From NCBI GenBank assembly GCA_016191115.1, contig JACPPG010000028.1, positions 1 to 64,000 on the forward strand: a stretch of DNA of 64,000 nucleotides, read 5' to 3'. Position numbers and translations under genes: made by a program. A model generated the notes under the pieces. The model saw only the letters and a list, made by a program, of their open reading frames with translations, did not search any database and had not been told where the DNA came from. Of this stretch, positions 1-64,000 are shown piece after piece; the stretch's first letter is position 1; the number at the start of each line of letters is the position of its first letter. The stretch is from Planctomycetia bacterium (lineage in GTDB: Bacteria > Planctomycetota > Planctomycetia > Pirellulales > JACPPG01).

Positions 1-90
1 AAGTCCTTTCAGACCAACGTTGCGTCTCGGTGCCTGTCCCACTTTCCCGCCGGTGCGCCGCCGGCAAGCTTGAATCTGTGAATGGCCCTG
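1..90 (+). repeat. Dispersed ~155-bp palindromic repeat, right part (copy 1 of 6)
   Basis: This is the right half of a repeat found complete at 4043-4201, 17727-17886 and 52637-52800, nearly complete at 12421-12562, and inverted at 37246-37389. The left half lies outside the window. It ends with the AAGCTTGAATCTGTGAA-GGCCCTG block typical of the family. The open frames crossing it are spurious. Confidence 0.85.
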
Positions 91-169
91 CCTCAATACC
101 CTCGCCCCTTGCGGGAGAGGGCACCCGTGAGGGGTCAGAGAATCAGGAAGTTATTTTTCGGTCGATCCT
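91..169 (-). repeat. Partial copy of ~100-bp MITE-like element
   Basis: These ~79 bp match 33979-34057 in inverted orientation without a visible difference. The full element at 33979-34080 has ends GATCGACCGAAAAAT and ATTTTTCGGTCGATTC, which are inverted repeats. Here only one end is present, and the other side abuts the 155-bp repeat. Its edge supplies the TAG stop of the neighbouring response regulator. Confidence 0.8.
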
Positions 170-545
170 AAGCCGTCTGGAAGTCGCCTGTCACGCTCTC
201 GAGGGCGGCCAGCAAATCAGAGAAGAGGCACGGCTTCGCCAAGAGACAGTGGTCCGGCACGCCAAGTTCTCGAAATGGCTCCCGTGTGCCCAATGGCAGC
301 GAGGCGCTGCACACGACGGCCGGCATGCCGGGACGCAAAGCCCGCAGGCGGCGATACGTCTCCAGGCCGTTTATGCCCGGCAGGTCGACGTCCAACAGCG
401 CCGCGGTCACATCCGGGTTGTGGGCCGCGGAGGCGAGCGCTTCCTCGCCCGATGTGGCCTCGACGACGTCGAAGCCGCGGCGGCGCAACCGTCCGGCGAT
501 CGTTTGCCGCGTGAAGACGTCATCTTCGACATAAAGGATTGACAT
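168..545 (-). CDS. Single-domain response regulator (receiver only)
   Basis: A 125-aa CheY-like receiver with no output domain. The acidic pocket is D8/D9 (YVEDD), the phospho-acceptor is D52 in LLDVDLPG, S80 is in the Thr/Ser position, and K104 in LLAKPC is the conserved Lys. The start at 545 is preferred over an in-frame ATG 42 bases upstream because the receiver fold begins at MSILYVEDD and GGGAGAAG sits 6-8 bases before it. The stop codon lies in the repeat at 91-169, so the very C-terminus may have been altered by that insertion, although the length is normal for a stand-alone receiver. It heads a cluster of stress-type genes; the partner kinase is not in the window. Confidence 0.88.
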   Translation of the reverse strand: MSILYVEDDVFTRQTIAGRLRRRGFDVVEATSGEEALASAAHNPDVTAALLDVDLPGINGLETYRRLRALRPGMPAVVCSASLPLGTREPFRELGVPDHCLLAKPCLFSDLLAALESVTGDFQTA

Positions 546-855
546 TGCCTGCTTCTCCCATGAAACGGCGAGCGGAGCAGGTTGCATGCCGTTCCGCCAC
601 TTTGTCAGGGCGGAGGCTTGTCACAGGGCGTCCAGGCAAGGTGTAGCCCGCATCCGCAATGCGAATCGTCCATCGTCGGCCGGAATGGCTCGCGTCGGAT
701 TACGCCTGGCGCACACTGGCGACGGCGCATGTGTCAGAACCGCACACTCGGAACGCCGGGCAGTTTTCGTTTCCGGTGGCAACATCGTGGTCTGACATGC
801 CCATTTGCCGTCGGTTTGTCTGTCCATTAAATGAGCGCCAACGGTGGGCACCCGA
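546..855. other. Intergenic region without a supported gene
   Basis: This 310-base stretch between the divergent response regulator and BON gene holds only short overlapping frames on both strands, none with a family signature or a convincing ribosome site. The one signal is the sigma-54-type promoter just beyond its right end. Confidence 0.5.
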
Positions 856-871
856 TGGCACGGAACCTGCA
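856..871 (+). promoter_or_regulatory. Putative sigma-54 (-24/-12) promoter for the BON gene
   Basis: TGGCACG-GAAC-CTGCA matches the consensus TGGCACG-N4-TTGCW at every position but one (C for T). The GG and GC doublets have the right spacing. It lies 84 bases before the BON gene start. Similar sites lie before the hemerythrin operon and the receiver-like gene at 29330. Confidence 0.55.
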
Positions 872-954
872 CTTCTTTTTGACTGGAACGGATCAGGGGC
901 CGGCGTCTCAAACTCAGACGAATGTTCCAAGTCAAAGCCTTCGAGGGCGGACGT

Positions 955-1251
955 ATGAGTTTCGCCGCGATGCGAGAGACGATCGAGCGGCGCAGCCCCA
1001 TGCGACTGCGCCGCTTGGGAGGCGTGGAGCCTTCCGGCAGAGACGCGGCGGCGCAAGAAGAAGTGGTCGCGCATTTGCGCGCGTCGCCTTATGCGGAAGT
1101 GCGGCGGATTCGCTGCGACGTCCGCGAAGGAGTGGCGGTCCTCAATGGCCGCTTATCGAGTTTCTTTCAAAGGCAAATGGCGATCGCCGCGGTGCGGCGC
1201 GCCGGTGGCGTGGATCAGATTCGCGACGAGCTTGAGGTGCAGGCAAAATGA
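955..1251 (+). CDS. BON domain protein
   Basis: A 98-aa protein that is almost entirely a BON (OsmY/nodulation) domain. Residues about 30-97 show the alternating pattern VVAHLRASPYAEVRRI...V..GVAVLNGRL...VRRAGGVDQIRDEL, with the conserved Gly in the VLNGRL strand. BON domains are thought to bind phospholipid or other small hydrophobic ligands in stress proteins; no ligand can be read here. The start at 955 is chosen because GAGGGCGG precedes it; an upstream ATG at 922 would add 11 residues without family support. No signal peptide is visible, unlike OsmY. It sits behind a sigma-54-type promoter and ahead of the BaeRF and USP genes. Confidence 0.75.
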   Translation: MSFAAMRETIERRSPMRLRRLGGVEPSGRDAAAQEEVVAHLRASPYAEVRRIRCDVREGVAVLNGRLSSFFQRQMAIAAVRRAGGVDQIRDELEVQAK

Positions 1252-1303
1252 GCGCGCGCCGTGCCTAGCGAACTCGGTGCCGCATAGGGGAACGTGAACA
1301 GCC

Positions 1304-2500
1304 ATGGACACAATCACACGTGAAGAGCTTCGATGTCTTAGCCGGCCACAAGGCGAAGTGTGCGCCTCAGTGTACTTGCCGGTCGGTCGCATGCCCGAGG
1401 CCCGAATGGCGGCCGCGATCTGCTTGAAGGATGTGGCGCGCGTCGCGGAGGATGCGCTCGTGGCCCGCGCCGTTCGTCCGGCAAAAGCGCGGGAGATTCT
1501 CAAGCCGGCCTACGATCTGGCGGCCGGCAAGCTGACAGGCATTGAGCCGTGCGACGGGTTGGCGCTATTGGCCAGTGGCAGTCAGTTTCGCGCGCTGGCG
1601 TTGTCGGCTGCCGTGGAGGACCTGGCGTGGGTCGGCGAGCGATTCGCGATCCGGCCGCTCATCCCTTTTGTTGCCCGTGACGACGGTTTTTGGGCACTCG
1701 CCGCCAGTCAGAAGCGCGTTCGTCTGTTTCGCGGCGACCGACAGGGCATCGACGAGGTCCAGGTTCCGGGCATGCCCAAGAGCCTGGAGGACGTGCTGCC
1801 CGAGACGCACCCCAAACGAAACCTGCAATTCCATACGGCCAAGTGGGGCAGCGACGTGAAAAAGGACGCGGCCTTCCACGGTCAGGGAGGCGCCGTCGAT
1901 CATGAGAAGGAACGCCTTCTTATTCTCTTCCAGGACATCGATCGGGCTCTTGCCGCACTATTGCGCGACGACGACCGGCCGCTCGTGTTTGCGGGGGTCG
2001 ACTACCTGTTGCCGATCTATCAAAGCACGAACGGCTACCGGAAACTCCTCGCCGAGCACGTTTCCGGCAGTCCCGACCTGCTGAGCGACGCGCAACTGCA
2101 CGAGCGGGTCTTCGCCATCGTCAAGCCGTCGTTCGAACGCGCGCAACAGTCCGCACTGGGCGAGTTCAATCGTCTGCTTTCGGCCGGCGCGGCGAGCGAC
2201 AGCGTTCACGAGATTTTGACCGCGGCCGTCGAAGGAAGGATCAAGTCGCTCTTCACGGTCGAAACCACGGCGCCGCTCTGGGGGACGTTCGACCCGCGGA
2301 TGAATCTCGTGGCAATTCATCCACAGCAGACTCCCGCGAGCGAGGACCTCGTCGATCGGGCGTGCGCTGAAGTGATCGCCCACGGGGGCGACGTGTACGC
2401 CGTCTCCAAGGGGAGTCTCGAAGGCGATCCTCCCATGGGGGCGATCTTCCGTTACACCGCCACAGGCGCGACGACGGGACAAAGCCTGGGGGAGCGCTAG
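1304..2500 (+). CDS. BaeRF3-like protein (bacterial archaeo-eukaryotic release factor family)
   Basis: A 398-aa protein resembling the bacterial aeRF1-like (BaeRF) families, especially type 3: the N-terminus DTITREELRCLSR and PQGEVCASVYLPV, a middle KRVRLFRGDR strand, and a C-terminal eL30-like part with ...VEGRIKSLFTVETTAPLWGTFDP and a closing GGDVYAVSKGSL...MGAIFRY. Families of this kind are predicted to act on ribosomes or tRNA, but no catalytic GGQ motif is seen, so peptide release activity should not be assumed. Next to a universal stress protein, a BON protein and hemerythrin it fits a stress-response island. The start follows AGGGGAACGTGAACAGCC, a rather distant purine-rich site. Confidence 0.72.
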   Translation: MDTITREELRCLSRPQGEVCASVYLPVGRMPEARMAAAICLKDVARVAEDALVARAVRPAKAREILKPAYDLAAGKLTGIEPCDGLALLASGSQFRALALSAAVEDLAWVGERFAIRPLIPFVARDDGFWALAASQKRVRLFRGDRQGIDEVQVPGMPKSLEDVLPETHPKRNLQFHTAKWGSDVKKDAAFHGQGGAVDHEKERLLILFQDIDRALAALLRDDDRPLVFAGVDYLLPIYQSTNGYRKLLAEHVSGSPDLLSDAQLHERVFAIVKPSFERAQQSALGEFNRLLSAGAASDSVHEILTAAVEGRIKSLFTVETTAPLWGTFDPRMNLVAIHPQQTPASEDLVDRACAEVIAHGGDVYAVSKGSLEGDPPMGAIFRYTATGATTGQSLGER

Positions 2501-2547
2501 AGGCTACATCGAATCGCGATGCACGCCACTAACACGAAGGTGAAGCC

Positions 2548-3003
2548 ATGAAAGCCAAGAAGATCCTGTTTCCGACCGACTTTTCCACGCTTAGCAACGC
2601 CGCCCTCGAACACGCGACGGTCCTGGCGAAGGAAAGTGGTGCGACGCTGCTGGTGGTGCACGTCGCCGAACCGCCCGCGGTCTACGGCGCGGGCGAGATG
2701 TACTATGGCGTTCCCGACCCGGACACGCCCACTTTGCGGCGCATGCTTTCCGAAATAGCGCCCAGCGACGCCACCGTTCCGTGCGAACGGCGCTTGCTCG
2801 TGGGCGACCCTGCCGCTGAGATCATCGCCGCGGCCGAGGCGGAACACGCCGACATGATCGTCATCAGCACGCACGGCCGCACCGGGCTGAGCCGGGTACT
2901 GATGGGAAGCGTCGCCGAGCTGGTAGTTCGTCGGGCGACTTGTCCGGTGCTAACGCTCAAGCCGTCCGCGGGCTCGCCGACGACGGCTTCGTCCAATCGC
3001 TAA
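2548..3003 (+). CDS. Universal stress protein (UspA family)
   Basis: A 151-aa single Usp domain. The N-terminus KKILFPTDFSTLSNAALEHA carries the first beta strand and the Asp that contacts adenine. The C-terminal THGRTGLSRVLMGSVAE is the G-2x-G-9x-G(S/T) nucleotide-binding signature, so the protein is of the ATP-binding class. Its role is usually survival under starvation, redox or low-oxygen stress; the partner is unknown. The start has AAGGTGAAGCC in front. It lies 47 bases after the BaeRF gene in the same direction and is probably co-transcribed. The coding sequence is followed directly by a decayed phosphofructokinase fragment. Confidence 0.9.
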   Translation: MKAKKILFPTDFSTLSNAALEHATVLAKESGATLLVVHVAEPPAVYGAGEMYYGVPDPDTPTLRRMLSEIAPSDATVPCERRLLVGDPAAEIIAAAEAEHADMIVISTHGRTGLSRVLMGSVAELVVRRATCPVLTLKPSAGSPTTASSNR

Positions 3004-3024
3004 ACGCGGCCTCTCAAGCGGGCG

Positions 3025-3129
3025 ATCCTGGACGCCTGCGGGGCGATGCCCCTGGAGGCGTGCATTCGCGCCCTCGTCCGCACGGCGGGGTACGAAGTCG
3101 TCGGCGTCCGCCGGGGCTATGAGGAGCTG
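3025..3129 (+). pseudogene. Remnant of a 6-phosphofructokinase N-terminus
   Basis: Read from 3046 the frame gives ACIRALVRTAGYEVVGVRRG followed by YEEL, the helix-strand-helix that follows the GGDAPGMN nucleotide loop in ATP/PPi phosphofructokinases. The loop itself is visible just upstream as GDAPG, but in another frame, so at least one frameshift and loss of two or so codons separate them. Nothing downstream resembles PFK; the sequence runs into the hemerythrin gene on the other strand. This is a small 5' relic, probably left by a deletion between the USP and hemerythrin genes. Confidence 0.5.
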
Positions 3130-3168
3130 CCCGACGAAGATTCCTTACGTTCATCCCGGAGCAGGCTT

Positions 3169-3633
3169 TCATTGCACGATGTCGGCGTCCGCGTTGAACG
3201 CTTTCTGCAACAGGGCATTCTCTTGAGCCTCGTGCGCCAGCAACTGCCTGAGGGCGCCGGCAAGCGCGTCGGCAAACACCTGCCAAAAGGCCGACGGCGT
3301 GTGCCGGTTGAGTTCGGCCTCGCGAACAAGATACCGCACGCAGGCCAGCAATGTCACGTGCTCGCTCAGCAGGTGCTCGGCCTGCGGACCGAAGCGCGGC
3401 GCGTGCGCGAGCGCTTCCTCCAGAAAACCCCCTTGCTCCTCGCGGGCAAAATGGTCCGCCAACACGCGCTCCAGCTTTTGGAGCCGCACCCAGATGTCTT
3501 CCGCGAGCGGGCCCGGCCAGCCCCGCCCGACAGCTTCCTTGAGGAGAAGCTCCAGGCGGTGTACCATGTCACCCAAATCCCGGTGCTCCGATTTCATGGC
3601 GTCGATAAAGGCTTTCGATTCTTGGCCGATCAT
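3169..3633 (-). CDS. Hemerythrin-like cation-binding domain protein
   Basis: A 154-aa four-helix-bundle protein with the hemerythrin/HHE ligand pattern: EHRDL near residue 17, HFAREEQGGFLEEAL near residue 61, LLSEH near residue 88, and LLAHEAQENALLQKAF near residue 132. Such proteins bind a di-iron centre and sense or store O2 or NO, or protect iron-sulfur proteins. There is no N- or C-terminal partner domain. The ATG overlaps the TGA of the preceding 64-aa ORF (ATGA), so translation is probably coupled. A sigma-54-type promoter lies upstream of that ORF, which fits induction by a regulator responding to redox or oxygen state (inference). Confidence 0.8.
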   Translation of the reverse strand: MIGQESKAFIDAMKSEHRDLGDMVHRLELLLKEAVGRGWPGPLAEDIWVRLQKLERVLADHFAREEQGGFLEEALAHAPRFGPQAEHLLSEHVTLLACVRYLVREAELNRHTPSAFWQVFADALAGALRQLLAHEAQENALLQKAFNADADIVQ

Positions 3634-3824
3634 GTCAGTGTCCTCCCATTTCCGGGCGCGTGAAGTGGTCCTCGGCCAACCGCATGATGAAAGTGATTGG
3701 CCAGCGCGGCAGCTTCGCTGAGGAAGGCCGTGGCTTCCTCGGCAAGCACCGTGCTATTGGCCATCCTCAACGGGCCAAACACTGCCCCATTACCGGCGGC
3801 AACGTCAAATCGCAAGATGCACAT
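3630..3824 (-). CDS. Small protein translationally coupled to hemerythrin
   Basis: A 64-aa reading frame starting MCILRFDVAAGNGAVFGPL, with a His-containing stretch (ANHFHHAVGRG) near residue 42. I do not recognise its family. Three things argue that it is real: a purine-rich ribosome site AGAGAGGG nine bases before the ATG, an ATGA overlap with the hemerythrin start, and a sigma-54-type promoter about 34 bases upstream. No signal peptide or membrane segment is visible. It may be an accessory factor for the hemerythrin or a leader peptide; the sequence does not decide. Confidence 0.5.
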   Translation of the reverse strand: MCILRFDVAAGNGAVFGPLRMANSTVLAEEATAFLSEAAALANHFHHAVGRGPLHAPGNGRTLT

Positions 3825-3857
3825 GACTGACGCCCTCTCTAAGCTCTCTGAACAAGC

Positions 3858-3873
3858 CGCAAAACCCGTGCCC
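3858..3873 (-). promoter_or_regulatory. Putative sigma-54 promoter for small ORF + hemerythrin
   Basis: On the minus strand the sequence reads GGGCACG-GGTT-TTGCG, against the consensus TGGCACG-N4-TTGCW; only the first and last positions differ. It ends 34 bases before the ATG of the 64-aa ORF, a normal promoter-to-start distance. Confidence 0.55.
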
Positions 3874-4042
3874 CGTGTTCTTTCTGGCGCTACGGTACGA
3901 ATTGTCCCCACTCGGCCCGCTTGATACGGCCAGATTGACTGCGTCAGAGCGCGCGGGTGTGCGTACTCGCACGCAAGGAGATTGACGACCGTTGCCAAGC
4001 GGCAAACAACACCACACCTGTCAAGAGTGCCGCCGCCAGCCG
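3874..4042. other. Intergenic region
   Basis: Nothing beyond short overlapping frames was seen between the sigma-54-type site and the next dispersed repeat. Confidence 0.4.
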
Positions 4043-4201
4043 TGGGGCCATTCTGTTTTTCAAAATGGCGAGGCGGGAAAATGGGACTGGCTCCGAGCAC
4101 AAACAGCGCAAGCCCTTTCATACCAACGCTGCGTCTCGGTGCCTGTCCCACTTTCCCGCCGGTGCGCCGCCGGCAAGCTTGAATCTTTGAACGGCCCTGG
4201 G
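4043..4201 (+). repeat. Dispersed ~155-bp palindromic repeat (copy 2)
   Basis: A full copy from GGGGCCATTCTG to GAACGGCCCTGGG. The inner arms GGGAAAATGGGACTGGCTCC and GGTGCCTGTCCCACTTTCCC form an imperfect inverted repeat. Confidence 0.88.
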
Positions 4202-4304
4202 CGCTGGGGCGTCGAATTCCTTGCCGGACGTCGCATTTCCCGGCCTAATAAACGGCGCGGGCGGGCGTTTTCTTGGGTGAGGAGCAGGCCTACCGGCTGA
4301 TCGG

Positions 4305-4800
4305 CTAGTTGACCAGCTCCTCGATCCGCACGCCCCCCGGCGGAGGCATCGACCCGGCATTCAAGAAGCGGCGGATGTTCGAGTACGAGGCGGTGTCGAC
4401 GTCGATGGAAAAGGTCGAAAGCGGCTGCTGGGCGACAAGCTGGAAGGCGTTTTCCACGACCGCGTCGTAGGCTTCGGTGTTGAAATCCTTCTCTGCCTCG
4501 AAGGCCGGCCGGTTTTGCTGCTTGTCTTGTCCGGGGAGCGGTTCATCCGCAATACCGTTTCCGCTGCCGTCCTTCGCGCGCACCCCAACATCCAGATCGG
4601 CCGTGAAGAGATGCTCATGCAGGCCAACTCCAAGGTTTCGTTGGGCAGGCGTGTTGCTCACGAAATAGGGATCGACACGGCCTTCCGGCGCCGCGATCAT
4701 GCCATTCGCATTTGCGTCGGCAGGCAATTGCCCGCCTGCCCCGTAGCTGCCCCCGCCGAAATTCGCGCGCATAGGCGTTTGGCCGACGTCGGCGAGGGTG
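4305..4800 (-). pseudogene. Truncated von Willebrand factor A (YfbK-like) protein
   Basis: The frame runs from about 4853 to 4305, but only the part below ~4800 looks like protein. It carries the pre-domain of YfbK-like vWA proteins ([20 protein letters not shown], then [20 protein letters not shown], then [14 protein letters not shown]). It stops exactly where the family continues with YF and then about 300 further residues, including the MIDAS-containing vWA domain. The 5' end merges into a palindromic repeat at 4806-4925. Both ends therefore look removed and no vWA domain survives. Confidence 0.65.
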
Positions 4801-4805
4801 GAGCC

Positions 4806-4925
4806 GCGGATCGGCGCGGATGAACGCCGATCAGGCGCCGTTCCGGGAAGCATCCGCGTTCATCCGCGCCAATCCGTGGCCCTTCTTCTCTCGGTTCTTC
4901 TCCGTGCCTCCGCGCCTCCGTGATT
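4806..4925. repeat. Palindromic intergenic repeat
   Basis: GGCGCGGATGAACGCCGAT near 4813 is answered by GCGTTCATCCGCGCCAATCC near 4856, forming a hairpin. The adjoining CTTCTCCGTGCCTCCGCGCC resembles the ends of the elements at 8806-8974 and 10184-10366. It abuts the broken vWA gene. Confidence 0.6.
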
Positions 4926-5006
4926 GAACTCTTCGGGCCCGCTGCCTTCCTTGCGGCCCTGTAACAATCGGCGGCGGCTCTCCGCAAAAATCCGCGCGGA
5001 AATCTG

Positions 5007-5036
5007 TTGGCAATCGCCTGGCGAATTTGAGATAAT
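5007..5036 (+). promoter_or_regulatory. Possible sigma-70 promoter for the first Hint lipoprotein gene
   Basis: TTGGCA, an 18-base gap and GATAAT lie about 108 bases before the gene at 5144. The match is moderate. Confidence 0.3.
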
Positions 5037-5143
5037 CCGTGGCGGCGGTCCCAAGGGATCGCCACGAGGCAAGCCCGCTATCTGTCGGAACGGTGGCATA
5101 AAGGGCACGGAACAGATTCGCCATTTCTGGCCGGGGGTGTGTC

Positions 5144-6937
5144 ATGCAGCGCGAGCGAGCGGTTGCGCACGGCGTGGGGGCGGTTCTCATTGGTGTCGGG
5201 TTTCTCACAGCGTGTGCAACTGCGGCGGATCGTGCCGCGGTTGCGGCGAGGGAGGACCCAAAAGCGTCCAAAGCCGCGCTTCTCGTGCGGCGGGCGCTTG
5301 AAGCGGAAGCGATGGGCAAGCCGGACGACCGCGCGGCGCGCTTGCGAGAAGCACTTGAAGTCGACGCGGACTATGCTCCTGCCCACTGGCATTCCGGTGA
5401 AGTGCGCGTGGGCGATCGCTGGTTCTCGGTCGACGAGGCTGCCCAGGAGCGGACCAGGTCTGGCAAGGTGGCTGAATACCGCAAGTTTCGCGACAAGGCA
5501 CAGCGCAGCGTCCCCGCGCAGCTACGCGTGGCCCGCTTTTGCCGTGATGCGGGACTCAAGGACCAAGAACGAGTGCACCTGTACTTCGCCTATTTGCTCG
5601 ACCCGGACTCACCGCCAAAACAATTGATCGACAACTTGGGACTGGTGCCGTACGCGGGGTTGCTTCTCCCGCGCGAGCAGGTCGAAGCGATCCGCGACAA
5701 CGAGTCGCGGGCCCAAAAGACGGCCGACGTTTGGCTGCCGCGATTGTCGCAATGGGCCACGGCCGCGGCCGTGGACGAGAATAGCCGGGCCGCCGTGATC
5801 GAACAAATCAGCTCGATCGACGACCCCGACACGATCCCCGCGTTGGAGGCTGTGTTCGCCACGGCCCCGGCCCAGTTGGGCGTTGCCGTCATCGAGAGCC
5901 TCAAGGGAATGTCAGGGCAGGCCGCGACCGATTCGCTGTTGCGGTATGCGCTTTTCTCACCGGAGTTGGACGTGCGCGACGCGGCGGCCGAGGGGCTTAA
6001 GGAGCGCTCTCCGTTTAGCTACATGCCAGTCTTGATGGGGGCGCTCGAATCGCCGGTTCAGGTGCGACTCGAATCGACCGTGTTAGCGGGCCAGGTTGGC
6101 CACATGCTGACGCTGTTCCAGGAAGGGCCATTCCATGTGCGGAGCGCGGTGTCGAGCGGAGCAGCCTCGATCTCACGGAGCACGCTCATCAGTGCTCTTC
6201 ACGGTACGTCTACCACGGTTCGGTACACGCCTGACCAGTCTCTGTATTCCGATTACTTGCTTGCCTCGGCGGCCGACGCTCACAACAACCGCGTTGGCCC
6301 GATGAACGAACGGGTCATCGAAATCCTGCGGACCACGACCGGCTTGCGCCTTGGGCCCGATCCGAATCCCTGGTGGGATTACTGGTACGACTACAACGAA
6401 ATCTATCGACCGCCGCAAAAATACGTCAGCCGTTCGGTGCAGACCTTCGTTCCCCCACCGGGCGGCGATAGCGTTGTCAGATGTATTTCCTGCTTCGTCG
6501 CCGGCACGCCGGTTTGGACGATGACCGGGCCGATGGCGATTGAGCGCGTCCCGATCGGCGAGTGCATCCTGACCCAGAATCCGGCTACCGGTGAAGTCGC
6601 CTACAAGCCGGTCATGGCCAAGACCATTCGGCCGGCCAGCCCTGTGATTGCGGTCGGCGCCGGGGGTAAAACAATCAACGTCACGCGCGGCCATCCGTTT
6701 TGGGTATCGGGGAAAGGATGGCGGATGGCGAAAGAGCTTGCCGTTGGCGACTGGCTGCACACGGTCGATGGACCCATCGAAATCCAAAGCGGTATGCTTG
6801 CCGGCAATGCCGTCTGCCATAACCTCGTTGTGGCGGACTTCAGCACGTACTTCGTCGGCGACCGAAAAGTGCTCGTCCACGACAACAACATTCGCGACGC
6901 GACGCAGGCGGTCGTGCCGGGCCTTGTGGAGCGGTAG
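5144..6937 (+). CDS. HEAT/TPR-like lipoprotein with C-terminal Hint domain (copy 1)
   Basis: A 597-aa predicted lipoprotein: the hydrophobic segment ends in the lipobox LTAC with Cys24. Residues ~45-130 form helical, TPR-like pairs (LVRRALEAEAMG...ADYAPAHWHSGEVRVGDRW). Residues ~215-310 resemble HEAT repeats (DPDTIPALEAVFATAP...SGQAATDSLLRYALF). The Hint (Hedgehog/intein) domain starts at Cys450 in SCFVAGTPVWT, has the block-B TRGHPFWVSGKGW and GDWLHTVDG strand, and ends VLVHDNN. Only about 14 residues follow, so no toxin or extein domain is attached. Family members normally self-cleave at the Cys; the C-terminal N sits one residue later than in a canonical HN end. A 60% or so similar gene follows in tandem. 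GGGGGTGTGTC precedes the start. Confidence 0.75.
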   Translation: MQRERAVAHGVGAVLIGVGFLTACATAADRAAVAAREDPKASKAALLVRRALEAEAMGKPDDRAARLREALEVDADYAPAHWHSGEVRVGDRWFSVDEAAQERTRSGKVAEYRKFRDKAQRSVPAQLRVARFCRDAGLKDQERVHLYFAYLLDPDSPPKQLIDNLGLVPYAGLLLPREQVEAIRDNESRAQKTADVWLPRLSQWATAAAVDENSRAAVIEQISSIDDPDTIPALEAVFATAPAQLGVAVIESLKGMSGQAATDSLLRYALFSPELDVRDAAAEGLKERSPFSYMPVLMGALESPVQVRLESTVLAGQVGHMLTLFQEGPFHVRSAVSSGAASISRSTLISALHGTSTTVRYTPDQSLYSDYLLASAADAHNNRVGPMNERVIEILRTTTGLRLGPDPNPWWDYWYDYNEIYRPPQKYVSRSVQTFVPPPGGDSVVRCISCFVAGTPVWTMTGPMAIERVPIGECILTQNPATGEVAYKPVMAKTIRPASPVIAVGAGGKTINVTRGHPFWVSGKGWRMAKELAVGDWLHTVDGPIEIQSGMLAGNAVCHNLVVADFSTYFVGDRKVLVHDNNIRDATQAVVPGLVER

Positions 6938-7000
6938 CCGCGCCATGTTCGAAACACGATGTCCAAGCGGCGCGAGCACAGCGCGCCAGGGGGACAAAAG

Positions 7001-8791
7001 ATGAGACACGGGCGACCGATCGCGCACGGTGCGGGAGCAGTTCTCATCGGTGTTGGGATTCTCGTCGCGTGCGCAACAGCGGCCGACCGCGCCGCCGCGC
7101 CTGGCAGGCAGAATTCCAAGAGCACGACAACCGCGGTTCTTGTCCGGCGGGCGCTCGAAGCCGAAGCGATGGGCAGACCCAGCGATCGCGCGGAGTTGTT
7201 GAAGCGCGCGATCGAAGTCGATCCCGACTATGCCCCCGCCCATTGGCAACTTGGCCAGGTGCGCCTCGACGACCGCTGGCTCTCGGTCGACGAGGCCGCG
7301 CAAGAGCGGGCCCGCGCCGGCAAGATCGACGAGTATCGCAAGCGGCGCGAGAGGACGCATCTGAAGGCGGACGAGCAACTCAAGCTGGCTTCCTGGTGCG
7401 AGCATGCGGGCTTAAAGGAGCAGGAGCGCGTGCACCTCGTGGCCGCGCTGGTGTTGCAGCCCAAGTCGCGCGATCTGGTCAAGAAGCTGGGGCTCACGCG
7501 GTTTCAGGGCATGCTCGTATCGCCCCAGCAGCGCGAGACGCTAGAAGAGCAAGCGCGCGACGCCGAGGACTGTTTCAAGAAATGGACGCCCCGGCTGTCA
7601 AAAATGAAAGAGGCCATCGCCGAAGGCAGCCCGGCAAAAGTCGAATCGCTGCTGAACGACGTGCGGCGGATTCGTGACCCGGCGGCCATTCCAGCTCTGG
7701 AGGCGGGTTTCGCGAACGGAACGGCCGACGAACAGGCAGCGGTGATCTATTGTCTGGGCGCCATGCCTGAGCAAGCCGCGACGGATTCGCTTGTACGGTT
7801 TGCCATCCTCTCGGAAGTGGACGAGGCGCGCGAGGCGGCGGCCAAAGCGCTCAAGCCGCGCAACCTGTTCAGTTTCGTGCCGACTCTAATGGGGGCGCTC
7901 GAATCGCCTATTGACACGAAATATCGAACGCTTTATTCCGCCGATCAGTTTGGTCACCAACTGACCATGTATCAGGAGGGCCCGCTGTCGGGTCGGTCCC
8001 TCGTCTCGACCGGGGCGTCTTCGACGCAAACAAGTCTGAACATATCGCCTCGTCGCGGAACGTATAACATCACCTCGCGGACTGTACCGGACCCAACAGC
8101 TAACTCGGACGCGGCCCTGGCCGATCTGGCAAAAACGCACAACACTATGGTCGACCGATCGAATGAGCGGGTTGCCGAGGCGCTCCGCACGACCACTGGA
8201 CAGGACTTGAGCGACGATCCGAAGCTTTGGTGGAACTGGTGGCTGGACTACAACGAAATCTACCAGCCGTCAGTGAAGCCCGTGACCCAGCAGGTACGAA
8301 CGTACGTGCCGCCCCCGTCTACGTTTCGCGTTAGCTACTCCTCCTGCTTCGTGGCCGGCACGCCGGTTTGGACGATGACCGGGCCGATGCCGGTCGAGCA
8401 GGTGAAGGTAGGCGAATGCGTGTTGGCGCAAGACCCGGCCACCGGCGAGCTGGCCTACAAGCCGGTGATGGCCACGACCGTCCGCCCGGCGAGCCCCGTG
8501 ATTGCCGTTCGCGCCGGCGGCGACACGATCCGCGCCACGCGCGGCCACCCGTTCTGGGTCTCCGGCCGCGGCTGGCAGATGACCAAGGAGCTCAAGGCGG
8601 GCGATTCGCTGCACACGCCCGACGGCGCCGTGGCGATCGAATCGGCCGAGCCCGACGGCCAGGCCGAGTGCTACAACATGGTGGTGGCCGACTTCGGCAC
8701 GTATTTTGTCGGCCAAAAGCAGGTTCTGGTGCACGACAACAACATTCGCGACGTGACGCCGGCCATCGTGCCCGGCCTGGTGTTGCCGTAG
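7001..8791 (+). CDS. HEAT/TPR-like lipoprotein with C-terminal Hint domain (copy 2)
   Basis: A 596-aa paralogue of the gene 63 bases upstream, with the same architecture: lipobox LVAC with Cys24, TPR-like helices (DYAPAHWQLGQVRLDDRW), HEAT-like repeats (IRDPAAIPALEAGFANGT), and a Hint domain starting at Cys449 (SCFVAGTPVWT) with TRGHPFWVSGRGW and the terminal VLVHDNN. The start at 7001 is chosen because GGGGG precedes it and because it aligns with copy 1; an ATG at 6959 would spoil the signal peptide. The Hint domains are much more alike than the middle regions around residues 310-400, which are the variable part. The tail again has about 15 residues and no effector domain. Confidence 0.75.
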   Translation: MRHGRPIAHGAGAVLIGVGILVACATAADRAAAPGRQNSKSTTTAVLVRRALEAEAMGRPSDRAELLKRAIEVDPDYAPAHWQLGQVRLDDRWLSVDEAAQERARAGKIDEYRKRRERTHLKADEQLKLASWCEHAGLKEQERVHLVAALVLQPKSRDLVKKLGLTRFQGMLVSPQQRETLEEQARDAEDCFKKWTPRLSKMKEAIAEGSPAKVESLLNDVRRIRDPAAIPALEAGFANGTADEQAAVIYCLGAMPEQAATDSLVRFAILSEVDEAREAAAKALKPRNLFSFVPTLMGALESPIDTKYRTLYSADQFGHQLTMYQEGPLSGRSLVSTGASSTQTSLNISPRRGTYNITSRTVPDPTANSDAALADLAKTHNTMVDRSNERVAEALRTTTGQDLSDDPKLWWNWWLDYNEIYQPSVKPVTQQVRTYVPPPSTFRVSYSSCFVAGTPVWTMTGPMPVEQVKVGECVLAQDPATGELAYKPVMATTVRPASPVIAVRAGGDTIRATRGHPFWVSGRGWQMTKELKAGDSLHTPDGAVAIESAEPDGQAECYNMVVADFGTYFVGQKQVLVHDNNIRDVTPAIVPGLVLP

Positions 8792-8805
8792 TGCCGGGAC
8801 GATCA

Positions 8806-8974
8806 GGATTCACCACGGAAGCACAGTAGGCAGTAGGGAGAAAACAGGACACCAAGCAGGTGATCAACGAAGCGGTCAGGACTCATGCCTCGGATTTTCT
8901 TTAAACATTAGTCCTTCAGACCTTCGACATTCGTCATTCACTTCTCCGTGCCTTCGTGTCTCCGTGGTGAATCC
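8806..8974. repeat. MITE-like element with GATTCACCACGGA ends
   Basis: The left end GGATTCACCACGGAAGCACA is mirrored by TGTCTCCGTGGTGAATCC at the right end, with a unique A/T-richer centre of ~130 bases. A related element lies at 10184-10366. Confidence 0.7.
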
Positions 8975-8995
8975 TCTGCGTGCCCGCTGCTGCCG

Positions 8996-10171
8996 CTACC
9001 GCCCCAGGTGCAACGGCGACAGTCTTTGCAGGGCGATCCGCGCGTAGCGCCGCTCGGCCAGGCGTTTGAGCACCAGGCGGAATGCCAGGAATACAAGCAG
9101 CCCCACGGTCGCGCCCGCGATGTCGGTGATCCAATCGAGTGGATCGGCGGTGCGGCCGACGGCAGGCTGCGTCAATTCGTCGACCACGCCGTACAGCGCG
9201 ACCGCCGGAAGCACGGCGACGTACCGCAGCGCGCGGGCCCACGGACGTCCGCGCGTCCCCGACCAGATTGCCGCGGCCAAGGTCGCCAACAGGAACGACA
9301 AACCCGCGTACGCCGTGAAATGGAACAGCTTGTCCACCGGCAGGCGCCACTGCGGCACCTCCATGCCCGATAGCGACATGTGCGTGGCGAGCGCCATGAG
9401 CGCTATGTACACCGCGCAGATGGCGCCCAGAATGGGAATGCGGCCGTGGAAGCCGCGCGAGGCGCCGCGCCGCGTGCTGGCGATCTCGACTTCAGGCCGC
9501 GCGACCCGCAGCCAGAAACGGCCGAAGCGGTTGACGCGCGTGCCGGCCACTCCCAGCCATTCGAGCTGCGTCAGTTCCGCGCACGTTCGTAACGCCGCGT
9601 TTCCGACCGGCGCGCCGCTCAAATCCAGCCGCCGCAGGTAGGGGAAGGCGCCCAGCCGGGCGACGCCTGCCTCGGTCACGCGGCTTCCCGACAGGTCGAG
9701 CCAGTGAAGCTGGCCGAGCGCATCTTGATTGGCGATCAGGAGATCGATGGTCTGGTCGTCGAACTGGGGGCCCACAAGGCCGACGCCGTCGATCGTCTCC
9801 ATGACCTGGGCAAAGTCCTCGCCGATCTCGTGCGCCAGCCAGTCGATCTGCACGGCCTTCACGCTGCCGCCGCGGCGGGTGATCGCGGCGGTGAACTCCT
9901 GGCTTCGGGCGTAACGCTCGATCGATTCGGCCAGCCAGCGGCGGCGGCTGGTAAAGAACTTGGCGTATTCGCGGGCCCGCTCGTAGGCCGTCTGCAGCTC
10001 GAGGAATTGTTGCTGCGTGCCGCCCCGGTCGGGATGGGCACTCTTGACCTTTTCTCGGTACGCCGCTTCGACGTCCTCGGGCGAGCAGGGCAATAGCACG
10101 CCTAGCCGCACCAGAAAGTCCGGCCGGCCGTCGGTGGCGAGCGAACCGGGCTTTTTGGCTACGTGCGGCAT
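8996..10171 (-). CDS. DnaJ–leucine-rich-repeat–VanZ fusion protein
   Basis: A 391-aa protein with three unlike parts. Residues ~18-70 are a J-domain with the HPD motif (SAHPDRGGTQQQF), which stimulates Hsp70 ATPase. Residues ~110-220 carry leucine-rich repeats (LGQLHWLDLSGSRVTEAGVA, then LRRLDLSGAPVGNAAL). Residues ~250-370 are a VanZ-like membrane domain with four hydrophobic segments and the signature DKLFHFTAYAGLSF ... VDELTQ ... DPLDWITDIAG. Helices lead the J-domain and LRR to the cytoplasm (inference). I know no standard family with this order. The start lies at the edge of a repeat and lacks a clear ribosome site, so it could be a few codons off. Neighbours give no functional hint. Confidence 0.75.
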   Translation of the reverse strand: MPHVAKKPGSLATDGRPDFLVRLGVLLPCSPEDVEAAYREKVKSAHPDRGGTQQQFLELQTAYERAREYAKFFTSRRRWLAESIERYARSQEFTAAITRRGGSVKAVQIDWLAHEIGEDFAQVMETIDGVGLVGPQFDDQTIDLLIANQDALGQLHWLDLSGSRVTEAGVARLGAFPYLRRLDLSGAPVGNAALRTCAELTQLEWLGVAGTRVNRFGRFWLRVARPEVEIASTRRGASRGFHGRIPILGAICAVYIALMALATHMSLSGMEVPQWRLPVDKLFHFTAYAGLSFLLATLAAAIWSGTRGRPWARALRYVAVLPAVALYGVVDELTQPAVGRTADPLDWITDIAGATVGLLVFLAFRLVLKRLAERRYARIALQRLSPLHLGR

Positions 10172-10183
10172 TTCGGAGGATCA

Positions 10184-10366
10184 GGATGCACCACGGAGAC
10201 ACGGAGAAGAAAGTAGGCAGAGGGAAGTAGGCGGCAGAGACGACGATGATGAGTGCGGGAATGACGAACGATTTGGGGGGCGGGCTCTAAGATTTGCTGA
10301 CAACCGCCTGCTTCCTCCCATTCATCATTCATCATTCCGCATTCATCGTTCCTCTCCGTGGTGCGT
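10184..10366. repeat. MITE-like element with GATGCACCACGGAGACACGG ends
   Basis: The left end GGATGCACCACGGAGACACG and the right end CTCTCCGTGGTGCG are inverted. The centre includes a short TCATCATTCATCATTC simple tract. It fills the gap between the DnaJ fusion and the TM2 gene and is related to 8806-8974. Confidence 0.65.
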
Positions 10367-10369
10367 TTT

Positions 10370-10837
10370 CTAGAACCATGGCTTCTTGTCGACGATGTAC
10401 AGCCGGTAGAACTCCTGGTCCGACCGCGTCAGATAGATAATACCCTCGATGATCCCGATGATGTGCATCACGGGCGCAGCGATGCCGCACGTCAGGATCG
10501 ATACGAGTAGCATAGTCAGGCCGACGCCAGGCATACCGAGAATAAATTTGTGGACCCCCAAGGATCCAAAAATGATCCCCAAGACGCCGGCGGCGATCTT
10601 TGTGCCGGACACGTCCGGGGGCGTCGCTGCCACCGGCGGCGGGGGCGCGGCCGGGGCCGTGCTTGCTGGAAGCAGCCCCGGAACTGAGACGGCCGGCACC
10701 CATTGTGGGGTGCCCTCTTGCCACAGCATGTCGTTATGACCGACGTGGCCCGCCGCGGCGAACTCTTTGAGCTGTTCCTCGTCGTAGGGGCCGTACTGCG
10801 TGTGGCCGTCGCGGAGCACGTACCATTTGGCGTCCAT
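10370..10837 (-). CDS. GYF_2 and TM2 domain membrane protein
   Basis: A 155-aa protein. Residues 2-50 are a GYF_2 domain (WYVLRDGHTQYGPYDEEQLK with M.W.EGT.QWVPA), a peptide-binding fold common in planctomycetes. A Pro/Ala linker (PAAPPPPVAATPP) follows. Residues ~75-135 are a TM2-like pair of membrane helices (KIAAGVLGIIFGSLGVHKFI ... IIGIIEGIIYL), with the KF-containing turn of TM2 proteins. The start at 10837 is preferred over an ATG 63 bases upstream because GGGAGAGATCCC lies directly before it and the GYF fold begins there. The role is unknown; such proteins are often linked to secretion or envelope assembly. Confidence 0.8.
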   Translation of the reverse strand: MDAKWYVLRDGHTQYGPYDEEQLKEFAAAGHVGHNDMLWQEGTPQWVPAVSVPGLLPASTAPAAPPPPVAATPPDVSGTKIAAGVLGIIFGSLGVHKFILGMPGVGLTMLLVSILTCGIAAPVMHIIGIIEGIIYLTRSDQEFYRLYIVDKKPWF

Positions 10838-10990
10838 GGGATCTCTCCCTCGCTGTGGGTTTGGCGGCGATCGGATTTCGGTCGCCTGTGGCTTCCCCAA
10901 GGCGAGTTCGCTTTCAGCCTAGCGGCATTGGCCCGGTTACTGCCGGTTCCGCGAACATGCGGCGCGTCCGATCGTTAGCGGGGTGGTCCG

Positions 10991-12244
10991 TCACTTTTGG
11001 TCCAATAGCGCCAACCGCAACAGGTTGAGCGCCTGTTTGGCGGCCCGGGTGGTCAGGAAATCGGGGCTACCGAAATGCGGCGCCGAACGGACCACGACCT
11101 CATCGGCCGACGCCAGGGCGAGGAACAACCGCTGCGGCGTCTTGTCGGCACGGGACAATTGCGGGAATTGGCTCACGGCCAGCGTCAGGTCGGCCCCCAG
11201 CCGCTCGCGGCCGCCGCGGGCCATCGCCTCGACCACTTCGGCACTGACCGGCGTGTGCTCGACCACGACCTGTGGCGCGACAGATAGCAGCCGGGCGAGC
11301 GCCACGTCGTTCGGCACGACAATGCCGCCCAAAAAGTAGCCGCTTTTGGCGGTCGCCTCGTGCAAGCGATGGGCCACAAGTCCCCCAGTCCCCCATTCCA
11401 CCGTCGCCAAGGTCTTGCCCCGCTCGGCCAATAGCCGCGCGACGACGTGCTCCAGCTCGTCCTCCTCTTCGCCGAATACGACATTGCCAAGGCACTCGTA
11501 AATCGTCGCCGCGACCGGCTCGATCAGGGCCTGGCATTCGGCTTCGCTAGCGCCCTGGGCCGTGATCCGCAGCGTGATCGTGGCAGCACTTACGGTAATG
11601 CCCACGCTGGGTGTGCGGCCGCGGCGGATCAAGTCCGGCAGGCGCCCTTCCAGCTCGCTCTCGCTGAGCCCGAAGCACTTGATCCGCCGGTGGCGGATCG
11701 CTTGCGGGGCACCCGCCAGCCGCACGAGCTCGGGCCCGACCGACTGGTCCCACATGCGGAACATCTCGGCTGGCACGCCCGGCAGCGCGAACAGGTGGCA
11801 TGGCTCTCGGCCCGCGCGCGGCACGTCGATAGCGATCCCGGGCGCCGTCCCGGCCGGATTGGGGATTACGCGGCTGCCGGCCGGAAACATCGCTTGCACC
11901 GTATTCCGCTCGGGCATCTCGCGGCCGAAGCGGGCAAACAGGCCGCGGATGTGCTGCACGATATCCTCATGCAGTACCAGCTCGCCGCCGGTCAGTTGCG
12001 CGAGCACCTCGCGCGTCAGGTCGTCGGCGGTGGGACCAAGGCCGCCTGAGGCCACGACGACGTCCGCACGCTCGACCGCCTGGCGGAAAACGCGCAGATT
12101 GGCGTCCAAGTCGTCGGCCACGGTGGTGTGGTAGAGCACGCGGATGCCGATATCGCCCAGGCGTTCGGAAAGCCACTGGCTGTTGGTGTCCAGCCGCTGG
12201 CCGCTCGTCAGCTCGTCGCCGATGGCGATGACTTCGGCATCCAT
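10991..12244 (-). CDS. cinA: CinA family protein with degenerate PncC domain
   Basis: A 417-aa protein. Residues 1-170 are the COG1058/MoaB-like pyrophosphatase part (EVIAIGDELTSGQRLDTNSQ, then VVASGGLGPTADDLTREVLA, and AGTAPGIAID). A connector follows, and residues ~265-417 match the PncC nicotinamide-nucleotide amidase fold (AHRLHEATAKSGYFLGGIVV). In active PncC the strand reads ESCTGG with the catalytic Ser; here it is EWGTGG, and the Gly-rich GIAGPGGG loop is replaced by SQFPQLSRADKTP. NMN deamidation is therefore unlikely, while the N-terminal domain looks intact. The start at 12244 fits the family N-terminus; a frame start 33 bases upstream has no ribosome site. Confidence 0.85.
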   Translation of the reverse strand: MDAEVIAIGDELTSGQRLDTNSQWLSERLGDIGIRVLYHTTVADDLDANLRVFRQAVERADVVVASGGLGPTADDLTREVLAQLTGGELVLHEDIVQHIRGLFARFGREMPERNTVQAMFPAGSRVIPNPAGTAPGIAIDVPRAGREPCHLFALPGVPAEMFRMWDQSVGPELVRLAGAPQAIRHRRIKCFGLSESELEGRLPDLIRRGRTPSVGITVSAATITLRITAQGASEAECQALIEPVAATIYECLGNVVFGEEEDELEHVVARLLAERGKTLATVEWGTGGLVAHRLHEATAKSGYFLGGIVVPNDVALARLLSVAPQVVVEHTPVSAEVVEAMARGGRERLGADLTLAVSQFPQLSRADKTPQRLFLALASADEVVVRSAPHFGSPDFLTTRAAKQALNLLRLALLDQK

Positions 12245-12346
12245 GATGGCGTCAGATCCGGACGGTCTTTTGTGCAAGCTGGGACAAAGTCTGGGTCATT
12301 CTGGCAGGAATTCGCACGGCGTCCAGCCGCATGGGGTGACGTGAAC

Positions 12347-12417
12347 GGGAGGGCGAGGCTCCTGCCGAGCCGCGACCTTACCGTGCGATGCGACTCGGCG
12401 GGAGCCTCGCCCTCCCC
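12347..12417. repeat. Palindromic repeat GGGAGGGCGAGGCTCC type
   Basis: GGGAGGGCGAGGCTCCTGCC is mirrored by GCGGGAGCCTCGCCCTCCC around a short ACCTTACCG loop, giving a long stable hairpin. It directly abuts copy 3 of the 155-bp repeat. Confidence 0.75.
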
Positions 12418-12420
12418 AGG

Positions 12421-12562
12421 GTCATTCTGTTTTTCAAAATGGCGAGGCGGGAAAATGGGACTGGCTCCGAGCATAAACAGCGCAAGTCCTTTCAGACGAA
12501 CGTTGCGTCTCGGTGCCTGTCCCACTTTCCCGCCGGTGCGCCGCCGGCAAGCTTGAATCTGT
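12421..12562 (+). repeat. Dispersed ~155-bp palindromic repeat (copy 3)
   Basis: Matches copy 2 from CATTCTGTTTTTCAAAATGG to GCAAGCTTGAATCTGTG. The outer CCAGGGCC/GGCCCTGG ends are partly lost. It lies between the divergent cinA and copper-ATPase genes. Confidence 0.85.
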
Positions 12563-12631
12563 GGGCGTCCTATGATGGGTACGGGCCGCTGGGAGATTCT
12601 GCTACCATTGCGGCGGACCACGGGAGCACCC

Positions 12632-15070
12632 ATGGAAGAGCACTTGCACGGAAAGCACGCCGGCCACGAGCAACATGGGCATGCCGCGACGGCGGGTTCG
12701 CCGCAAGCGGCTGCCCGCGACCCGGTGTGCGGCATGACCGTCGATGCCAGCAAGACGCCGCACAAGGCGGAGCATGCCGGCGCGACGTACTACTTCTGCT
12801 CGGCCGGCTGCGTCAAGAAGTTCGCCGCCGAACCGGAGAAGTACCTGGCCGCCGCCGCGGCTTCGCCTGCATCCACGCTCGTCCAGATCGCGCCCTTGGG
12901 CGGACCGGCACCCGCGGCGCGGCCGGCGGACGCGGGGAAAGACGAGTTATCGAAGGGCAATATCTACACGTGCCCGATGCACCCCGAAGTGCGGCAGGTC
13001 GGCCCAGGCTCCTGTCCCATTTGCGGGATGGCGCTTGAGCCGGTGGATATCGCCGACCAGGAGGAAGACAACACCGAGCTGGTGGACATGCAGCGCCGGT
13101 TCTGGGTCAGCCTGGTGCTGACGGCGCCGGTGTTTCTCGTGGCCATGGCCGAGATGTTTCCCACGATTCCGCTTGCCCATTTGTTGTCGGCGCGGCAATC
13201 CGCCTGGCTGCAATTGGCGTTAACGACGCCCGTTGTGCTGTGGTGCGGCTGGCCGTTTTTCGTGCGTGGCTGGTCTTCGCTCGTCACGCGGCGGCTGAAC
13301 ATGTTCTCGCTCATCGCTCTGGGCGTCGGCACGGCCTATCTGGAAAGCATCGCCGCGACGCTCGCGCCGGGCCTTTTCCCCGAATCGTTCCGCGGCCACG
13401 GCGGGCAGGTCGCCACGTACTTCGAGTCGGCCGCCGTGATCGTCACGCTGGTCCTGTTCGGGCAGGTTCTGGAGCTTCGTGCACGCAGCCAGACCAGTAG
13501 CGCGATCCGCGCCCTACTGGGCCTTGCCCCGCGGACCGCGCGGCGGATCGACGACAGCGGCGAGCACGACGTGCCGCTCGAAGACGTACAACCGGGCGAT
13601 CGGCTGCGCGTGCGGCCGGGCGAAAAAGTGCCGGTCGACGGCGCGGTGGTCGAAGGCGGGAGCTTTGTTGATGAATCGATGATCACCGGCGAGCCGATCC
13701 CGGTCGAAAAGCGGGCGGAGGACCGTGTCACCGGCGGCACGGTCAACGGCACGGGCGGCTTCATCATGCGGGCCGAGCGCGTGGGGCGCGACACCCTGCT
13801 TGCCCAGATCGTGCAGATGGTCAGCGAGGCGCAGCGAAGTCGGGCGCCCATCCAGCTTTTGGCCGACGTCGTTTCGGGCTACTTCGTGCCGGCTGTGGTG
13901 CTGGTGGCGGTGGCGACGTTCGTCGTGTGGAGCCTGGTCGGACCGGAACCGCGGCTGGCGTACGCGCTTCTGAACGCCGTGGCCGTGTTGATCATCGCCT
14001 GCCCTTGCGCGCTGGGGCTGGCGACGCCGATGTCGATCATGGTCGGCACCGGTCGCGGCGCGACGGCCGGCGTGCTCATCCGCAGCGCCGAGGCGCTTGA
14101 GGTCCTCGAAAAGGTCGACACGCTAGTGGTGGACAAGACGGGCACGCTCACCGAAGGGAAGCCTCGCCTGGCGAGCGTCGTGCCGACAGCAGGCTTCGCC
14201 GAGGACGAGGCGTTGCGGCTGGCGGCTTCGGTGGAAGTCGGCAGCGAGCATCCGCTGGCCGCGGCGATCGTCGCCGGCGCGCGGGAACGCGGACTTGCGG
14301 TCGGCGAACCGAAGGATTTTCAATCCATCACCGGCAAGGGAGTCGCCGGCAACGTGGATGGCCGTGCGGTGAAGCTCGGCAATCAGGCCCTGCTGGCAGA
14401 CGCGAAAATCGACGCCGGCGGATTGGCGGACCGGGCCGACGAGCTGCGCCGCCAGGGACAGACCGTGATGTTCCTGGCCGTCGACAACCGCGCGGCCGGA
14501 CTGGTGGGCGTTGCCGACCCCATCAAGCCGACCACGCCCGAGGCCTTGCGGATGCTGCACGACGAGAAGCTGCGGATCGTGATGGTCACCGGCGACAGTC
14601 GGGCCACGGCGGATGCGGTAGCCCGCCAGCTTGGCCTCGATCAGGTCGAGGGCGAAGTTCTCCCGCAAGAGAAAAACCAGGTCATCCGCCGGCTGCAAGA
14701 GCGCGGCCAGACGGTCGCCATGGCGGGCGACGGCGTCAACGACGCGCCGGCCTTGGCGCAGGCGGACGTGGGGATCGCCATGGGCACCGGGACCGACGTC
14801 GCCATTCAGAGCGCGGGCGTGACGTTGGTGAAGGGGGATTTGCGCGGCATCGTGCGGGCGCGGCGTTTGAGCCAGGCCACGATGCGCAACATACGCCAGA
14901 ACTTGTTCTTTGCCTTCATCTACAACGGAATCGGCGTGCCGATCGCGGCCGGAATCCTCTATCCGTTCTTCGGGCTGCTATTGAGCCCGATGATCGCCGC
15001 GGCGGCGATGAGCTTCAGCTCGGTGTCGGTGATCACCAACGCCTTGCGGTTGCGGCGGGCGAAGCTGTAG
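12632..15070 (+). CDS. copA: Copper-translocating P1B-type ATPase with YHS domain
   Basis: An 812-aa heavy-metal efflux ATPase. It has a His-rich start ([16 protein letters not shown]), a YHS metal-binding domain (DPVCGMTV ... CSAGCVKKF, residues ~30-75), and a Zn-ribbon-like heavy-metal domain ([10 protein letters not shown] ... [11 protein letters not shown], ~110-145) in place of a CXXC HMA domain. Eight hydrophobic segments follow, with TGEP (actuator), the [10 protein letters not shown] ion path, DKTGTLTEG (phosphorylated Asp), the HPLA motif and [14 protein letters not shown]. These make it a Cu+ exporter of the CopA class by family knowledge. The start at 12632 has GGAG five bases before it and removes 20 unrelated residues. 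No copper regulator is adjacent. Confidence 0.93.
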
Positions 15071-15099
15071 GAGTTGGCGCGAGGGGCCGCACGCAAACT

Positions 15100-16560
15100 T
15101 CAGGTACCGCTGCTCTCGCGCGGCACCGCCACGCGCGGCGGACGAACGGCAAGCGCCATTACCATTGCGACCAGGCAGCCCGCCGCCGCCGGCAAAAAGG
15201 CCCAGCGGTAGGAGTGCAGGTTGTCCCACACGCCGCCGGCCAGCATCGGTCCCAAGACGCCGCCGGCGCCGTAGGCCGTGAACACCAGGCCGTAGTTTGC
15301 GCCCAGGTGGCGGGTGCCGAAGAACTCCGCCGTCAAAAGAGGGAATAGCGCCAGGTTGCCGCCGAAATGGAAGCCGACCCAGCAGGCCGCGATCGCCAGC
15401 GTCCAGGCTTGCGATCCCATTTCGACAAGCGCCACTACCATCAACGCCTGCAACAGCGAGATCAAGACGAGGGTCCGCCGCGCGCCCAGCCACTGCGACA
15501 CCGTACCCCACGTGATCCGTCCCAGCGCGTTGAAGAGCGCCAGAAGGCCCAGCGCGGCTTCGGCCTCGGCGTCGGTCAGACCTCCCTCGCGGACGCCAAA
15601 GTCCTTGAGCGAGCCGATCACCATCAACCCGCAGCTCGACGCTAGCGCGAAAGCCAACCACAGCATCCAGAACGCCGCGGTCCGCAGCGTTTGTCCTTGC
15701 GTCAGGTCGGGCGTGGCCGGCCGGCCGTCGGCGGCTGCCGCGGGCGGCTCCCAGCCGGCGGGCCGCCAGCCGGGCGGCGGGTTCCGCAGCAGCATCGCGC
15801 CGGCCGTCACGCACGCGGCGAAGATCGACGCGTAGGTGAGGAACGTGCCGGGCACTCCCTCCGCGGCCAACACGCCGCCCCAACTGCCGGCCAGCTTGAT
15901 GAATAGATACGCGCCGCCGCCAAAGCCCGCCACGGCGAGGCCCGTGATCAGGCCGCGCAAGTCAGGAAACCACTTGACGCACGCGGCGATGGGACAGACG
16001 TAGCCGAGACCGATGCCTGCGCCGCCGATCACGCCGATGGAGAGGAGCACGGCCGCGAAACTCGGCCCGGCGACGGCGGCGATCGCGTAGCCCGCGGCCA
16101 GCACCAGCCCGCCGGTCATGGCGACGACGCGCGGTCCGACGCGGTCCTGCCACCGTCCGGCCAGGATCATCACCAGGGCGAAGACCATCAGGCCCGTCGA
16201 GAAGACGCCCTGGGCCTGCTTTCCGCTGAAACCGTAGTAGTGTTTTTCCCACACCGAGTCCGACACTTGGATGCGCCGCGGCACGTCGGCCAGGAACCGG
16301 TCGAGCGCGGCCTTGGCCGCGTCGCGCTCTCGGGCGTGCGCCTCGGCCAGTTGTCGTTTGAGCTTTCGGTATTCCGTCACCAGCTCGGCATGGTGCGCGG
16401 GATCGACGCCGAGCACCGCGGGCGAGAGCGTCACGATCAGCTCGGCACGGCTCGCCTTGAGCGTCGGCACGAACACGCCCCAGCCATAGATCGCGCCCAG
16501 GCACGGCTGGACGAGAAGCGCTCCGAGCACGACAAGCCAGCGGGCACGATTCACGGGCAT
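15100..16560 (-). CDS. MFS transporter, oxalate/formate antiporter (OFA) family
   Basis: A 486-aa 12-helix major facilitator. Helix 1 has the OFA-typical Q-P-C-L-G-A-I-Y-G-W-G-V-F pattern, and a large loop of ~95 residues lies between helix 1 and 2 (VTEYRKLKRQLAEAHARERD), longer than usual and helical. GRWQDRVGPRVVAM is the MFS motif A between helices 2 and 3. The substrate is probably a small carboxylate but cannot be read. An AAAGGGGA ribosome site directly abuts the ATG at 16560 and is better spaced for GTG at 16554, so the true start may be two codons later. It converges on the copper ATPase gene. Confidence 0.82.
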   Translation of the reverse strand: MPVNRARWLVVLGALLVQPCLGAIYGWGVFVPTLKASRAELIVTLSPAVLGVDPAHHAELVTEYRKLKRQLAEAHARERDAAKAALDRFLADVPRRIQVSDSVWEKHYYGFSGKQAQGVFSTGLMVFALVMILAGRWQDRVGPRVVAMTGGLVLAAGYAIAAVAGPSFAAVLLSIGVIGGAGIGLGYVCPIAACVKWFPDLRGLITGLAVAGFGGGAYLFIKLAGSWGGVLAAEGVPGTFLTYASIFAACVTAGAMLLRNPPPGWRPAGWEPPAAAADGRPATPDLTQGQTLRTAAFWMLWLAFALASSCGLMVIGSLKDFGVREGGLTDAEAEAALGLLALFNALGRITWGTVSQWLGARRTLVLISLLQALMVVALVEMGSQAWTLAIAACWVGFHFGGNLALFPLLTAEFFGTRHLGANYGLVFTAYGAGGVLGPMLAGGVWDNLHSYRWAFLPAAAGCLVAMVMALAVRPPRVAVPRESSGT

Positions 16561-16766
16561 TCCCCTTTGGTTCGCCGTCCGAGATCAACGATCTGAATGC
16601 GGCGGCGGGCGCGATTGGATGAGCCAACCGCGCCGCGCAGGCGACGGCACGCTGGCAGTTCTGACCGATGGCAACGTGCCGGACACTATAGCCTGCCGCC
16701 CGGCGGTTGGCACCCCTGCGAGCCGGGCAAGGGGCATTGACGCGGACAGCGTGGAACGGCCCGGCG

Positions 16767-17588
16767 CTACTTGGTCGCTTCCCCGTCCGCGATGGTCAGC
16801 AGTGCCCGCAAGCTCTCCGGCGGAGTCGCTGCTTCGAGGAATCGCACGGAGCCGTCGGCCAAGAGCACATTGGCGCCGCCCTTGTGTCGGCTGCCGATAC
16901 CGTAACCCGTCGCGGAGTTGACGCGGAAATCGAGCTGGGCGAAATCGAGATCGCGCGGGGCCACCCAGGGAACGCCCGCTGCGCCAACTTCGACGATGGC
17001 GATCGTGTTCGACAGGCCGTCGGTGATATCAGCCACCGCGCGAGCGGCCGCGAAGGGCGAAAACGTCTCATCGCCCACGACGGCGACATAGTTGGTCGTG
17101 TGCGCTTGTGCCGGCTTTTCGGCGGGACATTGGTAAACGGCCGGCATCTTGTCGGCCAGCTTGCGGTTGCTCGGCCCGTCCCAAGGCTCGTCAAAGTCGT
17201 ACGACTTGGCCACCTCGGGGTCGATCACTCCTTGCTCGAAGTACGGTAAGAGTATCACGCGCCAACTGTGCATCGGGCGCCCGTGGCTGTCGATGAAGTA
17301 GGCCGGCGGAAAGGTGCCCTCGCGCGACAGATAGTTGTGCAGCGCCATGCCGATTTGCTTGAGATTGTTGCTGCACTGTGCCTTCTCGCTGGCCTGGTGC
17401 AGACCAATTCCATCCAGAGACGGCATCAAAAGCGCGATCGCGCCAAAGGTGAACAGCACGACGACGAACGCGATCACGAGCGGGTGCCAGCCCTTGTCTG
17501 GCGGAGTTCCGCGCGGTGCGGCGCGCCCCGCGCCGTTGCCGTTTCCGTTGCCGGCGGGGCTTGCGTATTCGTCGTCTAGTTCGGTCAT
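16767..17588 (-). CDS. DUF1559 (H-X9-DG) pseudopilin-like protein
   Basis: A 273-aa planctomycete protein with the DUF1559/SBP_bac_10 plan. One membrane helix occupies residues ~34-54 (HPLVIAFVVVLFTFGAIALL), followed by CSNNLKQIGMALHNYLSREG, HGRPMHSWRVILLPYFEQG, and near the C-terminus RHKGGANVLLADGSVRFLEA, which is the H-X9-DG motif. Classical members start with a type IV pilin-like cleavage site; here the helix is preceded by a Gly/Asn-rich cytoplasmic tail (ASPAGNGNGNGAGRAAP), so pilin processing is doubtful. The start at 17588 begins the conserved tail; the open frame extends upstream only through a fragment of another DUF1559 gene. The function is unknown. Confidence 0.8.
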   Translation of the reverse strand: MTELDDEYASPAGNGNGNGAGRAAPRGTPPDKGWHPLVIAFVVVLFTFGAIALLMPSLDGIGLHQASEKAQCSNNLKQIGMALHNYLSREGTFPPAYFIDSHGRPMHSWRVILLPYFEQGVIDPEVAKSYDFDEPWDGPSNRKLADKMPAVYQCPAEKPAQAHTTNYVAVVGDETFSPFAAARAVADITDGLSNTIAIVEVGAAGVPWVAPRDLDFAQLDFRVNSATGYGIGSRHKGGANVLLADGSVRFLEAATPPESLRALLTIADGEATK

Positions 17589-17619
17589 GGCCGCTGTTCT
17601 GCTCCTGGAGGCAGGGTAT

Positions 17620-17680
17620 CCTACCTCGATTACCCGGTAACTGTGCATCGGCTTGCCCTGTTTGTCGGCGTGCGATTCGC
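17620..17680 (-). pseudogene. Fragment of a second DUF1559 gene
   Basis: In frame with and upstream of the DUF1559 gene the minus strand reads SHADKQGKPMHSYRVIEVGY. This matches the D-x-G-x-P-M-H-S-W-R-V-I motif found inside the complete gene (DSHGRPMHSWRVILLPY). Only this motif remains, so it is probably a relic of a tandem DUF1559 copy. Confidence 0.45.
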
Positions 17681-17726
17681 GAGGACGGGAGGAGGGATCA
17701 CGAAAGCAAGGAGGGGCGGGGCGTGG

Positions 17727-17886
17727 CCAGGGCCATTCTGTTTTTGAAAATGGCGAGGCGGGAAAATGGGACTGGCTCCGAGCATAAACAGCGCAAGTCC
17801 TTTCAGACCAACGTTGCGTCTCGGTGCCTGTCCCACTTTCCCGCCGGTGCGCCGCCGGCAAGCTTAAATCTGTGAACGGCCCTGGA
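17727..17886 (+). repeat. Dispersed ~155-bp palindromic repeat (copy 4, complete)
   Basis: The clearest copy: CCAGGGCCATTC at the left and GAACGGCCCTGG at the right are inverted repeats with one mismatch in 12, flanking the internal hairpin arms. No transposase gene is inside. Confidence 0.9.
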
Positions 17887-18069
17887 GGGGAATGCGCGGT
17901 GCTTGCCGTTTCCCGTGGCTTCAACTAAATTCAGGCGGGAAACCGAAGGCCCGGCCGGCTGCTCACTCCGGGCCGCTGTGACCCTTCGGCCGCGTGGCGG
18001 CGGCACATTTCATTTCGACCGACATCGACATTCGCAACGACCGGCCGCGGTGCCGGAAGAGCTGCTGCC

Positions 18070-20541
18070 ATGATCCGCTTGCGCGGTTTGCTGTTCGGGG
18101 CGGGCATTTTCTCGCTCTCACTCGCTTGGGCTTGCCGGGCATTCGGCGAGGAGGCCGCCGGTTCGCCTTCCACGCCGGCAATCTCCGGCTGGGTCGAGCG
18201 CGACGGCCGTTGGGTGCCCGCCGAGCCGTTTGTCGCCGGCCAGCAACGGGCCACTGGCCTGCAGGCCCCCTTCCCGCCCATGCGCTCGATCGACAAGAAC
18301 CCGATGACGCCCGAGAAGGTCGAACTGGGCAAGCTGTTGTTCTTCGACCCGATCCTGAGCGGCGAGAACACGATCTCCTGCGCCCACTGTCATCACCCCG
18401 ACTATGGCTTCGCCGACGGCCGCAAGCTGAGCATGGGCTTTGGCGGAAAAGGCGTGGGGCCGGAACGTAGCGGCGGCGACCAGCTTGGCCGTGCCGCACC
18501 GGCGCTGTGGAACGCCGCTTACAACAAGTGGCAATTCTGGGACGGCCGGGCCGACGATCTCGAAGCCCAGGCCGCCGGCCCGGTCACGAACGAGCACGAG
18601 ATGGGCGAAAAGCCCGAGCGGCTCGAAAAAGAGCTACGGGCGATCCCCGAATACGTGGCTCTCTTCCAGAAGGTGTTCGGCGGAACGCCGGACGAAGCGG
18701 TCACGTTCCGCAACGTGACCCAGGCGATCGCCGCCTTCGAGCGGACGCTGTTGACGTTCAACTCGAAGTTCGACCGTTACGCGGCAGGCGACCTGGCGGC
18801 CTTGAACGACCAGGAGCGAAGCGGGATGAAGGTGTTCCGCTCGCTCAAGACGCGGTGCTTCGAGTGCCACAACTTTCCCACATTCGCCGACGACACGTTC
18901 CGCGTGATCGGCGTGCCGGAAAAGGGGGAGCGCGACCGCGGCCGCGCCAGCGTGCCCGGCGAGGGGCCGGCGGGGGCGTTCAAGACGCCGACGTTGCGGA
19001 ATATCGCGCTCTCGGCCCCGTACATGCACAACGGCGCCTTTGACACGCTGGAAGAGGTGATCAAGTTCTATGGCAAAGGGGGCGGCCGGGGCGAGCCGAA
19101 CCCGCCCGAAGGCATCGACGACAAGATCGGCAAGTTCGACATCACCGATGCCGAGATTGCGGACCTGGTGGCATTTCTGAAGGCGCTCACGGACACGTCC
19201 TTGCAGCCCGACCCGCCCAAGCGCGTGCCGAGCGGGCTGCCGGTGGTGGAAGTAAAGACGAAGGCGATGCCGGCGCCGCCGGTAGCGCTAGCGCGCGCAT
19301 CGCGGGCTGCGGCACCCGTCAGTGCGGCACCGCCGGCCGCATCGGCGCCGTCGAACGTCGCCGCCGCGCGGCCGAACGCGCCCTTGAGCGGCTACTCCAG
19401 CGGCAACATGCAGCGGGTGCCAGGGCAGGCGGCCGTGTCTGTCGTTTCAGGCAGCGCCGGGAAAGCGCGGGCCGGCCGCGAAGGGGTTGCCGCCACATTT
19501 ACCGTCTCGCCCGGCCAATCGATCCAGGCGGCGGTCGACCGGTGCAAGCCGGGCGACCGCGTCGAGGTCGAGCCGGGCGTCTACCGCCAGTCGGTCGTCA
19601 TCGATACCGACGGCGTTACGCTCGCCGGCATGGTGCGGCAAGGGGCACGGGCGGTGCTCGACGGCGGCGGCGAACTGGCCGACGCCGTGCAAAGCTCCGC
19701 GAGCGACCTGACGATCGAGGGCCTCACGATCCGCCGCTACAAGGGCAACGGCGTGATGGTCAGCAAGGCCAAGAACGTCGCCTTCCGCGATTTGGTTCTG
19801 GACGAGCCGGGCCTGTATGGCGTCTACCCGGTCGAGTGCGCTGGCGTGCTGGTCGAGACGTGTACCGTGAGCGGCGCGAGCGACGCGGCGATCTACGTCG
19901 GCAGCAGCCGCGACATCGTCGTCCGCAACAACGAGGTGTTCAACAACGTCGCCGGCATCGAGATCGAGAATTGCGTCGGCGCCGTGGTGACGAACAATAG
20001 CGCCCACCACAATAGCGGCGGGATACTGGTGTTTGTGTTGCCCAACAACCCGTCGAAGGTGGGGAGCGACTGTCGCGTGATCAACAATCGCTCGTGGGCC
20101 AACAACCACGAGAATTTTGGCAAGCCTGGCACCACGATCGCCAACCTGCCGACCGGCATCGGTATCCTGGTGATGGCGGCCGACCGCACCGAAGTGACGC
20201 AGAACCAGGTGGCCGAGAACGATTCGTACGGGATCGTGGTGGTGCAGCTCGCCGGCGCGCAGCAGCCCGACCGGGCGAAGCTGGACGTCGAGCCGAACTC
20301 GGACTACACGCTGATCTCGGGCAACGAATACCGCGCCAATGGCCGGCACCCGCATAAGCGTTTCACGACGGCCCAGGCGTCCGGCGGCGACCTGTTCTGG
20401 GACGGAACGGGGGTAGAGAATCGCTGGCGCGAAAGCGGCGACGTGGTCACGTTCCCCAAAGACCTTTTGCACCCGGCCGCGAGCGCGGCCGCTGCCAGTA
20501 CCGATACGACTTTGCCCAAGCCTACAGGAGGTTCGCGATGA
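18070..20541 (+). CDS. Di-heme cytochrome c peroxidase–parallel beta-helix fusion
   Basis: An 823-aa exported protein. A signal peptide ends near residue 26. Residues ~65-380 are a MauG/CcpA-type di-heme peroxidase with heme motifs CAHCH (104-108) and CFECH (263-267), plus the typical FFDPILSGENTISCAHCHHP, QFWDGRADDLEAQA and APYMHNGAFDTLEEV segments. An Ala/Pro linker spans ~385-470. Residues ~476-800 form a right-handed beta-helix of the NosD type (PGQSIQAAVDRCKPGDRVEV, NNEVFNNVAGIEIENCVGAV). Peroxidases of this class reduce H2O2 or oxidise substrates in the periplasm; the beta-helix may bind polysaccharide or form a scaffold (inference). Its stop overlaps the start of a beta-helix paralogue, so the two are co-translated. 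Confidence 0.85.
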   Translation: MIRLRGLLFGAGIFSLSLAWACRAFGEEAAGSPSTPAISGWVERDGRWVPAEPFVAGQQRATGLQAPFPPMRSIDKNPMTPEKVELGKLLFFDPILSGENTISCAHCHHPDYGFADGRKLSMGFGGKGVGPERSGGDQLGRAAPALWNAAYNKWQFWDGRADDLEAQAAGPVTNEHEMGEKPERLEKELRAIPEYVALFQKVFGGTPDEAVTFRNVTQAIAAFERTLLTFNSKFDRYAAGDLAALNDQERSGMKVFRSLKTRCFECHNFPTFADDTFRVIGVPEKGERDRGRASVPGEGPAGAFKTPTLRNIALSAPYMHNGAFDTLEEVIKFYGKGGGRGEPNPPEGIDDKIGKFDITDAEIADLVAFLKALTDTSLQPDPPKRVPSGLPVVEVKTKAMPAPPVALARASRAAAPVSAAPPAASAPSNVAAARPNAPLSGYSSGNMQRVPGQAAVSVVSGSAGKARAGREGVAATFTVSPGQSIQAAVDRCKPGDRVEVEPGVYRQSVVIDTDGVTLAGMVRQGARAVLDGGGELADAVQSSASDLTIEGLTIRRYKGNGVMVSKAKNVAFRDLVLDEPGLYGVYPVECAGVLVETCTVSGASDAAIYVGSSRDIVVRNNEVFNNVAGIEIENCVGAVVTNNSAHHNSGGILVFVLPNNPSKVGSDCRVINNRSWANNHENFGKPGTTIANLPTGIGILVMAADRTEVTQNQVAENDSYGIVVVQLAGAQQPDRAKLDVEPNSDYTLISGNEYRANGRHPHKRFTTAQASGGDLFWDGTGVENRWRESGDVVTFPKDLLHPAASAAAASTDTTLPKPTGGSR

Positions 20542-21686
20542 AGACCAATTTCGAGTGGGTCATGCTGGTCGCTTGCCTGGCCCTGCTGTCCTTGACCCGC
20601 GCCAATGCCGCGGAAGAAAAGTATCCCGAGCGGAACGCCTCGGCCCCGGCGGTCACGGCGCAGTCGATCCGCGGCACGTTCACCGTGGCGCCGGGTCAAT
20701 CGATCCAGGCGGCGATCGACCGGGCCCGCCCCGGCGACCGCATCCAGGTCATGCCGGGCGTGTACAACGAATCGGTGACGGTCGATTTCGACGACATCGA
20801 GCTATCGGGCATGGTGCAAAACGGCGAGCGGCCCACGCTCGACGGCAAGGGGACGATGAACGACGCCGTGCTGGCCTCGGGCAATAACTTCGCGATCTCC
20901 GGCTTCGAGATCCGCAACTACAAGGGGAACGGCGTCGTAGTGAACAAGGCCAAGAACGCCTCGTTCAAAAACGTCGTCTGCCACAACACCGGCAAGTACG
21001 GCGTGTACCCCGTGCTGTGCCAGGGCGTCACCATCGAGGGCTGCGTCGTCTCGGACGTGTGGGACGCGGGCGTTTACGCCGGGCAGTGCAACGACGTGGT
21101 GATCCAGAACTGCGAGGCCTATCGCAACACGATCGGCATCGAGACCGAGAACTGCGTCGGCGTGCTGATGGCCAATAACTCGGCCCATCAGAATTCGCTG
21201 GGCCTGCTGGTGGTGCTCTTGCCCGACCTGCCGACAACCGTGGCCACGAACGCGCGGGTGATCAACAACCGCGTCTTGGACAACAACTACCCGAACCTCT
21301 CGCCGCCGGGCAACACCGTGAACCTGGTCGAGCCGGGGACGGGCGTGGCCGTGAACGCGGCCGACAATACCGAGGTCACCAAGAACGAGATCCGCGGCCA
21401 CGGCTCGTACGGCGTCGCGATGTACGCGCTCACGGACGTGTTCCCGCCGGAACACAAGCTCAACGTCGAGCCGAATCCGGACGGCAACTACGTGCACGAC
21501 AACATGCTGTCGGAGAACGGCGGCAAGGTGTCGCCGCGGCTGAAGTCGTTCGGCGCGCCGGGCGGCGACCTGTTCTGGAGCGGCAAGGGGGTCGGCAACG
21601 GCTGGAGCGAAGCGACCGAGAAGACGTATCCGGCGAAGCTCCCCGCCTGGGCCGGCCCGGCCGGCGCCGCCGGCGGCGGACGGTAG
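20538..21686 (+). CDS. Secreted parallel beta-helix repeat protein
   Basis: A 382-aa protein with a signal peptide (VMLVACLALLSLTRANAAEE) and a NosD-like right-handed beta-helix along the rest (TVAPGQSIQAAIDRARPGDR, FEIRNYKGNGVVVNKAKNAS, CVGVLMANNSAHQNSLGLLV). It is clearly homologous to the C-terminal half of the preceding peroxidase fusion; the stretches before GKYGVYPV and around NYKGNGVVVNKAKN align nearly residue for residue. The ATG overlaps the upstream TGA (ATGA), and AGGAGG lies seven bases before it, so the pair is one operon. A strong terminator follows at 21724. No catalytic residue set of a polysaccharide lyase can be identified. Confidence 0.82.
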   Translation: MKTNFEWVMLVACLALLSLTRANAAEEKYPERNASAPAVTAQSIRGTFTVAPGQSIQAAIDRARPGDRIQVMPGVYNESVTVDFDDIELSGMVQNGERPTLDGKGTMNDAVLASGNNFAISGFEIRNYKGNGVVVNKAKNASFKNVVCHNTGKYGVYPVLCQGVTIEGCVVSDVWDAGVYAGQCNDVVIQNCEAYRNTIGIETENCVGVLMANNSAHQNSLGLLVVLLPDLPTTVATNARVINNRVLDNNYPNLSPPGNTVNLVEPGTGVAVNAADNTEVTKNEIRGHGSYGVAMYALTDVFPPEHKLNVEPNPDGNYVHDNMLSENGGKVSPRLKSFGAPGGDLFWSGKGVGNGWSEATEKTYPAKLPAWAGPAGAAGGGR

Positions 21687-21723
21687 TCGATCCCGCCGTC
21701 GAAACTGTCGTAAATTCATCAAG

Positions 21724-21752
21724 CCCAGGGGTGGCAGCCCCTGGGTTTTTTT
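21724..21752 (+). terminator. Rho-independent terminator
   Basis: CCCAGGGG, a TGGCAG loop, CCCCTGGG and seven T residues form a perfect 8-bp stem with a U tract, 38 bases after the beta-helix gene stop and 17 before the SDR gene. Confidence 0.85.
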
Positions 21753-21768
21753 CTAGATTGAGCGTTCC

Positions 21769-22563
21769 ATGCAAATCGACCTCAAAGGCCGTGTCGCGAT
21801 CGTCACCGGGGGCGGGCAGGGGATCGGCCGCGCGATCGCCGCGGCGCTTGCCTGCAATGGCGCCGCGGTGGCCATCGTCGACCTGGCAGTCGACGCGGCG
21901 CGCGAGACGGCCGACGAACTGTCGCGGGCCGGCCACGCTTCCGCCGCATTCACGGCCGACGTGGCCGACGCCGCGGCCGTGAAGTCGGCCGTCGACGCGG
22001 TCGTCACCCGCTTTGGCCGGATCGATATCCTGGTCAACAACGCCGGCATCAACACGGTGAAAGACCGCCGGCCGGTGCACGAGTACGACCGCGATGACTG
22101 GGACCGCATCCTGCGCGTCGATCTGACCGGCGTGTTCGTGGTCTCCCAGGCCGTCGTGCCGCGGCTGCTTGAGCAACGGGGCGGCCGCGTGGTCAATATC
22201 GCTTCCGTGGCAGGCCTGGTGCCGCTGCGACTGCAAAGCGCGTTTGTCGCCGCCAAGGCGGGTGTGGTCAACCTGACGCGGTCGATGGCCCTGGAGCTAG
22301 GCCCCAGCGGCGTGCTGGTGAACTGCGTCGCCCCGGGGTCGATCCTCACGCAGGGAACGCAGGCGCTATTTTACGGCCCGGACGGCTCGTACTCCGAGCG
22401 GGCCGCCAGCCTGATCGCGCACATCCCTGTCGGGCGGCCGGGCACGCCGGAAGAGATCGCCCATGCTGTGCTCTTTTTGGTCGCGCCCGAGGCCAGCTAT
22501 GTCAACGGGGCCGTGCTCACGGTCGACGGCGGCTGGACGGCCGGGTACAACCGCGACTGGTAG
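21769..22563 (+). CDS. SDR family oxidoreductase with Phe in place of catalytic Tyr
   Basis: A 264-aa classical short-chain dehydrogenase/reductase. The cofactor motif TGGGQGIGRAIA lies at residues ~12-23, an Asp at the end of strand 2 (AIVDLAVD) suggests NAD(H) preference, and NNAG is at ~90. The catalytic Ser is in IASVAG, but the YxxxK motif reads FVAAK, so the proton-relaying Tyr is replaced by Phe (codon TTT) while the Lys remains. NVAG-type and C-terminal features (SYVNGAVLTVDGGWTAGYNR) are normal for FabG-like enzymes. Activity may be lost or shifted. It is 35 bases before a cupin gene and probably co-transcribed. Confidence 0.85.
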   Translation: MQIDLKGRVAIVTGGGQGIGRAIAAALACNGAAVAIVDLAVDAARETADELSRAGHASAAFTADVADAAAVKSAVDAVVTRFGRIDILVNNAGINTVKDRRPVHEYDRDDWDRILRVDLTGVFVVSQAVVPRLLEQRGGRVVNIASVAGLVPLRLQSAFVAAKAGVVNLTRSMALELGPSGVLVNCVAPGSILTQGTQALFYGPDGSYSERAASLIAHIPVGRPGTPEEIAHAVLFLVAPEASYVNGAVLTVDGGWTAGYNRDW

Positions 22564-22597
22564 AGACGCTCGTCGACGCACCTCCCAAGGAGAGAAC

Positions 22598-23014
22598 ATG
22601 GCCGAGATCAAACCGTTCAAGGGCTACCAAGGCACGCCGCGCACCACCAAGCCGGAAAAGCCGGTCCAGCCGAATGTCGTAGGCGTCAAGGACGGCTGCC
22701 CGGTAAAGTATCCGGGCTGCGAGGGGATCGGCGTGCGGGTCGTACACCCATCGAACCCCAGGGCGCCCGCCCAGAACTTCGGGCAGACGGTCTTCTTCGT
22801 GCCGCCGCACGTCGTGTTGAAGCCAGGGTGTCACGAGAACGAGGAGTGCTACTACATCCTCCGCGGCCGCGGACTGATGACGCTGGCCGGCAAGCCGGTG
22901 CCGGTCGAGGCCGGCATGTTCATCCACCTTCCGCCGTGGTGCGAGCACGGCATCGAGAACACGAGCAACGAGAGCCTGGAAGTGCTGATCACCACCTCGC
23001 CGCCGATTCCGTGA
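22598..23014 (+). CDS. Cupin domain protein
   Basis: A 138-aa single cupin. The two cupin motifs are visible: PGCHENEECYYILRGRGLMT (G-X5-HXH-like X4-E-X6-G, with H and E ligands but the second His replaced by Asn) and PVEAGMFIHLPPWCEHGIEN (PXG-X5-HXXPXXXH). Metal would be held by about three His/Glu residues. The substrate is unknown. The N-terminal 40 residues (PFKGYQGTPRTTKPEKP) are Pro/Lys-rich. The start has AAGGAGAGAAC directly before it, and the preceding SDR gene ends 34 bases upstream, so they may act on the same small carbohydrate- or ketone-like substrate (inference). Confidence 0.85.
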   Translation: MAEIKPFKGYQGTPRTTKPEKPVQPNVVGVKDGCPVKYPGCEGIGVRVVHPSNPRAPAQNFGQTVFFVPPHVVLKPGCHENEECYYILRGRGLMTLAGKPVPVEAGMFIHLPPWCEHGIENTSNESLEVLITTSPPIP

Positions 23015-23270
23015 AATAGTCGCGAGGCCACAGGCGAGAGGCCAGAGGCAGGGTGCACTGTGTGCACCCCTTCGGACATGCCGCGCTCAATTGGCCGGTG
23101 CTCGCGGAAAGCACCCTACGCCTTGCCACAAAAATGCTTGCCTGCGGGTCGGTTTGCTGGCATCATCGTGAGGCTCGGCGGGCGGCGGGGCGCGGCCGCT
23201 GGGCGATATTGGCGACGAAGCGGCGCGGGGCTGACGCTGTCGGGGGGCGTGTAATCGCGAGGTCCCACCA

Positions 23271-24962
23271 GTGGCGGACACCCCACCTGCAGCCGACGCA
23301 CTAGCGCCCGCATCCGCATCAGCGAGCGCCGTACCGAAGCAGGCCCCCTGGCCCGGCTCGCACGAGATGCCGCGGTGGGACAAAGGGCCCCTGATCGATG
23401 CGCCACGCCTCACGTGGCGCAACTGGTTTGCCATGCTCGGGCCGGGGCTGGTGATGGGCGGCGCGGCCATCGGCGGCGGCGAGTGGCTGATGGGGCCCGT
23501 GGTCACGGCCCGCTACGGCGGCGGCCTCATGTGGTTGGCAACCTTGAGCATCCTCGCCCAGGTCGTCTACAACCTGGAGATCAGCCGCTATGCGCTTTAC
23601 ACCGGTGAACCCATCTTCACCGGCAAGTTCCGCACGCTGCCCGGCCCGCGCTTCTGGCTGACGGCGTACCTGGTGATGGATTTCGGCTCGGTGTTTCCGT
23701 ACCTGGCGGCCAACGCGGCCACGCCATTGGCGGCGGTCATCCTCGGCGAGATCCCGGAGGCCTCCAAACACTGGATCACGCTCGACCTGGTCGGCCACCA
23801 GTACGAGCTGACCCAGGCGGCGCTGATGAAGGGGCTGGGCTTTGCCATCTTCATCGGGTCGCTCGTCCCGTTGATCTTCGGCGGCAAGATCTACAACGCC
23901 TTGAAGGCGATCTTGACGTTCAAGATCGTCACGGTCTTCGCCTTCCTGCTGTTCGTCGCCTTCTGCTTTTCGTCGGCCACCACCTGGCGCGAGATCCTGA
24001 GCGGCTTCGTCAAGTTCGGCACCGTGCCGGTCCATGGCTCGACCGACCAGTTGGATAACGTGTTCTTGTCGCTGTGGCGCGGCGACGGGCTGCCCAGCGT
24101 CGACTTTGCCACGATTGCGACCCTGGCGGCGTTCGCCGCGATTGCCGGCAACGGCGGCCTTTCCAATGCCCCCTTGAGCAACTACACCCGCGATCAAGGG
24201 TGGGGCATGGGCTACCACGTCGGGGCGATACCCAGCGTCTTCGGCGGGCAGAATATCGCGCTGTCGCACGTGGGCATGGTGTTCGACGTGAACGCCGAAT
24301 CGCTCCCCCGTTGGCACAGGTGGTACCGGCACCTGATGCGCGACCAGTTGGTGCTGTGGATGCCCGCCTGCTTCATTGGGCTTGCGCTACCGAGCATCAT
24401 GTCGGTCCAGTTCTTGCCGCGCGGGACGACGGCCGACGAGTGGGCCGCGGCCGGCATGACCGCCGACGGCGCGGCCAGCCACATCGGCGCCCAGTGGGGC
24501 TCGTCCTGGGGGACTCTCTTCTGGTACTTGACGTTGTTCAGCGGCTTCATGGTGCTGGCGCCCACCATGGCCTCGACGATCGACGGCATCGTCCGCCGCT
24601 GGGTGGACGTTTTCTGGACTTCAAGTGCTCGGCTGCGCACGTGGGAACCACACCACATCCGCAACCTGTACTTCTACGTGTTGGCCGGCTACACCGTGTT
24701 CGGACTGACGATGCTGGCGGTCGGCAAACCGCTGACCTTGTTGAAGATCGGCACGAACATCATGAATTTCGCGCTCGGGTTCAGTTGCTGGCACACGCTG
24801 GTGCTCAACCACGTCCTGCTCCCGCGCGAACTGCGGCCGAACTGGTTCATGCGCATCGCCTTGTTTCTGGCCGGCCTGTTTTTCCTCGTGCTGGCGACGA
24901 TCGTGGTCACGAAGACCTCGTCTGACGCCATCGAAGAGATGCGCAAGTGGGGCTGGTTGTAG
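23271..24962 (+). CDS. NRAMP-like divalent metal transporter
   Basis: A 563-aa membrane protein with about 11-12 hydrophobic segments. The region GPGLVMGGAAIGGGEWLMGP takes the place of the DPGN helix-1 motif of NRAMP proteins; the metal-binding D/N are here replaced by G-G-G-E-W, as in several NRAMP-related families of planctomycetes. Thus Mn/Fe transport is plausible but not assured. The start is a GTG at 23271 with GAGG upstream; a downstream ATG at MPRWDKG would remove the Ala/Pro-rich tail only. It is preceded by a GGTGCACTGTGTGCACC palindrome at 23050. The 3' end touches an inverted-repeat element. Confidence 0.72.
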   Translation: MADTPPAADALAPASASASAVPKQAPWPGSHEMPRWDKGPLIDAPRLTWRNWFAMLGPGLVMGGAAIGGGEWLMGPVVTARYGGGLMWLATLSILAQVVYNLEISRYALYTGEPIFTGKFRTLPGPRFWLTAYLVMDFGSVFPYLAANAATPLAAVILGEIPEASKHWITLDLVGHQYELTQAALMKGLGFAIFIGSLVPLIFGGKIYNALKAILTFKIVTVFAFLLFVAFCFSSATTWREILSGFVKFGTVPVHGSTDQLDNVFLSLWRGDGLPSVDFATIATLAAFAAIAGNGGLSNAPLSNYTRDQGWGMGYHVGAIPSVFGGQNIALSHVGMVFDVNAESLPRWHRWYRHLMRDQLVLWMPACFIGLALPSIMSVQFLPRGTTADEWAAAGMTADGAASHIGAQWGSSWGTLFWYLTLFSGFMVLAPTMASTIDGIVRRWVDVFWTSSARLRTWEPHHIRNLYFYVLAGYTVFGLTMLAVGKPLTLLKIGTNIMNFALGFSCWHTLVLNHVLLPRELRPNWFMRIALFLAGLFFLVLATIVVTKTSSDAIEEMRKWGWL

Positions 24963-25092
24963 CCCAGTAGAACTGCAAAGTCCTGGGAGAGGGGGTCAGG
25001 CACATTTTTCGGCCGAAGGTCCTTCGGAAGAATTGAAAACCGCGTGCGCCGAAAAATGAGCCAGACCCCGAACTTTGCAGTTCTCCTGGGTT
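24961..25092. repeat. Inverted-repeat element, GTCAGGCACATTTTTCGGC type
   Basis: The left arm (AGAACTGCAAAGTC, then GGGGTCAGGCACATTTTTCG) is mirrored by the right arm (CGAAAAATGAGCCAGACCCC, then ACTTTGCAGTTCTCCTGGG) across ~45 bases. It starts inside the stop codon of the NRAMP-like gene. No transposase frame is inside. Confidence 0.75.
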
Positions 25093-25153
25093 GTAGCCCG
25101 CACTTTGTAGGTGCTTGACGATATCAATCATTGGCACATTACGGAGAGCCCTC

Positions 25154-25195
25154 AACAGTAGCCCGAAGCGCCAGCTGGCGCTTCGGGCTACTGTT
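25154..25195. repeat. Perfect 42-bp palindrome
   Basis: AACAGTAGCCCGAAGCGCCA followed by G and then its exact reverse complement with no loop. It could form a cruciform or act as a strong transcription barrier. Confidence 0.85.
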
Positions 25196-25400
25196 CGTGT
25201 GGCCGGGCACCACGCCTCTTCATCGTCTCCGTGGTGAATCCGTCCGCGCGGGGACCGAGGTTCCCAAGGGCGAGACCAGCATGGTCAAGCGGCGTCTTTC
25301 GTTCCCCCATGACGCCAGCCGTCGAGACCGCGTGCCGAAAAATCGAACTACTATGTTACTTTTCTACTTGCAGCCGTTCGGCGCTGCCGTTACTCGGCGC

Positions 25401-25460
25401 GCTGGCCCCCTCACCCGGCTCGCTGCGTTCGCCACCCTCTCCCGCGAGGGGAGAGGGGGA
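25401..25460. repeat. CCCCTCACCC...GAGGGGAGAGGGG repeat
   Basis: A hairpin-forming repeat; a second copy of the same sequence lies at 25627-25690 within the next element. Confidence 0.6.
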
Positions 25461-25578
25461 CAGGGCGCAAGCCGCTGCCGGGGCAACGCATCGGCGGGTG
25501 GGCATAAGTTATCCCGTTCCGCGGCGAAGAATACAAGGAAAGGAGGCTAGAGGCTACAGGCCAGAGACTAGAGCGTTT

Positions 25579-25735
25579 GTTTAGCCGCCGCGGCCACGCG
25601 GCGGGTGCGGCGGTGTGGGTCGCGCTGGCCCCCTCACCCCGGCTCGCTGCGCTCGCCACCCTTTCCCGCGAGGGGGAGAGGGGACGTGCGCAGGGGCGAT
25701 GGCCGGCGGCCGCGGCGTGGCCGCGGCGGCTAAAC
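25579..25735. repeat. MITE-like element with GTTTAGCCGCCGCGGCCACG ends
   Basis: The 20-bp ends at 25579-25598 and 25716-25735 are perfect inverted repeats. The interior holds another CCCCTCACCC hairpin (25627-25690). A single related end occurs at 27177-27198, after the ExbD gene. Confidence 0.75.
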
Positions 25736-25996
25736 GCCAGTCGCCTGCACCCGAGGATTGCCAACCGTGCGGCGCTGCTCGATATTCAAGGGGACCCGGG
25801 CAGAAGATTTGTTGGAGGCGTCTCCCGACGCCGATCGCGGGGCAACTACGGTCGGCGACGGGAGTCGCCTACAAACCCGCCCGGTCGGCGACTGGAGTCG
25901 CCTCCTACAATCCGGCTCGCCCGCCTCCTACAAACCTGCACGTCGCCCCGCGGCCCCCGGAACAGTCAATAGATGCCCTCAGAAGCGGAGGACTGA
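25736..25996. other. Repeat-like intergenic DNA before ExbB
   Basis: Contains two tandem GGCGACGGGAGTCGCCT / GGCGACTGGAGTCGCCT hairpins near 25855-25915. No gene is supported; the long frame that crosses it into ExbD is an artefact. Confidence 0.45.
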
Positions 25997-26740
25997 ATGG
26001 ACCTGTCGAACCTGAACTTGACCGAGGTGTTCCTGAAGGTCGCCTTTCTGGGCGCCGAATGGGTGCTGTGGTTGTTGGTGGCGCTCAGCGTGCTGTCGGT
26101 GGCGATCATGATCGAGCGGCTGATTTATTTTGGCGCCCGCCGGGTCAACGTCGACGCCTTGTCGGCCGAGCTCGCGCGGCTGCTGCGGGCCGGAGACTTG
26201 CAGCAAGCCCACGAGCTGGTGAAGGGCTCGAAGGCGATCGAGTGCATCGTGGTGGCGCGGGGCTTGCAGGCGGCGCATCGCGGCGCGCAGGCGGCCAGCG
26301 AGGCGATGCAGAGCGCGAAAGCCCGCGAGCGGCTGCGGATGGAGTCGCTTCTGTCGGTGCTGGCCACGCTGGGCAACAACGCCCCGTTTATCGGACTCTT
26401 GGGGACGGTGCTGGGCATCATCAAGGCCTCGCACGACCTGTCGGCGGCGCAAGCGGCCCGGCAAACGGCGGCCACGGCGGTGATGGGGGGCGTGTTCGAG
26501 GCGCTGGTGGCGACGGCCGTGGGCCTTGTCGTGGCGATTCCGGCCGTGGTGGCATACAACTTTTTCCTCCGCCGCGTGCGGATCCGCAGCGCGCAGGCCG
26601 ATTCGCTGGCGCACCTGGTGCTGTCGATGTTCAAAGCCGGCGCAACCGGCGCCCCCGGGGCGGCCACCACCACAACGGCCGCGGCCTCCAGCCCGCCCAA
26701 AAGCCCGGAGGCGGCGGGAGGCGTGGCATGGCCGTCGTGA
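25997..26740 (+). CDS. MotA/TolQ/ExbB proton channel family protein
   Basis: A 247-aa inner-membrane protein with three hydrophobic segments (residues ~15-40, ~125-150, ~165-190). The MotA/ExbB core is recognisable from NAPFIGLLGTVLGIIKASHD through VFEALVATAVGLVVAIPAVVAYN. By family it forms a proton-driven channel with the ExbD-like protein encoded next to it, powering an outer-membrane transporter or gliding/secretion device. The Gly/Ala/Thr-rich tail after residue 215 (GATGAPGAATTTTAAA) is unusual. GCGGAGGACTG precedes the start. The 3' end overlaps the ExbD start by 13 bases. Confidence 0.9.
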   Translation: MDLSNLNLTEVFLKVAFLGAEWVLWLLVALSVLSVAIMIERLIYFGARRVNVDALSAELARLLRAGDLQQAHELVKGSKAIECIVVARGLQAAHRGAQAASEAMQSAKARERLRMESLLSVLATLGNNAPFIGLLGTVLGIIKASHDLSAAQAARQTAATAVMGGVFEALVATAVGLVVAIPAVVAYNFFLRRVRIRSAQADSLAHLVLSMFKAGATGAPGAATTTTAAASSPPKSPEAAGGVAWPS

Positions 26741-27171
26741 GCTCTTCGTACTCGGACGACGACGGGGATGCTCCGATCACGGAGATCAACGTCACGCCGC
26801 TCGTGGACATCGTGCTTGTGCTGTTGATCGTGTTCATGATCACGATCCCCACGATCGTGGCGATGGACCTTCTGAACGAGCGGGACCTGAAGATTAAACT
26901 GCCGCGGGCCAGCGCCGCCGTGCCGCTGACGTTTCGCGTGTCGGACGTGATCGTCAATATCGAGGCGAGCGGCCGATACCTGGTCGGCGGCAAAGAGATG
27001 GCCGTCGAAGGCCTGCAAGCGTTCATCGAACAGTCCGAGGCGGCCAACCCCCAGCGCGTGAACGTGATGATCCGCGCCGACAAGCACTGCCCGTGGGAAT
27101 TCGTCGTGAGCGCGATCAACATCTGCAATGCGGTGAAGGTGCGCTCGTACAGCGTGACGACGCTGGAGTAG
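26728..27171 (+). CDS. ExbD/TolR family biopolymer transport protein
   Basis: A 147-aa single-span protein. ITEINVTPLVDIVLVLLIVF (residues ~16-35) is the hallmark of ExbD/TolR, including the Asp (D in PLVD) that carries protons in the membrane. The periplasmic part ends TTLE. It pairs with the ExbB-like protein 13 bases overlapping upstream. The start at 26728 is fixed by GGGAGGCGTGGC before it and by the family length; a very long frame that enters from upstream repeats is not coding. No TonB gene is in the window, so the energised partner is unknown. Confidence 0.9.
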   Translation: MAVVSSSYSDDDGDAPITEINVTPLVDIVLVLLIVFMITIPTIVAMDLLNERDLKIKLPRASAAVPLTFRVSDVIVNIEASGRYLVGGKEMAVEGLQAFIEQSEAANPQRVNVMIRADKHCPWEFVVSAINICNAVKVRSYSVTTLE

Positions 27172-27278
27172 GCTGCTTAGCCGCCGCGGCTACGCGGCGC
27201 GCCCATTCACGCGGCTCGCGCGCTAGCGCGCCGCAATGTGGGGGGTAACGAAATTTCAGACAACGGCAGAGAATTTGA
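27172..27278. other. Short intergenic region with repeat end and GC palindromes
   Basis: Holds a single GCTTAGCCGCCGCGGC end related to the element at 25579-25735, and a GCGCGCTAGCGCGC palindrome near 27218. Confidence 0.4.
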
Positions 27279-27306
27279 TTGACTGCCGGCCGGGTTTTGA
27301 TATGGT
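27279..27306 (+). promoter_or_regulatory. Putative sigma-70 promoter for the sigma-54 activator
   Basis: TTGACT, 16 bases, TATGGT. It lies about 320 bases before the likely start at 27627, leaving a long leader, or about 165 before an alternative upstream ATG at 27471. Confidence 0.4.
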
Positions 27307-27626
27307 CGCACGCAGATAACGATTTGCGACATCGAAGCAGAAGCCGTTTCCTTTCTCCGGGATATTGCCGGGCTAACCCCTGTCTCGTCCAGTTCGGGCG
27401 CTCGCACGCGGGATGAGCTTCTCAGATCGGCTCGGGCGTTAGTGGCGCGCGGGGACCAGTTTCCGGCCGGTTGATGGTTGCCGCGGCCGCCATTTGCGCG
27501 ATGGTGGCGGACGCTCAGCCCTTGCCCGTGCAGGGATGGCACGGGTCCGAGGGCGTGTCTTCGCGCCGGCACAGCGAATGGGCTTTTGGTCCTGAACGGA
27601 GTTTCTCCTTCTCGAAGGGGCCGCTC

Positions 27627-28673
27627 ATGAGCCGGACGTCGATCGTGGGCCAGTCCGCGTGGCTGGTAGCGCTGCGCGATCGGATTGTGCGCGCCGCCGG
27701 CTTCTCTGCGAGCGTCCTCATCACGGGGCCCAGCGGTACGGGCAAGGAGCTGATCGCCCGGGCGATTCACGAGCACAGCCCCCGCGCCGCCGGCCCGTTC
27801 GTCCCCGTGGACTGCACGTCGTTAACGGGCGAGCTCTTTGCCAGTCACCTGTTTGGGCACGTCAAAGGGGCCTTCACCGGGGCCGACTACGAGCGGCAGG
27901 GCTGCTTCCGCGCGGCCGAGGGGGGCACGATCCTCCTGGACGAGATCGGCGAGCTTTCGCCGGAGCTGCAGTCGAAGCTATTGCGGACGATCCAGGAACG
28001 GGTGGTGGTGCCGGTGGGTAGCGACCGGCCCGCGCCCGTCGACGTGCGGATCATCGCGGCCACGAATCGGGACCTGATGGCCGAGGTCCGCGCCGGGCAC
28101 TTTCGGCTGGACCTGTTCTATCGGTTGAACGTGGTCTCGTTCGAGACGCTGCCGCTGTGCGAGCGGGCGGAGGACATCGAGCTTCTGGCCGTCCATTTCC
28201 TGGAACGGTTCACGAGCGAGGTGGGGCTGCCGCGCAAGCGGTTCTCGCCGGCGGCACTCGCGGCCCTGAAAGCTTACGGCTGGCCGGGGAACGTGCGGGA
28301 ATTGCAGAACGTCGTCGAGCGGATCGTCATTTTCGCCAGCGGCGAATCGATCGATGCCGACGCGGTGCGGGCCGAGATCGCGCAAGCCCCCGAGCGCTCC
28401 GATCGTGAAGCGCTCGCGGTCGCGTCCGATGAAGCCGCGGGCGACGTCCTTTCGAACGCGGCGCTGCAGCCTGCGGCGGACGATGTCTCGTGGTCGACCT
28501 TGGCCGAGGTCGAGCGCGCGCACGTCGGCGCCACGCTGCGACTGACGTTCTACAACCAGAGCGCGGCGGCGCGGATGCTGGGCATCGACCGCGCGAGCCT
28601 GGCCCGCAAGATCGAACGGTACGGGATCTCGATTCCCACGGCCCGTCGCGGCCGGCCGCGGAAGGTGCGCTAG
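27627..28673 (+). CDS. Sigma-54-dependent transcriptional activator
   Basis: A 348-aa bacterial enhancer-binding protein. The AAA+ domain (residues ~5-230) shows Walker A GPSGTGKE, the sigma-54-contacting loop GAFTGA, Walker B GGTILLDEIGEL and the R-finger region FRLDLFYRLNVVSF; the GWPGNVRELQNVVERIV segment closes it. A Fis-type helix-turn-helix is at the C-terminus (NQSAAARMLGIDRASLARKI), followed by RRGRPRK, an AT-hook-like tail. There is no receiver or other sensor domain, so regulation is probably by level or by a partner, as with PspF. The start at 27627 has AAGGGG upstream; a start at 27471 would add 52 residues of low-complexity character. Sigma-54-type sites exist elsewhere in the window. 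Confidence 0.88.
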   Translation: MSRTSIVGQSAWLVALRDRIVRAAGFSASVLITGPSGTGKELIARAIHEHSPRAAGPFVPVDCTSLTGELFASHLFGHVKGAFTGADYERQGCFRAAEGGTILLDEIGELSPELQSKLLRTIQERVVVPVGSDRPAPVDVRIIAATNRDLMAEVRAGHFRLDLFYRLNVVSFETLPLCERAEDIELLAVHFLERFTSEVGLPRKRFSPAALAALKAYGWPGNVRELQNVVERIVIFASGESIDADAVRAEIAQAPERSDREALAVASDEAAGDVLSNAALQPAADDVSWSTLAEVERAHVGATLRLTFYNQSAAARMLGIDRASLARKIERYGISIPTARRGRPRKVR

Positions 28674-28765
28674 AGGGGATTGTTCGCAGGGGCCGCAAAT
28701 CATCGGTGCTACCACGACGAGCGATCAGGCACGGCGCGAGTATCGGCTTCTTCAGCGGCGCAAGC
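28674..28765. other. Short intergenic region
   Basis: No feature seen. Confidence 0.3.
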
Positions 28766-28990
28766 GGCGACGGCGTATAGCCACGGGCGCCAAGCCCGTG
28801 GGAGAAGGGCGCCCCGATGTGGTGGAGGCCCCGAAAGGGCGACGTCAGCCGTTTCAAGCGCCTGTGATGTGCGTGTCACGACGTCGCCCCGTTGGGGCTC
28901 TCGATGAAATGGGGGCCCAGGCTACCGTGGGTTGACACCCACGGCTCTACGCCACTGCCCCTTCGGGGCAAAGGCCTATCGCACTCACCT
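28766..28990. repeat. Composite hairpin repeat (CCACGGGC...GCCCGTGG and CCCCGAAAGGG types)
   Basis: AGCCACGGGCGCCAAGCCCGTGG, GGCCCCGAAAGGGCGACGTC with GACGTCGCCCCGTTGGGGC, GTGGGTTGACACCCAC and GCCCCTTCGGGGC are four successive hairpins. No coding capacity is supported. Confidence 0.6.
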
Positions 28991-29243
28991 GTTTGGTTAG
29001 CGCAGGATAGATCAGCGATGCCGGCGCGGGCCCACGTTGTTCATAGCAGTCAGACAAATTGCGGCGGATCGCGGCATTTTTAATCGCGGCGCGATGCCGC
29101 AATCTCGCGGCGCTTGACAGCACTTCTTTTGATCGCAGCGCCGTTCCGTCGCGGCTGTGTTTTCCACGCCGTGCAATTCTCTTGCGCCTAACCGCCTGCG
29201 CGGCCGGCGCTTCGGACTCGCTCTATCGCGCGGCGCGATGCTT
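28991..29243. other. Intergenic region without a supported gene
   Basis: Only short frames were seen. The right end leads into a sigma-54-type site. Confidence 0.4.
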
Positions 29244-29259
29244 TGGCGCGCCGACTGCT
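29244..29259 (+). promoter_or_regulatory. Putative sigma-54 promoter for the receiver-like gene
   Basis: TGGCGCG-CCGA-CTGCT against TGGCACG-N4-TTGCW: two mismatches, correct GG/GC spacing, 70 bases before the start at 29330. Confidence 0.42.
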
Positions 29260-29329
29260 TTAGGCATCAGCCATCGAACGTTGCTCTAGAAGCCGTTCAA
29301 AGCGGATTGCCAACGAAAGGACACAAGCC

Positions 29330-29812
29330 ATGAACCGCGTGCTTCGCTCTCAATCGCATGTCGTCGTGACCGATCCGCGGCCGCTCGACTATCGCAACCT
29401 GGCGGGATTGGCCGGCGAGCACGCCTGGCACGTTCACTTTCTCACGAGCGGCGGCGCGGCGATCCAATTCGCTCGCCGCGGCTCGGCGAACCTGTGGATG
29501 ATCAACGTCAGCTTGCCGGATATTTCCGGATTCGATGTGGTGGAAATGCTCCGCGACCTGGCCGTCACCGCGCCGGTGTTCCTGGTCGCGGATCGATATC
29601 GCGCGGAGGACGAACGGCAGGCGTGCCTCCGCGGGGCGAGCTTGTACTTGTGCAAGGACACCGCGGCGTCGATCGACTGTCCGTCGCTCCTGGAGCCGCT
29701 CTTGGCGGAAAAGAAGGCACACCCCCGTCCACCACCCGTGCGACCGCGTGTCGGTAGTGGGGCCGAGAGGGGGGGCGGGCATGCTGCCCGCCTCGAATTT
29801 CGGCGGGGCTGA
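29330..29812 (+). CDS. Receiver-like protein lacking the phospho-acceptor Asp
   Basis: A 160-aa protein whose first ~125 residues follow the response-regulator fold: HVVVTDPRPLDYRNLAGLAG, a central LWMINVSLPDISGFDVVEML and the C-terminal GASLYLCKD with the conserved Lys. In an active receiver the central strand would be LLDVxLPD; here the Asp is Asn (INV), and only one acidic residue stays in the N-terminal pocket. It is probably a phosphorylation-independent pseudo-receiver. The last ~30 residues (RPPPVRPRVGSGAERGGGHA) read into a GCGGGCATGCTGCCCGC repeat, so the original stop may have been lost. GAAAGGACACAAGCC precedes the ATG. It follows a sigma-54-type site. Confidence 0.65.
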   Translation: MNRVLRSQSHVVVTDPRPLDYRNLAGLAGEHAWHVHFLTSGGAAIQFARRGSANLWMINVSLPDISGFDVVEMLRDLAVTAPVFLVADRYRAEDERQACLRGASLYLCKDTAASIDCPSLLEPLLAEKKAHPRPPPVRPRVGSGAERGGGHAARLEFRRG

Positions 29813-29882
29813 TTCAGCAACGCGAGCGCGGGCCGGACGCCCCGCACTGGAACGCAAAGGCGGGCAGGATGCCCGCCCCCCG
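29766..29882. repeat. GGCGGGCAT(G/C)CTGCCCGCC hairpin repeat
   Basis: GGGCGGGCATGCTGCCCGCC and GGCGGGCAGGATGCCCGCCC bracket ~110 bases. The left part is read as the tail of the receiver-like protein. Confidence 0.6.
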
Positions 29883-29966
29883 ACCAGCTCGAACGACCCG
29901 CGGCGGGTGTTCCGCCGCGAACAAAACAGCTACGCGATGAAACCATTTGCCTCAAGGAGACATACC

Positions 29967-30962
29967 ATGAAGACCTCGACCACCATCGCCGCCCTCGTCG
30001 CACTGACCCTTATCGCCGCGATTTGCACCCAGGCCTCGGCCGACCCGCTGCCCGGCGAAGTCCTCAAGTTCCAGCAACTGCCGCTCAACAACGGTCTTGC
30101 CCCCAGCACCGGCGGTTCCCCCTATCCCGGCCACGACGAATGGAGCACGGCCTATTCCGTTGTGCCTGGTCCCGCTTACTCCGGCACATTCATGGCCGAC
30201 GACTTCGCCGACAACGTCAGCACGCCCGTGGTCCACATTCGCTGGTGGGGCTCGTACGACCAGAACCAGACCTTCAACGGCGTGAAGAACTTCCTGATCT
30301 CGTTCGAAAGCGACAACCCCTTTGATCCCAATATCGGCGCCAGCCGGCCCGATCAGCCGCTATTGAGCCAGGTGGTCACGGCCGGCCCCTTGGCCCCCGG
30401 CTCGGGCACGTTTACCGAAACGCTCATCAACGGCGCCGTGCCGGAGCATCTCTTTCAGTACAACGCGGAGCTGCGGTTGCCTTTCCAGGAACAGAAGGAC
30501 ACGGTGTACTGGCTGAAGATCGTGGCCTTGGTCGACCCGGCGACCGAGGGCGCCATCAAGTGGGGCTGGCACGATCGCGATTGGGGGATCAAGGATCCCT
30601 TTGCTTCGCCCGCCGTGTCGCCCGGTGAGACAGCGGGCACGCTGATTGATCCGAATGGCGTCCCCTTGCCCGTGTGGCACTTTCAAGATGACGCGGTGTC
30701 GGGCCAGATTTTCATCTCGCCCAACGCTTCTGCCCCGGGCGGCATCGGCGTCCAACAGGTGGGCTACAATCCGGAGAACTATATCTATCAGACTCCGGGC
30801 GCCATTGGGATCGACGGTCCGCAGGGAATCCAAGCCTTTTCCAAGGATCTGGCCTTCGAGCTGTATACGTCGGTCCCCGAGCCGGGCACGATGACGTTGC
30901 TCGGGATGGGGGCCGTGGGGATGGGGCTGGCCGTGTGGAAACGGCGGCGAAAGCAAACGTAG
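29967..30962 (+). CDS. PEP-CTERM sorting domain protein
   Basis: A 331-aa exported protein. A signal peptide is present (residues 1-24, TIAALVALTLIAAICTQASA). The body has a beta-rich, DUF7901-like pattern known from planctomycete PEP-CTERM proteins (MADDFADNVSTPVVHIRWWG, VYWLKIVALVDP, WGWHDRDWGIKDPFA). The C-terminus is the PEP-CTERM signal: VPEPGT, a hydrophobic stretch and the WKRRRKQT basic tail, by which the protein is processed by an exosortase and anchored or released at the outer surface. No exosortase gene is in the window. AAGGAGACATACC before 29967 fixes the start; an ATG 30 bases upstream has no such site. A strong terminator follows. Confidence 0.88.
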   Translation: MKTSTTIAALVALTLIAAICTQASADPLPGEVLKFQQLPLNNGLAPSTGGSPYPGHDEWSTAYSVVPGPAYSGTFMADDFADNVSTPVVHIRWWGSYDQNQTFNGVKNFLISFESDNPFDPNIGASRPDQPLLSQVVTAGPLAPGSGTFTETLINGAVPEHLFQYNAELRLPFQEQKDTVYWLKIVALVDPATEGAIKWGWHDRDWGIKDPFASPAVSPGETAGTLIDPNGVPLPVWHFQDDAVSGQIFISPNASAPGGIGVQQVGYNPENYIYQTPGAIGIDGPQGIQAFSKDLAFELYTSVPEPGTMTLLGMGAVGMGLAVWKRRRKQT

Positions 30963-30998
30963 CAGCGCCGCCGTTCGATCGAACGTGTCTCGGAGCGA

Positions 30999-31032
30999 AG
31001 CCGCTCTCCTGCTTGGGAGAGCGGCTTTTTTT
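30999..31032 (+). terminator. Rho-independent terminator after the PEP-CTERM gene
   Basis: AGCCGCTCTCC, a short loop, GGGAGAGCGGCT and TTTTTTT: an 11-bp stem with a U tract, 37 bases after the stop. Confidence 0.85.
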
Positions 31033-31148
31033 GTTGAGCTAAGCCGCAAGCGCACCGCGGCCCGCGCGGCGATCTATTCCGCGCTCGCCCGCGGGACTAG
31101 CATGGCGACAGCTTTCACAGCGGCGGATTCTTGGGATCGGCTTTTCGC

Positions 31149-32384
31149 ATGCATTGGGACGTAGTCGTCGTGGGCGCCGGCGCGGCCGGACTGGTGGCCG
31201 CCGAGCGGGCCGCGAGCCGGGGGCGGACGACGCTACTTTTGGACAAGAACACCAAGCCGGGCGTCAAAATCCTGATGTCCGGCGGAACGCGCTGCAATCT
31301 GACGCAGGCCACTGACGCCCGCGGCATCGTCGAAGCGTACGGGCCGCCGGGCCGCTTCCTGCACTCGGCGCTGGCGGCCCTGTCGCCGCAGGACCTGGTG
31401 GCACTGGTGGAAGCCGAAGGCGTGCCGACCAAGGTGGAAGAGACGGGCAAGATCTTTCCGGTCAGCAACAAGGCCACCGACGTGCTGGCCGCCTTCGTCG
31501 CGCGGCTGCGGCGGAGCCCTTGCGAGTTGGCCCTGCAGGAGCCGGTCGTGGGGATCGAGCGCGCCGAGTGCGGCGGTTTTCGCCTTGTCACATCGCGGCA
31601 GACCCTGTCGGCCGAGCGGGTCATCGTCACCAGCGGCGGTCAATCGTATCCCGGCTGCGGCACCACCGGCGACGGCTACGCATGGGCGACGCGGTTGGGG
31701 CACACCCTCGTCCCGCCGCGCCCGGCGCTGGTGCCGATCACTACGCCGGCCGCGTGGGTGCGCTCGCTATCGGGAATCACCGTGCCCGACGCCGCCGTAC
31801 GCGTTGTCGAGCCCGGCGACAAGCCGCGCGTGCTCGACGCGCGGCGCGGGTCGCTTCTGTTCGCACACTTCGGATTGTCGGGGCCAGTGGTGCTTGATGT
31901 CAGCCGGCACGTGAGCGGGCACCTGCGACCGCAAACCTTGCGGCTGGAGTGCGACTTCCTGCCGATGGTCGGCCAGGCTGATCTGGATGCGCAATTGAAG
32001 CGGCAGGCCGCCGCCGAGGGGAAGAAGCAACTGCTGACCCTTGTGCCGGAGGTCGTGCCGCGGCGGCTGGCCGAGGCGCTCGTGCGCGAGGCGGGCCTGG
32101 CGCCGGAGAGCAAGGCGGCCGAGCTGAGCAAGGCTGGGCGGGCGGCGCTTGTCCGCGCGATCAAGCAGGCGTCGATCCCGGTCACCGGCACGCGCGGGTT
32201 TGCCAAGGCCGAGGTCACGGCCGGTGGCGTGCCGCTGGCGGAAGTCGACTCGCGGACGCTTGCGAGCAAGATTGTGCCGGGGCTCTATTTGGCGGGCGAG
32301 GTGCTCGACCTGGACGGCCCGATCGGCGGCTACAATTTCCAGGCCGCCTTCAGCACCGGCTGGCTGGCGGGGTTGAGCGTGTGA
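31149..32384 (+). CDS. BaiN/HI0933-type FAD-dependent oxidoreductase
   Basis: A 411-aa flavoprotein. It begins with the Rossmann motif DVVVVGAGAAGLVAAERAA, continues with the family signatures KPGVKILMSGGTRCNLTQ and VPTKVEETGKIFPVSNKATD, has SGGQSYPGCGTTGDGYAWA, and ends GEVLDLDGPIGGYNFQAAFS, typical of the second FAD contact. The substrate of most members is unknown. The ATG at 31149 starts exactly at the Rossmann strand; a TTG start at 31131 is possible but poorly supported. It is convergent with a DUF1501 gene. Confidence 0.9.
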   Translation: MHWDVVVVGAGAAGLVAAERAASRGRTTLLLDKNTKPGVKILMSGGTRCNLTQATDARGIVEAYGPPGRFLHSALAALSPQDLVALVEAEGVPTKVEETGKIFPVSNKATDVLAAFVARLRRSPCELALQEPVVGIERAECGGFRLVTSRQTLSAERVIVTSGGQSYPGCGTTGDGYAWATRLGHTLVPPRPALVPITTPAAWVRSLSGITVPDAAVRVVEPGDKPRVLDARRGSLLFAHFGLSGPVVLDVSRHVSGHLRPQTLRLECDFLPMVGQADLDAQLKRQAAAEGKKQLLTLVPEVVPRRLAEALVREAGLAPESKAAELSKAGRAALVRAIKQASIPVTGTRGFAKAEVTAGGVPLAEVDSRTLASKIVPGLYLAGEVLDLDGPIGGYNFQAAFSTGWLAGLSV

Positions 32385-32432
32385 AGAGTGCCTCACGCGC
32401 GTCGCGGATCCTAACCGCCGCCCTCCCCGTGG

Positions 32433-33896
32433 CTACGCCAAAATCTCCCGCACTACTTCCCCCTCGACGTCGGTCAGGCGGAAGTCGCGGCCGGCGTGGT
32501 TATACGTCAGGCGGGTGTGGTCCAGGCCCAAGAGGTGCAGGATCGTGGCGTGCAGGTCGTGGAAGTGGACCTTGCTCTCGACGGCGTAGTAGCCGTAGTC
32601 GTCGGTGGCGCCGTACACGTGGCCCGGCTTCACGCCGCCGCCGGCCATCCACATGGTGAAGCCCTGCGGGTTGTGGTCGCGGCCGTCGTCTCCCTGGGCC
32701 GTGGGCGTGCGGCCGAACTCGCCGCCCCATAACACAAGCGTGTCGTTGAGCAGCCCGCGCGCCTTCAAGTCCGCCAGGAGCGCGGCGATCGGCTGGTCGA
32801 CCTCCAGGGCGTTACTCGCGTGATCCTTCCGCAGGCCGCCGTGCTGGTCCCACTTGTAGCTGTGCGAGACCTGCACGAAACGCACGCCCCGCTCGGCGAA
32901 CCGGCGGGCCATCAGGCATTGCCGGCCGAAGTTCTTGGTCTTCGGGTTGTCGAGACCGTAGAGCGAGAGGGTGTGGGCCGTCTCGCCGGCGATGTCCTGC
33001 AGCTCGGGCGCCGCCGTCTGCATGCGGAAGGCCAGCTCGAACGAGGCGATGCGGGCGTCGAGCGCCGCGTCCGGCCCGGTCGCAGCCAGGCGCTTGTGAT
33101 TGATTTCGGCCAGCAAATCGAGCTCGCGGCGCTGCAACTCGCGCGGCGTCTGTCGGTTCTCGATGAACGGGATCATGGCCTGCTCGGCCGGCACGGCGGC
33201 GCTGCCCAAGGGCGTGCCCTGGTAGACAGCCGGCAGGAAGGCCGAGCTCCAATTGTTCACGCCGCCGTGCGTGAGCGTGGGGCAGATGGTGACGAAGCCG
33301 GGCAGGTCCTGGTTCTCGGTCCCCAGGCCGTAGGTGATCCACGAGCCCATGGCGGGGCGGACGAAGGTGTCGCTGCCGGTGTGCAATTCCAAAAGCGCGC
33401 CGCCGTGACGCGAGTTGGAGCCGTGCATCGAACGGATCATGCACAGGTCGTCGACGCGCTGGGCCACGTGCGGGAAGAGCTCGCTCACTTCGATGCCGCT
33501 TTGACCGTGCGGCGCGAACTTCCACGGCGAGGCGAGCAAGTTGCCCGTCTGGCTCGACACGATGCGCGGCTTGGCAAAGGGGAGCGGCTTGCCGTGATCG
33601 CGCGTCAAGAGCGGCTTGGGATCGAACGTGTCGACCTGCGACGGGCCGCCGTGCATGAAGAGGAAGATCACGCGCCGCGCGCGGGGCGCGAAGTGCGGCC
33701 GCCGAGGGGTCAACGGGTTCGCGCCCGGCGGCGGGGGCACTGCGCCGGCCGCGGCTGGTGGGATCGATGTCTCGCCGCCGGTCGCCGCGTCGGATAACAG
33801 ACCCGCCAAGGCCATCAGGCCGAAGCCGCCGGCGCTCGCGCGCAGCAACTCGCGGCGGGAGAAGACCGGCTCGAAGCGGTGGCAGTTGCAGGTCAT
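32433..33896 (-). CDS. DUF1501 domain protein (first set)
   Basis: A 487-aa sulfatase-like protein of the DUF1501 family, abundant in planctomycetes. The Tat-type leader SRRELLRASAGGFGLMALAG points to export of a folded protein. Conserved blocks are RRVIFLFMHGGPSQVDTFDP, IEVSELFPHVAQRVDDLCMI, GSWITYGLGTENQDLPGFV, LVLWGGEFGRTPTAQGDDGR with DHNPQGFTMWMAGGG and the C-terminal HDLHATILHLLGLDHTRLTY. These match the alkaline-phosphatase-like core, with Asp/His metal ligands. The family normally pairs with a PSCyt1/DUF1549/DUF1553 protein, encoded here directly upstream at 34100-36571. The substrate is unknown. Confidence 0.9.
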   Translation of the reverse strand: MTCNCHRFEPVFSRRELLRASAGGFGLMALAGLLSDAATGGETSIPPAAAGAVPPPPGANPLTPRRPHFAPRARRVIFLFMHGGPSQVDTFDPKPLLTRDHGKPLPFAKPRIVSSQTGNLLASPWKFAPHGQSGIEVSELFPHVAQRVDDLCMIRSMHGSNSRHGGALLELHTGSDTFVRPAMGSWITYGLGTENQDLPGFVTICPTLTHGGVNNWSSAFLPAVYQGTPLGSAAVPAEQAMIPFIENRQTPRELQRRELDLLAEINHKRLAATGPDAALDARIASFELAFRMQTAAPELQDIAGETAHTLSLYGLDNPKTKNFGRQCLMARRFAERGVRFVQVSHSYKWDQHGGLRKDHASNALEVDQPIAALLADLKARGLLNDTLVLWGGEFGRTPTAQGDDGRDHNPQGFTMWMAGGGVKPGHVYGATDDYGYYAVESKVHFHDLHATILHLLGLDHTRLTYNHAGRDFRLTDVEGEVVREILA

Positions 33897-33978
33897 TGAA
33901 TAGGGGTTAGGCGTTGGGGGTTAGGGTCGGAGGTTCGGTATCGGGAGTCTTGTATTCGTCCCTAATCCCCAACCCCTA
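33897..33978. repeat. AGGGGTTAGG...CCTAACCCC inverted repeat (interrupted)
   Basis: GGGGTTAGGCGTTGGGGGTTAGGG near 33904 is mirrored by CCCTAATCCCCAACCCCTAA near 33959. The mirror arm is cut by the element at 33979-34080, after which TAACCCCTAATCCCTCC continues to 34097. Confidence 0.6.
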
Positions 33979-34080
33979 AGGATCGACCGAAAAATAACTT
34001 CCTGATTCTCTGACCCCTCACGGGTGCCCTCTCCCGCAAGGGGCGAGGGTATTGAGGAGAAATTTTTCGGTCGATTCTAA
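33979..34080 (+). repeat. MITE-like element with GATCGACCGAAAAAT inverted ends (complete copy)
   Basis: GATCGACCGAAAAATAAC at the left and AATTTTTCGGTCGATTC at the right are inverted. The inner CCTCACGGGTGCCCTCTCCCG and GGGCGAGGGTATTGAGG also match 91-169 inverted. It looks inserted into an older AGGGGTTAGG palindrome. Confidence 0.8.
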
Positions 34081-34099
34081 CCCCTAATCCCTCCGTATG

Positions 34100-36571
34100 T
34101 CACTCGACGTAAACGAACTCGTTAGCGGCCATCAATACGCGGCATAGCCCCTCCCACGCTCGCAACCGGCGGGCGGCCGCGCCGGCCTCTTGCGGGGCGA
34201 GCGCCGCTTCGTAGTCGCGGACGAACACCAGGGCCCGGGTCGATTCTTCCGTCGACGGCGGGCGGGCGTACAGCCGCTCGTAAGCGACGTGCACGCGCCC
34301 AGCATCATCCGCTTCGTCCTGGGCCAAGAGTAGCTCGGCCAGCCCGCGGCTCGCCTCGAGCACGAGCTTGCTATTCATCATGAACAGGGCCTGCGGCGCG
34401 ACGGTCGTCGTCGGACGGTCGCCGTTGAGCGTGCTGGGGTCGGCGAAGTCGAAGGCCTGGAACACGTCGTACAGGGCGCTGCGGACCACCGGCAGGTACA
34501 CCGACCGGCGGCGGCTGTCGTACCGCGTGTCGTTGGTCGAGGCCGTGCCGGTGACGTATTGTCGCGGTTTGTTGGCCAGCAGCGATCCGCCGGCCGCATC
34601 GTCGAGCTGGCCGGCGACTGCGAGAATCGCGTCACGGAGGACCTCGGCCTCCAGCCGGCGGCGATTTATCCGCCACAGCAACTGGTTCTCCGGGTCGATC
34701 GCCGTGGAGCGTTCGTTGTTGGCCGTGCTCATCTGGTACGTGCTCGACAACATGATGAGGCGGTGCAGCGCCTTGAGCGACCAACCCCCTTCGACGAAGC
34801 GGTGGCTGAGCCAGTCCAAAAGCGGCGGGTTGGTCGGCGGGTTGCCCAGGCGGCCGAAGTTGTCCGGCGTCCGCACCAGGCCAGCGCCAAAATGCCACCG
34901 CCAGACGCGATTCACGATCACGCGGGCCGTCAGCGGATGGTCGGGACGGGTGAGCCACTGGGCCAGTTGCAGGCGACCACTTGCCTCGGCCGGCAGCGGC
35001 GGCTGATTCTCGCCGGCCAGGATGCGTGGGAAGCCGCGCTTCACTTCGCGCGAGAGCGTCCAATGGCTGCCGCGGACGTGAATCCGCAGGTCCTCGGGCT
35101 TGCCTTCCTCGACGGCCATCGCCATGTCGAGTTGCGGGGCCTGCTTTTCAAGCTCGCCCAGTTGATCGCGCAGACGCTTGATCTCCCTCGCCCCGGCCGG
35201 CGTGTAGTAGGCTTCGCGTTTTTCCTGTTTGGCGACGAACGGCCCAAGCGCCAGCGCGAGCAGGTCGTCCTCGTCGCGCGCGAGCGTCTCGGCGCGGGCT
35301 TTCACCAGCTCCACCTGGCGGCGATGGGCCTCGACGCGCTCCTGCTGGTCACGGCTGGAGATCGTCCGCTCATGCCACTGGGCCACGACCTTTAAATTGT
35401 CCATCGACCGCGTGCTCTTGAAGATGCCGGCCAGGGCGTAGTAGTCGGCCGCCGGCACGGGGTCGAACTTGTGGTCGTGGCAGCGGGCACAGCCCAACGT
35501 CAGGCCGAGAAAGGCCTGGCCCACCGTGTCGACCTGCTCGTCGACGATGTCCATTTCCATTTTTACCGGGTCATCTTCGGCCAGCATCTTGGGACCCAGG
35601 ACCAGCAAGCCGGTGGCCACGATCCGCGCGGCGTTCGTCGCCTCGTCGTTCGACGGTGGCAACAGGTCGCCCGCCAGTTGCTCGCGGACGAACTCGTCGT
35701 ACGGCTTGTCGACGTTGAAGGCCGCGATCACCCAGTCGCGATAGCGATAGGCGTTGACGTACGCCAGGTTCTCATCCATGCCGTTACTATCAGCGTACCG
35801 GGCCACGTCGAGCCAGTGCCGGCCCCAACGCTCGCCGTAGCGGGGCGAAGCGAGCAGGCGATCGACGACGCGGGCAAAGGCGTCCGGCGAGTCGTCGGCT
35901 AGAAACGCCGCGAGCTCCTCAGGCGTCGGCGGCAGGCCGACCAGGTCGAACGTGGCCCGACGCAAGAGCGTCCGCTTGTCGGCCGCCGGGGCCGGCGCGA
36001 GCGCCTTGGCTTCGAGCCCGACGAGGACGAACCGATCGACGGGTGATTTTGCCCAGGCGCCGTTCTTCACTTCGGGGAGCGGCGGATCCACCGGCGGCTG
36101 GAACGACCAGAAGGCCTTTTGCTCGGCGGTAAAGGCCGGCGCCTCGTCGTCCGCGTCGCTTTTGATTCCAGCGACGGCTGGCTGATCGGGCCAGGGAGCG
36201 CCCAGCTTGATCCACTCGACGAGCGCCGCGATCTGGGCATCGGGCAGCTTTCCCTTGGGCGGCATCTGCCGCGCCGCGCCGTAGCGCACCGCGTCGACCA
36301 GCAGGCTCGTCTCCGGGTCGCCGGGCGTCACGGCAGGGCCCGATTCGCCGCCCGCGAGCATCGCCGCGCGGGAATCGAGCCGTAGCTCCCCCTTCTGCTT
36401 GTCGGGCCCATGGCAGGCGAAACAATTCGCGACCAAAAGCGGGCGAATCCGCTGCTCGAACAGCTTGACGTGCGCCGCCGGCAGCTCGTCGGCGGCGGCT
36501 GGCGAGGCGACCGCCACGAGAGCAGCGAGCACAAGGAGTCGGCAGGCGCGGGGCAGAGGTGCAACGGTCAT
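34100..36571 (-). CDS. PSCyt1/DUF1549/DUF1553 protein (first set)
   Basis: An 823-aa secreted planctomycete protein. A signal peptide (residues 1-27) precedes a cytochrome-c-like PSCyt1 domain with the heme motif CFACH (50-54) and a distal Met region (QMPPKGKLPDAQIAALVEWI). DUF1549 follows (DRFVLVGLEAKAL ... RHWLDVARYADSNGMDENLA), and DUF1553 closes the protein (GRLQLAQWLTRPDHPLTARV, NRVWRWHFGAGLVRTPDNFG). A coiled region sits at residues ~420-480. The family is thought to act with DUF1501 proteins on external organic polymers using electron transfer; this is not proven. It lies 203 bases before the DUF1501 gene in the same direction, with repeats between. Confidence 0.9.
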   Translation of the reverse strand: MTVAPLPRACRLLVLAALVAVASPAAADELPAAHVKLFEQRIRPLLVANCFACHGPDKQKGELRLDSRAAMLAGGESGPAVTPGDPETSLLVDAVRYGAARQMPPKGKLPDAQIAALVEWIKLGAPWPDQPAVAGIKSDADDEAPAFTAEQKAFWSFQPPVDPPLPEVKNGAWAKSPVDRFVLVGLEAKALAPAPAADKRTLLRRATFDLVGLPPTPEELAAFLADDSPDAFARVVDRLLASPRYGERWGRHWLDVARYADSNGMDENLAYVNAYRYRDWVIAAFNVDKPYDEFVREQLAGDLLPPSNDEATNAARIVATGLLVLGPKMLAEDDPVKMEMDIVDEQVDTVGQAFLGLTLGCARCHDHKFDPVPAADYYALAGIFKSTRSMDNLKVVAQWHERTISSRDQQERVEAHRRQVELVKARAETLARDEDDLLALALGPFVAKQEKREAYYTPAGAREIKRLRDQLGELEKQAPQLDMAMAVEEGKPEDLRIHVRGSHWTLSREVKRGFPRILAGENQPPLPAEASGRLQLAQWLTRPDHPLTARVIVNRVWRWHFGAGLVRTPDNFGRLGNPPTNPPLLDWLSHRFVEGGWSLKALHRLIMLSSTYQMSTANNERSTAIDPENQLLWRINRRRLEAEVLRDAILAVAGQLDDAAGGSLLANKPRQYVTGTASTNDTRYDSRRRSVYLPVVRSALYDVFQAFDFADPSTLNGDRPTTTVAPQALFMMNSKLVLEASRGLAELLLAQDEADDAGRVHVAYERLYARPPSTEESTRALVFVRDYEAALAPQEAGAAARRLRAWEGLCRVLMAANEFVYVE

Positions 36572-36887
36572 GGCCGCATTCTAGTCAAAGGGACGGCTAC
36601 GCTGGAATCAGGCGCCCAGATCCAATAGCGCGCCAACGCCGCACATGCGCCGCGGGCGCATGTGGCGATTCCGCCCGCTCGACAGGGCTACCCGGTAGGC
36701 CGACCTGGTGACTGCCGTGGCCGTGCTTAACCTTTGGCGCGGACACGCGTAACGTCGACGCCACAGGCCCAACGACGCATGCCGGGACGCGTACGCCGCG
36801 GCGGCGGCACGTCCCTTGCGAATGCCGTGGTTGGCGTCGACCGCCGAGGTCGACCGAACCGCCTGATTTCCTAAAGGGAGCAAAGCC
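36572..36887. other. Intergenic region before a small membrane protein gene
   Basis: 316 bases with only short overlapping frames. CGCATGTGCGCC / GGCGCATG near 36645 is a small palindrome. No promoter was identified with confidence. Confidence 0.4.
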
Positions 36888-37097
36888 ATGGCCGTTGCAA
36901 GCTCGCCCAGAGCGATGGAAAGCCTCGAGCAAACTCACCCGATATGGTGCAGCCGTTTCGGCGCCGCCGAACGCCGCCGCATGATCCAGGAAGATTCGAC
37001 GGCCTTCAGCATCATATCGGTGGAGTTGGTGTCGATCGTTTGCCTGGGGCTGGCCGTGATCGTGGCGGCGGTTGCGATCAGCCTGCTCGGCGGCTGA
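36888..37097 (+). CDS. Small single-span membrane protein
   Basis: A 69-aa protein. Residues 1-38 are polar (MAVASSPRAMESLEQTHPIW, then ERRRMIQEDSTAF), and residues ~41-67 form one membrane helix (VSIVCLGLAVIVAAVAISLL). The start has AAAGGGAGCAAAGCC in front, which is a strong ribosome site. No family is recognised. A 12-bp perfect hairpin follows 66 bases after the stop. It stands alone, between divergently read DUF1549 DNA and a repeat. Confidence 0.55.
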   Translation: MAVASSPRAMESLEQTHPIWCSRFGAAERRRMIQEDSTAFSIISVELVSIVCLGLAVIVAAVAISLLGG

Positions 37098-37162
37098 CGG
37101 CGTCGGGCGCGACGGCGAGAGCGGCATCGCGGACTGCCAAGCCGGCACTCTGTTTCTGACCC

Positions 37163-37190
37163 GCGGACCGCGACAGGCGTCGCGGTCCGC
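37163..37190 (+). terminator. Strong hairpin after the small membrane gene
   Basis: GCGGACCGCGAC, loop AGGC, GTCGCGGTCCGC: a perfect 12-bp stem with no U tract after it. It could be a factor-dependent terminator or an mRNA end protector. Confidence 0.4.
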
Positions 37191-37245
37191 TTCTGCCTGG
37201 ATGCTCTCGCTCGTCTTGTACTCGACCACCGCCAGGGACTTTCAC

Positions 37246-37389
37246 ACATTCAAGCTTCGAGGTAGCGCGCCGGCGGGAAAATGGGACAGGCACCGAGACG
37301 CAACCTTGGCTTGAAAGGACTTGCGCCCCCTCCGCTCGGAGCCAGTCCCATTTTCCCGCCTCGCCATTTCGAACAGCAGAATGGCCCTG
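37246..37389 (-). repeat. Dispersed ~155-bp palindromic repeat (copy 5, inverted)
   Basis: The opposite orientation of the other five copies: it starts ATTCAAGCTT and ends CAGCAGAATGGCCCTG. It is the most diverged copy but keeps both hairpin arms (GGGAAAATGGGACAGGCACC, GGAGCCAGTCCCATTTTCCC). Confidence 0.85.
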
Positions 37390-37504
37390 CGGGCCGCGGG
37401 CTGGATAGTTGGCAGAAGTCTGAAAACCGGCTATAGAGGCATGCAGCCCGATCAATCGCTGTGCCGCCCGAGCGGTACGCTCATCCACGCATGCCGAGGC
37501 CCTT

Positions 37505-39067
37505 ATGCGCGACGCCCGCTTGACGAAAGCGATCCTGGTTCTTGCCTTGGCGGCGGCGGCCGCGCCGGCGGCGGCGCAGATCACAACGGCCGACATGACG
37601 TTCCTCCGCCTTTCGGCGCGCACCAACTTGCAGGCCTTCCAGGAACGGGGCGGCGATCCCAAGCAGATCGCATCGATCCTGGAAGCGGCCGACAAAACGG
37701 CGCTTAGCGACAAATTGGCGTTCTACCGTGGGTACACGAAGGCCCTGGCCTTGATGCGCGGCGCCGAATGGAACCGCGACGCCGAGCTGGCCACCGCCTT
37801 GGACTTCACGATCAATGCCAAGGTCCTGGGGCCGGGCGACATGCTGCGGGCAAGCGCCACCTGGCTTTTCGACGCGTCGACGGGCGAGGCCACGCCCTAC
37901 CGCGTCGATCTCGACATCCTGAAGCCGGACGAATCGAAGGAGGCGTCGTTCCTGGAGACCATCCAGTTGACCGAAGGACCGCACGCCGGCGAATTCAGCG
38001 GCGTCGCCTTCGAGGCGGCGAAGTTCCTGCCGCCCGGGCTGCATTTGATCCGCGGGACTTTGAAGGACGGCCGCGGCACGTCGATCTACGAGTTTTACCG
38101 CAGCTTCTTCATCGTCCCGGAGTTCGACAAACGGTTGGCCGCGCTCGAAAAGACGGTCGAGCTATTGCCCGACCAGCAGAACGCCGGCGCCCTCACGGCC
38201 CGCTACGTGCTCGACATCGAGCGGCAAGCGCATCAGACCTATCTGGGGGGCGCGTATCAGAATCTCATCGGCTACCTGCACACCGGCTACCGGGCGCGGG
38301 GCTTCGCCCGCAGCGAGGTGATGGATTTTGGCGCCGAGTTGGACCGCGCTACGAAGATGGCCGCGGCGGTGCAGGACGGCTCGTGGACGCTTGGTGGGCT
38401 GCGTGGCGACCAGAAGCTGGCTTATCGCTCGACGTTCGATGGGCGGTTGGTGCCGTATCGCATCTATGTTCCGCTTTCCTATGACGGCGCGAAGAAATAC
38501 CCCTTGGCAGTACTACTGCACGGCGCCGGCGGGGATGAGAACAGCTTCTTCGACGGCTATCAACATCTGTGGCCGAAGCTGGCCGAGGAGCGCGGCTACA
38601 TCCTCGTCGCCGCCAATGGCCGCGGGCCCTTGAGCGGGTATACCAAGGAGAGCGGGGCCGAGCAGGACATGCTCGACCTGTTGGCGATCGCCGCGAAGAA
38701 CTTCAGCATCGATCCGGCCCGCACGTATCTGGCGGGGCATTCGATGGGGGCCGCCGGCACGTGGCGCCTTGGGCTGCTCTATCGCGATCGCTTTGCCGCG
38801 CTCGCGCCGCTCGCGGGCACGCGGATGACGCCGCTGCTGGAGGCGGGACTCTCAAGCGGGAACAAGATTCCGCTCGTGATCGTCGCCGGCGGGAAGGACG
38901 CGCTTGTGCCCGTGCAGGGCTGCCGCGACGCGAGTGAAAAGGCCACGTCACTCGGTTTCGACGTCAAGTATCGCGAGTATCCGGAGGAGGACCACATCTC
39001 CGTCGTGCCGGCGTCGGTCACGGACGTTTTCGATTTCTTTGATGCGCATCGCAAGGACGCGCCCTAG
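37505..39067 (+). CDS. Secreted alpha/beta hydrolase (esterase / PHB-depolymerase-like)
   Basis: A 520-aa exported enzyme. The signal peptide (ILVLALAAAAAPAAAQ) is followed by ~270 residues of helical and beta-rich sequence with no family I can name. A hydrolase domain follows from residue ~310 (YPLAVLLHGAGGDENSFFDG). The nucleophile motif is GHSMGA; the probable Asp is in AGGKDALVPVQGC and the His in EEDHISVVPA. An oxyanion-hole region HGAGG precedes. The enzyme class is consistent with carboxylesterases or depolymerases of planctomycetes, substrate unknown. The long N-terminal domain is unlike classical PHB depolymerases. Confidence 0.8.
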   Translation: MRDARLTKAILVLALAAAAAPAAAQITTADMTFLRLSARTNLQAFQERGGDPKQIASILEAADKTALSDKLAFYRGYTKALALMRGAEWNRDAELATALDFTINAKVLGPGDMLRASATWLFDASTGEATPYRVDLDILKPDESKEASFLETIQLTEGPHAGEFSGVAFEAAKFLPPGLHLIRGTLKDGRGTSIYEFYRSFFIVPEFDKRLAALEKTVELLPDQQNAGALTARYVLDIERQAHQTYLGGAYQNLIGYLHTGYRARGFARSEVMDFGAELDRATKMAAAVQDGSWTLGGLRGDQKLAYRSTFDGRLVPYRIYVPLSYDGAKKYPLAVLLHGAGGDENSFFDGYQHLWPKLAEERGYILVAANGRGPLSGYTKESGAEQDMLDLLAIAAKNFSIDPARTYLAGHSMGAAGTWRLGLLYRDRFAALAPLAGTRMTPLLEAGLSSGNKIPLVIVAGGKDALVPVQGCRDASEKATSLGFDVKYREYPEEDHISVVPASVTDVFDFFDAHRKDAP

Positions 39068-39124
39068 ATCGGTCTCCCGTTTCGTTGTCATTCATTTCGT
39101 GCCAACGGTGCGCGAGCGACCACT

Positions 39125-39694
39125 ATGCTTGGACATGAGCTGGCAGGCCATCGCGAGGCGACCAAGGTGGGCCGGCTTTCGGCCGATCGACTGATCGACT
39201 TGTGGCCGCGCACGGCGTCGCAGGTCGTCAAGTACGGGTTCGCGCTGGAATTGGCCGATCTCGAGCCGCCGCGGACGGGCATCTTCGACGGCCTGCGGAT
39301 CGTCGTCGATCCGGACGTCAACTTCGAGATGCAGTGCTTCGTGCTGTTGCACCTGTTCGGGCATTCCGTTCAGTGGGTCGCGCCGTCGCTCGCGGCCCAA
39401 GTCGACGCCTTGCAGCAAACGGCCGAGCGCGACCGCTTCATGCAGGTGCTGCACGACTACGAGCACCAGGCGGGCCAACTGGGGCTGCAACTGTTGCACG
39501 AGGCCGGCGTTGGCGACTTGGACGGCTGGTTCAGCGATTTCGTGGCCACCGACTGGCGGTACGTGGAACGGTTTTATGCCACCGGCCAAATCCTGCCGTG
39601 GGAAGAATGCCTGACGGCGGCCGAAGAAGCGGTGCGGCCGCTGGCGATCCCCGCGCTCAAGCATCATCGCGTGGAAGTGCGGTACGCGTTTTGA
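39125..39694 (+). CDS. Hypothetical protein, possibly degenerate ImmA/IrrE-type metallopeptidase
   Basis: A 189-aa protein of unknown family. Residues ~78-90 read LLHLFGHSVQW and residues ~113-130 DYEHQAGQLGLQLLHE. This spacing resembles the HExxH...E-x-(x)-A pattern of zinc-peptidase-like DUF955 proteins, but the Glu after the first His is Leu, so classical catalysis is not expected. No membrane segment or signal peptide is seen. It is 58 bases after the hydrolase gene, convergent with the gene at 39715. Alternatives are a plain helical protein with chance histidines. Confidence 0.5.
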   Translation: MLGHELAGHREATKVGRLSADRLIDLWPRTASQVVKYGFALELADLEPPRTGIFDGLRIVVDPDVNFEMQCFVLLHLFGHSVQWVAPSLAAQVDALQQTAERDRFMQVLHDYEHQAGQLGLQLLHEAGVGDLDGWFSDFVATDWRYVERFYATGQILPWEECLTAAEEAVRPLAIPALKHHRVEVRYAF

Positions 39695-39714
39695 TCCGGC
39701 GCGACTGCCACCGT

Positions 39715-40587
39715 TCAACCGCCCTTCGCCTGCACGGTGGGCCGTTGCAAGAGTTGCGGCGCCTCTTCGTGGAGGGATTGCAGGCCGGTGGCGAACTGCA
39801 GTTCATTCATCGTCCGTTCGGTCTCGACCATGCTCGAAGCGACCTGGTCGACCTGCCCGGTGATGAAGTCGGGCTCCTGCCGATTGACGGCCAGCTCGCT
39901 CAGGGAGCGGATCTTGTTTTCCAGCCGCTCCAGCTCCAACTGCAGGATCTCGTAGGTTTGCTTGGCCTTCCGCAGGTTCGCCAGCCGGTCGTTGCAGGTC
40001 TGCAGGTTGTCCTCGAGCGCTTTGCGGATCTTCTGCGCGTTCGGGTCGTCGCCGGCCGGGGGCGCGGCCTTGAGCCGCTTCTCCAACCGCTGGATGTCGG
40101 CCGTGATCGGCTCGGGCGCCGTCTTCTCGAAAAACCGCTCCAACGAATACTGCGTGAACAGCAAGCGCAAGTAGATCCACAGCAGCCGATCGAGCCCCGC
40201 CAGTTGGAGATCGTCCAGCGGGCGAACGCCTTCGGCGCTTGAATGCTTGAGCGCCAGTGCGATCTGCCGCAGCTCCAGGCAACGATTCCGCAGCGCGTCG
40301 AACCGCTGCAGCGCTTGCTTGGGCAACGACCGAACGATCTGCCGCAGCATCTGCTCTTGCGCGACGGAGCTTTGCGCTTCGGCGCTCTTGGCCGCCTGGG
40401 CGTCGACGTAGCTTTGGAACTTGGGGTGCGTCCCCAAAAGACCTAGATAGAGAAGCTCACCGGCCGCCACGAGCGGGATGACGACGCCGGCGGCGCCGCT
40501 TACGACGGCCAGACCCAGCCCGCCGAAAAGGGCGAGCAGGTTCCAGCGGTTGGCGAACGCGACTTTGAGGTACTTGGTGAACCGCAC
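39715..40587 (-). CDS. Membrane-anchored coiled-coil protein, last gene of the PspA/ABC cluster
   Basis: A 290-aa protein. A helical hairpin in the membrane is likely at residues ~14-52 (LLALFGGLGLAVVSGAAGVV, then IPLVAAGELLYLGLLG), followed by ~230 residues of heptad-like helix (KIRKALEDNLQTCNDRLANL, YEILQLELERLENKIRSLSE) that should project into the cytoplasm or periplasm. No enzyme motif is visible. The start is GTG at 40587. It lies 37 bases after the ABC ATPase gene and ends the seven-gene unit that begins with PspA. It could be a tether or structural subunit for the transporter or for PspA (inference). Confidence 0.65.
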   Translation of the reverse strand: MRFTKYLKVAFANRWNLLALFGGLGLAVVSGAAGVVIPLVAAGELLYLGLLGTHPKFQSYVDAQAAKSAEAQSSVAQEQMLRQIVRSLPKQALQRFDALRNRCLELRQIALALKHSSAEGVRPLDDLQLAGLDRLLWIYLRLLFTQYSLERFFEKTAPEPITADIQRLEKRLKAAPPAGDDPNAQKIRKALEDNLQTCNDRLANLRKAKQTYEILQLELERLENKIRSLSELAVNRQEPDFITGQVDQVASSMVETERTMNELQFATGLQSLHEEAPQLLQRPTVQAKGG

Positions 40588-40624
40588 GGCGGCACTCGGA
40601 TTCCAAGGGACGGCGCCACGATTT

Positions 40625-41560
40625 TCACGTGGCCACGTGTTCCGGCTTCTGCTCCAACTGGGCGATCAGGTCGCGCAAATAATCCACGGTCTTCAGGAAG
40701 CGGGGCTGGCTGGCCATCTCGCGCGCGGGGCGGTCGGCCGGCTCGACCTCGAGCTCGCGCGCGATCGTGCCCGGCGAAGTGCTCATGACGTACACGCGGT
40801 CCCCCAGGAAGACCGCTTCCTCCAGCGAGTGCGTGACAAAGAACACGGTCGCCTCGACGGTGCGCCACAGACCCACGAGCAAGTCTTGCATATTCATCCG
40901 CGTTTGCGGATCGAGGGCCCCGAATGGCTCGTCCATGAGGATAATCCGCGGCCGCAGCACGAGCGTGCGGGCGATCGCCACGCGTTGCCGCATCCCGCCC
41001 GACAGCTCGTGCGGGTATTTGTACTGGTCCTTTTCGACATTGAGACCGACGCGGCCGATCCACTCGCGGCCCAGCGCGTAGCGTTCCTTGCGGCTGACGC
41101 CCTGGCACTCAAGGCCAAAGGTCACATTATCGAGCACCGTTCGATGATCGAAACTAGTGTAGTCCTGAAAGACCATGCCGCGGTCGGCGCCCGGTTCGGT
41201 GACGGGGCTGCCGAGCACCAATACGTCGCCGCTGGTGGCCGGAAACTGCGGCTCCAGCCCGGCGATGAGACGCAAGATGGTGCTTTTGCCGCATCCGCTG
41301 GGACCCAACACGCAGATGAACTCTCCCTTGTCCTTCAGGTCCTCGACGACGAAGCTCACGTCGCGGATGGCCGTGTACTCGTTCGCCCGCCCGGCGTTGT
41401 AGGTCTTTGTGACGTTGCGGAACTCAACCACGCGCGGCCTGGCCAGATCCTCGGGCTGGCGAGGCCGCACGAGCACCTGGCCCATGCCCACCGGCTGGAC
41501 CGGCGGCGGATCGGCCGGCGGTTGGCCGGCGGCGGCTGTCGATGGCTGTTCGACGCTCAT
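40625..41560 (-). CDS. ABC transporter ATP-binding protein (SsuB/TauB-like)
   Basis: A 311-aa ATPase with a Pro-rich N-terminal tail (AAAGQPPADPPPVQPVG) and a complete nucleotide-binding domain: Walker A GPSGCGKST, Q-loop VFQDYTSFDH, signature LSGGMRQRVAIARTL, Walker B IILMDEPFGALDP and switch His (FVTHSLEEA). The sequence type is that of sulfonate/taurine/nitrate importers. Its ATG overlaps the TGA of the permease gene (ATGA), so ratio is coupled. Together with the permease and OmpA-fused binding protein it makes one importer; the substrate is not readable. Confidence 0.88.
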   Translation of the reverse strand: MSVEQPSTAAAGQPPADPPPVQPVGMGQVLVRPRQPEDLARPRVVEFRNVTKTYNAGRANEYTAIRDVSFVVEDLKDKGEFICVLGPSGCGKSTILRLIAGLEPQFPATSGDVLVLGSPVTEPGADRGMVFQDYTSFDHRTVLDNVTFGLECQGVSRKERYALGREWIGRVGLNVEKDQYKYPHELSGGMRQRVAIARTLVLRPRIILMDEPFGALDPQTRMNMQDLLVGLWRTVEATVFFVTHSLEEAVFLGDRVYVMSTSPGTIARELEVEPADRPAREMASQPRFLKTVDYLRDLIAQLEQKPEHVAT

Positions 41561-42618
41561 GGTTTCTCGCTGGTAACTGCGGGCGCGGCGGGTGGAGGCG
41601 CAGTCGGCACGGACGAGGCGCTTTCGCCTGCCGTACCGGCCGCGCGCGCGGGCCGGATCACCAGCGACTTGAGGTCCTCCCAACCGTGCAGCGTGCCGCG
41701 GACCGCCGAGTTAAGCACGCCACGGCCGCCGTAACGATAGGGGAACAGTTCGCGCTGGATCCAGAACAAGAGCCGATCGATCACCAGGGCGACGACCGGG
41801 ATGATCAGCAGGACCAGGATGATGTGCCCTGTGATGCCGCGGCGTTGCGACGTCAAGATAATGTCGCCGAGTCCCCCGGATTCTCCGCCGATCTTCACGA
41901 GCTCGGCGAGCATGATATAGCCGAACGCCAGCCCGAACAGCAGCCGCAGCGAGTTGAAGACGCTCGGCAGGGCTAGCGGCACGAGCACTTTGAGAATCGT
42001 TTGCCATCGATTGGCTCCCAAGGTGTAGGCCGTGTCGACGTATTGTTCCCCGACGTCGGAAACCGCCCGCGCGGTATCGGTCAGCACGAACGCGACGCAG
42101 GCGATGAAAATGAACATTGTCTTCTGCGTTTCCCCGATGCCGAACAGCAAGAACGTCACGGGGATCAACGCCGCGATGGGAATGTTGCGGCCGAAGATCG
42201 ACAGCGGGGCGAAGAACGCGCTGATCCACGAGAAGCACCCGCACAGCACACCCAACGGCACGCCGACGGCCGCGGCCAGGGCGAAACCCAGTGTCACGCG
42301 GCGGAGGCTGAGCATCGTGTTGCGCGTCAAACCGCGGTCGAACCACAGACTGTGGAACGTGTCGAGGGTTTCTTTCGGGCTGGGGAGCGAGGCGGCGCTA
42401 ACGATCCGCTGTTCCGGCTCGTCGGGGTCGCCGGCGGTCACGAACCACCAGATGCCCAGCACCGTGGCCAGACAGAGAAGTCCGAACACGACCGACTGCC
42501 ACGCGGGCGTGGGGCGGCGGAGGCTGAAGAATTCGCGGAGTTCCGTTCGCCACCACGACTGGCGCCGTGGCGGCGTGTCAGGCGACGAGCCGCGATCGGC
42601 TGTGTTCTGCTCAACCAT
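41557..42618 (-). CDS. ABC transporter permease (SsuC/TauC-like)
   Basis: A 353-aa inner-membrane protein with about six hydrophobic segments. The EAA cytoplasmic loop YTLGANRWQTILKVLVPLAL is where the ATPase docks. The N-terminal 35 residues and a ~40-residue C-terminal tail rich in Ala/Pro (AAGTAGESASSVPTAPPPAA) exceed the usual 250-aa length. It lies between the binding-protein gene (24 bases upstream) and the ATPase (ATGA overlap). Family relatives import sulfonates, nitrate, cyanate or thiamin-precursor molecules; none is indicated here. Confidence 0.87.
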   Translation of the reverse strand: MVEQNTADRGSSPDTPPRRQSWWRTELREFFSLRRPTPAWQSVVFGLLCLATVLGIWWFVTAGDPDEPEQRIVSAASLPSPKETLDTFHSLWFDRGLTRNTMLSLRRVTLGFALAAAVGVPLGVLCGCFSWISAFFAPLSIFGRNIPIAALIPVTFLLFGIGETQKTMFIFIACVAFVLTDTARAVSDVGEQYVDTAYTLGANRWQTILKVLVPLALPSVFNSLRLLFGLAFGYIMLAELVKIGGESGGLGDIILTSQRRGITGHIILVLLIIPVVALVIDRLLFWIQRELFPYRYGGRGVLNSAVRGTLHGWEDLKSLVIRPARAAGTAGESASSVPTAPPPAAPAVTSEKP

Positions 42619-42642
42619 GGCTGATGATGCTACGCACGAGCG

Positions 42643-44379
42643 CTATTGCTTCTCGGCGGAGAAGACCTTGATCTCGACGCGGCGATTCTTGGCCTGGTTG
42701 TCCGGGTCGTTGGGATCGGCCGGCCGGTCCCAGCCCACGCCTTGCGCGCTGAACTGATTGGGATCCAACTTGTACTTTTCGGCCAGGGCTTCCTTGACGG
42801 CGTTGGCGCGGTTCTCCGACAGCTCCTTAACCAGGCTGGCCGGCACCTCGCCGCGCCGCGAACTGTCGGTGTGCCCTTCGATAATGATCCGCGCCGCGCC
42901 GAACTGGCCCGCCAATTTCGCGATGTCCTCCAGAACGAAGTCGACGTGCGGGTCGTACATCTCTTCGACGGTCTTGCCGTCCGCTTCCTTCGTGATCGTC
43001 TTGTGCAGGTCCCAACTGTTGGGAAAGAAGTGGATGATCACCGTGTTGGTGAGGATTTCGTCCGATTCGGCGCGGATCTGGCCGACGCTTTTGGGCGCCA
43101 GCCGCAGCTTGTATTCGTCGCGCTGCGAGGAGTACTTCTCTTCCTTGCCGAGCTTCTCGATCATGGAGAAATCCATGACCTGGTCGAAGGGAACCGGCTG
43201 GTGCGAAATGGCGCCGATCCGCCGATACAGGTAGTACGCCTGATTCCAGATGCGCTCGAAGTTGGCCGGATTGTTCTGGTTCATGAAGAACTGGTAGTTC
43301 TCGGCCCAGTTGGTGCTGTGTGCGTCGCCGAACATGTTGATCGTGTCGCTGGCCGGGATGCCATAGCCTTGCGACATGAATTCGGCGCATTTCTTGCGAT
43401 TGGCTTCGTCCTTCAGGGCCTGCATGCCGTCGAAGATGCCGCGGGTCAACGCCTCGATCAGGTCCGGGTGATCGTGCGCGAAATCGGCCCGCGCGAACCA
43501 CACGTCGGCGATCAGCTTGTTGGCCGTGGCCGTGGTGACCAACATGCGGTTGCCCTTCACTTTTTCCAGGTTGTAGATGTCCGGCGCCCAGGAGACGCAG
43601 CCGGCGATGTCGCGCTGGCTGTTGAAGGCGGCGGCCGCCTGAAAGGCATCCTCGGTGAACACCATTTGCACTTCGGCGGGCTGGACGCCGCCGGCCACCA
43701 GCATGTTGAGCGCGAAATAGTGCGAGGGGGAATTCTGGGCCAGCACGAGCTTCTTGCCCCGCAGATCGGCCACGGTCTTGATGTTCTCGCGGACGACGAT
43801 GCCGTCGCCACCGTTGGAGAAATCGACCTGCTGGAAGATGCGCGGCATGACGCGGCTATCTTTCGGCTTGCCCGTCGCATCGACGAAGCCCTCCATGAAC
43901 AAAGGCACCATGTCGAGCGTCGCCCAGCCGACGTGGACGTTGCCTTGCGCATAGGCGTCGCGCATGGCTACGGGATTATCGATGAGCACGAGCGAGACCT
44001 TGAATTCCTTGCCGTCGGCCGTCTTCCAGACCTTGCCCGGTTTGAATCCTTCGTTGGCCGAGATGATCGGGCCCCAGCCGGCCCACACGTTCAAGGCAAA
44101 CTGGACGGTGTTATCGTCGAGCGGCTTGTAGCTGGAGGTTCCTTTCACCGGCGGCAGTTTCTCCGCCGGGCGGAACTTGTACTCCTTGACGGTCGTGACG
44201 CCGCCGGCGTCGGCCGCCTCGGCCGCGGCCTCGCCCCCGAGCGTGCCAAGATCGATCTTCTGGTTTTCCTGCTTGGCCTTGGGCGCCAGGATGTCGGCGC
44301 GCCAGACGGCCACGCCGATCAGGCCCAGCACGACGAGCGCCAGCACGAGGTAAAAGGACGCCTTGGGTTGCCCTGCCAT
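42643..44379 (-). CDS. ABC substrate-binding protein fused to an OmpA peptidoglycan-binding domain
   Basis: A 578-aa protein. One membrane anchor occupies residues ~9-27 (FYLVLALVVLGLIGVAV). A NrtA/SsuA-like periplasmic binding domain spans about 80-430 (FALNVWAGWGPIISANEG, MRDAYAQGNVHVGWATLDMV, DGIVVRENIKTVADLRGKKL). A C-terminal OmpA domain spans ~455-578 (VIIHFFPNSWDLHK ... IIIEGHTDSSRRGEVPASLV, RRVEIKVFSA), with the Asp and Arg that bind diaminopimelate. It would therefore connect the transporter to the murein and hold it in place. GGGAGGATCATTC precedes the ATG. Confidence 0.88.
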   Translation of the reverse strand: MAGQPKASFYLVLALVVLGLIGVAVWRADILAPKAKQENQKIDLGTLGGEAAAEAADAGGVTTVKEYKFRPAEKLPPVKGTSSYKPLDDNTVQFALNVWAGWGPIISANEGFKPGKVWKTADGKEFKVSLVLIDNPVAMRDAYAQGNVHVGWATLDMVPLFMEGFVDATGKPKDSRVMPRIFQQVDFSNGGDGIVVRENIKTVADLRGKKLVLAQNSPSHYFALNMLVAGGVQPAEVQMVFTEDAFQAAAAFNSQRDIAGCVSWAPDIYNLEKVKGNRMLVTTATANKLIADVWFARADFAHDHPDLIEALTRGIFDGMQALKDEANRKKCAEFMSQGYGIPASDTINMFGDAHSTNWAENYQFFMNQNNPANFERIWNQAYYLYRRIGAISHQPVPFDQVMDFSMIEKLGKEEKYSSQRDEYKLRLAPKSVGQIRAESDEILTNTVIIHFFPNSWDLHKTITKEADGKTVEEMYDPHVDFVLEDIAKLAGQFGAARIIIEGHTDSSRRGEVPASLVKELSENRANAVKEALAEKYKLDPNQFSAQGVGWDRPADPNDPDNQAKNRRVEIKVFSAEKQ

Positions 44380-44424
44380 GAATGATCCTCCCGAAATGTT
44401 CGTTTCGACCCGTTGGTCAGTGCA

Positions 44425-44829
44425 CTAACCACGAAACGTGGTCTTCGGCCGCGCGGCCTCCATCGAGTGCAGAATCTGCATCAGGTCGTAGGCCGTGAGC
44501 TCGCACAGCAGTTGGGTGACCTTGGCGTGCATCGCCGCGTCGAGCCGCGGCTCGACTTCCTTCATAAGCGCCACCAGTCGAGACTCTTGCTCGCGCACTT
44601 CGTTCTCGTCCACTTTTCCGTCGGCCAGCGCGTCCATGAAGCCCTTCAGGCGCCGGGCATAGCTGTCGATGAGCGGAGTGTTGGACGCCTCATCGAGCCA
44701 GCTCGAACGGCGGCCGGATTTCGCGGCCGCGGGACTCTTGGAGCGGGTGGCGGACTTCTTGCCGCCGCGCGCGCTTTTGGTCGCCTTCGCCTTGTTCTTC
44801 TTCGTTGCCGCTTTCTTCTTCTTGGCCAT
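44425..44829 (-). CDS. Lys-rich small helical protein in PspA/ABC cluster
   Basis: A 134-aa protein with a strongly basic, Ala/Lys N-terminus (residues 1-42, KKKKAATKKNKAKATKSARG) followed by a compact helical domain (~45-125: YARRLKGFMDALADGKVDEN, MKEVEPRLDAAMHAKVTQLL). The basic tail could contact RNA, DNA or acidic membrane lipids. No family is recognised. It is 47 bases after the AAA ATPase gene and 45 before the binding protein, in one direction, with GGGATGAG before its ATG. Confidence 0.6.
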   Translation of the reverse strand: MAKKKKAATKKNKAKATKSARGGKKSATRSKSPAAAKSGRRSSWLDEASNTPLIDSYARRLKGFMDALADGKVDENEVREQESRLVALMKEVEPRLDAAMHAKVTQLLCELTAYDLMQILHSMEAARPKTTFRG

Positions 44830-44876
44830 GGCTCATCCCGTCGTGGTTCGGTTCGTCGTCAAAGCTCTGTCGGGTT

Positions 44877-46682
44877 TCACTTTTCGTCGATCAACTGACC
44901 GAGGGCCGCAAACCGCTCTTGAAGCTCGGAACGGCCGCCCGGCTGCGCCATCTTGGCCCGCCAGTGGGGGCTGAGAAAAGTCATTTGCGTACATTCCAGC
45001 ACGGCCGCCACCTCTTGCCGCTCTTTTTCGAGTCCTTGGGCCGAAGGAATGAAATCCGCGAGCGCCGCTTCCAGGTCGGCCCGCTGGAGCTGGTTGCGCT
45101 CGGCCACGGCCGCCAGCCGCTTAGCGGCCAGCACAACGCTCTCGACGTCGGCGCCGCTCAGTTGCCGGTCGGTCGCGACCTTGGGAATGGCGTCGGCGGC
45201 AAGGACAATCTTATTCTTCTTCGCCATGGCGGCAAACATGCCACGGATCTCGTCCTCGCACTCCGGGTAGAGAAGGGGGATATGCACCTCGGCCCGCCCC
45301 TGCCGCTTCAGGTCGATCGGCAGCAGGTCAGGCCGGGACGTGAGGAGCATCCACACGATCTTGCCCCGATAGCGGGTATCGCCCATCTGGCTGGCGATCA
45401 TCGAGAAGACGCGTGCCGAGGTGCCGGAATCGCCTTCGGCCTGGCGGCTGCCGAGCGCGGCGTCGGCTTCGTCGATCATGACGACCACCGGTCCCAGCGA
45501 TCGGAGCACGGTGAGGACCTGTTCCAGGTTGCCCTCCGTCTCGCCCACGTACTTCGAGCGGAAGTTGCGCAGCTTGACGCACGGGACACCGATCGAGCCG
45601 GCATAGCATTCGGCAAGAAAGGACTTCCCCGTTCCCACCGGTCCGCAGATCAAATAGCCCATGGGCGCCGTATCGAGCTGGCCGCGGCCGATCGCCGCCG
45701 CGTCGTCGCGCAATCGCTGCTTGGCGGCTTCGTGTCCGACGACGACGTCGAGCGTGTGGTGCGGCTCGATGAACTCGATCAGGCCCTGGCATTGCCGCTC
45801 GATCATTTCGCGTTTGAGCTCGCGAAATCGTTCTCGCCCGGCGGCGCGCCGCGAGTTCTTCGCCTGCGCCAAGAGCACGTCCAGGTTCACCAGCGTCAGG
45901 CCGTTGGATAATTCGGCCAGCTCGCCTGGCGTTATGTCGTCGGCGGACTTGGGCGTCGACGCCTCGGCGCGTTTGGCGAATCGCTCGCGCGCCGCCCGGT
46001 CGGGAAGCGGCACTTCGACCACGGCGACGTGCGGACTGGCGACGAGCCTGTCGTTGATCTCGGTCAACTTGTCGGCCAGCAAACAGACGGCGATGTTGGC
46101 TTGCTTGATGTACGGGTTTTGCGCCCAGTTCAGGAAGCGGACCAGGCGCGCGCCGTCGCCGCGCCCGACGGCCACCGGGTCGCCGGCCGGCACAAGATAC
46201 TGCGCGTACCCGAATAGGAGCGCGATCCTCAGCCGCTGATCGGAGGCATCCTCGACGAGACTGCGCTCGATGAACTGGTCCAATAGCTGCAGCACCTGGT
46301 CGGGGTCGCGCGGCCATTTTCCGATTTCGCCGAAACGGCCGGAAAGATAGCGGACCATCGACTGCAGCCGCTGGGAATCGCGGCCCGCCAGCGGCCGCAA
46401 CCCACGGCTAAGGTCGTAGTGCAGCACCAGGTCCCAACTGCCGAAGAGCTGACCGGCCAGGAACTCGGTCAGATTCGAGCACTCGTCCTGATCCGGCCCC
46501 GCCGAAAAGAGCAGATCGTGGACGTTGCCGCTGACGACGAACAGGCACGTCGTGCCTGAAAAGTACAAATCGGCCAGCTCGTGGGCCCAGGCCGGATACC
46601 AATCAGGCAGATCCTTGCGGCTCCGCGGCTGCGGGGCGCCAGGCGCCGTCGCGTCGGTCGTGTCGGTGGGCTCGGGGGTCAC
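44877..46682 (-). CDS. Classical AAA ATPase paired with PspA
   Basis: A ~600-aa protein. The N-terminal ~330 residues form a conserved but unnamed domain (LPDWYPAWAHELADLYFSGT, TCLFVVSGNVHDLLF). The AAA core spans ~350-520: Walker A CGPVGTGKSFLAE, pore-loop-like SKYVGETEGNLEQ, Walker B VVVMIDEADAAL, and the second region of homology LLTSRPDLLPIDLKRQGRAE with Arg fingers. This is the classical AAA type found in Vps4 and katanin, not the PspF type. The C-terminus is helical. The start is uncertain: GTG at 46682 suits the conserved N-terminus, while TTG at 46775 is possible; neither has a good ribosome site. It follows PspA almost directly. Confidence 0.78.
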   Translation of the reverse strand: MTPEPTDTTDATAPGAPQPRSRKDLPDWYPAWAHELADLYFSGTTCLFVVSGNVHDLLFSAGPDQDECSNLTEFLAGQLFGSWDLVLHYDLSRGLRPLAGRDSQRLQSMVRYLSGRFGEIGKWPRDPDQVLQLLDQFIERSLVEDASDQRLRIALLFGYAQYLVPAGDPVAVGRGDGARLVRFLNWAQNPYIKQANIAVCLLADKLTEINDRLVASPHVAVVEVPLPDRAARERFAKRAEASTPKSADDITPGELAELSNGLTLVNLDVLLAQAKNSRRAAGRERFRELKREMIERQCQGLIEFIEPHHTLDVVVGHEAAKQRLRDDAAAIGRGQLDTAPMGYLICGPVGTGKSFLAECYAGSIGVPCVKLRNFRSKYVGETEGNLEQVLTVLRSLGPVVVMIDEADAALGSRQAEGDSGTSARVFSMIASQMGDTRYRGKIVWMLLTSRPDLLPIDLKRQGRAEVHIPLLYPECEDEIRGMFAAMAKKNKIVLAADAIPKVATDRQLSGADVESVVLAAKRLAAVAERNQLQRADLEAALADFIPSAQGLEKERQEVAAVLECTQMTFLSPHWRAKMAQPGGRSELQERFAALGQLIDEK

Positions 46683-46776
46683 GCTACATTGCCAGGTGAG
46701 AACGACCAATCGATGCGCCGCGCCGCCGCTCGTCGGCCTGATGAAACGGGCGCGTCGACCTCTTCGCCATGACAAC

Positions 46777-47538
46777 TCAATTCTGCTGGCGCTCGGTGGT
46801 CTTGCCAGTCACGGCCGGCCCCAGTTCCTTGGCGGCCTGGGGAACGGCCGCGGTCTCCGGCGTCACGAGGCCCATGCTGACCTCAAAATCCTTCAGCGCC
46901 TGCTCGGCCAATGCGCCTTCCATGGCCTTCTCGCGCTTGATGTCGGCGATGCCTTCGCCCGAGAGGTCGGCCGCGACGCGGGTCTTGGCGCGATTGAGGC
47001 TGATCTTGTCCTGGATCACTTGCTCGATCTGTCCGAAGTCGGTCGTAACGTCGAAATTGAAGCTGGTGGCCAGCTTGGAGATCTCGGCCTCGGCGCGGCT
47101 CATCTTGAGCTCGGAGTCGTACTTGGCGATCTTCTCGCGGATCTTGGCCAGCTTGCCGGTGGCGTGCTTGATCTTGGAGAGATTGTTGTTGTACGCCTCC
47201 TCGTGGAGCTTGAGCTGCCCTTCGTTCTCGCCCAGGTCCTGCTTGGCCTTTTGCAGCTCGAGCGCGAACCGCGCCGCCGTCTCGCGGTCGCCCGTTTGCA
47301 GATAGGCCTTGACTTTCGCCTCCAGGCTGCTGACGTGCGCCTTGTCGTTGGCAACCTGCCGGCTGACGCGCTCGACCAAGGCGCGGTATTGCTCCAGCCC
47401 TTCGCGCCCTTCCTTAAGTTGGGCGACGGACGAGTCGTACTCGTACTGCATCTGGGCGATCGGGTCGGCGGTCCAGAAAAAGTTCGCCAGCTTGTTGACC
47501 TGGGCCCGCATCGCACGCCAAAACTTGCCGAAAATCAT
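46777..47538 (-). CDS. pspA: PspA/IM30 family protein
   Basis: A 253-aa protein, helical almost throughout. It starts with an amphipathic helix (MIFGKFWRAMRAQVNKLANF) and the typical DPIAQMQYEYDSSVAQLKEG. Long coiled segments follow (EAKVKAYLQTGDRETAARFA, RADLEAA-free), and a Pro/Ala tail closes the protein. PspA, IM30/Vipp1 and ESCRT-III share one fold and polymerise on stressed membranes, maintaining the proton motive force. AAGAGCATAGCC precedes the start. A good promoter lies about 115 bases upstream. It opens the seven-gene unit that includes a classical AAA ATPase and an ABC importer, not the usual pspF/pspBC set. Confidence 0.85.
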   Translation of the reverse strand: MIFGKFWRAMRAQVNKLANFFWTADPIAQMQYEYDSSVAQLKEGREGLEQYRALVERVSRQVANDKAHVSSLEAKVKAYLQTGDRETAARFALELQKAKQDLGENEGQLKLHEEAYNNNLSKIKHATGKLAKIREKIAKYDSELKMSRAEAEISKLATSFNFDVTTDFGQIEQVIQDKISLNRAKTRVAADLSGEGIADIKREKAMEGALAEQALKDFEVSMGLVTPETAAVPQAAKELGPAVTGKTTERQQN

Positions 47539-47651
47539 GGCTATGCTCTTTTTGTAAGACCGTGGGCACCGGTTGAAGGACCGATGCTGAAAATCGCTGT
47601 CACCGTCACCGATAGAATCGCCCCAATAGATCGAAAAACCCTCGCTGAGCT

Positions 47652-47680
47652 GTCATACCTTGCGCGGGGGGCACTGTCAA
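47652..47680 (-). promoter_or_regulatory. Sigma-70-type promoter of the pspA cluster
   Basis: On the minus strand TTGACA, 17 bases, TATGAC. Both boxes are near consensus with ideal spacing, about 114 bases upstream of the pspA start. No sigma-54 site is seen in the same 300-base gap, in contrast to proteobacterial psp operons. Confidence 0.6.
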
Positions 47681-47839
47681 ACGCCGGACCAGAGCCGCCG
47701 CGAAACGGCAGTCAGCGAGGCCACACGGCGCGCCGCCTGCACCGCTTGTGGGCCCAATGCGGGAGCCTCGGACGTTGGCGTTCAGGCGTGCCATTCAACC
47801 GGGGCGACGTCGTCAGATCGGCGGAGGCACCAAGACGAA

Positions 47840-49285
47840 TCAGCCTTCGATGATCTCGCCGATCAGACGTGCTTCGCGGCCGGCGGTGATTTGCTGCTCG
47901 CGCCCGCTGTGTAGATAGCTGAGCTGCCGGTGGTCCAGGCCAAAGAGGTGCAATAGCGTCGCCTGGAAGTCGTTGGGCGTGACGACGTCGGTCACCGCGC
48001 GGTGGCCGAACTCGTCGGTCCCACCATAAGTCATGCCGGGCTGGAAGCCGCCGCCGGCCACCCACATGCTGAAGCCTTGCCCGTTGTGGTCCCGGCCACT
48101 CTTGGCGGAATCGCCGTGATTCTCGGTAACGGGTAAACGGCCGATCTCGCCGCCCCAATGCACGACCGTCGAGTCGAGCATGCCGCGCTGCTTCAAGTCC
48201 TTGACCAGCGCGGCGGCGGGTTTGTCGGTCCGCCGGCAGATGGCCGGCAAGCCGTTGCGGATGTCGCTATGGTTGTCCCACGGCTGGCCGGCCAGAAACA
48301 ACTGCACGAATCGCACGCCGCGCTCGACCAGTCGCCGGGCGATCAGGCAGCGCGTGCCGTACTCGCGCGTTGCCGGGTCGTCGAGACCGTAGAGCGCGTG
48401 CGTGGCGGCAGTTTCGCGCGAGATGTCGAGCGCCTCGATGGCGGCCGTCTGCATCGCCGCGGCCAATTCGTAGCTGGCGATCCGCGCTTCGAGGTCGGCC
48501 TCGCCCGGGTGCTCGTCGAGGTGTCGGCGATTCAGGTCGCGCAGGAAGGCGAGATTCTGCTCCTGCACCGCGCCCCGCACATGGAGCGGCGGTTCGAGAT
48601 TCAGGATCCGCGGCTCCTTCGGTCGCAACACGGTCCCTTGAAACAAGGGGGGCATAAAGCCGTTCGACCAGTTGCTGACGCCGTCGACCGGAAGGCCGCC
48701 CGGATCGGTCAGCACCAAATAGGCGGGCAGCTCCTGGCTTTCGCAGCCCAATCCGTAAACGAGCCACGAACCCAATGTCGGCCGGCCGACTACGCCGGGA
48801 ATGCCGCCGTGAAAGTAGCGGATGGAAACCTCGTGCCCGTTGGCGCCGGTGTGCATCGAGCGGACCAGGCACACGTCGTCGACGATGTCGGCCAGGTTCG
48901 GCAACAGCTCCGAAATCTCCGTGCCGCACCGGCCGCGCTTGGCGAACTGCCACGGGCTGCCAAAGAGCGTCTTCGTGGCGCGGTTGATGAAGCTGAACTG
49001 CACCTCTCCCGGATACTCGGAGCCGCTCAATCGCGACAGCTCCGGCTTGGGATCGAAGAGGTCGACGTGCGATGGGCCGCCATGCTGAAAGAGGGAGATC
49101 ATCGCCTTGGCGCGCGGGGCAAAATGCGGCGGCTTCGGCTTCAGATCAAAATAGGTCACTTCCTTGGGGAGCTTTGCCGGCACGGCGTTGGCCGATTGCT
49201 GCGCGCTGAGCCATGCCAGCGCGACAGCGCCAATGCCCATGGCATTCTCAGTCAGGAACTGGCGGCGGGAGAGGAAAGGAGTCAT
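47840..49285 (-). CDS. DUF1501 domain protein (second set)
   Basis: A 481-aa exported DUF1501 protein with a Tat-type leader (SRRQFLTENAMGIGAVALAW). Conserved blocks are AKAMISLFQHGGPSHVDLFD, TEISELLPNLADIVDDVCLV, GSWLVYGLGCESQELPAYLV, VHWGGEIGRLPVTENHGD with RDHNGQGFSMWVAGGG, and HLFGLDHRQLSYLHSGRE. It is a distant paralogue of the gene at 32433. It follows the PSCyt1/DUF1549/DUF1553 gene by 75 bases in one direction and forms the second such pair in the window. The 300 bases at its 3' end contain the pspA promoter, facing the same way. Confidence 0.9.
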   Translation of the reverse strand: MTPFLSRRQFLTENAMGIGAVALAWLSAQQSANAVPAKLPKEVTYFDLKPKPPHFAPRAKAMISLFQHGGPSHVDLFDPKPELSRLSGSEYPGEVQFSFINRATKTLFGSPWQFAKRGRCGTEISELLPNLADIVDDVCLVRSMHTGANGHEVSIRYFHGGIPGVVGRPTLGSWLVYGLGCESQELPAYLVLTDPGGLPVDGVSNWSNGFMPPLFQGTVLRPKEPRILNLEPPLHVRGAVQEQNLAFLRDLNRRHLDEHPGEADLEARIASYELAAAMQTAAIEALDISRETAATHALYGLDDPATREYGTRCLIARRLVERGVRFVQLFLAGQPWDNHSDIRNGLPAICRRTDKPAAALVKDLKQRGMLDSTVVHWGGEIGRLPVTENHGDSAKSGRDHNGQGFSMWVAGGGFQPGMTYGGTDEFGHRAVTDVVTPNDFQATLLHLFGLDHRQLSYLHSGREQQITAGREARLIGEIIEG

Positions 49286-49360
49286 GCGTGCGTCTGCGAG
49301 CTTCGCACTGCTGGACCAGCCAGCAGTGGGACCGCGTGGGGTTTTGAAAATGATCTCTTG

Positions 49361-52300
49361 CTAATCCACGTACAAAAACTCGTTCGAGCTCAATAGTGCC
49401 TGGCAAAGGTTCGCGAGCGCTTGCATCTCCGGCGGCCGATCCGCGCTGGTCTGTTGCGGACGCTCTCGCAAGTGGCCGATTTGCTTGGTGAGAAAATCGC
49501 ACGCTGCCTGCAACTCGTCGCGGGTCGGGATGCGCGCGTACGCCAACTGCCAGGCCCGGACGACGCTCGAAAGCTCGATTCCTTCGCTTACGGGGCCGTG
49601 GAAGCCGTCGCGCGAGTCAAAGGTGGTCGTGCCGCCGCCGTCCTGCGCGAGCGTCAGCACGACGCGCCATGAAAACGAGTCCGAAGCGACGTTTTCCAGG
49701 CAATCGGCGATGAAGTCGACGGTGTCTCCTTGCTTGACGGCGATGTTTTCGACGCTTGTCTGCGCCTCGCCATGCCGCGCCGTCCACTGTCCGACGATGC
49801 CTTGCGAGCCGGCGACGATGTGCCCGCGAACGCCGTCACCGCTTTCGCTGGCGTGGCCGAGCGTGCCACGCACGGAGAGCGTTCCGTCGGCCGGCGCCGT
49901 CCAGCGGCGGATGGCCGCGAAGCCGGGGTTGTTGCCGGGATGACCGCCATCGGCGTCGACTAGCACCCATCCGGTCGCATCGTCAGGGAGCGCCGCGCCG
50001 CCTTGCCAGCTCGACCCGGTCCAATGCGCTAGCGGCGTAAAGGACGCGGTCCGGCCGGAGCTGGCATCGCAGCCGCCATAGCCGAATTGCCAGACCGGGG
50101 CCGGCTTCCAGCTTTGCGGCAGTCCGGCGAGGAGCTCGGCGGATAGGCCCGCGGCCCGTTCGCGTTGCGCGCGATTGGCGAGCGCCGCGGCCTGGCTCAG
50201 CCAGAATTCGCCGTTCATCAGCATCAGCGATTGGGTCGCCACGGTCGACGACGGACGCGCCTCGCAATTGGTCTGCATCACCGGCGCGTCGAAGGCCTGC
50301 ATCAAAGCCACGGGCTGCGTGCGGCGCTGCAGCAGGTACAAGCTGCGGCGCTGCACGTCGCCTGCCACGACGACCTGCCCGGCGTCGTCTTCCTTGACGC
50401 CGATCGGCGGTCCGAACAGCGTGCGGTCGAGCGTTCCGGTCGCCGCCAAGACGCGGTCGCGAAGCGCTTCGGCGTCAAGCCGCAAGACGTTCTGCCGCCC
50501 GTAATATCGGTTGTCGGCGTCGACAGTCGTTTGCGCTGGATCGCGCCGCGACGATTGGCGATAGGCGGTCGAGAGCAAGATCGCGCGATGCAGATGCTTG
50601 AGACTCCAGCCCGAGTCGCGCAGGTCGCTGGCCAGCCAATCGAGGACCGCGGGGTGCGTCGGCAGTGTCCCCAAACGTCCGAAGTCGGCGGGCGTCGAAA
50701 CAAGGCCGCGGCCGAAGTGGTGCATCCACACGCGATTGGCGACAACACGCGCGGTGAGCGGATTGTCGGGCCCCGTCAACCAGCGAGCGAACGCCAGGCG
50801 GCGACCGGTTGTCGGCAATGCGCCATTTCGGGACGCGAACTCGACGCGGCCGCTCTCCGGGCCACAAACCGACAGAGCACCGGGGCCCACCGACTGTTTC
50901 GGTTGCCGGTAGTCGCCCCGGTGGAACAGCTTGGTTTCCGGGGCATGATCCGCGGGCTCGATCAATGCCCGCAGGAATTCTTCCACCGGCTTTCGCGCAC
51001 GTATGGCGGCGATGCGTTCGTCGTATTTCTTGAGGTCGTCGGCGGCCGCCTGGTCGTACTGATACAGCACGCCCGGCGAAATGTTGACGCTCGGGTACTT
51101 CTCGAGCAATTGCTTTTGGGCGTCGGTGCGTTTGTCGGCCGGGGTCTCGTACGCGTCGCGGAGTTCGGTTTGCAGCGGCGGCGCGATTGGCGCCAATACC
51201 TGCTCGAGTGCCTCGGCCATATAGGCCGTTTGCATATTGGCGCGGGCCGTGGCGATTTTCCGCGCCTCGGCTTCGATCTGGGCGGCCTTTTCGCGATCGG
51301 CGGCGGTGTACAGCGACACGTGCCGCTCGGCGGGCGACTTCCACGCCTGCCAATCGAGCGCCGGCTCGAACACGGCCCGCAACGCGTAGTAATCGGTCTG
51401 CGGAACCGGATCGTAGCGATGGTCGTGGCACTGGGCGCAGGCCACGGTCACGCCAAGCAATGAGCTGGTCACGATCTTAAGGGTGTCGGCCACAACCTGG
51501 TTGCGCGCCTCCGGCGTGTTGTCGCCGCTGGCGGTCCCATCGGCGGCCATCCGCACAAAGCCCGTCGCGGTCAATAGCTCGATCTGCTCCGGTGTAAGAT
51601 CGCCGGTGATCGGTCCGGCCAATTCGTCGCCGGCCAATTGCTCGTGGACAAACCGGTCGAACGGCTTATCGGCATTGAAGGCGCGAATGACGTAGTCGCG
51701 GTATTTGAACGCCCACGTGCGCACGGCGTCCTGCGTCGTCGCGCCGTCGCTGTCGGCATAGCCGGCCGCGTCGAGCCAATGCCGCGCCCAACGCTCGCCG
51801 TAATGCGGCGATGCGAGCAGCCGATCGACCAGTCGCTCGTACGCGTCGTCCGATCGGTCGACCACGAACTGCTCGACCTCCTCGGGCGACGGCGGCAAAC
51901 CAAGCAGGTCGAAATACACGCGTCGAACTAGCGTGCGCCTGTCGGCGTCGGGTGAAAACGTCGGTCCTTCGGGCATCGCCTCGCGCAATAGCGCGTCGAT
52001 GGGCGTGCGAACGCGCGGATCCGGCGACTGCGAGGAGACGGCTGGCCGCTGGATGGGGCGGAACGCCCACCAGGATCGCTCCTCTTCGGTGATCCCCAGC
52101 CCCGGGGCGATCGACGCGGGCTCGGGGCGCGCCGTCTTGGCGCCGGCGGCGATCCACCGTGCGATCGTATCGATCTCTTTGGCGGGCACCTTGCTCTCGC
52201 CCGGCGGCATCTCGCCCGCGCGAATTCGTGCCAGCAAACGGCTCCCGTCCGGATCGCCGGGCGCAAGAACCGGACCTGAGTCCCCGCCGGCGCGCTGGAA

Positions 52301-52498
52301 GCGCACCAACCGCAAATCGAGGCCACCCTGCTTTTCTTCGCTGCCGCCATGGCAGTCGAAACAGTGGACGCGAAGAATGGGGCGGATGTCGGATTCGAAC
52401 GTCGGCGGGGCGTTCGGTTCAACCGCGGCGCCGTGACTGGCGCGCAAAGCCACCGCGATGGTCATCGCTAACGACAGGAATCGCGGCCATGGGCGCAT
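49361..52498 (-). CDS. PSCyt1/DUF1549/DUF1553 protein with inserted beta-sandwich (second set)
   Basis: A 1045-aa exported protein. A signal peptide (residues ~1-24) precedes the PSCyt1 heme motif CFDCH (46-50) and distal [20 protein letters not shown]. DUF1549 ([40 protein letters not shown]) and DUF1553 ([40 protein letters not shown]) follow. Near residues ~785-965 an extra beta-rich piece interrupts DUF1553 ([40 protein letters not shown]), which looks like a carbohydrate-binding module; it explains the extra ~200 residues against the first-set protein. The start at 52498 is chosen over the longer frame to 52750, which reads through a dispersed repeat. Confidence 0.88.
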   Translation of the reverse strand: [1045 protein letters not shown]

Positions 52499-52636
52499 GG
52501 CAAGGAATCCAGGGGTAGGACGGAGTTTGCCGTGCCGCGCTTGGACGGCACGAGTCAGGCAGGCTTGGTATCTGGCAGGCAGCCCCCAATTATCGGCACC
52601 GCGGCGCGCGGTAAGCAAGCCCAAAGTGGGGCCTAT

Positions 52637-52800
52637 CGGGGCCATTCTGTTTTTCAAAATGGCGAGGCGGGAAAGGAAAAGGGGACTGGCTCCGAGCATA
52701 AACAGCGCAAGTCCTTTCAGACCAACGTTGCGTCTCGGTGCCTGTCCCACTTTCCCGCCGCTGCGCCGCCGGCAAGCTTGAATCTGTGAACGGCCCTGGG
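52637..52800 (+). repeat. Dispersed ~155-bp palindromic repeat (copy 6)
   Basis: Complete from GGGGCCATTCTG to GAACGGCCCTGGGG. It carries a few extra bases in the first arm (GGGAAAGGAAAAGGGGACTG), which lengthens the open frame of the gene to its left. Confidence 0.88.
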
Positions 52801-52804
52801 GGGC

Positions 52805-52903
52805 CTATTTGGCTTTCTCGTTGGCGAGGGCGTTCGGCTGCGGGAACCCGCCCAGCTCGATGAGGCGGGCCTTTGGGTGCCGCGGAGTTTCGCTATCCAT
52901 CAT
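52805..52903 (-). pseudogene. Short orphan frame, possible gene 3' remnant
   Basis: 32 codons ending ALANEKAK*, with a Pro-rich HPKARLIELGGFPQPNALAN. It directly abuts a repeat and has no ribosome site. It reads like the end of a protein, but I cannot assign it. Confidence 0.2.
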
Positions 52904-52979
52904 CGCCGGACCGAGCGATCACGGGCGCGTGCTGATGCACGCGGGTTCGTACGCCACTTCTGCCCCGGCCCGGCTGGCG

Positions 52980-55900
52980 TTATCTTCCGACGCCATTCCA
53001 TGCGACGGGAGAATCCGCGCGGCCACCTACGGGCAAGGGCGCCGCGAGGTCGCATCCATCTCCGCGTAGATACTCGTCCAGCACCCCGGCGACACGCACG
53101 ACCGCGGGAGGTTGGAGCAGGTTCAGGTGGCTGCCGGCTACGTCGTGCACGGCGATGCCGCCGACCGCCCACGGGAGCCAACCGAGATGCCGATCATCGT
53201 GCATCGGCGTCGCGTGCTCCGTCGCCCGCAACAGGACCAGCGGCGCGGGCGATGGTTGCGGGCGATAGGCGACCAGGGCCCTCAGATTCGCCTCAAAAAC
53301 ATCGAACACCCACTTCGCGCGATCCGCGCCTGCGCCCGCGACCAGAAGCTGCACGCCTTCCGCGCGGTGGCGGAAATACTCGACCTGCTCGGCCACGGGC
53401 TGATCGCGCAGTTGCTCGATGCGACGAGGGTCTTCGCCGGGAAACAACAGCGCGATCATCGGCGCAAGGTCGCCCTCGTCAAACGCGCGATCCGCGCTGG
53501 GGATGGCGGCGTCGATCAACGCCACGAGCGATACTTCCTCTTCCGCGGCAACCAATTGCCGGGCGACTTCGAAGGCCACGACGCCCCCGGTCGACCAACC
53601 GCCAAGCCGATAAGGCCCGGACGCTTGAATCGACTTCATCGAACGGATGTAGTGGGCCGCCATCGATTCGACGGTCGCAAGCGGTGCGAGCACGCCGTCG
53701 ACCCCTTGCGCCTGCAGTCCGAACAGCGGCACATCGGATGCCAGGTGCTTCGCTAACTCCAGGTAGCAGAAGACGGTGCCGCCGGCGGGATGTATCAGGA
53801 ACAGCGGCGGCTGGGAGGTGCCCCGCCGGATCGGCACCAGGCAATCGTCATCTGATTTGCACGCCGCGCGGCGCAGCACGTCGGCCAGGTGAGCCACGGT
53901 CGGCTCCTCGAACAGCGAAGCCAACGGCGGCCTTCGACCGAATTCTTGCTCCAGCCGCGCCAAGAGCGTCACGGCCAGGCTGGAATACCCGCCCAGGTCG
54001 ATAAAGTTGTCCGTCACGCCCACCGGCTCGACCGCGAGGACTTGCGACCAAATCGTCGCCACGCGCGCCTCCAGCACGTCGCGCGGCGCAATGTAGGGGG
54101 GCAGCGTGGCGGGGCGCGGGCAAAGGGGTTCAGGCAGCGCCGAGGCATCGAGTCGGCCAACCGCGTCCCGTGGCAGCGCGGCCACGGCGCGCCAGGCCGT
54201 GGGAATCATCGGCTCGGGGAGCCTCTCTTCGAGGAACCGGCGGAGCTGACCCAAAAGCAGACCGTGCTCGTGAGACTCGATGCCGGCGACTGAGTTCTTG
54301 GACGGCACGACGTAGGCCGCCAGTTGCGCCGCGCCTTGGCAGTCCGTATAGCCCACGACCGCCGCGTGGTCCACCAAGGGGTGTAGCGCCAGTACCGCGG
54401 TGATCTCGGCCGGAACCACGCGGAACGGCCCGAGCGCGAGCGATCCGGAGGACGGACCCATGGATTCGAGACTGCCATCCTCGTTCCACCTGGCGCGGTA
54501 GCCGGTCTTGCGGAGCTGCTTCGAGCCGGATTCGGTAACGTCCTCAACCCACAGCTCGCCCGGCATGCCGACGGGGGCGTCCTGATGAGCCCGGTCAAGG
54601 ACGCGCGTCCTGGCCACATCGGGGATCGAGGGGACGCCGCGCCGGATTGGTTCTGCCAACCGCATGTCCCGCACCAGGGCGTTGGGATTCTCGATCATCT
54701 GACGCAACAGCGTGGCAAGCTGATCGAGCAGCCGCTCGGCCACTACGGCAGCATACCGATTCCGGTCGTAGAGCATCCGCAGCTTGAGCGCGGTGCCGGG
54801 CAATGCCACGAGCGTCAGCGGGTAGTTCGACGTGGCGGTGCCGTCGATGTCGCGGATCGTCACGTCCCCAGCCTGCATCTGCCCCGCGTCGTGCAAGGGG
54901 TAGTTCTCGAAGACCACGAGCGAGTCAAACAGGCGTCCGCCCGGCGTGCCCGACGCCTGGCCGATTTGCTCCAGGCTGCAATACTCGAACGGCTGCGCCT
55001 CGATTTGCAGGGTCTGGAGTCGCCGCCACAATCGGTGCAGAGGATCGTCGAGGGGCACGGGCACGCGCCGCGGCACGTTGTTCACAAGGGGACCCACGAT
55101 CGTTTCGACGCGCGGAACTTGCGGTGGGCGGCCGGAAACAGCCACTCCCAGCACGACCTCTTCCCTCTCTTGATAGCGTGCCAGCAGGACAGCCCAGGCG
55201 GCCTCGACGAGCGTGCTGAGGCTCATGCGCTGCGCCTTCGCCAGTCGGGCAAGGCCGGCGTTTTCGCTCTCGGTGAGCGTCCGTTCACAATGTCCGTTCC
55301 CGGTTTCGTCCGTCAACCGCGCCCCCGCGGGACGTTCGATCGGCAGCCCGGCCGGCGCTTCCATCCCCGTCAGGCGCGATCGCCAGAAATCGCCGGCCGC
55401 GGCCCGGTCTTGTGCGGCGAGCCATTTCAGATAGTCGCGAAAATCGCCGCAACCATCGAGGTCCGGTGTCCGCCCCCGGCGCAGTTGCTCGTAGGCAACG
55501 AATACGTCGCGAAGGACTACGCCCGCGCTCCAGCCGTCGAGCAATAGATGATGGCACGTCCAAGCCAAGCTCCACTGGCTGTCGGTGGCGCGGACCAGGC
55601 AGAGCCGCATGAGTGGCGGCTTCGCGAGATCGAATCCCCGCAGACGGTCCTTCGCCAAGAGCGCCGTTTTGCGCCGATCCTGCTCTTCCTCGGGAACGCC
55701 GCGCCAATCGAGCTCGTACCACGGCAGAGCCACGTCCCGACGAACGACTTGAACCGGCTTCTTCAGACCTTCCCAGACAGGCGCCGTGCGCGTTAGGGCG
55801 TGCCGGGCGACGATTACTTCCCACGCACGCCTTAGCGCCGCGGAGTCCAGACGGCCGGCGAGCGTGCAACGGAATTGTTGCACCAGGACGTTTGAGTTCC

Positions 55901-55982
55901 GGTCCGCCAGCGCATGCGCCAGCATCAACTGCTGCAAGGGAGCAAGCGGCCAGATATCTTCGACGTTCTTCATCGACTGCAT
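52980..55982 (-). CDS. NRPS termination module: C – A-domain remnant – T – TE
   Basis: A ~1000-aa nonribosomal peptide synthetase. The condensation domain spans residues ~1-440, with the active-site motif HHLLLDGW near residue 146. Then only about 180 residues of an adenylation domain are present: GELWVED (A6-like), KTGYRARW (A7-like), a degenerate A8 (GPSSGSLALGPFRVVPAEIT) and A10 with VGRLD instead of GK-D. All of A1-A5, including the P-loop and substrate pocket, is missing. A carrier domain has its serine in LGGYSSLAV (~666). A thioesterase with GWSTGG (~795) and SHLNLL His ends the protein. It follows the C-A-T-E protein by 13 bases. The start at 55982 is preferred, but 55973 is possible. 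Confidence 0.85.
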   Translation of the reverse strand: MQSMKNVEDIWPLAPLQQLMLAHALADRNSNVLVQQFRCTLAGRLDSAALRRAWEVIVARHALTRTAPVWEGLKKPVQVVRRDVALPWYELDWRGVPEEEQDRRKTALLAKDRLRGFDLAKPPLMRLCLVRATDSQWSLAWTCHHLLLDGWSAGVVLRDVFVAYEQLRRGRTPDLDGCGDFRDYLKWLAAQDRAAAGDFWRSRLTGMEAPAGLPIERPAGARLTDETGNGHCERTLTESENAGLARLAKAQRMSLSTLVEAAWAVLLARYQEREEVVLGVAVSGRPPQVPRVETIVGPLVNNVPRRVPVPLDDPLHRLWRRLQTLQIEAQPFEYCSLEQIGQASGTPGGRLFDSLVVFENYPLHDAGQMQAGDVTIRDIDGTATSNYPLTLVALPGTALKLRMLYDRNRYAAVVAERLLDQLATLLRQMIENPNALVRDMRLAEPIRRGVPSIPDVARTRVLDRAHQDAPVGMPGELWVEDVTESGSKQLRKTGYRARWNEDGSLESMGPSSGSLALGPFRVVPAEITAVLALHPLVDHAAVVGYTDCQGAAQLAAYVVPSKNSVAGIESHEHGLLLGQLRRFLEERLPEPMIPTAWRAVAALPRDAVGRLDASALPEPLCPRPATLPPYIAPRDVLEARVATIWSQVLAVEPVGVTDNFIDLGGYSSLAVTLLARLEQEFGRRPPLASLFEEPTVAHLADVLRRAACKSDDDCLVPIRRGTSQPPLFLIHPAGGTVFCYLELAKHLASDVPLFGLQAQGVDGVLAPLATVESMAAHYIRSMKSIQASGPYRLGGWSTGGVVAFEVARQLVAAEEEVSLVALIDAAIPSADRAFDEGDLAPMIALLFPGEDPRRIEQLRDQPVAEQVEYFRHRAEGVQLLVAGAGADRAKWVFDVFEANLRALVAYRPQPSPAPLVLLRATEHATPMHDDRHLGWLPWAVGGIAVHDVAGSHLNLLQPPAVVRVAGVLDEYLRGDGCDLAAPLPVGGRADSPVAWNGVGR

Positions 55983-55995
55983 CCGCAAATGGCGT

Positions 55996-58900
55996 TCAAC
56001 GACCGTGATCCAAAAGCCGAGACAAAACCGCCATATCTTCTTCGTCGACCTCCGAGAGCGGAAAATCCCAGGCGGTGACGGCGGCGGACGCGCCGCGGTA
56101 CCCGACCAGGGAACGCAGCGCGACGGTGTACGCGGCGGCGAGTTGCTCGATGGTCCGTGGCCGGTGGCTGTCGGCGTCGTAGCGCCATTCGACGAACAAC
56201 GACGCGTCGCGGACGTACGCAATGATCTCCCACAGGTGGCGCCGCGCGGCGCGCGGACCATAGTCGGGACCGCACGACTCGCCGGCCCAAGTGAAGGTCG
56301 CGTCCGCCGGCAGCGCGTGATCGAGCTGCCCGAGGAAGTTGAAGCATATTTCCGGCCGCGGCAGGGCCGCCAGGCGCTCGCGCACGGCGCGTTCGCTCGT
56401 CAGCCAGCGAAGCAGGCCGTATCCGATACCGCCGTTGCGCACGGCCCGCAGTTGCTCCTTGATCGCCCGCAAGAGCTCGGTCGGAGAACACCCGGGAGGG
56501 CGGCGCAGCAGCAATGGGTAAAGCGAAGTGAACCAGCCCACGGTGCGCGTCAGATCGACGTCTTCAAAGAGGTCTTCGCGGCCGTGCCCCTCCAGATCGA
56601 GATGGACGGCCTCGAGCTTGGCATAATCGCTCACCACCGCAACGAGCGCGGTCAGCAGCATCTCGTGAGGTCGGGCGCGATGGGTCGCTTGCGCGTCGCC
56701 GAGCAGCGACTGCGTGGCAGCGCGGTCCAAACCCACGCGCACCGTGCGTACCGAGCCGGCCAGGTTCGCGCCTCCGTCGAGATCGCGGACCAGGGGCGCC
56801 GCACCGCCGCCCATTGACGCCCAAAAGTCGAGCTCGCCGCGCACTTGAGGTGAATCAGCCAGCACCGCGAGGCGCTGGGCCCATTCGCCGGGCGGCGACG
56901 TCTTCGGCGCAAGCTCGATCGCAGGTCCGCGCGCGAGCTGCCCGCAGGCCGCGTGCAGGTCTTCAAGCAGGATCCGCCAACTTACCGCGTCCACGGCCAA
57001 GTGATGGATCACGATCAGCAACCGGCCGGGCCGGTCGGGACCGAGGTCGAAGTACACGAATCGCGCGAGCGGGCCATCCGCGAGATTCAGGCTCGCTTGC
57101 GTCCGCGCCGCGACCCGCTCGATCGCCTCCGCGACCTCGCCGGGGGCGGTTTGGGCAAGGTCGATTGGCTCCAGGAGGGGCATACTGTCCGGGGGCATTA
57201 TCGTCTGAAGCCACGCGCCGTCCGATCGTCGTCGATACCGCGCTCTGAGCGCGTCATGATGCGTTGCCAGCTTGTCGATCGCCGCGCGAAGGGTTTCGGC
57301 GCTCGTCGGCCGTGCTACGTTGAGCAACATCGACTGGTTGAAGTGATGCCGGTCGTCGGACACCAACGCGAAAAACTCGTGCTGGATCGGCAATAGCGCC
57401 ATGGGTCCGCTAAGAGGGCCTTGCGGCGCACGCGGCGCCCGGCGCGTGCCCGCCACGGTTGCCAGCGCGGCGATGGTCTGGTGCTCAAAAAGCTGTTTGG
57501 GCGTGATGCACATGCCGGCCGCTCTCGCGCGCGCCACGACCTGGATGCTGCGTATGGAGTCGCCGCCGAGATCGAAGAAGTTGTCGTACACGCCCACGCG
57601 CTCGACGCCCAATATCGCGGCCCAGACCTCGGCCAGGCCGCGCTCGATGTCGTTTGACGGCGCGACGAAGTCGCGCGCCGCGCCGCGCTCCCAGCAGGGT
57701 CGCGGAAGCGCAGCGACGTCCACCTTGGCACACGCCAGTCGCGGCAAGCGATCCATCACCACGACGGCGGCCGGAAGCATATGCGCCGGCAATCGGGCCG
57801 CCAGGAACTCCCGCAGTTGGGCCTCTGCCGGCTGCGCTTCGGAACCACAGCCAACGTACGCGACCAGCCGCTTTGCCTCGCCGGGCCCGTCCGCGACGAC
57901 GATGGCCTCGCGTACCCGTTCGTGAAGCTGCAGCGCCGCCTCGATTTCGCCGGGCTCGATGCGGTAGCCGCTGACCTTCACCTGCCGGTCGACACGTCCC
58001 AGGAATTCCAGGTTTCCATCCGGTAGATGGCGGACCAGGTCGCCCGTGCGATACATCCGCGCCCCGTCGCGCCCGTGGAACACGTCCGGGACAAACCGCT
58101 CGGCCGACAGTTCCGCCTGGCCACGGTAGCCCCGCGCGACTCCCACGCCGCCGATGTAAAGCTCGCCCGCCACGCCGACGGGCACGGGGTTGCGGAATTC
58201 GTCAAGCACGTACACGCGGTTGTTCGCAATGGGTCGACCGATGGGCACGCACGATGAGGAGGTCGGCGGCAGGACTGCGGCGCCGTCGAAGATCGTGGTG
58301 GTGATCGTGGCCTCGGTCACACCGTAGGCGTACAAGAACTTCACGGCATCGCCGGTCGCGTTGCGCCATTTTCGCAGTCGATCTGCCGGAAGACTTTCCC
58401 CGCCGGCTAGCACCGCCTTGAGGTGCTGAGCGACATGCCCGCCGGATACCGCCAACTCATCCACCAGCGACGACCAGACCGGCCCCGGCAGGTGCAACAC
58501 GTTCACCCCGTGCGCGCGCGACCAGTCCAGCAGGACGCGGCCCGACAACTCCGCCGGGTCGGAGTGCAAGTACAGCGCGGCCCCGCAAAGGAGCGTGGGA
58601 AAGATTTCCTCGGCGGCCGCGTCGAAGCTCGGCGACAGGAATTGCAGCATCCGGTCGTCGCGGCACAGGCCGAAGAGTTGCGCGAGCGCCAAACTGTGAT
58701 TGACCAGGCCGCGGTGTTCGACTTCCACGCCCTTCGGTTCGCCCGTCGACCCTGACGTGTAGATGACGTACGCAAGATTGCCGGGACCGGATATGCGCGG
58801 AAGCGAGCGGGCGTCACAAGCGGCGATCGCGTGCTCGTCTTCATCCAGCATGACGAGGGCACGATCCCCGGGCAGCAAGCCGCGCAGATTGCCGCGCGCG

Positions 58901-60735
58901 ACAACGAGCGACAGCCCAGCGTCCTCGATCATGTAAGCGCGGCGCGCGTGGGGATAGTTCGGATCGAGTGGCACGTACGCGGCGCCCGACTTGAGGATGG
59001 CCAGTAGCGCCGTAATCAGCTCGATCGAGCGTTCCAGACACAGCCCAACCAGCACGTCGGGGCCCGCACCACGGTCGATCAGGTGCCGCGCCAGCCGATT
59101 GCTGCGCCGATCGAGCTGGGCATATGTGACCGACTTGCCCGCGAACCACAGAGCGGCGGCGTCAGGCGACCGCCCGGCTTGCTGGGTAAACAACTCATGG
59201 ATCGGCGCGTTTTCGGGAAAGTCGGCTTGCGTTTCGTTCCAGGTAACGAGCAGCTTGCGCCGCTCGTCGGTCGAAAGGATGGGCAGCTCGAGCACCTTGG
59301 CATCGCGGTCGGCCACGATGGCCGCGAGCACGGCCTGGTAGGAACCGAGCCACCGGTCGATGGTCGCCGCGTCGAACAGATCGCGGTTGTAGACGAGCGA
59401 CAGCTCGAGCTGGTCGTCGCGCTGCTCGACGTTAAGCGTGAGATCGAAATTGGCCACCGGCGCGTGGTCGAACGTGGTGCCCGCGATGGACAGGCCCGGG
59501 ACTTGGCGCGCCTTTAGCGGGATGTTCTGCAGGACGAACAAGGCCTGCACGACGGGATTGCGGGCCAGATCGCGCGCCGGCCGCAGGCGCTCCACCAGTT
59601 CCTCGAAGGGTAAATCCTGGTGCGCGAAGGCGCCAAGGATCGTCTTGCGCAAGGCGGCAAGGAACGCACGGAACGAGGGGTTCTCATCCAGACGGCCGCG
59701 GATGACGAGCGTATTGGCGAAGAAGCCGATCAGGCCCTCCAGTTCCGGCCGGCCGCGACCCGCTATCGGCGTTCCCAGGCAAAGATCGCGCTGGTGCGCG
59801 AGGCGTGCCAACAGGACTTGGAAGGCGCCCATCAGCACCATGAAGAGGGTGGCATGCTCATCGGCCGCCAGCGCGCGTAGCGCCGCCGCCAGCCGGCCGT
59901 CGATCCGTCGTCTGCGCGTGTTCCCTCGAAACGTTTGCACGGCGGGGCGCGGGTGATCGGTCGGCAACTCAAGCACCGTTGGAAGATCGGCCAACTCGCG
60001 CGACCAGTACCGCCAGTGCGCCTCCATCGCAGCGCCGCCCATCTGCTCCCGCTGCCAGACGGCGAAATCGGCGTACTGCAGCGGCATGGCGCCGCAGCGC
60101 GGCTCGCGCCGCTCGAGACGTGCGGCGTAGTGCTCCGCCACCTCGTTCTCTAGAACCGCCATCGACCACCCGTCGCAGACGACGTGGTGCAGCGTGAGGA
60201 GCAGAAGATTTTTGTTTTCGTCCGTACGAACCAGTCTGGCGCGGATCAGCGGACCTTGTTCCAGGTCGAAGGGGCGGATCGCTTCCTCGGTCGTGAGTCG
60301 CGCGACACGCGCTTCGCGGTCGAGCGGATCAAGCGACCGCAAATCGTCCCGGGTTAACCGGAAGGCGGCGCCGCGGGCGACGACCTGCACCGGGCGCCCG
60401 TCGACGGCATGGAACGTCGTCCGCAGCGCGTCGTGCCGGTCGATCACCGCGCGCAGGGCCTGCTCCAGCGCGACCGGGTCGAGCATGCCCTCGATCCGCG
60501 CGGCGATCGCCACATTGTAAAAGGGATTGCCTGGCTCAAGCTGGTCGAGGAACCACAGCCGTTCTTGAGGAAATGAGAGCGGCGCGGCCTCTTGCGCGGT
60601 GCGCCGCGGCCATGGCCCGTCGATGGCGCGCGGCGCTTCACCGCGCATTTGCTCGAATAGCGCGCGCTTGACGGGCGAAAGGTGCGCGACCCGCTCGTCA
60701 AGCACGTCCGGCGAGGGAGAGTTCTGTACGTGCAT
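55996..60735 (-). CDS. NRPS module: C – A – T – E
   Basis: A 1579-aa synthetase. The first condensation domain has HHVVCDGW at 183-190. The A domain spans ~460-990 with YTSGSTGEPKG (A3), SFDAAAEEIF (A4), AYGVTEATI (A5), YRTGDLVRHLPDG (A7), GRVDRQVKVSGYR (A8) and ACAKVD (A10 Lys kept). Tentative pocket residues are D-A-E-H-L-G-A-I-T-K; the substrate is not assigned. The carrier serine is in DLGGDSIRS (~1056), a form typical upstream of epimerases. The E domain spans ~1110-1540: HHLAVDAVSW, EGHGREDLF and VGWFTSLYPLLL. It follows the FAAL-carrier gene, so the first C domain probably takes a fatty acyl donor and yields an acyl-D-amino acid. Confidence 0.9.
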   Translation of the reverse strand: MHVQNSPSPDVLDERVAHLSPVKRALFEQMRGEAPRAIDGPWPRRTAQEAAPLSFPQERLWFLDQLEPGNPFYNVAIAARIEGMLDPVALEQALRAVIDRHDALRTTFHAVDGRPVQVVARGAAFRLTRDDLRSLDPLDREARVARLTTEEAIRPFDLEQGPLIRARLVRTDENKNLLLLTLHHVVCDGWSMAVLENEVAEHYAARLERREPRCGAMPLQYADFAVWQREQMGGAAMEAHWRYWSRELADLPTVLELPTDHPRPAVQTFRGNTRRRRIDGRLAAALRALAADEHATLFMVLMGAFQVLLARLAHQRDLCLGTPIAGRGRPELEGLIGFFANTLVIRGRLDENPSFRAFLAALRKTILGAFAHQDLPFEELVERLRPARDLARNPVVQALFVLQNIPLKARQVPGLSIAGTTFDHAPVANFDLTLNVEQRDDQLELSLVYNRDLFDAATIDRWLGSYQAVLAAIVADRDAKVLELPILSTDERRKLLVTWNETQADFPENAPIHELFTQQAGRSPDAAALWFAGKSVTYAQLDRRSNRLARHLIDRGAGPDVLVGLCLERSIELITALLAILKSGAAYVPLDPNYPHARRAYMIEDAGLSLVVARGNLRGLLPGDRALVMLDEDEHAIAACDARSLPRISGPGNLAYVIYTSGSTGEPKGVEVEHRGLVNHSLALAQLFGLCRDDRMLQFLSPSFDAAAEEIFPTLLCGAALYLHSDPAELSGRVLLDWSRAHGVNVLHLPGPVWSSLVDELAVSGGHVAQHLKAVLAGGESLPADRLRKWRNATGDAVKFLYAYGVTEATITTTIFDGAAVLPPTSSSCVPIGRPIANNRVYVLDEFRNPVPVGVAGELYIGGVGVARGYRGQAELSAERFVPDVFHGRDGARMYRTGDLVRHLPDGNLEFLGRVDRQVKVSGYRIEPGEIEAALQLHERVREAIVVADGPGEAKRLVAYVGCGSEAQPAEAQLREFLAARLPAHMLPAAVVVMDRLPRLACAKVDVAALPRPCWERGAARDFVAPSNDIERGLAEVWAAILGVERVGVYDNFFDLGGDSIRSIQVVARARAAGMCITPKQLFEHQTIAALATVAGTRRAPRAPQGPLSGPMALLPIQHEFFALVSDDRHHFNQSMLLNVARPTSAETLRAAIDKLATHHDALRARYRRRSDGAWLQTIMPPDSMPLLEPIDLAQTAPGEVAEAIERVAARTQASLNLADGPLARFVYFDLGPDRPGRLLIVIHHLAVDAVSWRILLEDLHAACGQLARGPAIELAPKTSPPGEWAQRLAVLADSPQVRGELDFWASMGGGAAPLVRDLDGGANLAGSVRTVRVGLDRAATQSLLGDAQATHRARPHEMLLTALVAVVSDYAKLEAVHLDLEGHGREDLFEDVDLTRTVGWFTSLYPLLLRRPPGCSPTELLRAIKEQLRAVRNGGIGYGLLRWLTSERAVRERLAALPRPEICFNFLGQLDHALPADATFTWAGESCGPDYGPRAARRHLWEIIAYVRDASLFVEWRYDADSHRPRTIEQLAAAYTVALRSLVGYRGASAAVTAWDFPLSEVDEEDMAVLSRLLDHGR

Positions 60736-60792
60736 GGACGATTCAACGATGGGCCTGTCAGTCGACGCGATGGGATGGTTACGCGTCGGGTG

Positions 60793-63033
60793 TTAGTGTT
60801 GTGCCGCGTGAATGACTGGGTGCGCGCTCCCCTCCATCACCGCGGGGAATGCGGTCGTCGAGCGCGTATCGCCGTTGGCGGCGTGGGAGCGAGGCCGGGA
60901 GGCGCCGTTCCGCGGGCCGCCGTCGAGCATCGCTTGCGCTTGTTCGTCCGACAGGCTCTCGAGTTGCGCGAGCAAATCGGCGTCGGCGGCCTCCTCGGCC
61001 TTGCGTCGGGCCTCGATTAGTTCGGCCAATGCCGCGATCGTCGGCCGGTCGAAGAGCTCGCCGAGCGGAAGCTCGACGCCCAGCCGCCGCGAAAGACGGC
61101 TCGCAAGCTGCGTCGCCAGAAGACTGTGTCCCCCGAGCTCGAAGAAATCGTCGAAGATGCCGACGCGCGGGACGCCCAACACTTCGGACCATGCCGCGGC
61201 CAGCATCGATTCGATCGCGTTACGGGGAGCGACGTACGACTCCGCGGCCGGCCCACGCGCCGGTGCTTGCCACGCGTGCAAGGCGTCCAGCGCACCGTCG
61301 AGAAACAACTGCCGGCAGGCATGGCGTTGCACTTTCCCGCTCGTGGTCTTGGGAATCGTCCCCGGGCGGACGAGCACGACGCCGCCGACCACCAGGTCGT
61401 GCGATTCCAAGAGCGCCCGGCGAACGGCAAGCGACACTTCGTCCAGATCGACGGTCTTCGGCCGCGCGACTTCCTGCACCACGATGACCTGCTCCCGACC
61501 GTCTTTCTCGATGGCGAACGCCGCGCCGCCCCAGGGCCTTAGCGCCGCGTGGGACGACTCGACCGATTGCTCCAGGTCCTGCGGATGATGGTTCCGGCCG
61601 TGAACGATGATCAAGTCCTTCAGCCGGCCACTGATGAACAGCTCATCGCGATCGAGGAATCCCAAATCGCCGGTTCGCAGGAATGGCCCGTCGCCGGCCG
61701 CGGTGTACGCCCGGAACGTCGCGGCCGAATCCTCGGGTTTGCGCCAATACTCGCTTGCCACGTTGTCGCCGGCGACCCATATTTCGCCGACCTGCCGCGG
61801 CGCCTGCACGGCGCGCGACCGCGGATCGACAATGATCAGCCGCTGTCCGGCGGCACTCTTGCCGCAGCCGACCAAGGCCCGCGCGTGCGCCGCCTCGGGG
61901 CCGACCTCGACGGCCTTGTTTTGCGAAAGCTGTTCGAGGTCGAAGAGACGCACGGCAGGCGAAGTGCGCCGCTCGGCCGCGGAAATCAAAAGAGTGGCTT
62001 CCGCCATGCCGTAGCACGGCGTGAAGATTTCGCGCCGCACGCCGCAGGGGGCGAAGGCCTCGACGAAGCGGTCGATCGTCGCCGCGCGGACAGGCTCCGA
62101 TCCCGATAGCGCGAGCTGTAGGCAACCGAGGTCCAGCCCTGCGCGCTGTTCGGGCTTGATCTTCCGCGTGCACAAGTCGTAGCCAAAATCGGGCGCGGCA
62201 ATGGTCGTGGCGCGGTAGGCGGCCACCGCCTGCAGCCAGGCGAGCGGCCGCTGAAAGAAAGCCACCGGCGAAAGCATGACGTTGCGCCGCCCGCTGTACC
62301 AGCACTGCAGCACGCCGCCGATGAGGCCCATATCGTGGTACGCCGGCAGCCAGGTGCAGGCGACGGCGTCGTCGACGTCGATCGCTTGCTCCATTTGCGC
62401 CATGTTCGCCAGCACGTTGCCATGCCTGACCAGGACGCCTTTGGGCGCGCCCGTCGATCCGGAGGTGTACTGGAGAATGGCCGGCGTCGCGCGATCCAAT
62501 GGTGGTGCCGTCCATCGCTCAGCGAGCCGCGGATCGGCGTTGTCACTGGGCAGGAGGGTGCGCAGTGCTGGAATTTGACCGAGAACTGCTTCAGCCCAGC
62601 CCAGGTCGGACGCCGTTCCGAGAAGCAAGGTCGCCTGGGCGTCGTTGACGATCGCTGCCAGGCGCGGCAGCATCCGGGCAACGCGCAACGGTTCCAAAGG
62701 ATAGACGGGCACGGCCACCACGCCGGCATAAAAGCAGCCGGCCAAGGCGGCGAGGTAGTCGAGCCCGGCGTCATACATCAACAGGGCGCGATCGCCGGGA
62801 TCGCAGAACCGCCGCAGGTGCGCGGCCATGGCCCGCGCCTGCCGGTCCAGCTCGCCGTATGTCCGATGCTCGGCCGCGGGCGGTTCTTCGCCGGAAAGTG
62901 CCGACAGAAACGTAAAGGCGACCTCGTTCGGCTGCGAGTCGGCCCGCGCGCGAAACACTTCGACCAGGCTGTGGGCCTTTCGTCCGAATTCGCCCGCTCC
63001 CTGGGCTGGCAAGTCTCTCTCTGGCGTCGCCAC
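60793..63033 (-). CDS. Fatty-acyl-AMP ligase fused to acyl carrier protein (lipo-initiation)
   Basis: A 746-aa protein. Residues ~20-590 are a FAAL: YTSGSTGAPKGVLV (P-loop), WLPAYHDMGLIGGVLQ, FTPCYGMAEATLLIS, FLRTGDLGFL and ISGRLKDLIIVHGRNHHPQD, with the long insertion between the N- and C-terminal subdomains that marks FAALs rather than acyl-CoA ligases. A carrier domain follows (~615-690) with its serine in ELGGHSLLA. The tail LLAQLESLSDEQAQAMLDGG is a likely docking helix for the next synthetase. The protein would activate a fatty acid as acyl-AMP and load it onto its own carrier. The start is GTG at 63033 with GAGGAACCGAAA in front. Confidence 0.9.
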   Translation of the reverse strand: MATPERDLPAQGAGEFGRKAHSLVEVFRARADSQPNEVAFTFLSALSGEEPPAAEHRTYGELDRQARAMAAHLRRFCDPGDRALLMYDAGLDYLAALAGCFYAGVVAVPVYPLEPLRVARMLPRLAAIVNDAQATLLLGTASDLGWAEAVLGQIPALRTLLPSDNADPRLAERWTAPPLDRATPAILQYTSGSTGAPKGVLVRHGNVLANMAQMEQAIDVDDAVACTWLPAYHDMGLIGGVLQCWYSGRRNVMLSPVAFFQRPLAWLQAVAAYRATTIAAPDFGYDLCTRKIKPEQRAGLDLGCLQLALSGSEPVRAATIDRFVEAFAPCGVRREIFTPCYGMAEATLLISAAERRTSPAVRLFDLEQLSQNKAVEVGPEAAHARALVGCGKSAAGQRLIIVDPRSRAVQAPRQVGEIWVAGDNVASEYWRKPEDSAATFRAYTAAGDGPFLRTGDLGFLDRDELFISGRLKDLIIVHGRNHHPQDLEQSVESSHAALRPWGGAAFAIEKDGREQVIVVQEVARPKTVDLDEVSLAVRRALLESHDLVVGGVVLVRPGTIPKTTSGKVQRHACRQLFLDGALDALHAWQAPARGPAAESYVAPRNAIESMLAAAWSEVLGVPRVGIFDDFFELGGHSLLATQLASRLSRRLGVELPLGELFDRPTIAALAELIEARRKAEEAADADLLAQLESLSDEQAQAMLDGGPRNGASRPRSHAANGDTRSTTAFPAVMEGSAHPVIHAAQH

Positions 63034-63064
63034 TTTCGGTTCCTCGTCTGTTCCCCGGTAACGC

Positions 63065-64000
63065 TCAAACTTGCTGTCGCAATGCCACCGTGGGCGGCAG
63101 CCTCGCCGCGCGCAGTGCCGGGTAAATGGCGCCGACGATGCCGATCAAGACGGCGATCAAGATTCCCTGGACAATGACCGGCGGAGACACTCGTCCGCTC
63201 ACCAGGCCGTTTGTCGCGGGAGCCCGGCTCAACACATAGGTCATGGCAAGAGCAACAAGCGTGCCGATCATCCCCCCTAGAATGGCGAGCATGCTCGACT
63301 CCATTAGGATCATGCGGACGATGCGGCTTTGGCGCCAACCGATCGCCCGCAGAATGCCGATCTCGCTGGTCCGCTCGAAAACCGCGATGATCATCGTGTT
63401 CAGCATGCCGATGGCCCCGATCACAAGCGCGATAGCCGACGTGCTCCAGGCCATGGCGCGGGCGATCTGGATCTTGGCGTCGGTGGCCACGTAGTTCTCG
63501 GTGGCCATGGCCGAAGCGCCCACGCCAAGCGACTGGATCTCGCCGAGGACCCGTGGTATCGCCGCCGGGCCACGCCCCCGATCGACTGCCACGTTGAACG
63601 CCGTCACCTGGCCCTGCTGATCGAGCATCCGCTGCAGCTCGGTGAGCGGAACGACCATCGCGCCGTTTTCGAAGATGTTGTTGCGGTCGTAAACGCCCAC
63701 GACCTGGAACTTTTCGTCCTCGTAGATCTCGATTTCATCGCCGACGTCTTTGCCGAGGTTGGCCGCCAGGATGCGGCCCAACAGGACCGCGCGATGATCT
63801 TCGGGCGTGAGCGCCCTGCCGGCAACGAGTCCCTGTTCGCGCGCCATGTGTCCCGTGGATTCGAGCCCTTGAACCACCACGCCGACCGGACCTAGCTCTT
63901 CCAGCGACACCACGTCCAAGAGCACCGGATCGACCGAATCAACGCCGTCGAGCGCGGCGATCTTCGCGCCGATCGACTGATCCAATTCGGCGCTCATGCG
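63065..64000 (-). CDS. ABC transporter permease, FtsX/MacB type (5' end outside window)
   Basis: The last ~310 residues of a MacB-like permease. The large periplasmic domain (DVGDEIEIYEDEKFQVVGVY, MVVPLTELQRMLDQQGQ) and three C-terminal helices remain (IALVIGAIGMLNTMIIAVFE, MLAILGGMIGTLVALAMTYV, IVQGILIAVLIGIVGAIYPA). The ILRAIGWRQSRIVRMILMES segment between them is the FtsX signature. The first helix and the true start lie beyond the right edge. It is 31 bases before the FAAL gene, in one direction, so it is a good candidate exporter of the lipopeptide. Confidence 0.82.
   Translation of the reverse strand, partial: RMSAELDQSIGAKIAALDGVDSVDPVLLDVVSLEELGPVGVVVQGLESTGHMAREQGLVAGRALTPEDHRAVLLGRILAANLGKDVGDEIEIYEDEKFQVVGVYDRNNIFENGAMVVPLTELQRMLDQQGQVTAFNVAVDRGRGPAAIPRVLGEIQSLGVGASAMATENYVATDAKIQIARAMAWSTSAIALVIGAIGMLNTMIIAVFERTSEIGILRAIGWRQSRIVRMILMESSMLAILGGMIGTLVALAMTYVLSRAPATNGLVSGRVSPPVIVQGILIAVLIGIVGAIYPALRAARLPPTVALRQQV

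Follow-up and report, generated by a model that had tools for sequence, protein, structure and literature searches.

In the window analysed here (the whole 64,000-nucleotide stretch of a Planctomycetia contig), a PspA/IM30-family protein and a classical AAA ATPase may form the core of a seven-gene cluster and act as an ATP-driven membrane-remodelling pair, with an OmpA-anchored importer as an optional addition. We assign this explanation as a whole a probability of roughly 0.55; it is based on gene linkage, genome co-occurrence, conserved motor residues and the correlation between a PspA tail motif and the AAA protein. The element that appears to be new is a conserved tag in the PspA tail that mostly tracks the presence of the AAA protein and so hints that bacteria have an equivalent of the ESCRT-III/Vps4 pair. 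The predicted features, all on the minus strand, were as follows.

47652..47680, minus strand: promoter-like site TTGACA-N17-TATGAC, 113 bases before the PspA start, 10/12 matches
46777..47538, minus strand: PspA/IM30-family protein, 253 aa, divergent subfamily
46816..46830, minus strand: PspA C-terminal tail motif KELGP, residues 237-241, proposed AAA recognition tag
44877..46682, minus strand: classical AAA ATPase, ~601 aa, GTG start proposed
44425..44829, minus strand: basic protein, 134 aa, Lys-rich disordered tail and conserved helical domain
42643..44379, minus strand: NMT1/TauA-type solute-binding protein-OmpA fusion, membrane-anchored (PF09084 and PF00691)
41557..42618, minus strand: ABC permease, TauC/SsuC/NrtB type (PF00528, 71.4 bits)
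40625..41560, minus strand: ABC transporter ATPase, TauB/NrtCD type (PF00005, 93.6 bits)
39715..40587, minus strand: all-helical TM/coiled-coil protein (AlphaFold2 model, hairpin judged by eye)

The seven open reading frames are collinear from PspA (first, starting at 47538) to the TM/coiled-coil protein (last, ending at 39715). Successive gaps from PspA onward are 85, 47, 45, 24, -4 and 37 bases, the negative value being an ATGA overlap between the permease and ABC ATPase genes; the first gap becomes 94 bases if the AAA protein starts, as we read the sequence, at the GTG at 46682. The single direction, short gaps (-4 to 94 bases) and one ATGA overlap described in the original prediction were thus all confirmed. 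Its near-consensus promoter was also present as a predicted site: scanning positions 39600-48000 on the same strand, with at least four matches required per hexamer, returned TTGACA-N17-TATGAC as the only minus-strand site with at least 9/12 matches, against an expectation of about 0.065 sites of at least 10/12 per 9.5 kb of resampled sequence. A promoter scanner that demands a final T reported no site at 47680-47652 for that reason.

The window PspA matched PF04012 with 46.3 bits (cut-off 33.9) over profile positions 1-204 of 220, and the same family was matched by all 20 members of the PspA alignment A6, the window protein included (E 0.001). A comparison of the A6 profile with solved chains gave no match at E 0.01, and the ESCRT-III fold is therefore assigned to this protein provisionally, through PF04012. 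As had been predicted, neither the open reading frames nor the Pfam scans revealed PspF, PspB or PspC among the seven genes.

The adjoining AAA protein matched PF00004 with 84.7 bits. Its C-terminal half is predicted to be active, with a Walker A motif (GPVGTGKS), a Walker B motif (MIDEAD), the stretch DLKRQGR and a pore loop KYVG (KWVG in the family consensus). An alignment of 14 AAA proteins showed no variation at the Walker and arginine-finger residues and an aromatic pore loop. The N-terminal half, a putative degenerate AAA-like domain, lacks a P-loop and matched p97 weakly in the lid region only (E 7e-4 for the whole sequence, 0.41 for the best single stretch). Among the best 60 of 269 solved chains, the nearest were a VCP-like ATPase, Cdc48 and p97; model scores were 69.5 bits for PAN, 66.2 for CDC48 and 35.4 for CdvC. 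Pfam scans of the window protein and the 14 members of alignment A1 contained neither MIT nor Vps4_C. The name "Vps4-type" given to this ATPase earlier was therefore rejected in favour of a Cdc48/p97 affinity, whereas the juxtaposition of PspA with a classical AAA ATPase stood, as a likely remodelling pair.

The association of these two proteins extended well beyond the window. In a class sample of 377 genomes, counting the source genome, 62 had the AAA protein, and every one of these also held this PspA type; the two genes lay at most 850 bases apart in 58 of them and on separate contigs in the other four. In a phylum sample, the AAA protein was found in 38 of 41 PspA genomes and in 14 of 351 others. 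For each genome, these searches scored no more than a few top candidates, and neither the co-occurrence counts nor the motif counts below are phylogenetically independent. The cluster itself is more than a chance arrangement and is conserved as a unit, judging from its conservation in relatives. The original prediction had staked itself on the gene order being kept; many loci did keep it (exactly so in 26 of 80 named loci, with full context around the AAA gene available for only 43 of the 80), whereas others differed.

The distribution was patchy. None of four relatives from the same genus had a match, whereas a threshold of E 1e-20 gave matches in 15 of 56 relatives, about 11 being clear orthologues; further matches came from records with the titles Acidobacteria, Terriglobia, Myxococcales and Deltaproteobacteria. 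In the record titled Aquisphaera insulae strain JC669, PspA, AAA and basic protein genes share one locus. Such a spread would fit a horizontally transferred operon whose genes travel together without a joint mechanism. We regard this explanation as improbable, since the blocks of the cluster are reshuffled across loci yet remain together, PspA and the AAA protein co-occur even when encoded on separate contigs, and a tail motif that mostly follows the AAA protein is not explained by co-transfer alone.

This motif, [KR]x[LMI]G(P), lies in the variable C-terminal tail of AAA-linked PspAs and reads KELGP in the window. It was present in 109 of 113 readable AAA-linked tails, with variable linkers (shuffled tails: mean 1.7, maximum 7), a count that leaves out matches at the helix end; L095, L096, L166 and L170 lacked it. 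Two further AAA-linked tails without an anchor (L181 and L173) showed the motif and stand outside the 113. Across 20 aligned PspAs, K237 and G240 were invariant. The comparison set of unlinked PspAs comprised 22 proteins, 21 of them readable. The motif was missing in 11 of 14 PspAs that came from genomes without a found AAA protein or were second copies away from it, and was retained in 7 of 8 with an AAA gene in another part of the genome or at the end of a truncated contig. L215 and L225 were scored as motif-free by eye, their pattern matches falling at the helix end, and L242 (genome G707, no AAA protein found) was excluded because its tail could not be anchored. Exceptions occurred in both directions. 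Motif-bearing PspAs were found in three genomes without a found AAA protein (G241, G564 and G186), two of which are 81-82% complete and one of which has 10% contamination; in G480, the AAA gene is on another contig, yet PspA lacks the motif. On a tree built from 61 PspA cores, seven changes were needed to account for the ten rows without the motif, at least three of them forced by well-supported branches; repeated loss or gain of the tag is therefore probable.

Comparison of neighbouring genes pointed to a probable reader of the tag. The motif was kept where only the AAA gene was in view (L099, L102, L105 and L106) and absent where the basic protein but not the AAA protein adjoined (L215, L240 and L247). 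Among second PspA copies beside a transporter and away from the AAA gene, L244 and L245 had no motif and L243 only DRLGP. By elimination among these neighbours, the AAA protein is the likely reader.

The AAA protein could instead serve the importer or the coiled-coil protein as a chaperone or unfoldase, with PspA only sealing leaks that arise during assembly and the motif binding another host factor. In keeping with this, complete loci that had two or more transporter genes usually had the coiled-coil gene as well (13 of 15 in set A, 23 of 25 in set B), and this gene immediately precedes the AAA gene in some layouts; the two sets overlap in contigs (L077 and L184 are apparently the same) and are not summed. 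However, complete loci in which PspA and AAA genes occur without a transporter or coiled-coil gene in view were common, either as the pair by itself (6 of 31 and 4 of 43) or accompanied by the basic protein gene (2 of 31 and 7 of 43). The motif is kept at such loci and, as described above, is absent from second copies near a transporter but away from the AAA gene. We therefore consider the chaperone role unlikely, although it is the strongest of the alternatives weighed here.

The complete loci suggest that the PspA-AAA pair is the core of the system and that the OmpA-fused importer is frequent but accessory, because a sizeable share of them keep the pair with no transporter gene in view. The proposal that membrane repair centres on a transporter clamped to the wall is conjectural. 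Its structural premise fared better: the solute-binding protein carries PF09084 (NMT1) and PF00691 (OmpA) in one chain, and the OmpA part aligns to the Omp38 chain 3td3, including GHTD and LSxxRAN (LSENRAN in the window), supporting a domain of the peptidoglycan-binding type. The conserved Asp and Arg of OmpA-like domains, which we take to be the peptidoglycan site, are both present in these motifs. An N-terminal membrane segment was read by eye.

The importer's role in the unit is a guess. One version would make the cluster a signalling device, in which the binding protein senses a solute or the state of the wall and PspA and the AAA protein tune a stress response. The regulatory role of PspA in the classical Psp system lends this some plausibility, and the strong conservation of the binding protein, as judged by eye, would fit one specific ligand. 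Nevertheless, no recognisable transcription factor was encoded among the seven genes, and the permease and ATPase fit transport families well in Pfam, making a signalling device rather unlikely, somewhat more so than the chaperone.

The remaining two proteins matched no Pfam family above its cut-off. The basic protein is conserved in a 42-sequence alignment that includes the window and has an ADGxVxxxE loop in its helical domain, which to us recalls TerB or EF-hand loops; its AlphaFold2 core was confident, with low scores for residues 1-40. Assignment to a known fold was not supported, as neither a convincing Pfam match nor a PDB match was obtained. The TM/coiled-coil protein was modelled with a pLDDT of 86.4 and a pTM of 0.74 as a short first helix, a hydrophobic hairpin (15-30 and 33-53), long helices and a Pro-rich tail. 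It matched no Pfam family at E 0.01 and no PDB structure in Foldseek at E 0.001. A relationship to Snf7/ESCRT-III was likewise unsupported, with hhalign probabilities of 8.4% and 0.2% against PspA/ESCRT-III, the former from alignments in which some sequences had over-long starts.

Under the preferred explanation of a remodelling pair, PspA would assemble on the inner membrane. The two domains of the AAA protein would form a motor that captures the KxLG(P) tag in the C-terminal tail of PspA, and this motor would thread the tail through the aromatic pore loops and pull subunits out of the assembly. It would thereby play the part that Vps4 plays for ESCRT-III via MIM tails, using a Cdc48-like motor. 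The hairpin/coiled-coil and basic proteins might be membrane-side partners, and the importer might tie the pair to a wall-fixed site or supply a solute signal. More tentatively, and with slightly less than even odds, some bacteria may own a complete two-part ESCRT-III/Vps4-like engine, consisting of PspA with a KxLGP handle and a dedicated Cdc48-like ATPase, often coupled to a wall-anchored importer. Should this ATPase have a Cdc48-side origin separate from that of archaeal Vps4, the filament-plus-motor design would have been invented a second time. The available part of Liu et al. (2021; PMC8281802) leaves open whether PspF acts as Vps4 for PspA and whether an equivalent ATPase serves Vipp1. 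The question of a PspA motor becomes experimentally tractable with an AAA partner that is near-obligate and a five-residue tag that can be mapped.

The importer shares its NMT1-type binding protein, permease and ATPase families with TauABC, SsuABC and NrtABC, but its binding protein is membrane-anchored and OmpA-fused, and the named NCBIfam models among the best listed were below their cut-offs (for the permease, all of the best 25). With the classical Psp system (PspF, PspA, PspB and PspC), the cluster shares the PspA family protein, whereas it lacks the other three and has a dedicated AAA protein of another clade. The arrangement and a similar inference were already known: operons with PspA, an AAA ATPase, an ABC ATPase, a permease and a solute-binding/OmpA fusion, the gene content also found here with predicted co-transcription, were described by Ravi et al. 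(2024; PMC11237479), who proposed ATP-dependent remodelling linked to transport. The sections available describe either PspA or a TM-bearing Snf7 homolog together with an AAA protein whose N-terminal AAA copy is inactive, whereas the window TM protein has no detectable relation to PspA; they do not mention the basic helical protein, tail motif, near-obligate PspA-AAA co-occurrence or block rearrangements. An archaeal ATPase with a VAT/Cdc48-like N domain adjoins a gene of weak PspA similarity in the portion of PMC10936438 available. Compared by description only, this pair resembles ours in that a PspA-like protein has as its neighbour an ATPase of the Cdc48 side that lacks MIT, but it is archaeal and no tail motif is mentioned there.

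A further parallel is the ESCRT-III/Vps4 system of eukaryotes and archaea. The window system is bacterial, its motor is nearest to Cdc48/p97 without MIT or Vps4_C, and the KxLGP motif, as we judge it, does not resemble a MIM. Both would nevertheless pair a classical AAA protein with a protein that assembles on membranes and belongs, in the window provisionally, to the ESCRT-III superfamily, and in both a short C-terminal tail motif, here a proposed one, would provide the handle for the motor, as the MIM does for Vps4.

The seven genes that the original prediction had placed at 39715-47538 were all present, each on the minus strand, with intergenic gaps in cluster order of 85, 47, 45, 24, -4 and 37 bases. 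The features are as follows.

47680-47652, minus strand: putative promoter, a pattern match (TTGACA-N17-TATGAC) and the sole site of such quality on that strand within 39600-48000
39715-47538, minus strand: seven genes, in order with Pfam families, PspA (PspA_IM30), AAA protein (AAA), basic protein (none), binding protein (NMT1 and OmpA), permease (BPD_transp_1), ABC ATPase (ABC_tran) and coiled-coil protein (none)
46682, minus strand: GTG, probably the start of the AAA gene
Residues 237-241 of the window PspA: tail tag KELGP
39715-39800, minus strand: end of the coiled-coil protein

PspA is occasionally found with a two-AAA-domain protein whose N-terminal AAA is inactive (Ravi et al. 2024, mSystems, PMC11237479), and, judging from the main text of that paper, the window cluster belongs to the kind of operon described there. 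That main text contains neither MIM nor LGP as a whole word, and among the titles and abstract openings listed in a literature search there was no experimental study of the operon. The operon was already known; its near-obligate PspA-AAA pairing and the tail tag were not found in the passages and listings examined.

The partnership of PspA and the AAA protein was near-obligate. When the best few candidates per genome were scored in a class sample (n = 377, including the genome of the window), the window PspA type was found in 68 genomes (E ≤ 1e-20) and the AAA protein in 62 (E ≤ 1e-60). All 62 also carried the PspA type, which occurred alone in six (Fisher p 1e-64, with genomes treated as independent despite kinship). 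The two genes lay on one contig, at most 850 bases apart, in 58 of the 62 and on separate contigs in four. The same scoring in an even phylum sample found the AAA protein in 52 of 392 genomes, own included (E 1e-60): both proteins occurred in 38, PspA only in three, AAA only in 14 and neither in 337. In at least four of the 14 (G059, G121, G164 and G267), PspA adjoins the AAA gene and was missed by the single-sequence search. Among near-kin genomes, the AAA protein was matched in 16 of 57, own included (E 1e-20), about 12 of these matches being clear orthologues and the remainder showing 31-33% identity; it was found in none of four same-genus genomes.

Neighbourhoods were counted at loci where the sequence reached 3 kb or more before the AAA gene and 6 kb or more beyond it, in two collections (A, n = 31; B, n = 43) kept separate because some contigs are common to both. 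A same-strand PspA lay within 10 kb of the AAA gene in 24/31 and 39/43 loci, respectively, and two or all three transporter genes were present in only 15/31 and 25/43. The coiled-coil gene was retained without any transporter gene in view at three loci (L077, apparently the same as L184; L100; L121) and with the binding-protein gene as the sole transporter gene at two (L096, L126). The neighbour counts and the transporter-free loci therefore indicate a core of PspA and AAA, with the importer as accessory. At L077 (G117), the coiled-coil gene takes the place of PspA ahead of the AAA and basic-protein genes, and no PspA was seen within the stretch examined. The binding-protein gene is present in three copies in the operon at L178 and in two at L093, hinting at several ligands.

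Gene order, expected to be kept in relatives, was only partly so. In a named-genome scan, 446 relatives were confirmed and the 80 best retained; by record title, these 80 were mostly planctomycetes, with four Acidobacteria/Terriglobia, three Myxococcales/Deltaproteobacteria and two plain "bacterium". The exact window order was found in 26 of these 80 loci, full surrounding context being available for just 43. Elsewhere the order differed: six of the Acidobacteria/Terriglobia/Myxococcales/Deltaproteobacteria loci, one with three binding-protein genes, had PspA-binding protein-permease-ATPase-coiled coil-AAA-basic protein, and two further planctomycetes had permease-ATPase-coiled coil-AAA-PspA-binding protein. 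These differing orders imply that blocks shift position yet remain together.

In the tails of AAA-adjacent PspAs, a linker that varies in sequence leads up to [KR]x[LMI]G, mostly GP. Of the 113 distinct AAA-linked tails that could be read, 109 had this tag (74 with P), as did 36 of 39 crude sequence clusters; shuffled tails gave a mean of 1.7 and a maximum of 7 over 500 rounds. The exceptions were L166 and L170, with K[AQ]LEP, and L095 and L096, with none. Twenty-two readable PspAs not linked to an AAA gene served as controls, L242 (G707) having been dropped since its tail could not be anchored. Among nine genomes in which no AAA protein was found, the tag was absent from G472, G001, G009, G004, G047 and G158 and present in G241 (81% complete), G186 (82% complete) and G564 (10% contamination). 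It was found in none of five second PspA copies away from AAA (own genome, G465, G508, G497, G633), the G465 copy carrying the variant DRLGP. Together, these two groups lacked the tag in 11 of 14 cases. Where AAA was elsewhere in the genome or cut at a contig end, seven of eight PspAs carried it (G026, G641, G393, G065, G264, G329, G074; not G480). The last 60 residues of 12 stronger-scoring canonical PspAs, from relatives as well as the own genome (L001, L189-L195, L197, L208-L210), also lacked it. Ten motif-free rows could be placed on a tree built from 61 PspA cores and needed seven changes, at least three forced by well-supported branches; several of these rows sat on long branches, and the bootstrap had not converged. 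The second PspA of the own genome (G000:C86:30250-30984; L002, L222) belongs to the same subfamily, is 54% identical and has no tag, and none of the other six cluster genes was found in the 13 kb examined around it.

The tag was kept where PspA and AAA stood alone in view, with none of the other five genes (L099, L102, L105, L106). It was absent where PspA adjoined the basic protein with no AAA gene next to it (L215, L240, L247) and from two second copies beside the transporter without AAA (L244, L245), the third having DRLGP (L243). On these sequence comparisons, AAA is the factor best tracked by the tag, and we infer that it binds the tag. The adjacency of PspA and basic protein without AAA in G009 (L215/L221), G472 (L240) and G480 (L247) raises the possibility that PspA and the basic protein are direct partners. 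In G465, G508 and G497 (L243, L244, L245), the unit is split: PspA-AAA occupies one site, and the second PspA lies at a different one together with the binding protein, permease and ATPase.

The basic protein was predicted (AlphaFold2) to have a low-confidence Lys-rich tail followed by a helical domain, and Pfam and PDB comparison gave no convincing known relative. The coiled-coil protein was modelled with confidence (AlphaFold2, pLDDT 86): a short first helix precedes a hydrophobic hairpin and long helices. Neither profile comparison nor Foldseek tied it to PspA. The ends of the coiled-coil proteins are often Pro-containing and EAPxLL-like, with P277 invariant in their alignment, and are perhaps a second short motif. 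The OmpA part of the binding protein shares the GHTD and LSxxRAN positions with Omp38 chain 3td3, making anchoring to the wall likely. Judged by eye, the binding domain looks very well conserved, pointing to a single specific ligand.

In the AAA protein, the C half carries a Walker A (GPVGTGKS), a Walker B, a DLKRQGR segment and a pore loop that is aromatic (KYVG in the window, KWVG in the family consensus). The N half has no P-loop and weakly resembles the lid part alone of p97 (E 7e-4 over the whole sequence, 0.41 for the best single stretch), which is compatible with a dead AAA copy. The Vps4-type label given to the protein earlier did not hold. Its closest solved relatives among the matches listed were VCP-like ATPase, Cdc48 and p97, named models scored 69.5 (PAN), 66.2 (CDC48) and 35.4 bits (CdvC), and a Pfam scan of the window protein and aligned family members found neither MIT nor Vps4_C. 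On the best reading, a dedicated PspA-AAA pair, often joined to a wall-anchored importer, would remodel in the manner of ESCRT-III/Vps4, although its AAA protein falls outside the Vps4 family.
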